Of a stretch of DNA of 36,766 nt, positions 1-36,766 are shown one piece after another. The DNA comes from Bacteroidales bacterium (GTDB taxonomy: Bacteria; Bacteroidota; Bacteroidia; Bacteroidales; PUMT01). The DNA is taken from the NCBI GenBank assembly GCA_007135095.1, contig SLJO01000214.1:1-36766 (forward strand), read 5' to 3'. Below the pieces are notes generated by a model. It saw only the letters and a program-made list of their open reading frames with translations, made no database searches and had not been told where the DNA came from. Position 1 is the first letter of the stretch; every line of letters begins with the position of its first letter. Made by a program: the position numbers and the translations under genes.

Positions 1-119
1 TTTAAAAAATTATCTTTGTCACATTTCAAGATATATGGAATTATTAATGCGTTATTGAAATTTGACAATTATGATGAACCTCTTTGCAACAATTATTGGA
101 AGTTTTAAAAGCCGAAATC

Positions 120-2123
120 ATGAAAATTAGCACAAGCAAGCCCGTGGTAAAAATACTCTTAACCATCCTGAGGATGGCGGTGGGATGGTATCTCCTTTAT
201 GAAGGGATGACAAAGGTTTTCAATCCCGACTGGACCTCGTTTAATTATCTATCCAATACATCAGGATTCCTCTCCGGGTTTTATCACGCAATCGCTGCCA
301 ATCCCGTAATACTAAGAATGGTCGACCTGATGAATGCCTGGGGCCTTGTTCTTATAGGGCTTGGACTTTTCGTGGGATTGTTTGTAAGGTTTGCCGCTGC
401 AGCCGGAACTATCCTGCTGGCACTCTACTATTTTGCCTACCCACCGTTCGGAGCTTCACTTTTCTTTTCGACTGAAGCGAGCATGTATATCGTTGACCGT
501 AATCTTATCAAGATCATGGTGCTGCTGTTTTTTGTATTCACCAGGGAGAAAGGCTATGGACTGGATTCGATTACCGGCCTCCTTATTAACCGGATCAGAA
601 ACCGGTATTCTCCATCCGGCAAAACATCTTCGCCTGAAATGTACAGATCACGACTGGATATTTTAAAGAACCTGGCTACCCTTCCTGTTCTTGGCGCGCT
701 CGGGCTCGGTGCTTACAGGGTCAAGGAACGCTACGGTATTGATGCTCTTTCCGGGGCTACAAATCCTGCAGCCTCCGTCAGAAGTTTTGGCTCAATACAG
801 GGACTTTCGGATCCTTCTGGTCATCCTGTCAACCAGCCTTTTGGGCAGGCGGTGGGCATTTTCCCCGGGCGGGTTGTATGGGCATGGGATAAATCTGCCA
901 CGAGAGCGGAATGTACCAACACATTAAAGGATGATGGACCTGATTTTTGGTTCCAGGATAAAAATACAGATCAGGCCCGTGTTTCTCAAATGATTTCACT
1001 GGGTATTCAACAACTTACGGGTAAATCTTCCGATAGGGAATCCTGGGATGAGATTTTCCGTCATTATAATAGAAAGAACGGGAAAGGGGATATTGGCTAT
1101 AAAACTGGTGAAAAGATATTCCTGAAGCTCAACTGCACGGCATCAGGTAGCGTTAACAGAAATACCATGGAAAGAAACTGGGAAGGCAGATGGATCGACA
1201 CATCTGAAACTTCTCCCCAGATCGTGCAGGCTGTTATCGGACAACTCGTCAACCATGCAGGTGTTCCCCAGGAGTTTATCTCCGTGGGCGATCCTCAGCG
1301 CAATATTTACCAGGATATGTACGAGAAATTATCTGCCGAATTTCCTGAAGTAAAATATCTTGGAAACAATATCTGGAACCAGGATTTGAAGATAATTGAA
1401 AATGGCCGGACTCCCCTGACAATTAGTGATAAGGCGGTGATAAATTATTCGGACAAGGGAACTGTCATGACTGATGTTATTTCGGATAATCTTTACGGGA
1501 TATTCGATGAAATGGAGTATATGCTAAATCTTCCCATGATGAAAGGGCATAATGGAAGCGGGATCTCGGCATTTCCCAAAAATCATTTCGGATCTCAGGC
1601 AAGGGGATTGTCGGCTGTACATCTTCATGGCGGTTTAATGTTCCTGGACCGGTTCGGTTACGGGAAATACAGGGTGACGGTTGATATAATGGGTTCGAAA
1701 TACCTGGGCAAAAAAAACCTGGTATATATACTCGATTCATTATGGCCGGGACCAGATTGGGGTGATGCTCCTGTAAAATTCGGGATGAGCCCGTTTAATG
1801 ATCATTGGGCTTCATCTATCTTTTTCTCATTTGACCCGGTTGCCATTGAATCAGTTGCATTTGACTTTCTTCGCACTGAATTGGATGGTACCAATAAATA
1901 CACGAACAAGGCTTTTCCAAATTACCCGGGTTGTGATGATTACCTGCAACAGGCAGCAAGTGAAGCAACATGGCCTGCCGGAATTATTTATTCTCCCAAT
2001 GGTGATGGGGAAAAAATGGCCAGCCTTGGGGTGCATGAGCATTGGAATAATCCGATTGACAAAAAATATACCAGGAATCTTGGAACAGGTAGCGGTATTG
2101 AGTTGATACCGATATTTGTTTGA
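120..2123 (+). CDS. DoxX-like membrane domain fused to a DUF362-like domain
   Basis: The provided ORF opens at a TTG (84); ATG at 120 (MKISTSKP...) is a more natural start. N-terminal multi-TM segment (LLTILRMAVGWYLLYEGMTKVF..., WGLVLIGLGLFVGLFVRFAAAAGTILLALYY) reads as DoxX/DoxD; the C-terminal half (LPMMKGHNGSGISAFPKNHFGS..., FSFDPVAIESVAFDFL) reads as DUF362. Confidence 0.75.
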   Translation: MKISTSKPVVKILLTILRMAVGWYLLYEGMTKVFNPDWTSFNYLSNTSGFLSGFYHAIAANPVILRMVDLMNAWGLVLIGLGLFVGLFVRFAAAAGTILLALYYFAYPPFGASLFFSTEASMYIVDRNLIKIMVLLFFVFTREKGYGLDSITGLLINRIRNRYSPSGKTSSPEMYRSRLDILKNLATLPVLGALGLGAYRVKERYGIDALSGATNPAASVRSFGSIQGLSDPSGHPVNQPFGQAVGIFPGRVVWAWDKSATRAECTNTLKDDGPDFWFQDKNTDQARVSQMISLGIQQLTGKSSDRESWDEIFRHYNRKNGKGDIGYKTGEKIFLKLNCTASGSVNRNTMERNWEGRWIDTSETSPQIVQAVIGQLVNHAGVPQEFISVGDPQRNIYQDMYEKLSAEFPEVKYLGNNIWNQDLKIIENGRTPLTISDKAVINYSDKGTVMTDVISDNLYGIFDEMEYMLNLPMMKGHNGSGISAFPKNHFGSQARGLSAVHLHGGLMFLDRFGYGKYRVTVDIMGSKYLGKKNLVYILDSLWPGPDWGDAPVKFGMSPFNDHWASSIFFSFDPVAIESVAFDFLRTELDGTNKYTNKAFPNYPGCDDYLQQAASEATWPAGIIYSPNGDGEKMASLGVHEHWNNPIDKKYTRNLGTGSGIELIPIFV

Positions 2124-2292
2124 TTGGTGATTCCCTTGCCAAAATAATTTATCAGGCAGCCTTTGGTCTCAAAATGGTATGCAGGACTATCCAGCACTTC
2201 CCATAACAAGGCAAAAGACTGCCCAATATTATTCAGGGTTACCTGGTTTTGTTTCCCGGTGCCGGAGTTTCCGGCAGGCAGACCAGAAAATT

Positions 2293-2330
2293 AACCACTT
2301 ACAGAGTTAAATTTGTGAGTGGTTTTTTTT
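2293..2330 (+). terminator. Rho-independent terminator
   Basis: AACCACTTAC ... GTGAGTGGTT stem with one G:T wobble, followed by TTTTTTTT, about 170 bp after the 120..2123 stop. Confidence 0.7.
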
Positions 2331-2493
2331 GCATTCAATTGGCCCGGAAATATTGGAGGATAAAGGTTGCATAATTTTCTTGCCATCTATTTTACGATGT
2401 TTTGTGTTTGCGATATAAAAGCTGTAATTTGATGATATTCTAAATTCGGGCAAGATTTCTGACTTTGATAAAAATCTAAAAATAGTGATCAAT

Positions 2494-4944
2494 ATGAGAT
2501 ACATTATAATTTTTTTAATGCTGACTTCCTGGGTTTTATGTTTCGGCCAGCCCGTGAAAACAAATTCAGGAGCTTTGCAAGGCTTTGTTTTTGTAAGAGG
2601 CTTGCAGTATGAAACAAGTAATAATATAATCAATACAGGCGATTTCGAGATTCTTGATCATCCCGTTACCAATCTGGAGTACAAATACTTCATTGATGCT
2701 ACTGGTTATCGCGCCCCGTTACACTGGGAAAACGGCATAATCCCGCAAGGAAAAGAAGAGTACCCGGTCATTTTTGTCAACCGGGATGACACTGAGGCCT
2801 ATACCTCATGGCTAACCCAAACGACCGGCCGTGTTCACAGGGTTCCGACTACCGAGGAATTTGAACTGGCTTCCCGCGGGGGGGTAATGAACCAATACCG
2901 CTACTACTGGGGGGATGCCAAGGACTTGTTAACAAGAGGAGAAGTAAACTTCAATGAAAGCGGCAACCGTGGATATGACCAGTGGGAAACCTATTTGAGA
3001 CCGGCTCGATGGGGCATGCAGAACAGCATCGGCCTTTACCAGATGACAGGGAACATCTGGCAGATCACCAGCCAGAACCGAGACCCTGCAACAGCCAGCT
3101 GGCAGTATCGCACGGAAAAACTTCATGATTTGGAACGCATTGTCATGGGTGGCAGCTGGGCCAGCCCTGAGGAATTTCTTGATTGTGGAAGGACCTTTGG
3201 CCAGTCACCGGGCATGCGAACACCTGATCTGGGTATCCGCCTGGTACGCGAACCGGACAATGAAAAATGGAGCATCGAAAAGCGGAATATTGTTGCCGTC
3301 ACCCATTCTACCGGGAAAACAGGAATTAGCTGGGCATTGCTGGAAACAGACAGGAGTGAGGTACGGTTTAATATTTACCGGTTAACCGGGTCACATCGTT
3401 CACATAACGGGATCAGGCTCAATGAGGAACCGCTCTTTTTTACATCATATCTGGATGAACATGAGATCATCGACGGAACACGTTATCAGTACAGGGTCAT
3501 CGCAGTTGATCAAAACGGCTCGGAAGGCAACCCCTCCGAATGGGCTGCCATAACAGCGGGAGAAGAAGAATACCCGGTTGTTGCAAAATTCAAACCCATT
3601 TTCCAGGAGGGAGGCATGACACCTGTTTTCGGTGATATCGAGGGCTTCGGGAAACCCGGGTGCGTAATACGCCTTGACAACGGGAACAGGGAGATGTCAC
3701 AGGACCCGGGAATACCCGTCCGGCTTGAGGCTTTCTCATATACGGGCAGGTCTTTATGGCGCAAGGATATTGCATGGCATTCCAATATTTTCGGCAGTGC
3801 CAACAACTGCCCCTTCAATGTCTGGGACATGAACGGTAATGGGAGGGCCGAGGTGATAACCCTCCTGCAGAAGGGAGATGATAATTTTCTTGCGATACTT
3901 GACGGTAAATCGGGAAAAGTTCTTCACACAACTCCATGGGACGAAATGGCGACCGACCTGTCACGTTCTTCAACCCGCATACAGATGAGCATTGCCTATC
4001 TGGATGGGATAAACCCCTCGGTTATAACCATGACCGGAATTTACGAGAATGAGATTATTTCTGCTTACGATAACGAGCTTAATAAACTTTGGACTTACGA
4101 GAGTTTTATGGAAACAAGCGGGACAGGCGGTCATAAAATAGAGATTGCCGATGTTAATAATGACGGGAAGCATGAGATTATTTATGGAACAACCTGCCTC
4201 AATAGCGACGGAACCCTGCGATGGTCGATATTCCGGCAGCACCCTGACATCATTTCCGTTTACAACCATATTCCCGAACGTCCGGGACTGGAGGTTCTTT
4301 TTATCATAGAATCGTTTATGCATGCAGGCATATACATGGTTGACGCCGATACAGGGGAGGTTATCTGGAAAAATAACCGGGAAGAAGATCCACAGTGGTC
4401 ACACGGACATGCAGGCTGGACTTCCAATATCTGGAATGGCCACCCCGGGAGTGAGAGCGTTACCAACCGCCAGGGACATGGTGACAGGAATTTTCTGGTT
4501 TTTAATGCAGATGGAGAAAGGCTGACCGGGAATTTTCCCGCCGGGATCACTCCCATTGAATGGGACGGCGATAATACCCGGGAGCTCCTGGCACAAAACG
4601 GCAGAGTAATAGGCAAGTTCAACGGAACTGAGATAGTGCCTGTTCCCGGGGAAATGCCAAATCCCGTGCCTGGTTCCTCCCTTATCATGGTAGCCGATCT
4701 TTACGGTGATTTCCGCGGAGAGATGGTTATCAGCGCCACTGATACCGACGGCCGGCCCGCTATAATGATAGTTACAGCAGCCAGCCCTATAGAAAAGCGG
4801 TTTCTTGCACCAACCTGGAAACTTGAATATAACTTGTGGATTGCGCGCAACAGGGGCGGGGGTTATGGCTCGGTGCATGAATATGAGCTCAGGGAGGCCG
4901 GGGCTGATTCTGAATTTAACGAACAAAAAATTAGTAGCAACTAA
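2494..4944 (+). CDS. Secreted protein: FGE/SUMF1-like domain + FnIII-like linker + PL11 (rhamnogalacturonan lyase)-like beta-propeller
   Basis: ORF opens at GTG 2485; ATG 2494 gives signal peptide MRYIIIFLMLTSWVLCFGQ. FGE-like motifs: HPVTNLEYKYFIDATGYRAPLHW, VHRVPTTEEFELASRGG, MTGNIWQ, IVMGGSW...LGIRLVRE. PL11-like motifs: AYLDGINPSVITMTGIYEN, IADVNNDGKHEIIYGTTCLNSDGTLRWS, PERPGLEVL, WDGDNTRELLAQNG, ADLYGDFRGEMVIS. Confidence 0.7.
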   Translation: MRYIIIFLMLTSWVLCFGQPVKTNSGALQGFVFVRGLQYETSNNIINTGDFEILDHPVTNLEYKYFIDATGYRAPLHWENGIIPQGKEEYPVIFVNRDDTEAYTSWLTQTTGRVHRVPTTEEFELASRGGVMNQYRYYWGDAKDLLTRGEVNFNESGNRGYDQWETYLRPARWGMQNSIGLYQMTGNIWQITSQNRDPATASWQYRTEKLHDLERIVMGGSWASPEEFLDCGRTFGQSPGMRTPDLGIRLVREPDNEKWSIEKRNIVAVTHSTGKTGISWALLETDRSEVRFNIYRLTGSHRSHNGIRLNEEPLFFTSYLDEHEIIDGTRYQYRVIAVDQNGSEGNPSEWAAITAGEEEYPVVAKFKPIFQEGGMTPVFGDIEGFGKPGCVIRLDNGNREMSQDPGIPVRLEAFSYTGRSLWRKDIAWHSNIFGSANNCPFNVWDMNGNGRAEVITLLQKGDDNFLAILDGKSGKVLHTTPWDEMATDLSRSSTRIQMSIAYLDGINPSVITMTGIYENEIISAYDNELNKLWTYESFMETSGTGGHKIEIADVNNDGKHEIIYGTTCLNSDGTLRWSIFRQHPDIISVYNHIPERPGLEVLFIIESFMHAGIYMVDADTGEVIWKNNREEDPQWSHGHAGWTSNIWNGHPGSESVTNRQGHGDRNFLVFNADGERLTGNFPAGITPIEWDGDNTRELLAQNGRVIGKFNGTEIVPVPGEMPNPVPGSSLIMVADLYGDFRGEMVISATDTDGRPAIMIVTAASPIEKRFLAPTWKLEYNLWIARNRGGGYGSVHEYELREAGADSEFNEQKISSN

Positions 4945-4954
4945 TCAATTTAGA

Positions 4955-4991
4955 CGGCAGTTAATAAATCAGGTTTCCCGCTGAACTGCCG
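4955..4991. terminator. Inverted repeat between convergent genes (possible bidirectional terminator)
   Basis: Perfect 8-bp arms CGGCAGTT (4955-4962) / AACTGCCG (4984-4991) in the 97-bp gap between convergent CDSs; no clear T-tract. Confidence 0.35.
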
Positions 4992-5041
4992 CACCCAGAG
5001 ATGCAATCAATTAAAAATAAACCGGTTTCGGTTATATTTTC

Positions 5042-6169
5042 TTATCTCATGATCATTCTGAAATAATAAAGATCCGCCTGCTCGGTCCCCTCCATAACTG
5101 CACGCTCGGTGAATACAACAAGGTATTCATCTTCACCTATCGGGGCTATAGTAGGATAACCATAAAGATTCTGGTTCAAAGGGCGGTCACCATCGAAATC
5201 AAGCATGGCCCACGGGCGTCGCAGTTCATGCTGCAATGTCCAGCCATTTGGGTTGCCGAACACCTCATCAGGTCGTGCGGTGTAGATAAACAGGCTGTTT
5301 TGTTCGTCGCCGCGTGAATAGCGATCGCTGTTCAAGGCTATAAGCAGGTCGCGCTTACTGTCATAAATAAGCTGCGGTGCACATCCCCAGTGCAACTTAG
5401 GGGGAATGTTGGTCCTTGCCGGTTCGGTCCACGTCTTTCCGTTATCGAGGCTTTCCACCTGCAACAAGGGAAAACCATGCTGCCTTTCATCATCCCTGAT
5501 CAGGGCAATTATCCTGTTGTTGCCGCACCATGCTCCTGCTATCTCAGTCAATTCGACATCATTGTTTTCGGCAACAATATTACCCTTTACCCAGTTCGTG
5601 CCATCACTGCTGTACAGTATACCGTTACGATGCCTTGCATATTGCATAATGCAGTATTCACCGGCATCCGGGTTGTAAAACATTTGCCCTGTACCCTGTA
5701 TTCCAAAAAAGGCATCAGAAGTCTGCAGATCCGACCATGATTCCCCGCTATCATCACTGTAGATAAAATATTGCCCTTCAGTAACACGGCCATCGGGCAT
5801 GTATCTTCTGAAAAAGGTTACGATCCTGCCCTCTTCAGTGATGCCGCCATGGATGTTGCGGTCGTCATATTGATGACTATTATAGACTGTTTCGACTTCG
5901 CTCCATTCATCCTTCGACGGATTGTAATATATTTGCGCGATATAGCCATCAGGTCCGACATGACTGCCTTCCATACCAGGATCAAACCTGAAGATAAGAA
6001 TTATCCGGCCATCGTCAACCGATGCAAGAAAGCCTTCGCTTAGATGATCATCAACAAACATGACCGGCCTGACGGGAGATACATATAAGATACCCTCCCC
6101 GGCATGGCGATTGGTGCAGGATACAATTGACAGACACAATGCCAGTAAAGTCAAAAATGTGTTTTTCAT
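5042..6169 (-). CDS. BNR/Asp-box (sialidase-like) six-bladed propeller lipoprotein
   Basis: Lipobox leader MKNTFLTLLALCLSIVSC; Asp-box-like repeats YSDDSGESWSD, YSSDGTNW, SLDNGKTW. Confidence 0.7.
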   Translation of the reverse strand: MKNTFLTLLALCLSIVSCTNRHAGEGILYVSPVRPVMFVDDHLSEGFLASVDDGRIILIFRFDPGMEGSHVGPDGYIAQIYYNPSKDEWSEVETVYNSHQYDDRNIHGGITEEGRIVTFFRRYMPDGRVTEGQYFIYSDDSGESWSDLQTSDAFFGIQGTGQMFYNPDAGEYCIMQYARHRNGILYSSDGTNWVKGNIVAENNDVELTEIAGAWCGNNRIIALIRDDERQHGFPLLQVESLDNGKTWTEPARTNIPPKLHWGCAPQLIYDSKRDLLIALNSDRYSRGDEQNSLFIYTARPDEVFGNPNGWTLQHELRRPWAMLDFDGDRPLNQNLYGYPTIAPIGEDEYLVVFTERAVMEGTEQADLYYFRMIMR

Positions 6170-6462
6170 TTGTTTGTAATTTTTTATTCTGACAGTTACA
6201 AAAAAGATACAATGTAATCATTTGGATAAGAAATATCCAATCCTCCTGTCTCTTTTCACACTTTAGCGGCTTCGATAAATACCCTCTGACAATATTGTGA
6301 CAGCACCTGAAATTAGACAAAATCTCATTCTTTTTTCAATTTGGCAGAGTAGAATTAATATGATACCTTAATTTTCATTAATTTTAACTTAAGTCTTAAA
6401 TTAAAATGATGAAATTTACCTGTGATTTTACATTCATTGTTGGTTGCACAAAATTCTAATTA

Positions 6463-9384
6463 ATGAGATTAGTTTTTCATAAACATTTATTCGTTTTTTT
6501 GCTGATTCTGAATGCATTAAATTCTTCTTCGCAGGTAAAAAGCATAGGGTTGCCATCCATTGTAAACCATTTCAGAAGTGAGTACAGGGCAGGTACGCAG
6601 AACTGGAGTATTACTCAAAGTAAGAGCGGGTTCATTTACCTGGGTAACAATGACGGAATTCTGGAATATGACGGTACAAACTGGACAAATTATCCTGTTC
6701 CAAACTCATCAGTTGTAAGGTCTGTTCTGGCTGTTGGTGATACAATTTACTCCGGAGCTTTTGAGGAAATCGGTTTTCTTGCCCCTGATACTGAAGGTAA
6801 GCTCACCTATTCTTCACTGAACCATCTTATACCATCTATCTATACTGGTTTTGATGAGATTTGGAATATTTACGCAAGCCAGGGTAAAATAGTTTTTCAA
6901 TCCTATAACTATCTATTTATCCTGTCAGAAGGAGAAGTAAAGGTTATCGAACCATTAACCAGATTCAGCATGCTTCATTTGGTCAATGATCACTTTTATA
7001 TTGTTGACACAGATCACGGTTTGATGTTGCTGGAAAATGACAGTTTGCATCTTGTCAGCAATCACCCTGTATTTTTCCGGAATGAGATAAGAAACATTTT
7101 AACCCTGGATAACGGAGATCTGTTAATAGGCACTTCTAATGAAGGGTTATTCCTGTTCAATAAAGCAAGTAGCAGGATCACACCATGGGATACTGATGTG
7201 AACAAGCCCATAAAAGATTATAACCTCTATTCAGCACTGATGCTTTCCAATGGCGATCTTGCTTTTGGATCAGTTGGCAATGGTGTTTTTTTAAGCGATC
7301 AGGACGGGCAGGTCCTTCAGCATTTAAATCGCTATAAAGGGTTGCAAAACAACACTATACTCAGCCTTCACGAAGACAGGAGGAATAATCTCTGGCTTGG
7401 ACTTGATAACGGAATCGATTATCTTGAAATTAGTTCACCACTGTCATTTCTGAATTACAATTTTAACATTGAGAGTGCATATACCTCATTGATCCATAAT
7501 GGTGTTCTGTATGTTGGAACTAACCAGGGATTATACGCCAGGGAGTTTAGCGGGATTAATAATATCTTCCCTGATGCCAAAGGATTTGAGCTGATAAAAG
7601 GCACAGAAGGACAGGTCTGGTCACTTGAGGTTATCGATAATACCCTGTTTTGTGGTCATAATTTCGGATGTTTTGTAATTGAAGGGTTTGCAGCCAGGCA
7701 AGTATCCGATATCAGGGGGTTCTGGTCTTTTTTAATGCCTCCGGGAAGCAGTGAAACGATTCTGGCGGGCATCTATTCTGGTCTGGTCAGTCTGGTCAAG
7801 GACAACGGTCAGTGGGTATTTTATGATGAAGTTAAGGGTTTCCCCGAGTCCGCCAGGAGTATGTATATGGAAAATGAAAGCAACCTGTGGATTTCTCATG
7901 GATACAAGGGCTTGTTTAAACTTACCCTGAACAGTTCGCTAGACTCTGTAATTCATACTCAACTTTTCAGATCAGAATCAGGACTGCCCGAACAGTTTCC
8001 TTACAACATTCAGATTATTAATTCCGAGATGTATATTACTACTCAAGCAGGAATATTTAGTTATGATCACACGCGCAACTCATTCAGTAAACCCGGTAAA
8101 ATTATCCAAATTTTTAAGGACAAGGGTTTTATAGACAAGATACATCAGGACAAAGCCGGGAATCTCTGGTACTTTACCAACGATTATCTGGGAGTAATGC
8201 GATTGCTTGAAGATGGTAAATATATCGATATTGTGGCACCATTTTCAGCTATCAATCAAGTGCTTATTCCAGCCTTTCAAAATATATACATTCATGATTC
8301 AGACAATGTATTTATTGGATCACAAGAGGGACTGATTCATTATGACCCCAATATCATTAAAGATTACAATAGTGCTGAGGAGGTTTTTATTAAAGAAGCA
8401 ACTTTTTTTGATAAAAATAACGAGGCAATCTCCTGGTTTGCCGGAAACCTTGTGAATATCACCAATCACGAAACCAGGATAATTCCATATTCATGGAATT
8501 CTGTTATGCTCAGGTTTACCACTCCTGCATTTGAGAGCCCTGAAAAGATTCATTTCTCCTATCGTCTTATTGGCTATGATTTAAACTGGTCGCCGTGGAA
8601 CCGGGTAAACTTTAAAGAATACACTAACTTAAAAGAAGGTGACTATACTTTTCAGATTAAGGCAGTTAATGCTTTTAATGCAGAAAGCGAGATAAAAAGT
8701 TTTCATTTTACAGTTAGACCTCCTGTTTTTCGTTCACGGGTTGCTTATATTTTTTATTCCCTTATATTGGGGTTAATCATAACCGGTAACTTCTATTATA
8801 TCAGGAAAGGAATTTTTAAAACCAGAATGCGTGAAAAATTAAAACACGAAAAAAGACTCGCCCACCGGGAAAAACTCTTCAGGGAACAAACAACTCTGAG
8901 TGAAAAGGAAATTATCAATTTACGCAATGAAAGTCTCAGGAGCGAAATGAAGTATAAGAATAAAGAATTGGCAAATGCAACCCTGCACCTGATACAGAAA
9001 AACAAAACACTTAGTTACCTGAAGGAGGATCTTAATAAACTTCTTAAATCCAATCCTGCAAACATCACGGAAAAGGACAACATAAACAATCTTGTAAAAA
9101 AAATAGACAGAGACCTGCGTAACGAAAAAAACTGGATGGTGTTCAATAATTATTTTGATGAGGTGCATCAGGATTTTATTACCAGACTCAAAAGCCAGTA
9201 TAATGATCTCACACCCAAAGAACTGCGCTTATGCGCATACCTCAGGATGAATATTTCCACAAAGGAAATTGCACCACTCATGAATATCTCCGTCCGGGGA
9301 GTGGAAATAAGCCGATACCGGCTTCGGAAAAAACTTCTACTCGATCATAATATCAATCTCACAGAATTTATTATGAATTTTTAG
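6463..9384 (+). CDS. Transmembrane regulator: two-component-regulator propeller + Y_Y_Y domain + TM + coiled coil + LuxR-type HTH
   Basis: Signal peptide; repeats such as GFIYLGNNDGILEYDGTNWTNY and NNLWLGLDNGIDYL; IHFSYRLIGYDLNWSPWNRVNFKEYTNLKEGDYTFQIKAVNAFN (Y_Y_Y); TM VAYIFYSLILGLIITGNFYYI; C-terminal LTPKELRLCAYLRMNISTKEIAPLMNISVRGVEISRYRLRKKL (LuxR-type HTH). No histidine kinase or receiver domain. Confidence 0.85.
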   Translation: MRLVFHKHLFVFLLILNALNSSSQVKSIGLPSIVNHFRSEYRAGTQNWSITQSKSGFIYLGNNDGILEYDGTNWTNYPVPNSSVVRSVLAVGDTIYSGAFEEIGFLAPDTEGKLTYSSLNHLIPSIYTGFDEIWNIYASQGKIVFQSYNYLFILSEGEVKVIEPLTRFSMLHLVNDHFYIVDTDHGLMLLENDSLHLVSNHPVFFRNEIRNILTLDNGDLLIGTSNEGLFLFNKASSRITPWDTDVNKPIKDYNLYSALMLSNGDLAFGSVGNGVFLSDQDGQVLQHLNRYKGLQNNTILSLHEDRRNNLWLGLDNGIDYLEISSPLSFLNYNFNIESAYTSLIHNGVLYVGTNQGLYAREFSGINNIFPDAKGFELIKGTEGQVWSLEVIDNTLFCGHNFGCFVIEGFAARQVSDIRGFWSFLMPPGSSETILAGIYSGLVSLVKDNGQWVFYDEVKGFPESARSMYMENESNLWISHGYKGLFKLTLNSSLDSVIHTQLFRSESGLPEQFPYNIQIINSEMYITTQAGIFSYDHTRNSFSKPGKIIQIFKDKGFIDKIHQDKAGNLWYFTNDYLGVMRLLEDGKYIDIVAPFSAINQVLIPAFQNIYIHDSDNVFIGSQEGLIHYDPNIIKDYNSAEEVFIKEATFFDKNNEAISWFAGNLVNITNHETRIIPYSWNSVMLRFTTPAFESPEKIHFSYRLIGYDLNWSPWNRVNFKEYTNLKEGDYTFQIKAVNAFNAESEIKSFHFTVRPPVFRSRVAYIFYSLILGLIITGNFYYIRKGIFKTRMREKLKHEKRLAHREKLFREQTTLSEKEIINLRNESLRSEMKYKNKELANATLHLIQKNKTLSYLKEDLNKLLKSNPANITEKDNINNLVKKIDRDLRNEKNWMVFNNYFDEVHQDFITRLKSQYNDLTPKELRLCAYLRMNISTKEIAPLMNISVRGVEISRYRLRKKLLLDHNINLTEFIMNF

Positions 9385-9508
9385 CAATAACAAAAATATC
9401 AATTTCGTTATTGTGAAACTGGTCCTCCCCATTTTATTATAATTATACATAAGTATATCAGGCTTTTAGCTTTTTATTTGATGCATCTATGATGTAGTGA
9501 TTTTCCCC

Positions 9509-9540
9509 TTTGTAGTGCAGTTGATGTGTGCCTGAATTTG
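9509..9540 (+). promoter_or_regulatory. Candidate Bacteroidota promoter upstream of the PKD lipoprotein gene
   Basis: TTTG (9509-9512), 20-nt spacer, TGAATTTG (9533-9540); one mismatch to the TAnnTTTG -7 consensus; about 75 bp before ATG 9615. Confidence 0.45.
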
Positions 9541-9614
9541 GAGTTTGGTTCTTTAGCAGGTTAAATTGTGGTAAAAATTACTAACTATTTATTATTAACT
9601 AAAAAAGCTATACT

Positions 9615-11090
9615 ATGAAAACAACCATTTCTCAAATTTACAGGAAAATAATCTTTCTTCTTGGAGCATTACTTCTTGTTACTTTTGGCTCCTGCGATAA
9701 AGAAACGGAGCCGGCGCCAGAACCCATTGCGAGTTTTCAGTATGAAATCAGCGATGATAATTATCTGGAGGTTTCATTTACCAGTTTTTCGCAGAATGCT
9801 GTTTCTTATAGCTGGAATTTTGGCGATGGCGGAACTTCGACTGAGGCAAATCCTACGCATACTTATGCAGAGGCTGGTAGCTATAATGTGACGCTCACTG
9901 TAGAAAACGCTGACGGCGTACCTCATTCATTTTCTGAAACTATTGAAATTACTGATCCTGATGAAGCCCTAAAGTTGCTAACCGGTGAAACTTCGAAAAC
10001 ATGGCGGCTCTACAGGGAAGGAACAAGTATGGGTGTTGGTGAGAACATGGATAATCTTCGCGGATGGTGGTCACTTGAGAATGACGGATCTCGCCCCTGC
10101 AAGTACTTCCATGAATTTACATTCCACCTGGATGGTTCATATGTATTTGATGATAATGGATCTTTCTGGGGTGAAGGCGGTATATTCCCGGAAGAATTAG
10201 AGGGGACCTGTTTTGAAGCTGTCTCTTCCAATATGGTTAATGTGGATGGAGTAGATGTCAGCGCATGGCTAAGCGGCACTCATGCCTTTGAGTATGACCC
10301 TTCCACCGGCATGGTTACGCTTACAGGCGAAGGTGCCTGGATAGGCCTGCCCAAGGCTGGAACTGATGCCGAGGTAACGGTACCGCAAAACAATGTGACA
10401 TTTAAAATAAGTATCGAAGAGCATACCGGCTATGACCTTATGCATGTACTATTTGTATATGACTGGGGAGTTTGGGACTTCTCTTACGCTTCCTATTCAG
10501 ATCCTTCCCTTGAACCCGATGTAGTTGAAGAACAGGAGCCTGTAGTAGATCTTGAAAGCATTACTCCTGAAGAACTTGGCCACACCTTTGAGAGCGAAGA
10601 AAGTTTTGATTTGCTTGGATCATTAGGTGGTACATCAGTTATTACCCCTGGTGAAGATGATCCTGAAGATGATACTGCAACCAAAGTGGGTAAATTTGAA
10701 AGAACAAATGCTCAGTTTCAGGAGGCACAGTTGCGTGTATATCCAGAGCCCAAAAATATCCAGTTTGACAATTTCACTACAGTTTCTATTGAGGTTTATC
10801 TGCCCAGCACCAATACCTATGATCCCTTAACTAAAAAAGTTATTATTGGTTTTGGTGATGTACATACCACAGCAGAGTGGTGGACCAGATTGATTCAATA
10901 TGAATCAGATGAATTGGCATTGGATGAATGGGTGACCGTAACTTTCAACCTGGATGATCCATCATTTTCGTCCGCTGAAGGAGAAACAGTATTCGATCGT
11001 GAGGATCTGGATATGGTATTTATCCAGATCGGTGGTGGAGATCATACATCAGAAGGTACTTTCTATATACGTAATCTTATTTTTGAGTAG
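9615..11090 (+). CDS. PKD-domain lipoprotein, likely surface glycan-binding protein of the PUL
   Basis: Lipobox LLVTFGSCDKE; PKD domain (ASFQYEISDDNYLEVSFTSFSQNAVSYSWNFGDGGTSTEANPTHTYAEAGSYNVTLTVEN); position directly upstream of GH16/SusC/SusD. Confidence 0.75.
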   Translation: MKTTISQIYRKIIFLLGALLLVTFGSCDKETEPAPEPIASFQYEISDDNYLEVSFTSFSQNAVSYSWNFGDGGTSTEANPTHTYAEAGSYNVTLTVENADGVPHSFSETIEITDPDEALKLLTGETSKTWRLYREGTSMGVGENMDNLRGWWSLENDGSRPCKYFHEFTFHLDGSYVFDDNGSFWGEGGIFPEELEGTCFEAVSSNMVNVDGVDVSAWLSGTHAFEYDPSTGMVTLTGEGAWIGLPKAGTDAEVTVPQNNVTFKISIEEHTGYDLMHVLFVYDWGVWDFSYASYSDPSLEPDVVEEQEPVVDLESITPEELGHTFESEESFDLLGSLGGTSVITPGEDDPEDDTATKVGKFERTNAQFQEAQLRVYPEPKNIQFDNFTTVSIEVYLPSTNTYDPLTKKVIIGFGDVHTTAEWWTRLIQYESDELALDEWVTVTFNLDDPSFSSAEGETVFDREDLDMVFIQIGGGDHTSEGTFYIRNLIFE

Positions 11091-11105
11091 GTTTGGGTCG
11101 TTTTC

Positions 11106-11140
11106 AGAGCTATGACCCGGAAGGGTCATAGCTCTTTTTT
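11106..11140 (+). terminator. Strong intrinsic terminator/attenuator between the PKD lipoprotein and GH16 genes
   Basis: Perfect 13-bp stem AGAGCTATGACCC - GGAA - GGGTCATAGCTCT followed by a T-run, immediately before AAAAGGAGCAATAATG. Confidence 0.85.
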
Positions 11141-11153
11141 AAAAGGAGCAATA

Positions 11154-12263
11154 ATGCAATTACGGCGTCATTACTTTTATTATCTGGTTATTATTCTTGT
11201 AAATCTTTCCTGTGATAAAGCGGATTCTATTTCAACAGATGATCCATCTCATCTTATAGTTGATATCACACAATCCGAAGAAAACCCGGGGACTATATTT
11301 ATTCAGGCTACTGCTGAAAATGCCACTGAATATCATTTATACATTGGATCCGGCAATGAACCGACAGCTGTAAATTCTTCAGGGTCGTTTGAATATGAAT
11401 TTATACAGCCCGGGTATTACCAGGTTGAGGTGCGGGCTTATGGCTCTTCCGGCCGGTATATCAGGGCATCAAGGCAAATATTGGTTGACTTGAGCAGGGA
11501 TGTTCCTGTAGAGACCGGCTATATTTCACCCTTAACTTATGAAGGATATGAGCTGGTCTGGAATGATGAGTTTGATGGTACAAATATAGATCCTGCAAAC
11601 TGGGTATTTGAAACAGGTACGGGATGCCCCCAGTTATGTGGCTGGGGAAACAATGAGTTGCAGTATTACCGGCAGGAAAATGCCTGGGTAGAAGAAGGGG
11701 TTTTAACTATCGAAGCAAGGGAAGAGAGTTTTCAGGGAAGCAGGTATACCTCGGCACGGATGAAAACACAGGAAAAAAAGTCATTTAAGTATGGAAGGAT
11801 TGATATCCGGGCGTTGCTTCCAATGGGACAAGGTATCTGGCCGGCACTCTGGATGCTCGGAAATGATATAACAACCGTTGGCTGGCCAAAATGTGGTGAG
11901 ATTGACATCATGGAGATGATTGGTGGCAGGGGAAGGGAAAACCAGGTGCACGGAACTGTCCACTGGGATATTGACGGACATGTAAATGCCGGTGGATCAT
12001 ATACCAGGCAAACTGGCACTTTCGCCGATGAATATCATGTATTTACAATCATTTGGGACGAGACCACCATTAAATGGTTTGTAAATGATAACCAGTTCTA
12101 CGTAATTGATATTACACCCGGTCATATGACAGAGTTTCACCAGGAGTTTTTCTTTATTTTCAATGTGGCTGTAGGTGGGAACTGGCCGGGCAGTCCTGAT
12201 GAAACAACAGTTTTCCCTCAGCAAATGAAGGTGGATTATATTCGGGTATTTCAAAAGAAATGA
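11154..12263 (+). CDS. Glycoside hydrolase family 16 (beta-1,3/1,3-1,4-glucanase-like) lipoprotein
   Basis: GH16 signatures WNDEFDGTNIDPANWVFETG, YTSARMKTQEKKSFKYGRIDIRALLPMGQGIWPALWMLG, and catalytic motif GEIDIMEMIGG. The listed start (11112) lies inside the terminator hairpin; ATG 11154 follows AAGGAG and gives lipoprotein leader MQLRRHYFYYLVIILVNLSC. Confidence 0.9.
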   Translation: MQLRRHYFYYLVIILVNLSCDKADSISTDDPSHLIVDITQSEENPGTIFIQATAENATEYHLYIGSGNEPTAVNSSGSFEYEFIQPGYYQVEVRAYGSSGRYIRASRQILVDLSRDVPVETGYISPLTYEGYELVWNDEFDGTNIDPANWVFETGTGCPQLCGWGNNELQYYRQENAWVEEGVLTIEAREESFQGSRYTSARMKTQEKKSFKYGRIDIRALLPMGQGIWPALWMLGNDITTVGWPKCGEIDIMEMIGGRGRENQVHGTVHWDIDGHVNAGGSYTRQTGTFADEYHVFTIIWDETTIKWFVNDNQFYVIDITPGHMTEFHQEFFFIFNVAVGGNWPGSPDETTVFPQQMKVDYIRVFQKK

Positions 12264-12307
12264 TTAAATGAAGAGTTCTTCAAAATGGAACAATAATAAA
12301 TTATTAT

Positions 12308-15300
12308 ATGAAAGCACAGTTTGTCAGACTATTCCTGGTATTGGGGATTACATTATTTCCTGGTATTTTATTTGCACAGCAACATACTATAGAGGGGATC
12401 GTCAGAGATGCAGAAACAGGTGAGCTAATACCCGGGGCGGCCGTTATGGAACAGGGGACAATACATGGCACCGTCACCGATCCCGATGGAAATTTTACCC
12501 TGACCGTTTCGAGCCCCGATGCCACACTTGCAATTTCATTTGTTGGTTACCAGACAGCGGATGTCCCTGTCAATGGTCTTTCATTCATCGAAGTAAATCT
12601 TAGTGTACAGTTAACTGAGCTTGATGAGATTGTGGTAATTGGTTATGGAACACAAAAAAAGAGGGTTGTAACAGGTGCAATTTCAACAGTGAGTGCCGAT
12701 GATATTGCTGCTACGCCAACTCTTCGAATAGACCAGGCCATGCAGGGACGTACTGCAGGTGTGCAGGTAACCAATCTGTCGGGACAGCCGGGTGAAGCTC
12801 CAACGGTTCGGATAAGGGGAGCCGGTACAACCGGAAATGCTGAACCGCTTTATATAGTTGACGGAATGGCTGTTCAAAGCATAGATTACCTCAACCCCGG
12901 CGACATAGAATCAATAGATGTCCTGAAAGACGCTGCTTCAGCTGCAATATACGGGGCAAGGGCTGCCAATGGCGTAGTGCTGATCACTACCAAGGGAGGC
13001 AGTCCGGGTGTGATGAGTGTTACCTATTCAGGATACCATGGCATACAAAATGTTGCCAGAACAATTGACATTCTGGATGCCGACCAGTACCGGATGCTTA
13101 TGAATGAAGGAGCCCGGAATGCCGGTTTATCAGAACCATTTGATCTGATGGAAATTCCAAGGCATAATACAAACTGGCAGGACCATCTGTTCCAGGAAAA
13201 TGCACCAATGGCAAATCATGAATTGTCAGTGTCAGGGGGAACTGAAAACTCCACCTACGCTTCTTCAATATCATACTTTACCCAGCAGGGGATCATTGGC
13301 GGCGACAGGTCACAATTCGACCGCATGTCGGGCAGGCTTAACACCAGGCACCAGGTGAACAGTAATTTTAATTTTGGAAGCAATATTGCGTATTCACACC
13401 TCAGGCAGCGGGGTATTGCCAGCAACCAGTCATTCAACAGTGCATACAGCAGCGCCCTGAACCTGGATCCGCTAACACCGCTCTTTGTAGAGGATGAAGA
13501 CATTCTCAACACCTTTCCCTATGCAACTGAACCTGTTGTCACAAGCCCCGATGGAAGAGTATACGGAATTTCCAGGCATGTTGGTGCTGAAATTGTGAAT
13601 CCCCTTGCTTTACTGGAGATCCAGACCGGGAGAAACCGGTCAGATAAAATTGTCGGTAATGTTTTTGGCGAACTTGAAATCATTGAGGGGTTAAAACTTC
13701 ATACAAGCCTCGGGATCGATCTGGCATATTCCCTGAATGATTCCCACACGCCACTGTTCTATCTGAATGGAGCGCAGCTGAATGTTGATAAAACAAACGT
13801 TTCCAAAAACATAGGCAGGTTCTATACCTGGCAATTTGAGAATACCCTTAACTATTCCAGGCAGGTCGATGACCACAATTTCTCCGTTCTTGCCGGAACC
13901 ACTGCCAGCAAGTTTAACTTTGAGGACTTGTCCGGATTCAACGCTGATGTCCCGATTAATGATCCCAATCATGTATATCTCAATATGGCAACCGATACAG
14001 TCTGGACTGCATTCGGCGGTGCCGCTCATTCTTCCCTTTTGTCAGCATTTGGTCGTATAACTTATGACTATAAGAGTAAGTATTCTTTTACCGGGATTAT
14101 CAGAAGGGACGGATCATCAAAATTCGGTCCCAACACCAGGTATGGTATTTTCCCTTCATTAGGTGTTTCTTGGGTGCTCAGCGATGAGGATTTTATCCCG
14201 GACCTGGGCCCGGTGAATTTTCTTAAGTTAAGAGCTTCCTGGGGTATTAATGGTAACCAGGAAATAGGCAACTACCAGTTTATTTCGGTAATGGATAAAA
14301 GCCGGGGATATATCTTCGGCGGGGGCAGAATGTTTGGGGCATCTCCTGCGTATATCGAAAATGCCGATATTCACTGGGAGGAATCAGAGCAGTTTAACAT
14401 TGCCCTTGATGCAGGTGCCTTCAATAACCGGCTTATCGGATCGATTGATTATTACGTCAAAACCACCGGCGGATTGCTTGAAGTAATTCCAATTCCTGCA
14501 CATGTCGGCAATAGTCCCCCGTTTGCAAATGTCGGGAGCGTCCGGAACAGAGGCATTGAACTGGCAATTGACTGGCGGCATGTTACAAACAGGTTACGTT
14601 ACTCAGTGGGCATTAATGGTGCATACAACCAGAACAGAATGACCAGAATAGGCAATGAAGAAGGAGTGCTGCCAGGTGCAACCTGGGCAGTTGCCGGCAT
14701 GGTAACGCGGACTGAGCTGGGTAAGCCCATTGCCCATTTCTGGGGCTATAAGACCGATGGTATATTCCAGAGTATGGAGGAGGTTTATCAGCACATCGGT
14801 CCGACCGGGAGGCAGCTTCAGCCCAGAGCAAGGCCCGGCGATGTGCGGTTTGTGGATGTTAACGGAGATGGTGTTATCAATGAAAATGACAGGACTATGA
14901 TCGGTAATCCGACTCCTCCGCTGACCTTTGGTATGAATGGCTCGGTAGAATACAGTCAGTTTGATATCTCAATGTATTTTGTCGGAAGCTATGGAAACGA
15001 TGTTTTTAACGGAGCGCAAAGGCAGGACCTTCGCTTTACCAACAGATCAACCGCCATTCTGGATCGCTGGACCGGTGAAGGCACTTCTTCGACTGTTCCC
15101 AGATATACATGGATTGATGTTAACAACAATTACCGGGTATCAGACCTGTACATTGAAGACGGTTCCTTTATAAGGTTAAAGAATATTCAGGTTGGTTATA
15201 CTTTTAGCGACAGGTTTCAAAACCGGATTAATGCAACTAATCTGAGAATTTATGCCTCTGCTGAAAACCTGCTGACAATTACCCAGTACACTGGTGCTGA

Positions 15301-15400
15301 TCCTGAAATCGGTGCCATGAGTCCATTTGATATCGGTATTGACAGGGGAATTTATCCACAGGCCAGAATCTGGCGGATGGGAGTAACCATGACATTTTAA
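12308..15400 (+). CDS. SusC/RagA-family TonB-dependent outer membrane transporter
   Basis: Carboxypeptidase-regulatory-like N-terminus (IEGIVRDAETGELIPGAAVMEQGTIHGTVTDPDGNFTL), TonB box/plug (LDEIVVIGYGTQKKRVVTGAISTVSADDI, VLKDAASAAIYGARAANGVVLITTKGG), C-terminal aromatic strand. Confidence 0.97.
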   Translation: MKAQFVRLFLVLGITLFPGILFAQQHTIEGIVRDAETGELIPGAAVMEQGTIHGTVTDPDGNFTLTVSSPDATLAISFVGYQTADVPVNGLSFIEVNLSVQLTELDEIVVIGYGTQKKRVVTGAISTVSADDIAATPTLRIDQAMQGRTAGVQVTNLSGQPGEAPTVRIRGAGTTGNAEPLYIVDGMAVQSIDYLNPGDIESIDVLKDAASAAIYGARAANGVVLITTKGGSPGVMSVTYSGYHGIQNVARTIDILDADQYRMLMNEGARNAGLSEPFDLMEIPRHNTNWQDHLFQENAPMANHELSVSGGTENSTYASSISYFTQQGIIGGDRSQFDRMSGRLNTRHQVNSNFNFGSNIAYSHLRQRGIASNQSFNSAYSSALNLDPLTPLFVEDEDILNTFPYATEPVVTSPDGRVYGISRHVGAEIVNPLALLEIQTGRNRSDKIVGNVFGELEIIEGLKLHTSLGIDLAYSLNDSHTPLFYLNGAQLNVDKTNVSKNIGRFYTWQFENTLNYSRQVDDHNFSVLAGTTASKFNFEDLSGFNADVPINDPNHVYLNMATDTVWTAFGGAAHSSLLSAFGRITYDYKSKYSFTGIIRRDGSSKFGPNTRYGIFPSLGVSWVLSDEDFIPDLGPVNFLKLRASWGINGNQEIGNYQFISVMDKSRGYIFGGGRMFGASPAYIENADIHWEESEQFNIALDAGAFNNRLIGSIDYYVKTTGGLLEVIPIPAHVGNSPPFANVGSVRNRGIELAIDWRHVTNRLRYSVGINGAYNQNRMTRIGNEEGVLPGATWAVAGMVTRTELGKPIAHFWGYKTDGIFQSMEEVYQHIGPTGRQLQPRARPGDVRFVDVNGDGVINENDRTMIGNPTPPLTFGMNGSVEYSQFDISMYFVGSYGNDVFNGAQRQDLRFTNRSTAILDRWTGEGTSSTVPRYTWIDVNNNYRVSDLYIEDGSFIRLKNIQVGYTFSDRFQNRINATNLRIYASAENLLTITQYTGADPEIGAMSPFDIGIDRGIYPQARIWRMGVTMTF

Positions 15401-15411
15401 TCAAACAAGCT

Positions 15412-16962
15412 ATGAAGAGATACTTATTTAATACCGCAAAAGCATTTATTGTTGTATTGCTTTTAACTGGTTGCGATGATTTTCTGGACCTGCATCCTCT
15501 TGACCAGGAAGTTTCATCAAATTTCTACCAGACAGAAGATCATGCTATGCAGGCCCTGGTTGCCGTTTACGATGTGTTGACCTATCAGTCAACTCCTGGT
15601 GTTGCATGGGCTCCATTTATTACGGTGTCTGATATACTTTCTGATGACGCCTATGCCGGTGGTTCTGATGCAAATGACGGGATGCAGCAGCAGGAGATGA
15701 ATACTTTTAATATTCCAACAACCAACACAATTGTCCATTCCATCTGGATAAAGAATTATATTGGCATTTACAGGGCAAATCTGTTTTTGGAAATTATTGA
15801 TGACATACAGGCAACCAGCAGTTTTAAGGCCAGGACCATAGCAGAAGCCAGGTTCCTGAGAGCTTATTTTAATTTTGAACAGGTTCGCTTCTTTGAAAAT
15901 ATACCACTGCTTACATCTACCATAAAAGGGCCTTCAGAATACGAACAGGAACAAAATACACCCAAAGAGGTTTACGATCAGATTGCTTTGGATCTTGTAG
16001 AGGCAATTCCCGGTTTACCGGGAAGTGTCCCCTCAGCTGAGGCAGGGAGAATAACCAAATGGGCAGCCCAGGCATTGCTTGCAAGGGTTTACCTGTTTTA
16101 CAACGGAGTTTACGGGGGTGACCTGAATGCAGGAGCCACCACGGTTAACCAGGCACTTGTTATGGGATATCTTGAGGATTTGATTGAAAACAGTGGTCAT
16201 GACCTGTTTCCCGATTACGGGCACAATTTCAGTCTGGTGGGAGAATTCGGAATAGAATCGGTTTTTGAAATATCTTACGGTGATACGCCTCCCTGGTGGG
16301 ACTGGGGTTATGTAAGGGGTGGCAATGGAAACCTGTCTGCACAAATGCAGGGGCCAAGGGTAACCGGTTCCCAGAAATGGAACCGGGGATGGAGTTTTGC
16401 TCCGGTAAGCCATAAGCTTGCACTTGATTTGGCTGATGATCCGAGATTTGCGTATACCATTCTGACTGAAGAGGAACTTGACGGCAACTTAGTCAAAGGC
16501 TATCAGCATACCGGGTATTTCTCCAAAAAGTACAGCTCCGATGCAGAGCACTGGGGGTCCGGCGGGCAGTTTGAACTCAACAGAACCTGCAATCACCGTG
16601 TGATCCGCTTTTCCGATGTGCTCCTTATGGCAGCTGAACTCGGAAGTCCCAATGCGCAACAATACCTCGATCGCGTCAGGGCCAGGGTCGGGTTAACAAG
16701 TGTTCCTGCAACCCCCGAGAATATTTTCCGGGAAAGAAGGCTGGAATTATCCCTTGAGGGAATCAGGTATTACGATGTGATCAGACGCGGACTGACATAT
16801 GCTGCACAGGAATTGACACATTCTGTACGGGGGCCCAATTATATGGGTGACCAGGAAATATTCTCTGTTACATTCAATCCTGCCATCAAAGGGTTTCTGC
16901 CTGTTCCACAAACAGAGATTGACCTTTCTGCAGGAGTACTTGTCCAAAACGATGGTTATTAG
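15412..16962 (+). CDS. SusD/RagB-family outer membrane lipoprotein
   Basis: Lipobox VVLLLTGCDDFLDLHPLDQEVSSNFYQTEDHA; EARFLRAYFNFEQVRFFENIPLLT; C-terminal RERRLELSLEGIRYYDVIRRG. Confidence 0.97.
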   Translation: MKRYLFNTAKAFIVVLLLTGCDDFLDLHPLDQEVSSNFYQTEDHAMQALVAVYDVLTYQSTPGVAWAPFITVSDILSDDAYAGGSDANDGMQQQEMNTFNIPTTNTIVHSIWIKNYIGIYRANLFLEIIDDIQATSSFKARTIAEARFLRAYFNFEQVRFFENIPLLTSTIKGPSEYEQEQNTPKEVYDQIALDLVEAIPGLPGSVPSAEAGRITKWAAQALLARVYLFYNGVYGGDLNAGATTVNQALVMGYLEDLIENSGHDLFPDYGHNFSLVGEFGIESVFEISYGDTPPWWDWGYVRGGNGNLSAQMQGPRVTGSQKWNRGWSFAPVSHKLALDLADDPRFAYTILTEEELDGNLVKGYQHTGYFSKKYSSDAEHWGSGGQFELNRTCNHRVIRFSDVLLMAAELGSPNAQQYLDRVRARVGLTSVPATPENIFRERRLELSLEGIRYYDVIRRGLTYAAQELTHSVRGPNYMGDQEIFSVTFNPAIKGFLPVPQTEIDLSAGVLVQNDGY

Positions 16963-17126
16963 GACTGTCTAAGGCAATTTGAGATTTTTCCGGACGACAG
17001 GTTAGTTTAACAATTGCAGAAGCACCAATTGCAATTAAATGCTCGGAAACCTGAAATCATGATCCATTGCTGACAAATAAACAGGGAGAAGAACTGCAAT
17101 TACATGCTTATGAACTATGACCAGAA

Positions 17127-18695
17127 ATGAATAAAAAGGCCTACACTGTCTTTATCTCACTCGTCGTTGCTCTTGGTGGTTTTCTGCTTGGGTTTGAAAG
17201 TGCAGTTATTTCAGGTGCAACTCCTTTTTACCAGGGAACATTCGGTCTTTATCCCAGGTCCATGCTCATTGGATTTTCTGTAAGTTCGCTGATTTTGGGA
17301 GTTATCATCGGTAATATTGTTGCAGGGAGATTGGCCGACCGTTTTGGTCGTCGTAAGATACTAATGTATACTGCAATCCTGTTTATAATCAATGCAGCCT
17401 TTAATGCATTTGCATACGATATCATTGGTTTTATAAGTGGTCGTCTCATTGGCGGGTTAGGTGTGGGAATGGCTATTCTCATTGCTCCGATGTACATTGC
17501 AGAAATTGCTCCCCGAAAACTTCGTGGTACTTTGGTCACCTTCAGTCAGCTCAACATTGCACTCGGATTTTCTATTGCGTTATTCTCGAATTACTACTTC
17601 CAGCAAACCATATCCGACCCCGTCTTTAAATGGAGGATTATGCTGGGTGCAGAGGCCCTGCCCGCACTGCTATACTTAATCTTACTGTTTTTTATACCCA
17701 GAAGTCCAAGATGGTTACTGCAAAAAGGACTGGGAGATGAGGCACAAAGCGTGCTTGTGAAAATTCATGGGCCGGAACAATCTGTATTTGAGCATAGCGA
17801 AATTATCAATAGCCTCAACCAGGAGGATATAAAAGAAAACGCCCGCTGGGCTGATGTTTTCTCAAAAAGAATGAAAACGGTTCTGATAATTGGTTTTGGA
17901 ATCGTTTTTTTTCAGCAGATAACAGGTATCAGTGCAATCTTTTACTATGCGCCAATGATCTTCGAGATGGCTGGCGGGGGCATGGATGCTTCATATTTAC
18001 AGGCTGCAATCCTGGGAGTTACATTTGTGGTTATGACTGTTGTGGCAATCCTGCTTATTGACAGGTTGGGCCGCAAGCCCCTTCTTTATACAGGTGCTGC
18101 AGGTATCTGTATTTCACTTGCCATAGTAGGCTTATCTTTTGAAAACGCAAAGTACACCATTGATAGGAAATCATTGGGAACCCTGATGGAAGAGGTTGTA
18201 CAACTGGATGTTGATGAACATCATGTTGAAAATATTATGCGATTAAACCAATTAAAGGATAATGCCTTTGGCAGTGAGCTGTCATTTTTTCGTTTAATCA
18301 AACAAACGGTGGGTCTGGATACCTACAACAGTTTTAAAGGGATAATATTGAAGCATTCTATCAGTGTTAATCCCTTGTGGATTCTACTCGGGCTGGTAAT
18401 GTTTGTAGCCTCTTTTGCCATTTCACTAGGGCCTGTAATGTGGACATTGCTCTCAGAAATTTTTCCCAATAAGCTTCGTGGTCTGGCAATATCCGTAATG
18501 GGTTTCTGGAATTCCATTGTGAGTTACTTTGTAGTTATTATTTTTCCTGTACAGCTGGAGTATATAGGATCAACCGCAACCTTTTTTATCTTTTCATTTT
18601 TTGGGTTGCTGACCCTTTTCTTCGTGCGGCGATACGTTCCTGAAACAAAGGGAAAATCATTGGAGGAACTCGAATCTGAACTTGTAAAACAATAA
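17127..18695 (+). CDS. Sugar-porter family MFS transporter
   Basis: GRLADRFGRRKIL, PRKLRGTLVTFSQLNIALG, PRSPRWLLQKG, FFQQITGISAIFYYAP, DRLGRKPLL, LGPVMWTLLSEIFPNKLRGLAIS, PETKGKSLEELE. Confidence 0.93.
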   Translation: MNKKAYTVFISLVVALGGFLLGFESAVISGATPFYQGTFGLYPRSMLIGFSVSSLILGVIIGNIVAGRLADRFGRRKILMYTAILFIINAAFNAFAYDIIGFISGRLIGGLGVGMAILIAPMYIAEIAPRKLRGTLVTFSQLNIALGFSIALFSNYYFQQTISDPVFKWRIMLGAEALPALLYLILLFFIPRSPRWLLQKGLGDEAQSVLVKIHGPEQSVFEHSEIINSLNQEDIKENARWADVFSKRMKTVLIIGFGIVFFQQITGISAIFYYAPMIFEMAGGGMDASYLQAAILGVTFVVMTVVAILLIDRLGRKPLLYTGAAGICISLAIVGLSFENAKYTIDRKSLGTLMEEVVQLDVDEHHVENIMRLNQLKDNAFGSELSFFRLIKQTVGLDTYNSFKGIILKHSISVNPLWILLGLVMFVASFAISLGPVMWTLLSEIFPNKLRGLAISVMGFWNSIVSYFVVIIFPVQLEYIGSTATFFIFSFFGLLTLFFVRRYVPETKGKSLEELESELVKQ

Positions 18696-18700
18696 CTATT

Positions 18701-20023
18701 ATGAAATCCTGTCCGATATTATTATTTCTCATCATGTCAGTTATAGTGACTTCGTATGATTTCAAAATAAATGACAGTACAGATCCTATGAAATATGGCC
18801 CGTCAGTCGTTGAATTAAGAATGACTCAGGGCAGGTACCGCCTGTTTGTCAATGGGGAAGAATTCTGGGTTAAAGGGGCCGGATGTGAGTTTGGGCCCTG
18901 CGACCTGGTCAAATTGCACGGAGGCAATTCTTTTCGTACCTGGCGAGTAGATAACGGCATTAGCACCGGCAGAGAGATTCTTGATCAGGCCTGGGAAAAT
19001 GGCCTTATGGTTATGATGGGACTGGATGTTGCAAGGGAAAGACATGGATTTGATTATAACGACGAGGCTGAGGTAGCCAGACAACTCGAGAATATTAAAC
19101 GGGATGTAATTGAACTTAAAGATCATCCGGCATTACTTGGTTGGGGTATAGGAAATGAACTTAATCATGGTTATACCAATAAAAAGGTTTGGAACGCTGT
19201 TAATGATATAGCCAAAATGATCAAGGAAGTTGACGGCAATAGTGTGGTTACTACCATGCTAGCCGGTATTGGGCAGGATGAGGTGGAATACATCCGCGAT
19301 AATTGTCCTAGCCTTGACTTTATCTCAATTCAAATGTATGGAGATATAATAAACCTGGAACAACGGCTTGCAGAGGCCGGATATGATGGTCCGTATTTAG
19401 TGACCGAATGGGGCGCTACGGGTCACTGGGAGGTGCCAGCAACCGATTGGGGCTCACCTATTGAACAGTCTTCTTCAGAGAAAGCGGATGCCATCAGAAT
19501 CAGGTATGAAAAGGCTATTCTTTCCGATCCTGCAAATTGTTTGGGATCCTATGTATTCCTTTGGGGCCAGAAGCAGGAACGGACTCCTACCTGGTATGGC
19601 CTGTTTACTGAAAACGGAGAAAAAACAGAGGCTGTTAATGTTATGGAGTATTTGTGGACTGGAAAATGGCCGGAACAAATGACCCCCAGAATTTTAAATG
19701 CAGAAATTATTAATAAAGGAGGGCGATTTGATAATGTCATGCTGGAGGAGCAGTCCTTTTATTCTGCAGTTATAGAGGTCGAATATCCGGGTGATGGCAA
19801 AATTTCTGCCAGAGCAGAGATTCTTCCTGAACCAGTAGAATTAAGTGATGGTGGTGATTTTGAGCAAAGGCCACAGGCAATCGATGGACTGATAGAGTCT
19901 GCAACCCCCAATGAGATCGTTTTCAGATCTCCCTCTCAAAAAGGAGCATACCGCTTGTTTATCTATATTACAGATGATAATTTCAATACAGGGACTATTA
20001 ATATTCCATTCTTGGTTATCTGA
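18701..20023 (+). CDS. Clan GH-A TIM-barrel glycoside hydrolase (GH2-TIM-like or GH158-like) with C-terminal beta-sandwich
   Basis: Acid/base motif GWGIGNELNHG, nucleophile-like YLVTEWGATGHW, GSYVFLWGQKQERTPTWYGLF; starts 6 bp after the MFS stop. Confidence 0.7.
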   Translation: MKSCPILLFLIMSVIVTSYDFKINDSTDPMKYGPSVVELRMTQGRYRLFVNGEEFWVKGAGCEFGPCDLVKLHGGNSFRTWRVDNGISTGREILDQAWENGLMVMMGLDVARERHGFDYNDEAEVARQLENIKRDVIELKDHPALLGWGIGNELNHGYTNKKVWNAVNDIAKMIKEVDGNSVVTTMLAGIGQDEVEYIRDNCPSLDFISIQMYGDIINLEQRLAEAGYDGPYLVTEWGATGHWEVPATDWGSPIEQSSSEKADAIRIRYEKAILSDPANCLGSYVFLWGQKQERTPTWYGLFTENGEKTEAVNVMEYLWTGKWPEQMTPRILNAEIINKGGRFDNVMLEEQSFYSAVIEVEYPGDGKISARAEILPEPVELSDGGDFEQRPQAIDGLIESATPNEIVFRSPSQKGAYRLFIYITDDNFNTGTINIPFLVI

Positions 20024-20178
20024 TATTTTTTTAATATGATCAAAGAGATCCACCTGCCTCGGTTAAAATTCTCTGACAGTTCGGGAAAGGAATGTTTGCA
20101 AATTTCGTGTTACCGGCTGGCTGGGAGCACAACCCGGTGAGCAGCAATTGACTGCAGATTTATTTCCATTCGAATATC

Positions 20179-20421
20179 CTACCGGAGAGCCTTTAAGTAT
20201 TCAATTGCTGTTAAAATCTTATTTAAAGTATGCTCCTGCGAGTCAAATGAGGTTTTGGCCTCACCATAAAGCTTAGGATCATTCAAAAGATAGTTAAGCA
20301 CCTTATCTATGTAGGGACTTGTTACAACATCCACCTTCATTTCTGATAATAGTTTCAGCCGGCGTTCCCCGTTCGAAATTAATTCCATTCTTTCGCTGCC
20401 CTGATCATCTTTTATGACCAT
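20179..20421 (-). CDS. Small hypothetical protein (80 aa)
   Basis: ORF with protein-like composition (MVIKDDQGSERMELISNGERRLKLLSEMKVDVVTSPYIDKVLNYLLNDPKLYG...) in an otherwise empty 720-bp gap; no recognised domain. Confidence 0.4.
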   Translation of the reverse strand: MVIKDDQGSERMELISNGERRLKLLSEMKVDVVTSPYIDKVLNYLLNDPKLYGEAKTSFDSQEHTLNKILTAIEYLKALR

Positions 20422-20747
20422 TTTATTATCGGATTTTGGTTTGAATATTTTTATGTAAAAATAATTAACCTGATTTGTCTTGCGAAATTATCGGCAAATA
20501 AGTTATTAACATAAAATTAATGGGTTGTTAACACAGTGTGGTTCAGTTTGGTAGTAACCGTTCCGGAAATTTTGCCGACCATGCAGAAAAAAAGAATATC
20601 AGGGCAGAAATCAAAGCCAGCCGGCTCGTACCTCTTATTAACAGGATTATTCAGTGAGCTTAACGAACAGATCCCTGAATATGGCGTCACGGTTCAGGGA
20701 AGTGGCCACACGGATAAAGTGCCGGGAATGGTCGGTGCTGTAAATTA

Positions 20748-22262
20748 TCATGCTTCGTCTGGAGAATAGAGTACTCCCCCGGTAATATGTTCAATCTGCA
20801 CTCCTGCAAGCTGGCCCCAGGCACGAATGTCGTGAAGGTGTTTTCCATATATGAGCACGTTGTGGTGTCCGCGAATATCCAGCACATCGGCAACATCATC
20901 CATTTGCATTTCAAAACTTGTGCGGCAACCTCCCACTCCATCTCCCGGTCTCGTATCCAGATTGCGCAAAATCGTTCCTGTTGCCACATGTATCCTGTCT
21001 GATGCAAGGAACTTAAAGACCGTTGCAGGCTGATTTTCCCTGAACAATACCTGTGGAGCGGTACCCCAGTCGGACTCATGATGACTTCTAAGCAGGTAAT
21101 TCTCTTCCGGCTTATCAAAACCATCCATTTTAGTTGGTGCAACACAGTGTGATCCCCCGTATGTGTTATGTACATTAAATGAAGTGGGGTTATGCATAAA
21201 ACCGGGTTTATTGAAAAGATAACTGGATAGCATGAGTGACAGGGCTGCAGTCACATCCCCTTCGCAGCCACCGCAGGTTCTTTCATTTAATAGCTGCATG
21301 TATGCAATGCATGGTGGGGGGGATGTTCTTTGCTCTATCAGGTCAAGGCAGCGCATTGTGAGTGAATGGCAACCGGTCTCCTTCAAAAGCTGTCGACTGG
21401 CCAGATAGCATCTGGCCCCTTCAACTACTTCATCAACAGTGGGTTCTACAACATCCTTGGCATTACTTATGTAGCTCCTGGCAATAGCTTTGACATCTTC
21501 AGAATCGGCGGTAGCACGGTATGCTTCCAAATACTGGTCAAAAGGCATATGATGGAGTGTGGTACCCACAGGTTCAAGCTTCTCAATTCTCTCCTCTGTA
21601 TTGCTTATCACGGCTAAACGGGTATTCTTCATTTGCCATAAAGCCTTTTGCATGCGCAAACCATGTCCCATCCACTCATTATGCTGAGCTGTAGCCATGA
21701 AAAAATTTGGTGTATTCCTGTAGCGGCTGTGAACATGGGTCATGGAAGTACCGCGCGGACTGAAAACCACCACGGGTAATTTGCCTCGTTGTTTAAGAAA
21801 ATAATTAAGGAGAGGATTCCTTCTCTCCAATAAAGCAAAAATATCCTGAATTACGATGAGAGTTCCGTCGGCATTGTCAGATTGAGCCGTCTTCAGGAAT
21901 ATGTCAATGGATTCGTTACTATTGAGGGGTTCGACATCTATATCAAGAATCACTTTTAAATCAAGATTTGCCTCCTCCAGAATATTCGTATACAATTCCT
22001 GGCTTTCAGCAGGGTCATATGCCGCACCCGGCCAGCCCATCCAGTTTTTATCAAATTCCCGCATGAACCCAACTCTGATACGGGGTTTAACATCACCGTC
22101 TCCCGGCATAACCGGCAGGTCAATAACATTTCGAATACTCTCATTAAAAGTACAACCATAAAATCCCATGAGGGTAGCACCTCCAGCAAGCGATAAACGG
22201 GTAAGGAACTGCCTTCTGTTAAGGCTTGAGCAACAGGAAGCTTTTTTTCCTGGATTTTTCAT
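20748..22262 (-). CDS. L-fucose/L-arabinose isomerase-fold (sugar isomerase superfamily) protein with Tat/lipoprotein leader
   Basis: Leader SLNRRQFLTRLSLAGGATLMGFYGC (twin arginine + lipobox); body IRVGFMREFDKNWMGWPG..., ADGTLIVIQDIF, CGGCEGDVTAALSLMLSSYLFNKPGFMHNPTSFNVHNTYGGSHCVAPTKM resembles the FucI/AraA superfamily. Confidence 0.65.
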   Translation of the reverse strand: MKNPGKKASCCSSLNRRQFLTRLSLAGGATLMGFYGCTFNESIRNVIDLPVMPGDGDVKPRIRVGFMREFDKNWMGWPGAAYDPAESQELYTNILEEANLDLKVILDIDVEPLNSNESIDIFLKTAQSDNADGTLIVIQDIFALLERRNPLLNYFLKQRGKLPVVVFSPRGTSMTHVHSRYRNTPNFFMATAQHNEWMGHGLRMQKALWQMKNTRLAVISNTEERIEKLEPVGTTLHHMPFDQYLEAYRATADSEDVKAIARSYISNAKDVVEPTVDEVVEGARCYLASRQLLKETGCHSLTMRCLDLIEQRTSPPPCIAYMQLLNERTCGGCEGDVTAALSLMLSSYLFNKPGFMHNPTSFNVHNTYGGSHCVAPTKMDGFDKPEENYLLRSHHESDWGTAPQVLFRENQPATVFKFLASDRIHVATGTILRNLDTRPGDGVGGCRTSFEMQMDDVADVLDIRGHHNVLIYGKHLHDIRAWGQLAGVQIEHITGGVLYSPDEA

Positions 22263-22339
22263 TTTGATAGTTTTTTAGGTTAACCTGAATAATTAATAAA
22301 AAAATATCTTATTTGCTATTCTAATACTTCCGGGTAGAG

Positions 22340-25264
22340 TTATTTTCCCATTTTAATATTATTCACTTCCTTCATTTGCGAAATTTTCCCGTCAGGCACA
22401 CTAACAGCTACCCAGGGTTTTCCAGGATCTATCAGGGAAGCCTCCCACACGAGGTTTATGGTTTTCCCGTCCATGATTCCTGTATCCTTTACCCTTTCAT
22501 TTAATTCCAGGTTCCATCCGCGCAGCTCGAACTCAACATTTCCTGTACCTTCAGCCTTAACCGTAAAACGAATTAGTCCCTGATCGGTTGTTTCGTAAGA
22601 GAGTGAGTAGGATAATTTATTCCCAGTGTCAAGTGCATAAACTTTGCCGGGCATAAGTACAGTCTCTTTCGTTTTCCCGTTGTAACTGATTTTATAATTT
22701 CCTTCCGGGATCTGAACCATTGAGGCATCCTGACCGGCAGGAATGAAAAGTTCTCTTTCATAACCCGTGTTTATCTCAACAAAACGGATATCAAGTTCAC
22801 CTGTCCCTGTACCTGGAATTTCGACCCTGGATGGGAAAGCCACATCTTCCATCAACCATAGCCACCTGGCCGATGGATTTGACCATATCTCCTTATAATT
22901 GTATAATATCGATGCCGGCCAGAAGGGGAGATCCCTGTTTTCCGCTGTCTGGATGCCTACCGGCAGTCCCCCTACTATATGTCCTGAACTTGGTGTGTAG
23001 AGAGGAGAGAAATCGTATCCCTCGCCCCACATAGTGCTCTGAGCGAACGGGTTTTTACCTGTGATCCATTCAAGCTGCATACGGCTCAGATTGATCCCGT
23101 CAAGATCATTACGCAGCCCGGAGGCTACTGCAAGTGCTTTCGCCTGGGCCAGCTGGATGCCGAAATTACCTCTGTGCCCGAACCATACCGGGAAAAAACG
23201 AAGGTAATATCCGTTTCCAAGTTCCATTCCGCTCATCACCTGCTGCCTGTACGAAGCATCCCTGTCTTTGCCGGCAAGGCTTGACTGTTGAAGACCGTAC
23301 AAACTCCTGGTATGTTGTTCATCAATATGGAAAATTGATTGCGGTATCATTCCATAAGGCTCGGAAAACCTTGAAGTTGCTTTCAGGTATTCGGCATGTA
23401 GTGCAATTGCTGAATACCAGTTGATCCATTGTTCATGGTGGGGAAATTCCATGCATAATTTTTCAAGTGCCATTATGGGAGCCTGATCCTGGGCAATGGG
23501 GTTATAGCGAAGGATCTGTAGCTTGTCAGCATTCCTGTAAAAGAAACCGGCAAACGGAATTTTCCAGGGGGTATAGTTCTGCTGCTGGCTTTCCATGATT
23601 GCTTCTGCCCACTCAATTGCTTTCCTGGCAAATTTCTCGTCTCCTGTGAGTTTAAAAAGATTCATTGAAGTAATAACAGCCTCCCCGCATATTTCAACCT
23701 CGGGTATTGTCATGCCTTCCACGGCCCACTCCCAGTCTTCCGTTGCAACCCTGACGCAATAGTCAGCTTTTACCGGGTCAATATGCCTGAGGGTAAGGGC
23801 GGCCCTGGCAGCTGCAGAGGCAGAAAGGAAATTCTCGAATGGCAATTTCTGTGCCGTGAAAGAAAGATCATCCTCATTGCCTATTATTCCATCGGTCCAC
23901 CGGCCGATTCCCCCGAAATTATGGCGGTACCCATTCCCGAACCGGGTCTTCAGAATCCAGTCAAGTCCCCACAACGCCTCCTCAACCAGCCTGTCGCTAA
24001 GCGTTCTGTCGGTGCTCCTTGTGTGGTCAGCAAGGCTGAACATTGCATAAACAGCCGGAGCGGTGTTGTAGATCATCTGGGTGAGGTCTCCTGCGTCATG
24101 CCATCCGCCATTCACAACTATCTGCAGCGAATCATGTCTTACAGTGACATCCTGGTGACAGGCATCATGTACACCGTCTATTGCCTGGCCACATCGCTGG
24201 CAGTACCAGTAATTGACAGATTTCCAGATCGATTCCTTCCAGACATCATCTCCTATCCTGAAAGGAAGTGTACTGATATTGCCAACATTCAATATATAGG
24301 TTCCCTCCTGATTAACCTGCGAAAAGTCCAGAACATTAAACTGGTTGATATATGATTCGGTTTTTTGTACTGGCCCGGTGAGCAAGGTCCTGCCGGATTC
24401 TATGTGGATCAGCGAAAATTCCTTTTCTTCGGTATCACCCATGATTGCTGTTTTCCGGCCTCCTGTCTGATACCCCGAATGAGAAAATGCAATTCGCCCC
24501 GGTGCCACATCCCATCCTTCGTAATGGTCCGGATCTACCTTCTGCAGTTCAAGTAAATCAAAATCCAGATACCCGTAATCAGCAATTCCTCTAAATTCCT
24601 TGCCAGATATAATATGAACAAATGAAAGACTGGTTACCTTATCCCTTGAAAGGAAAGGTATCTCCCAGACAACGTTATTCCATTTCCCGTTTTCAAGTAT
24701 AACATCATGCCTGCCTGTCCTGCCATAAACATCAGGCACCCTGGTTTCTCCCTCATTATTAAGCATAATTGCAAGCGTAACAAAACCAGCATTTTCCAGT
24801 TCCGGGTATACCCAAAGTGATATGCGGTTATACTCACTCCAGTTTTCATTGTTGAAAGTTTTCCGGATGCCCGTATTGGGATAAGGTCCTGAATCCGGGG
24901 GCCTGTTGGCAGGAAATTTAAGCCGCACGGAGGTTTTGCCTTTTTTTGCCCTTTCGTCTGTTAATGACATTTCACCTACCCCGTTTTTGGCCCAGTTATC
25001 AAGGTCTTCCATGTTATCAAGCAGAAGTGATTCATAAACTTCTTTATTCAACCATGAGGTTTCAAGAGAGTTTTCCCTTAATGCCTGCATTGGCATCTGT
25101 GGGATTTGCGTTGACTGGGAAAGGGCTGCTGAAATATTCAGAAGCAAAAAGCCAAATAGCCAGGATGCACTCTTATAACAGGATATAAAGGACGAAAAGC
25201 ACCTGTCGGGGCTGGTCCTTCCAATACGCTGATAGCCTGAAAAAAAACAATAATGGGATTTCAT
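22340..25264 (-). CDS. Glycoside hydrolase family 9 protein with N-terminal Ig-like (CelD_N) and carbohydrate-binding-like regions
   Basis: GH9 motifs VNGGWHDAGDLTQMIYNTAPAVYAMFSL, WITGKNPFAQSTMWGEGYDFSP, NPSARWLWLMEDVAFPSR. Preferred start ATG at 25264 (M22 of the ORF) ahead of leader SASWLFGFLLLNISAALSQ. Confidence 0.85.
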   Translation of the reverse strand: MKSHYCFFSGYQRIGRTSPDRCFSSFISCYKSASWLFGFLLLNISAALSQSTQIPQMPMQALRENSLETSWLNKEVYESLLLDNMEDLDNWAKNGVGEMSLTDERAKKGKTSVRLKFPANRPPDSGPYPNTGIRKTFNNENWSEYNRISLWVYPELENAGFVTLAIMLNNEGETRVPDVYGRTGRHDVILENGKWNNVVWEIPFLSRDKVTSLSFVHIISGKEFRGIADYGYLDFDLLELQKVDPDHYEGWDVAPGRIAFSHSGYQTGGRKTAIMGDTEEKEFSLIHIESGRTLLTGPVQKTESYINQFNVLDFSQVNQEGTYILNVGNISTLPFRIGDDVWKESIWKSVNYWYCQRCGQAIDGVHDACHQDVTVRHDSLQIVVNGGWHDAGDLTQMIYNTAPAVYAMFSLADHTRSTDRTLSDRLVEEALWGLDWILKTRFGNGYRHNFGGIGRWTDGIIGNEDDLSFTAQKLPFENFLSASAAARAALTLRHIDPVKADYCVRVATEDWEWAVEGMTIPEVEICGEAVITSMNLFKLTGDEKFARKAIEWAEAIMESQQQNYTPWKIPFAGFFYRNADKLQILRYNPIAQDQAPIMALEKLCMEFPHHEQWINWYSAIALHAEYLKATSRFSEPYGMIPQSIFHIDEQHTRSLYGLQQSSLAGKDRDASYRQQVMSGMELGNGYYLRFFPVWFGHRGNFGIQLAQAKALAVASGLRNDLDGINLSRMQLEWITGKNPFAQSTMWGEGYDFSPLYTPSSGHIVGGLPVGIQTAENRDLPFWPASILYNYKEIWSNPSARWLWLMEDVAFPSRVEIPGTGTGELDIRFVEINTGYERELFIPAGQDASMVQIPEGNYKISYNGKTKETVLMPGKVYALDTGNKLSYSLSYETTDQGLIRFTVKAEGTGNVEFELRGWNLELNERVKDTGIMDGKTINLVWEASLIDPGKPWVAVSVPDGKISQMKEVNNIKMGK

Positions 25265-25352
25265 GGTTATGGCATTGATTTTATGACTATTAATAAAATA
25301 TTCTGCAGGAAAACTACCTGAATTCAAACAGGTGAGAGTTGTATATACTTAT

Positions 25353-25360
25353 CAAATGTA
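25353..25360 (-). promoter_or_regulatory. Candidate -7 element for the GH9 gene
   Basis: CAAATGTA on + is TACATTTG on - (perfect TAnnTTTG), about 90 bp upstream of ATG 25264; no convincing -33 element. Confidence 0.35.
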
Positions 25361-25426
25361 TTTAAAAAAATCATATATCCCGGGTCATAATATCGCAAAC
25401 CCCATTTTTTATCTATAAATATTGAT

Positions 25427-25434
25427 TAGTTTTG
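25427..25434 (+). promoter_or_regulatory. Candidate -7 element for tRNA-Gln
   Basis: TAGTTTTG (perfect TAnnTTTG) 10 bp before the tRNA 5' end. Confidence 0.5.
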
Positions 25435-25444
25435 CAATCGTAAT

Positions 25445-25517
25445 TGTCCTGTGGTGTAATTGGCAACACGTCTGACTCTGAATCAGAAGAGTCCAGGTTC
25501 GACCCCTGGCAGGACAA
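25445..25517 (+). tRNA. tRNA-Gln (anticodon CTG)
   Basis: Cloverleaf by eye: acceptor TGTCCTG/CAGGACA, anticodon stem-loop TCTGA-CTCTGAA-TCAGA (anticodon CTG), T-arm CCAGG-TTCGACC-CCTGG, discriminator A; CCA not encoded. Confidence 0.93.
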
Positions 25518-25530
25518 CCCTCAAGTAATT

Positions 25531-25563
25531 AAAGCCGCTTATAATGAGCGGCTTTACTTTTTT
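25531..25563 (+). terminator. Intrinsic terminator of tRNA-Gln
   Basis: AAAGCCGCT - TATAATG - AGCGGCTTT followed by ACTTTTTT. Confidence 0.85.
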
Positions 25564-26013
25564 GTATCCACCTATTTATACATGCTTTTGGCTGGTGCCT
25601 TTGAAGAATGCATAATAATTATACGATTTTTAGCCAAAATCCTAAATAGAGCAGGCTGACCTTGCAGTAGTTCTGGTGGGAAAGGCACTGGTACGGTGAA
25701 TGCCATGAATCACGCATTTTTTTCATAACTTGTATTTAAAAGAATACGGTCAACTTATCCTATCCCAAAGGTTTCAATTTAAAAAGATATTAAGTGACAA
25801 GTTTAATGGTTTTTTCTTAAACTATCACCCTTTAACTCTACTCCATACGAGGTATGCTAGCCTGTCAAACGTGGCATCAGCAATGGCTTCTATAACCGTG
25901 CGTATGGTGGCATGGGAGGATGAAACGAGAGATAAACCCTTTTATTCTAGTCGATTAACAAACAATTTCGAAAATAAATGCGGTCAAAAAATTATCACAA
26001 GGTTGCAACTGGC

Positions 26014-26044
26014 TTGCTAGTAAGGTTTCTAATTTGTATTTTTG
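26014..26044 (+). promoter_or_regulatory. Bacteroidota-type promoter of the PfkB/KdgK-like gene
   Basis: TTG (26014-26016), 20-nt spacer, TATTTTTG (26037-26044, perfect TAnnTTTG), 28 bp before ATG 26073. Confidence 0.65.
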
Positions 26045-26072
26045 CTTTTGATGTTAATTAAAATTTATAATT

Positions 26073-27173
26073 ATGGCTATATTAAATTTAAGACCCAAAG
26101 AAGAATGCAAATATGATTGTGTCTCACTTGGGGAGGTTATGCTGCGTCTTGATCCAGGCGACACCCGGATTCGTTCAACCCGTAATTTAAAAGTTTGGGA
26201 AGGCGGGGGCGAATATAACGTAACACGGGGGCTCCGCAAGTGCTTCCGAATGAACACCGCTGTGGTAACCGCTTTTGCCGATAACGATATTGGTCGTTTG
26301 GTTGAAGACTTCATAATGCAGGGCGGTGTTGACGTATCCCACATTAAATGGGTGCCCTATGATGGTATTGGCCGTACCGTCCGCAACGGGATGAACTTTA
26401 CTGAAAGAGGCTTTGGAATACGCGGTGCGCTGGGTGTGTCAGACCGCGGTAATACAGCTGCATCACAGCTTAAAAAGGGTGATATTGACTGGGAGCAAAT
26501 ATTTGGCAAGGAAGGTTCACGCTGGTTCCACACAGGCGGCATATATGCTGCACTGTCGGAAACCACGCCGGAGGTTATCCTGGAAGCTATGCAGGCGGCA
26601 AAAAAATATGGCACCATTATATCATACGACCTGAACTACCGGCCATCATTATGGAAGACCATTGGCGGACAGGCCAAGGCCCAGGAAGTAAATAAAGAAC
26701 TTGCCAAATATGTAGATGTAATGATTGGCAACGAAGAAGATTTCACTGTTTCGCTGGGTTTTGAGGTGGAAGGTGTGGACAAAAATCTGTCCAAGCTCGA
26801 TACTGCCAACTTTAAAAAAATGATAACCAACGTCGTTAAGGCATATCCGAATTTCAAAGCCACAGCTACTACTTTACGAACCGTTAAGACGGCTACTATT
26901 AATTCCTGGGGTGCAATTTGCTGGGCAGGCGGAGACTTTCATGAAGCCACCCTGCGCGAAGATCTGGAAATTTTTGATCGCGTGGGCGGAGGCGATAGTT
27001 TTGCATCCGGACTAATCTATGCATTCCTTACCGGTGAGGACCCGCAATTAGCCGTTGAATATGGAGCAGCTCATGGTGCACTGGCCATGACTACCCCGGG
27101 CGACACCTCAATGGCCTCACTCAAAGAAGTGGAAAACCTGGTGAAAGGCGCCGGTGCGAGAGTGGTGCGATAG
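26073..27173 (+). CDS. PfkB-family sugar kinase, 2-keto-3-deoxygluconate kinase-like
   Basis: YDCVSLGEVMLRLDPGD, GGGEYNVTRGLRKCF, SYDLNYRPSLWKT, C-terminal FDRVGGGDSFASGLIYAFLTG (PfkB signature with GGGD). Confidence 0.85.
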   Translation: MAILNLRPKEECKYDCVSLGEVMLRLDPGDTRIRSTRNLKVWEGGGEYNVTRGLRKCFRMNTAVVTAFADNDIGRLVEDFIMQGGVDVSHIKWVPYDGIGRTVRNGMNFTERGFGIRGALGVSDRGNTAASQLKKGDIDWEQIFGKEGSRWFHTGGIYAALSETTPEVILEAMQAAKKYGTIISYDLNYRPSLWKTIGGQAKAQEVNKELAKYVDVMIGNEEDFTVSLGFEVEGVDKNLSKLDTANFKKMITNVVKAYPNFKATATTLRTVKTATINSWGAICWAGGDFHEATLREDLEIFDRVGGGDSFASGLIYAFLTGEDPQLAVEYGAAHGALAMTTPGDTSMASLKEVENLVKGAGARVVR

Positions 27174-27201
27174 AATTTACAGATCATCATTTCAAGACCC
27201 T

Positions 27202-27227
27202 TAGATGGAGGTTTCTGCCTCCATCTA
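27202..27227. terminator. Hairpin between convergent genes (possible terminator)
   Basis: Perfect 10-bp stem TAGATGGAGG - TTTCTG - CCTCCATCTA between convergent CDSs; T-tract weak. Confidence 0.5.
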
Positions 27228-27265
27228 TTAAATCCTTTAATTGTTGTCAGTCAGTGCCGGTTGGC

Positions 27266-28288
27266 CTAATTAGAGGCCTGGAAACTGGCCCAGGCAGAAC
27301 CGTCAAATCGGGAAACGCCATTATCGGTTCCGAACCAAAGATTTCCCTGATGATCAATGGCAATACTAAGCACATTATTGCTCACCAGGCCATCATCGGT
27401 GGTGTAGTTTGTCCAGCTCGCGCCGTCAAAAGAGGAAACCCCGCCTTTTGTGCCAAACCAGATGTTGCCGGTTAAATCCTTGTTTATACTTTGGACATAA
27501 TTATTCACCAGTCCGTCCGATTCAAAATATTGTGTCCAGTTGATCCTGGCATCTATACCCGTATGTCTGACCAGACCCTCGTCAGATCCGAACCACTGGT
27601 CAGAACCATCGGCATATACGGCCAGGATATTTCTGGAAGGCAGCATGCTGTATGGATGATCATACGGGGAAGCGCCTGTTATAGCGTCCGTCTCCCCGGT
27701 AACCATCCTTGCAATACCACCCCCGTGAGTGCCGATATAAACAGTATCGTTGGAATAGTCAATGGCAGTGATCCTGTTGTTCCTGAAAAAATCGTCTGTA
27801 TAATGCCTGTTCAGGTTAATAACCGGCCACTGGTCTTCCCTGAGGGCAGAAAGGCCTTCATTGGTTCCAAACCAGCGTATGTTCCTGTCGTCTATCCTGA
27901 CCACGAATACGCTGTCGCCGGCAAGTCCCGGGTGATCCGGAACGATCCGGGTGTCGTCACTGGCATATACAGATGCCTCGTAAGCAGCATCGACCGGGTG
28001 TAAAAGCAAACTGATTCCCTGGTTGGTTCCAAGCCATAATATTGCTTCATCTGGCAATTGTTCGAGGTCAAGATCATGGATCAATTCAGTGGTAACTGTT
28101 GTCCAGTTATCACCATCATACACGGATAAACCTTTATCGGTTGCGAAATATATTTTGCCGTCTTCTGCAGCATAAATAGAGCTTACATAATTACCCGGCA
28201 ATGCTTCAATTACTTTGCCGGAGTCATTAATGTACGCCTGAAGAAGAAATATAGCTGCAAAAGCCAGCAAGGAGATAACTCTTTTCAT
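27266..28288 (-). CDS. Stand-alone secreted two-component-regulator-type beta-propeller protein
   Basis: Signal peptide MKRVISLLAFAAIFLLQAY; repeats IRWFGTNEGLSAL, QWFGSDEGLVRH, GNIWFGTKGGVSSFDGASWTNYTTDDGLVSNNVLSI, GNLWFGTDNGVSRFDGSAWASF; no Y_Y_Y, TM, kinase or HTH before the stop. Confidence 0.8.
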   Translation of the reverse strand: MKRVISLLAFAAIFLLQAYINDSGKVIEALPGNYVSSIYAAEDGKIYFATDKGLSVYDGDNWTTVTTELIHDLDLEQLPDEAILWLGTNQGISLLLHPVDAAYEASVYASDDTRIVPDHPGLAGDSVFVVRIDDRNIRWFGTNEGLSALREDQWPVINLNRHYTDDFFRNNRITAIDYSNDTVYIGTHGGGIARMVTGETDAITGASPYDHPYSMLPSRNILAVYADGSDQWFGSDEGLVRHTGIDARINWTQYFESDGLVNNYVQSINKDLTGNIWFGTKGGVSSFDGASWTNYTTDDGLVSNNVLSIAIDHQGNLWFGTDNGVSRFDGSAWASFQASN

Positions 28289-28338
28289 GATAATTTTAAT
28301 TTTTAATTTAATACCTTATATGGTTCTGCGCAAAGTGA

Positions 28339-29244
28339 TTAACTCCTTGAAATGCGCATTACCCGCTCTATGTTGTCGTCTACCTCATATCTGCTTTCCA
28401 GTCCCAGGGTCATGCTGTCAACATTTCCGCTTTTAATGACGTAATTAAGGGATGCTTCACGCTCATCATCCGCCACCATCTGGCCACATCCAAAGACTTT
28501 CATGCCGATCACCCCTTTACCGTTATCGTGAGCCCTTTTAAGGACCGGCATTATTACCTCCGGCGATCCTTCCATGCGAGGCCCCTTATTGTTTATCTGT
28601 GCAAGAAGTACTTCCACCCAGGGATGTTCCGCAGCAAGTTTTGTGGCACCCAGATCATGGCAGGAAACGCCAACTGTTGTGATAATTCCCCGTTGTTGTG
28701 CTTTGGAAACTGCATCCATATAATATTTGTATTTCTCCGGCCAGGCATCAGTACCCAATGCATGAAGAAGCATAATATCAATGTAATCGGTTTGCAGATC
28801 CTTGCGGAATCTGTCAAGGCTTTTTTCAAAGGGTTCGGTTTCATACCAGTCCTCCTTATCTGTAACCATTACTTTCGTGAGAACGGTGACCTTCTCCCTG
28901 GGAAGCTCCTTTAAGGCTTCTCCGGTAAATTCGTGAGTGCCGTACATATCAGCAGTTTCAATAAACCGGATTCCTCTATCATAGCAATACCTTGCAAGAT
29001 CCACAAATCCCTTTTTACCCAGCTTTCTTTGGTTTGAATCGTGCCGCCAGCCAAAGGTGCCGGTGCCAAAAGCTATACGAGGGACTTTAATCCCGGTTCT
29101 GCCAAGATCAACCATATCAACCATAGTGTCATTCCCGGAAAGGGGGCTATAGGAAGAAAAGCCTGCAACAGACCCCAGTGCGGTTAGTCCGGCCATTCCG
29201 GCCGCACCCTTGCGGATAAACCTTCTGCGCGAAATTTTTTTCAT
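28339..29244 (-). CDS. Aldo/keto reductase family protein with Tat leader
   Basis: Leader MKKISRRRFIRKGAAGMAGLTALGSVAG; AKR tetrad context IETADMYG, VTVLTKVM, DIMLLHALG. Confidence 0.85.
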   Translation of the reverse strand: MKKISRRRFIRKGAAGMAGLTALGSVAGFSSYSPLSGNDTMVDMVDLGRTGIKVPRIAFGTGTFGWRHDSNQRKLGKKGFVDLARYCYDRGIRFIETADMYGTHEFTGEALKELPREKVTVLTKVMVTDKEDWYETEPFEKSLDRFRKDLQTDYIDIMLLHALGTDAWPEKYKYYMDAVSKAQQRGIITTVGVSCHDLGATKLAAEHPWVEVLLAQINNKGPRMEGSPEVIMPVLKRAHDNGKGVIGMKVFGCGQMVADDEREASLNYVIKSGNVDSMTLGLESRYEVDDNIERVMRISRS

Positions 29245-29355
29245 TCTGGCTAAAGTTTCAAAAATCCGAATTTGTTATTTATAATCAAAACAGATAGGGA
29301 GCTGTTTTGTTTATCCGGAAATGAAAAAAGGAATATCAGCACGGGGAAAATGAAA

Positions 29356-29386
29356 GTATCCTGCCGGGAAACTTCCGGCAGGATAC
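29356..29386 (-). terminator. Hairpin downstream of the SelA-like gene (candidate terminator or RNA-processing hairpin)
   Basis: Perfect 12-bp stem GTATCCTGCCGG - GAAACTT - CCGGCAGGATAC between two minus-strand CDSs; interrupted T-rich tail on - (TTTCATTTT). Confidence 0.5.
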
Positions 29387-29419
29387 GAAAAAGCTTAGTG
29401 AAGACTAAAACCGAGATTA

Positions 29420-30634
29420 TCAAACGTAAACGGCTTGTTCCAGAATTTCTTTGATACGTCCTGCTACTATATCAACCCATTCGGGTTTCAGCAAGATTAC
29501 CTGTATGTTCAGTGCTCCGTCCCTGCTGCCGGCATGGATGCTAGGAGTACCGGTTCTTAATGCCCCTGCTGCATCCTGCGGTGTAATCCTGACCCTGCCC
29601 TGATCCCAGGATATGTCCATCGAAGGAAAGGCATTTGCCACCCCGGCAGGCAATACTGTCTCGCATGTTAATGTGGGTATGCCTGCCAGGCGGTCACCAA
29701 TATATGTGATCCGGTCGAGCCATTCCTGCCATTCTTTTTCATGATCCTTTTCCAGGTAGGCTTTAAGGGCTGCATACATGCCGAATATTTCTTCCTTATT
29801 CACTTTCATGCCCCTTCCGATTGAGTCGCCGTAGGGATTGTTGTTGAGCTTGGCCGCTTCAATCAGGTCTTTTCGCCCGAAAAGCAAACCAGCACTCTGG
29901 GGGCCATGCAGCATTTTGCCTCCCGAAAATGTTACCAGGTCGAATCCCATTTCCTGGTATTTGAAAAGGTTCTCAACCGGAGGCACATCGGCTGCGGCAT
30001 CATTTAATGTTGGAATATTGTGTTTCCTGGCTATTGCAACAAAATCTTCATGACTGATGCTGTGAGATCTGGCGGCATTGAAAAAAAATGCCATCACTGT
30101 ATTAGAATTAATGGCCTGTTCCATCTCAGCAGGCCCCTCAACTTCCACAAGGGTTACGCCGCAATTGCGGATCTGATGGTCAAAGCCAAGCCTGTGTGTC
30201 TTTTGAATAATAACCTCAGGACGGGGCCCGGGAAGATTTGGAAGAAGCCGTATCTTTTCACGGTCAGTGCCTGTTATCGTTGCGGCAGTAGCTAATGTCA
30301 TGGCCCCGGCCGCACCGGAAGTTACCATTGCGGCCTCGCACCTGAGCATTTCAGCGATTTTTTCTCCTGCCTTATCCTGCAATTCAAACATATCAACAAA
30401 TTGCTCAGAGGTCTGGTTGATGGCCTCCATTACTTCAGGCAGCATCAGGGAACCAGACAAGATGGTGATTGTTCCCCGGCAATTAATAACGGGTGTAACA
30501 TCCAGTTCCTTGAAAAGATCCCGCTTCTCAGCAGCATGGCCTGTCGTACATGAACCAATGGGAAGCGTACTGCCTATAGCCGCTCCGGCCAGCGGCAAAA
30601 CTGATAATTTTTTAATGGCATCTCTGCGTTTCAT
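29420..30634 (-). CDS. SelA-like / D-glucosaminate-6-P ammonia-lyase-like PLP-dependent protein with Tat-lipoprotein-like leader
   Basis: Leader MKRRDAIKKLSVLPLAGAAIGSTLPIGSC; CEAAMVTSGAAGAMTLATAA, IPTLNDAAADVPPVENL, LVTFSGGKMLHGPQSAGLLFGRKDLI (PLP-lysine region). Confidence 0.75.
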   Translation of the reverse strand: MKRRDAIKKLSVLPLAGAAIGSTLPIGSCTTGHAAEKRDLFKELDVTPVINCRGTITILSGSLMLPEVMEAINQTSEQFVDMFELQDKAGEKIAEMLRCEAAMVTSGAAGAMTLATAATITGTDREKIRLLPNLPGPRPEVIIQKTHRLGFDHQIRNCGVTLVEVEGPAEMEQAINSNTVMAFFFNAARSHSISHEDFVAIARKHNIPTLNDAAADVPPVENLFKYQEMGFDLVTFSGGKMLHGPQSAGLLFGRKDLIEAAKLNNNPYGDSIGRGMKVNKEEIFGMYAALKAYLEKDHEKEWQEWLDRITYIGDRLAGIPTLTCETVLPAGVANAFPSMDISWDQGRVRITPQDAAGALRTGTPSIHAGSRDGALNIQVILLKPEWVDIVAGRIKEILEQAVYV

Positions 30635-30902
30635 AAAGCTTGATTTTAGTTTTGGTTATCCTCTCTTTGTTATAATTGATAATGAACCAAGATATAAAAA
30701 ACCCGGTTTATCTCAAATAAATTTGCCGGCATACTGCCCTTGCACGCTTGCCAGGGTCAGGCTGGCAAATGGTTTGTCATGGTTTTGATATTTTTCTCTT
30801 ATTATAACGGAATTAACCGTCAGTTTAGCTATCTTTATCTGCGGGTTTAACCCTGTGACGGTGATTATTTTTCATTCACCCTGCAGTGAAATTACGTATT
30901 TC

Positions 30903-30910
30903 TATATTTG
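30903..30910 (+). promoter_or_regulatory. Candidate -7 element upstream of the AKR gene at 31006
   Basis: TATATTTG (perfect TAnnTTTG) about 95 bp before ATG 31006; no clear -33. Confidence 0.35.
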
Positions 30911-31005
30911 TTGCCGGGAGCGGGCTGCCAGGAACATAAATGAGTTGCAGTCCCTGGCATTATAAGAGCACTTATTTTTAAAATAAATATTAATCTCTAC
31001 ATGCT

Positions 31006-32064
31006 ATGGGAATGAACAACATCAATCGCAGAAAGTTTCTTGGTACAGGGTTGGCTGCCGCAGCCACTGTTACCATGGGGTCATCATTTGCTTCTGAATT
31101 AAAGCCTGCATCACCGGTAAAGGATAAAAATAAAAATCCTTTCAATGAAAGGACGTATAACGCAATGCCTACCAAATCGTTTGGGCAGACCGGCTTTAAG
31201 GTTGGTATTTTAAGCCTTGGCGGGCAGGCAACAATTGAGATGCAGGGCACCGAAGAGGAGTCCGAGAGAATTATCAACCGCGCCCTTGACCTTGGCATAA
31301 ATTACATCGACACTGCCGCCTCATACGGGCGCGGACAAAGTCAACTCAACATCGGCCGGGTAATGAAGACACGTCGCAGCGAAGTGTGGCTATCCTCAAA
31401 GACACATGACCGTACTTACGACGGATCTATGCGCCTGCTGGAGGAAAGCTTAACCAATCTGCAAACTGACCATCTGGATACCTGGCAACTGCATAATATC
31501 CAGACCAAAGATCAGTTGGATCAGGTCTTTGCAAATAACGGAGCCATTAAGGCCCTGGAAAGGGCAAAAGAGCAAGGCATGGTTCGTACCATTGGGATTA
31601 CCGGGCATTATGAGCCGCTGGTTCTTGCAGATGCCATTGATATGTATCCATTTGACCTGATTTTGCTTGCTGTTAACGCTGCAGATGTTCATTACCTGAG
31701 CTTTAAAAACTACCTGCTTCCCCAGGCTCAGAGAAAAGGGTTAGCAATAGTAGGGATGAAAGTTGCTACCCGCGGACTGATGCTTTCAAGCTGGACCCCG
31801 CCACCCCTTGAGGAGCAATCGCCACGTATGGCAACATCCAAACCTGGCTCAGTAACCATCAGGGAAGCATTAACCTATAATATGAGTCTGCCTGTCAGCA
31901 CCACGATTATTGGAGTTGACAATGTGGCCCAGATTGAAGAGGATGTTAAAATTGCATCTGAGTTTTCACCCCTGTGCGATGAAGAAATGAAGGCAATTGA
32001 ATTTAAAACTTTGCCAACAGTGAGACAAGGCCTGTATTTTCGCCGGTGGGAACTCGGAGCATAA
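31006..32064 (+). CDS. Aldo/keto reductase family protein with Tat leader
   Basis: Leader MGMNNINRRKFLGTGLAAAATVTMGSSFASE; INYIDTAASYGRGQSQ, EVWLSSKTHDR, DTWQLHNIQT (AKR tetrad context). Confidence 0.85.
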   Translation: MGMNNINRRKFLGTGLAAAATVTMGSSFASELKPASPVKDKNKNPFNERTYNAMPTKSFGQTGFKVGILSLGGQATIEMQGTEEESERIINRALDLGINYIDTAASYGRGQSQLNIGRVMKTRRSEVWLSSKTHDRTYDGSMRLLEESLTNLQTDHLDTWQLHNIQTKDQLDQVFANNGAIKALERAKEQGMVRTIGITGHYEPLVLADAIDMYPFDLILLAVNAADVHYLSFKNYLLPQAQRKGLAIVGMKVATRGLMLSSWTPPPLEEQSPRMATSKPGSVTIREALTYNMSLPVSTTIIGVDNVAQIEEDVKIASEFSPLCDEEMKAIEFKTLPTVRQGLYFRRWELGA

Positions 32065-32225
32065 GGACCACGAGGGTTTGCAGATAAACCAGGATCAACT
32101 CTACTGATGGAGAGAACTTTTAAGAAAAGCGGGTTTACTCGAGCACCTTGATTCATCAGCAAGGGCTGCTTTTATGGGAAAGTATTGCAGACATGGGGAT
32201 GTTTTCGCTCTCCCGGAGTTATTCC

Positions 32226-32256
32226 CGGGTTTGCATTAAATCGGGTTTGCATTAAA
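32226..32256. repeat. Tandem 15-bp direct repeat (period 16) spanning the Gfo/Idh/MocA stop codon
   Basis: CGGGTTTGCATTAAA-T-CGGGTTTGCATTAAA. Confidence 0.9.
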
Positions 32257-33583
32257 CATTGTAGGGTTCCCTTAATTCACGGTGAAAATGCTTTTTCTCC
32301 AAACCGGGGTAATTGACAATTTTTCTGTTTACAGCATCCCATACGATTTTATCTTTTCCTGAGCGGATCAGGACATTTCCCATATGGCTGATACAGTCTG
32401 AAAGAATCGCTTCATCCAGCGGACTGAAAGGCTCAATCTCGCCTTTTATCGTTCTAATGAAATTATAACCGTGACGGTTATTTTCACCATAAACCTCCAG
32501 ATTCAATTCTTTGTGCAGCTCAGGTATATCTGAGGAGGCCGTACCTCTTCCGAGACCTATCCAGCCTTTGGTGCCATAAAAAATCGTACCGTTGCTGTCA
32601 CTCAATTTCTGCACCATATCCTCTGCATAATTGGTGCTTACAAAATGAACTTTCAGGCCATTATCGTATATAATATTAATATCCCAATAGTGAATTGTAT
32701 CGAGAAGCTGGCCTTCAGGGAAAAAGGTACCCGAACCCGTGAAAGTTCCCGTGCCGGCCATTTTTTTCTTAGCTCCCCAGACTGCCAGATCAAGCGGATG
32801 AGCACCCCAGCCTGCGATATACCCTATCGCATAGTCATAAATATGGAATAATCCGGTGTTTGCAACTCTTGCCTGACTGTAGGGTTTATAAGGTGCCGGA
32901 CCAAGCCACCTGTCATAGTCCAGTCCGCGGGGAGGTTCTTCACTTATTGAAGGGGCTGTCAGCTGATCTGAACCGGGGGGCGCCCAGATATCAATTTTTT
33001 CAATATCTCCTATCTTGCCGGAGTTTATCATCTCAATACCCTTCCTTACATGAACCAGGGATCTTTGCTGTGTGCCATAATGAAAAACAAGCCGCTTCTC
33101 TTTAATGATTTTCTCCAGTTCAATCATATTGTCCAGACTAAGGCCCAGGGGTTTCTCAAGGAAGATATGCTTGCCGGCACGTGCAGCTTTGATTGCCATA
33201 GGGAGATGCCAGTGATCTCCGGTAGAAATATGTACGGCATCAATATCCTTTCTGTGCAGTATCTCCTCATAATTAACATAAGGCTTACAGACAATATTTT
33301 CCTGGTAGTTTTCCCTGTAATAATCTGAGATATGATTTGCCAGGTCCTCACGCCGGTCAGTCCAGGCATCACAGGTTGCTACCGACCGGCAATCAGGGAC
33401 GGGTAAAAAATAGTTCCTTGTTGTTGATGCACCCCTGGAGCCGACACCAATATGGGCTATCAGAATATGATCATTTGGCCTTTTTGAGCACGATGACAGT
33501 ATTGCAGGCATGGCAATGGTTCCAGCCGAAGCATAAGCCATTTTTCTTACGAAATTACGCCTGCTTTTATGTTTTAAACCCAT
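32252..33583 (-). CDS. Gfo/Idh/MocA family oxidoreductase with Tat-lipoprotein leader
   Basis: Leader MGLKHKSRRNFVRKMAYASAGTIAMPAILSSCSKRP; ILIAHIGVGSRGAS nucleotide-binding start, AVHISTGDHWHLPMAIKAARAGKHIFLEKPLGLSLD (EKP motif), GWGAHPLDLAVWG. Confidence 0.92.
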   Translation of the reverse strand: MGLKHKSRRNFVRKMAYASAGTIAMPAILSSCSKRPNDHILIAHIGVGSRGASTTRNYFLPVPDCRSVATCDAWTDRREDLANHISDYYRENYQENIVCKPYVNYEEILHRKDIDAVHISTGDHWHLPMAIKAARAGKHIFLEKPLGLSLDNMIELEKIIKEKRLVFHYGTQQRSLVHVRKGIEMINSGKIGDIEKIDIWAPPGSDQLTAPSISEEPPRGLDYDRWLGPAPYKPYSQARVANTGLFHIYDYAIGYIAGWGAHPLDLAVWGAKKKMAGTGTFTGSGTFFPEGQLLDTIHYWDINIIYDNGLKVHFVSTNYAEDMVQKLSDSNGTIFYGTKGWIGLGRGTASSDIPELHKELNLEVYGENNRHGYNFIRTIKGEIEPFSPLDEAILSDCISHMGNVLIRSGKDKIVWDAVNRKIVNYPGLEKKHFHRELREPYNV

Positions 33584-33607
33584 TGCCGGTTAGTTTATTT
33601 ATCCTGC

Positions 33608-33889
33608 TCAATTACTGCTCTGCCGGGATAATGTGCTGTTTTTTCTTTTTCTGATAATATACAGTCCCAATGCTGCAAGTACTATCAGACCTGCAATAAT
33701 AATCAGCACCATATTACCGGGTCCTGAACTTCTCATGATGGCATCGGCCATAAAATCCTGTTCAAGGTAGGTGCTGTCCGGAGCTTCCATGTTTTCAATG
33801 AACATGCCTCCTTCCTGTGCCATTAAGTTAAATGGCAGCCATATTAAACCAGTAACCATTGAAGCAATAAACGATTTAATCGATCTCAT
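33608..33889 (-). CDS. Small single-pass membrane protein (93 aa) upstream of Gfo/Idh/MocA
   Basis: Signal-peptide-like N-terminus (SFIASMVTGLIWLPFNLMAQ), acidic linker, TM MVLIIIAGLIVLAALGLYII, basic tail RKRKNSTLSRQSSN; stop is 24 bp before the Gfo start, same strand. Confidence 0.7.
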   Translation of the reverse strand: MRSIKSFIASMVTGLIWLPFNLMAQEGGMFIENMEAPDSTYLEQDFMADAIMRSSGPGNMVLIIIAGLIVLAALGLYIIRKRKNSTLSRQSSN

Positions 33890-34250
33890 TTTTAATAAAC
33901 TTTAGTTTATCTTTAATCTGTGTCCTTTCGATTTTTTCCTTTACCTCCCTGTAAGCATTTCTGCAGGCTGGCAGGCGGGATTTAAAAAGCTCAATTCTTC
34001 GGATCGCTTTTCAGAGCCCGCTAAAGCAATGTGTCGCCGACCCCAAAAATAGTTTAATTAATTCAGAAAACCCAATGTAAGCAGACTTATCCTGCCGCCT
34101 TACCAAGATAGCAACCAGATTTTTCCTGTGATAAAAAGGTTCTCATTTTACCTGCCCGCTGGCAGGGATTTTTTCAGGGTAGTAAAGCAATGTCCGATTT
34201 GCCGGTCTCGTATTTCTGAATTCTTGTAACAGTCAGGCGTGATATCGGAA

Positions 34251-35165
34251 TCACTCTTCAAAAAAATCCCACCGGAGACTTTGTGTTTCTGTTGGAAAAG
34301 CTGCAGGCACTTCCTGGGTCACATTTCCGGTTGCCGCCCATTCAGCTCCCCGCTGCGTTGTTACAACAAATCCTGCAGATTCCATTGCCGGAAAGAAACT
34401 GTCGCCACTTCCTGCATGGCCCAGAACAGTATGAAAGATACGCCCCTTACCATAAGTGATGGTCATCAGTACTGGCTCATTGCGTCCTGTACCGCCAAAT
34501 TTCTCATCTGCATGTGCGTAAGCAAGTATCTCCATGTTCTTTGCCGGTCCCCGAAGTTGATCATAAAGCTCATCTTCCGCATGCATCCACTTTTCCGGCA
34601 GTCCGTTCAAAACAGGATGGGAGGGTTGGAATGCCTGAACCAGGAATTCATGAACTCTGCCATGCGATCCTCCCCTTCCAGGGGAATTATCGCGGACAAC
34701 CTCTCCGTCTTCGATATACACGTAGGGACCGGCACCTTCATCGCGTCCGCCCCATCCTCCCAGGCCGATTATTTCATTGTATTCAGGCCAGTCTGGAAAT
34801 GCGCTGCTCGCAGCATGATATACAACCACCCCGCCACCGTTTTGCACATACGTGACGAAATTATCACGTGTCTCTTCAGGCCAGTCGTCACCGGTGAAAT
34901 CCAAAACAATCAAATCGTACGGGGTGAAGTCGACAATAAATCCGGACATATCCTCTCCTGCAGCAGGGGATAAGCTTATATCGACGGTAAATATTTCTGA
35001 TTTTTCAAGAATTTGTTTTAAAGCCACGCTGCTTCTCTGCCAGTTATGATTGTTTTGCCCGGTCACGATGAGGGCTTTCAGGCTGGTTTCATGTGAGCAT
35101 GACACAATCAGCATGACCAATGAAAAAATTGCGAGAACTGCAGTTCTAGTTATTCTTTTGTGCAT
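34251..35165 (-). CDS. ThuA-like domain lipoprotein
   Basis: ATG 35165 gives MHKRITRTAVLAIFSLVMLIVSC lipoprotein leader; ALIVTGQNNHNWQ, LDFTGDDWPEETRDNFVTYVQNGGGVVVYHAASSAF, ILAYAHADEKFGGTGRNEPVLMTITYGKGRIFHTVLGH (ThuA). Confidence 0.9.
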   Translation of the reverse strand: MHKRITRTAVLAIFSLVMLIVSCSHETSLKALIVTGQNNHNWQRSSVALKQILEKSEIFTVDISLSPAAGEDMSGFIVDFTPYDLIVLDFTGDDWPEETRDNFVTYVQNGGGVVVYHAASSAFPDWPEYNEIIGLGGWGGRDEGAGPYVYIEDGEVVRDNSPGRGGSHGRVHEFLVQAFQPSHPVLNGLPEKWMHAEDELYDQLRGPAKNMEILAYAHADEKFGGTGRNEPVLMTITYGKGRIFHTVLGHAGSGDSFFPAMESAGFVVTTQRGAEWAATGNVTQEVPAAFPTETQSLRWDFFEE

Positions 35166-35332
35166 TTTTCTTGTTTTAAAATTAATAGTCCGACTGGTTA
35201 CGCAGGGAAAACCCACACTGCACGGCATTAACAATAGCCTTGTTTTCAAGGAGGTAACGGGCCAAAGGTTTGAAAATAAAAGGTTAATTGCCTGCCGGAA
35301 TGGCATATCAACGGGTTGAGCTTTGATATTTC

Positions 35333-36766
35333 TTACAATTTTAACGGTAATGAAAATTTAAAGTTGCTCCCCTTGCCAGGTTCACTTTCCACCCAGATAG
35401 TTCCCCGGTGCTTTTCGACAAGTTCTTTGCAAATGATTAATCCAAGTCCTGTTCCCGGTTCATCTTCCGTACCCGGAGTTGTATATGGAGTGGCCAGATC
35501 CCACAATTTTAACTGGTTTTCCTTGCTTATTCCGACACCATTGTCTGAGATGGCAACTGTTAAGAAATCATCATTCCTTTCGGTGTAAATATTAATTGCA
35601 CCATCCGGGTTGGTGAATTTTATGGCATTGATTATCAGGTTGCGCAGGAGGGTTTTTATCATATTTATATCTGCCGTTATTATTGTTCTTTCTTTCTCAA
35701 TAAACCTTATGGATATCCTCTTGGAACTGATGTTTTCTTTAAGATCATCCACCAGCTCCCTGTATATCTCCTGAAGAACGATTTCCTGAGGGTCAAATTT
35801 CAACAAGCCCATTTGTGATTTTGACCATAAAAGCAGATCTTCCAGCAGGTTATAGGTTTTTTGGATAATTTTCTTTTGAATAGATATCTGATATTCAATA
35901 ACTTGCATATCAGATTTGTGCAAATTGGAAAGCAACAGGTTAGAAAATCCCAATAATGCGTTAAAGGGGCTCCTCAGGTCGTGTGCAAGTATTTGCATGA
36001 AGCGGTCTTTATCGGCACTGAGCTGCAGGATTTGCTTCTCATGATTTTTCTTTTCTGTAACATCACGAATAACAGCCCCAAATAAATGATAATCACATAA
36101 TTTAATCGGGAACAGTACTGTTTCAATAATTTTATGAAAATCCGGACCCACTACCTCCTCGTCCCTGAGTGTATAAAATATTTCCGGTGTTTCAAAACTG
36201 ATGATCCCACTAACCACCTTATCCAGCAGGTCCCTGTCTTTTAGCTTCGGTGGCACAAACCTGTACTGGTGGTCGACAATGCTTTTGTTTATGAGATCTT
36301 TTGCGGGTACGCCAAATATATTTTCAGCCCCTTTATTCCAGATAACAACTTTTTTCTGCTCGTTAAACACCACAATTCCATCATTGGTTTGCTGGATTAT
36401 TTCCCTGAGTTTAATTTCATTTTCTATTAATGCCTGTTCATCTTTAATTCGTTTTGTTATATCCCGGCAAATGCTCATTATAACTTGCTGACCAAACCAG
36501 TTCATTTCTTGAGCCTTGATATCTACATTAATTATTGAGCCGTTCTTAATTCTGTGACTGGTTTCAAAGCGTGTATTACCGTTTTTTATCAATTGAGTTA
36601 TTTTTTTCCTTATGTAACCGGCTTGTCCTGGCGTGCTTAATTCCAGAACCGTCATGTTAAGCAGTTCGCTCCGGGTGTATTGATAATTAAGGCATGCCGT
36701 TTCATTCACAAGCAGGATTTTTCCCTCAACGGTATGCACAAAAACACTGTCAGCTGCATTTTCAAA
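35333..36766 (-). CDS. PAS-domain sensor histidine kinase (N-terminus truncated by window edge)
   Basis: Listed start is a GTG; frame stays open to the edge (FENAADSVFVHTVEGKILLVNE..., a PAS start). Multiple PAS regions, H-box RFMQILAHDLRSPFNALLGFSNLL, N-box NLIINAIKF, G-boxes DNGVGISKEN and GTGLGLIICKELVEKH. Confidence 0.95.
   Translation of the reverse strand, partial: FENAADSVFVHTVEGKILLVNETACLNYQYTRSELLNMTVLELSTPGQAGYIRKKITQLIKNGNTRFETSHRIKNGSIINVDIKAQEMNWFGQQVIMSICRDITKRIKDEQALIENEIKLREIIQQTNDGIVVFNEQKKVVIWNKGAENIFGVPAKDLINKSIVDHQYRFVPPKLKDRDLLDKVVSGIISFETPEIFYTLRDEEVVGPDFHKIIETVLFPIKLCDYHLFGAVIRDVTEKKNHEKQILQLSADKDRFMQILAHDLRSPFNALLGFSNLLLSNLHKSDMQVIEYQISIQKKIIQKTYNLLEDLLLWSKSQMGLLKFDPQEIVLQEIYRELVDDLKENISSKRISIRFIEKERTIITADINMIKTLLRNLIINAIKFTNPDGAINIYTERNDDFLTVAISDNGVGISKENQLKLWDLATPYTTPGTEDEPGTGLGLIICKELVEKHRGTIWVESEPGKGSNFKFSLPLKL

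Follow-up and report, generated by a model that had tools for sequence, protein, structure and literature searches.

A rare fusion of an FGE-like domain lacking the FGE cysteine pair with a PL11-like propeller in Bacteroidota

The window analysed here spans positions 1 to 36,766 of contig SLJO01000214.1 of a Bacteroidales genome (assembly GCA_007135095.1). At positions 2494-4944 of the + strand it carries an open reading frame of 816 amino acids, which starts with ATG at 2494, ends with the stop codon at 4942-4944, contains no internal stops and is backed by full-length homologues; translation could also begin at the in-frame GTG at 2485. By eye, the N-terminal stretch MRYIIIFLMLTSWVLCFGQ (2494-2550, + strand) resembles a signal peptide. 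Two of the homologues described below have lipobox-like starts (FFSC in L017, ATSC in L019) and the remaining ones resemble plain signal peptides; judging from these N-termini, the protein is probably secreted or surface-located.

The neighbours in the window encode a DoxX-DUF362 protein and a BNR protein, and beyond them lie a Y_Y_Y-LuxR regulator and a GH16/SusC/SusD cluster; this neighbourhood is no pectin locus. In the upstream gene (84-2123), DoxX is joined to DUF362 in one open reading frame; near a group B PL11 gene (see below) in genome G005, L026:10978-12507 encodes a protein that begins similarly. The BNR sialidase-like gene (5042-6169, - strand) is convergent with the fusion gene, and in genome G029 a BNR sialidase-like gene adjoins the fusion gene divergently (L027:14461-15684). 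The glycan-utilisation cluster (6463-20023) comprises a Y_Y_Y/Reg_prop-LuxR regulator without a kinase domain, a PKD protein, GH16, SusC, SusD, a sugar transporter and a GH2-like gene. A 504-aa open reading frame at 20748-22262 (- strand), adjoining a GH9-like gene, has no Pfam match at 0.001.

Three domains follow the N-terminal stretch, all on the + strand. Residues 45-252 (2626-3249) match the FGE-sulfatase family PF03781 (E 1e-30, 107.7 bits against a cut-off of 23.3), and the nearest solved structures to the first 250 residues in a PDB sequence search were ToxD (7.6e-17), SUMF2 and FGEs. The initial annotation had read an FGE fold in this part, which these matches bear out, although it also spoke of a C-terminal FGE-like segment; the FGE-like part is N-terminal. 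Residues 264-343 (3283-3522) match the rhamnogalacturonan I (RG-I) lyase N-terminal beta-sheet domain (PF18370 RGI_lyase, 2.9e-7, 31.2 bits against 27.8). A PL11-like propeller occupies residues 360-793 (3571-4872), with PF21348 RGL11_C matching residues 463-786 (E 1.2e-50, 173 bits against 27) and phmmer finding YesW (1e-37), 4CAG (5e-35) and YesX (2e-33) in the PDB. The RGL11-like strings quoted in the initial annotation all occur in the translation, and both domain sets of the architecture that it proposed score above the curated Pfam cut-offs. A generic FG-GAP/VCBS propeller, which it had named as the outcome that would speak against PL11, was ruled out: FG-GAP_3 and FG-GAP fell under their cut-offs, the PL11 matches in Pfam, the PDB and Foldseek were strong, and YesW was the best solved structure.

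Structure models gave the same assignment. A full-length AlphaFold model (pTM 0.67; propeller pLDDT mostly 75-95) matched YesW at 7e-33 in Foldseek, and the modelled propeller matched YesW, YesX and 4CAG at about 1e-32 each. The FGE-like domain, modelled alone from its own alignment (pTM 0.82), adopted the FGE fold, with Foldseek matches to ToxD at 1e-13 and to FGEs at about 1e-12. The domain-match scores from Pfam, phmmer and Foldseek are far beyond chance. In the full-length model, confidence is low for the latter half of the FGE-like domain, and no contacts between the domains are therefore claimed from it.

The FGE-like domain lacks the cysteines of true FGEs. In these enzymes the motif GGSYLCHDSYC carries the two copper-binding cysteines. 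Its counterpart, located by alignments with homologues and true FGEs, is GGSWASPEEFLDC (aa 219-231; 3148-3186, + strand), and in the profile alignment GGSYLCHDSYC faces GGSWASPEEFL. The first cysteine position is S224 (R in the homologues) and the second is L229; both are substituted in all four full-length proteins, and the GGSxxCxxxxC pattern is absent. The single obvious cysteine of the domain that had been pointed out earlier is indeed its only one, C231, which is invariant in the clade and lies two residues past the second FGE cysteine position. Because both copper-cysteine positions are substituted, FGE oxidase chemistry is excluded on sequence grounds. Of the earlier suggestion of a binding rather than an oxidase role, the non-oxidase half stands, and binding is what we infer; we identified no binding site on the domain. 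A sulfatase maturation factor was ruled out by the missing cysteines, despite 30 sulfatase matches in the genome of the window. A T9SS GldK identity was also ruled out (NCBIfam TIGR03525, 45 bits against a cut-off of 350), and contig C168 of the same genome carries a separate FGE-fold lipoprotein-like open reading frame with a GldK-like placing.

The FGE/SUMF1 family includes several non-oxidase members, namely ToxD, PvdO, SUMF2, PorK/GldK and Treponema TvpA. Within the genus of the window, the genome G004 has an open reading frame (L024:9-2450) in which two BNR sialidase-like stretches flank an FGE-like domain, the second case of an FGE fold joined to a fold of the carbohydrate-enzyme type; it lies near a contig end and its N-terminus may be cut. 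The genome of the window itself encodes two proteins of 1220 and 1117 aa (L067:15980-19639 and L068:1605-4955), each with HZS_alpha in the middle and an FGE-like domain at the C-terminus; both have cytochrome/MauG-type genes nearby, and a run of sulfatases is also present in L067. From these sequences, the FGE fold appears to serve as a module more than once in the genus.

Active sites were compared in an alignment of 36 PL11 domains with YesW. Ochiai et al. reportedly described the YesW residue roles in 2007 and 2009, and each residue number matches the correct amino acid in the YesW sequence. We take His363, His399, Asp401 and Glu422 to be the Ca2+ ligands, Arg452 and Lys535 to stabilise the carboxylate, Tyr595 to stack, and Asn152, Asp172, Asn532, Gly533 and Thr534 to contact rhamnose. 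The Arg, Lys, Tyr and Ca2+ residues have the same roles in PL11 homologues (PMC8787155). All four active-site Ca2+ ligands are kept in the fusion protein, as H547 (4132-4134; H363 in YesW), H583 and D585 in an H-P-D motif (4240-4248; H399 and D401) and E606 (4309-4311; E422), all on the + strand as are the sites below, and they are invariant in YesW and in 36/36 aligned domains, the fusion clade included. The carboxylate clamp is not kept. In the loop H637-G-H639-A640-G641 (4402-4416), A640 takes the position of Arg452, which varies as A/H/Y/A in the fusion clade, and the same loop holds two clade-invariant histidines, H637 and H639. N723-P-V-P-G727 (4660-4674) replaces the YesW strip N-N532-G533-T534-K535, with NPxPx in the clade against NNGTK and G727 (G/N/D) at the position of Lys535. 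The counterpart of Tyr595 is Y791 in G788-G-G-Y791 (4855-4866), which the alignment places one residue off.

Other parts of the propeller are specific to the clade. A clade-invariant charged strip, NRxGHxDR (aa 658-665; 4465-4488), faces gaps or small residues in canonical PL11s, and H429, H610, R629, H637, H639, R659, H662, D664, R665 and R785 are among the charged residues invariant in the clade and absent from the other PL11 groups. The first calcium-blade motif is degenerate in the window protein (DIEGFGKPG). Within the clade, 198 of 434 propeller columns are invariant (58-72% identity) against 68 of 209 columns in the FGE-like domain (49-57% identity), where the fold has several invariant polar and aromatic positions; no other part of the fusion is as constrained as the propeller.

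Three PL11 groups were found in the YesW alignment: canonical PL11s, a group B and the fusion clade. The canonical proteins keep the Ca2+ ligands, Arg452, Lys535 and Tyr595 throughout. Group B, from Bacteroidota, keeps the Ca2+ ligands and Tyr595, is without the N532-K535 strip and mostly lacks Arg452; it comprises L018:3634-5343, L025:377-2707, L026:7765-9474, L028:1946-3907, L056, L057 and L058 (support 94/95). The L025 member has a weak CBM_4_9 match, and that of L026 lies among sulfatase-like open reading frames. In the midpoint-rooted maximum-likelihood tree, the fusion clade forms a single branch (support 100/100) that lies outside both other groups, its stem measuring 2.45 substitutions per site. 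Because the group B proteins also mostly lack the Arg452/Lys535 clamp, the clamp marks the characterised PL11 subgroup rather than the whole fold family. The rhamnogalacturonan lyase assignment of the initial annotation is not established by the PL11 residues that it had proposed to check: the calcium ligands are retained, but the clamp and Asn532-Thr534 are replaced in a deep separate clade.

A scan of GTDB genomes with six exact peptide patterns, which finds only close relatives because the patterns are exact, returned three loci with the same architecture: L017 (Dysgonamonadaceae), L018 (Cytophagaceae SCN 52-12) and L019 (Bacteroidales Prado084). An order-level search added G029 (L020) and found L019 again as G306. 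The proteins of L017, L018 and L020 are unbroken and share 51-53% identity with the window protein along the full length. That of L019 (8001-10223) is split over three frames, consistent with either a decaying gene or pseudogene, or an assembly error. The architecture search that had been proposed therefore found the same fusion in three intact homologues and a broken one in other Bacteroidota, and because intact full-length homologues occur in unrelated MAGs, an assembly artefact or chimaera was ruled out. Within the genus, the fusion was found only in the genome of the window, and PL11-like proteins without it in 2 of 12 other genomes. No further fusions were found in samples of about 400 genomes of the class and phylum, nor, beyond those named, in the families of G306 (117 genomes) and G029 (7 genomes), and none was found on plasmids. 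A second PL11-like gene in the genome of the window (G000:C190:20379-20805, L029) is seemingly broken, with two frames and one stop.

The FGE-PL11 architecture is thus rare and scattered, a distribution that horizontal spread or repeated loss could explain; the G+C content of the fusion gene, about 0.50 and slightly above its flanks, is no more than a weak hint. No description of the fusion was found in the literature searched, which covered few subscription journals, and it is apparently undescribed within that literature, although domain databases may list the architecture. Its recurrence in a few distantly related bacteria marks the fusion as a genuine, if uncommon, variant within a known enzyme family, PL11.

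Gene-context analysis of the homologues points to pectin. In L017, the fusion gene follows SusC/D-like genes and is flanked by genes for GH28 and a beta-helix protein, with a gene for a GH88/GH105-GH28 protein after them. In L018, SusC/D-like genes, a group B PL11 and a PelZ-like protein (a strong match to pectate lyase PelZ, below the PelZ cut-off) precede the fusion gene, and a weak oligogalacturonate-lyase match follows it. By their gene content, both are clear pectin loci. In G029, an alpha-L-rhamnosidase gene is within the same 20 kb as the fusion gene, and the three neighbourhoods together support a pectic substrate.

We favour, with moderate confidence, the reading that the protein is a secreted or surface Ca2+-dependent PL11-type lyase with altered subsites, probably acting on a uronate-containing glycan, that carries the FGE fold as an accessory module. 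The beta-sheet domain and propeller would form the lyase, which would probably cleave a pectin-type glycan by beta-elimination, the retained metal site holding and polarising the uronate. The carboxylate clamp would have been rebuilt, and because the residues for the rest of the substrate are changed, the enzyme may act on something other than the RG-I backbone. By analogy with PorK/GldK, the FGE fold without the copper cysteines would be an N-terminal binding or docking module. The lyase reading is supported by the invariant Ca2+ ligands, the highly conserved propeller and the pectin loci of two homologues. Counting against it are the lost YesW clamp and strip, the non-pectin locus of the window, the single GH88/GH105 match in its genome and the degenerate DIEGFGKPG motif.

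This reading leaves sugar and protein binding by the FGE-like domain undivided, and overlaps with a possibility that we hold tentatively, namely that the domain serves to attach the enzyme to a protein partner (SusC/D, the T9SS or another enzyme) and not to sugar. FGE itself binds protein when it recognises sulfatases, which fits such a role. The FGE fold of PorK, without the cysteines, is likewise a docking module and protein-docking hub (PMC12421860). However, the neighbourhoods of the window, G029, L017 and L018 differ, and no partner gene is common to these loci.

The main rival to the lyase reading is a catalytically dead propeller, with both domains only binding, so that the protein would bind glycans at the surface or scavenge substrate for a pectin locus. 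The loss of the clamp and rhamnose strip agrees with it, as do the two lipoprotein-like homologues and the separate PL11 without an FGE-like domain two genes upstream in L018, which could do the catalysis. We nevertheless regard it as rather unlikely, given that the four Ca2+ ligands are all invariant and the propeller is conserved more than the FGE-like domain; because the related group B also loses most of the clamp and keeps the calcium site, the lost clamp may reflect a change of substrate and not inactivity. It is unlikely that the FGE-fused propellers form a new PL subfamily or family whose target is not the RG-I backbone but another glycan, cleaved with the PL11 calcium and clade-specific charged residues such as H637, H639, R659, H662, D664, R665 and R785, and whose FGE fold is a novel kind of carbohydrate-binding module. 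That the FGE-like domain has another enzyme activity, PvdO-, EgtB- or ToxD-like, is quite improbable: ToxD and PvdO are among its closest solved relatives, it has a number of invariant polar and aromatic positions and NCBIfam gives weak sub-threshold scores, but these are far under the cut-offs (PvdO 33.6 bits against 500, EgtB 30.6 against 360), the stretch N-terminal to the fold is too short to house the DinB-like half, where EgtB has its metal site, and such chemistry has no evident substrate in a lyase polypeptide.

If the lyase reading is correct, an FGE fold without the cysteine pair joins the accessory modules of polysaccharide lyases, and a deep PL11 branch with the calcium site kept and the substrate clamp changed would be a natural experiment on the residues that PL11 catalysis needs. 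It also calls for caution in annotation, as the label 'SUMF1/formylglycine-generating enzyme' on such fusions tells nothing of sulfatase activation.

Compared with known systems, the fusion shares domain order, propeller fold and four Ca2+ ligands with PL11 (YesW and YesX of Bacillus subtilis, 4CAG of B. licheniformis), and has a Tyr near the YesW Tyr595 position, shifted by one alignment column. In contrast, it is only about 25-27% identical to these enzymes, has an extra N-terminal FGE-like domain, replaces Arg452, Lys535 and Asn532-Gly533-Thr534, and forms a separate clade. Group B resembles it in its calcium ligands, in the absence of the N532-T534-K535 strip and mostly of Arg452, and in a His in the loop matching H637/H639, but has no FGE-like domain, has Tyr595 in register and is about 27-31% identical. 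To the FGE/SUMF1 family (PF03781) the fusion is alike in sequence and fold, at about 18-25% identity, and differs in being joined to a lyase-type propeller and in lacking the copper cysteine pair.
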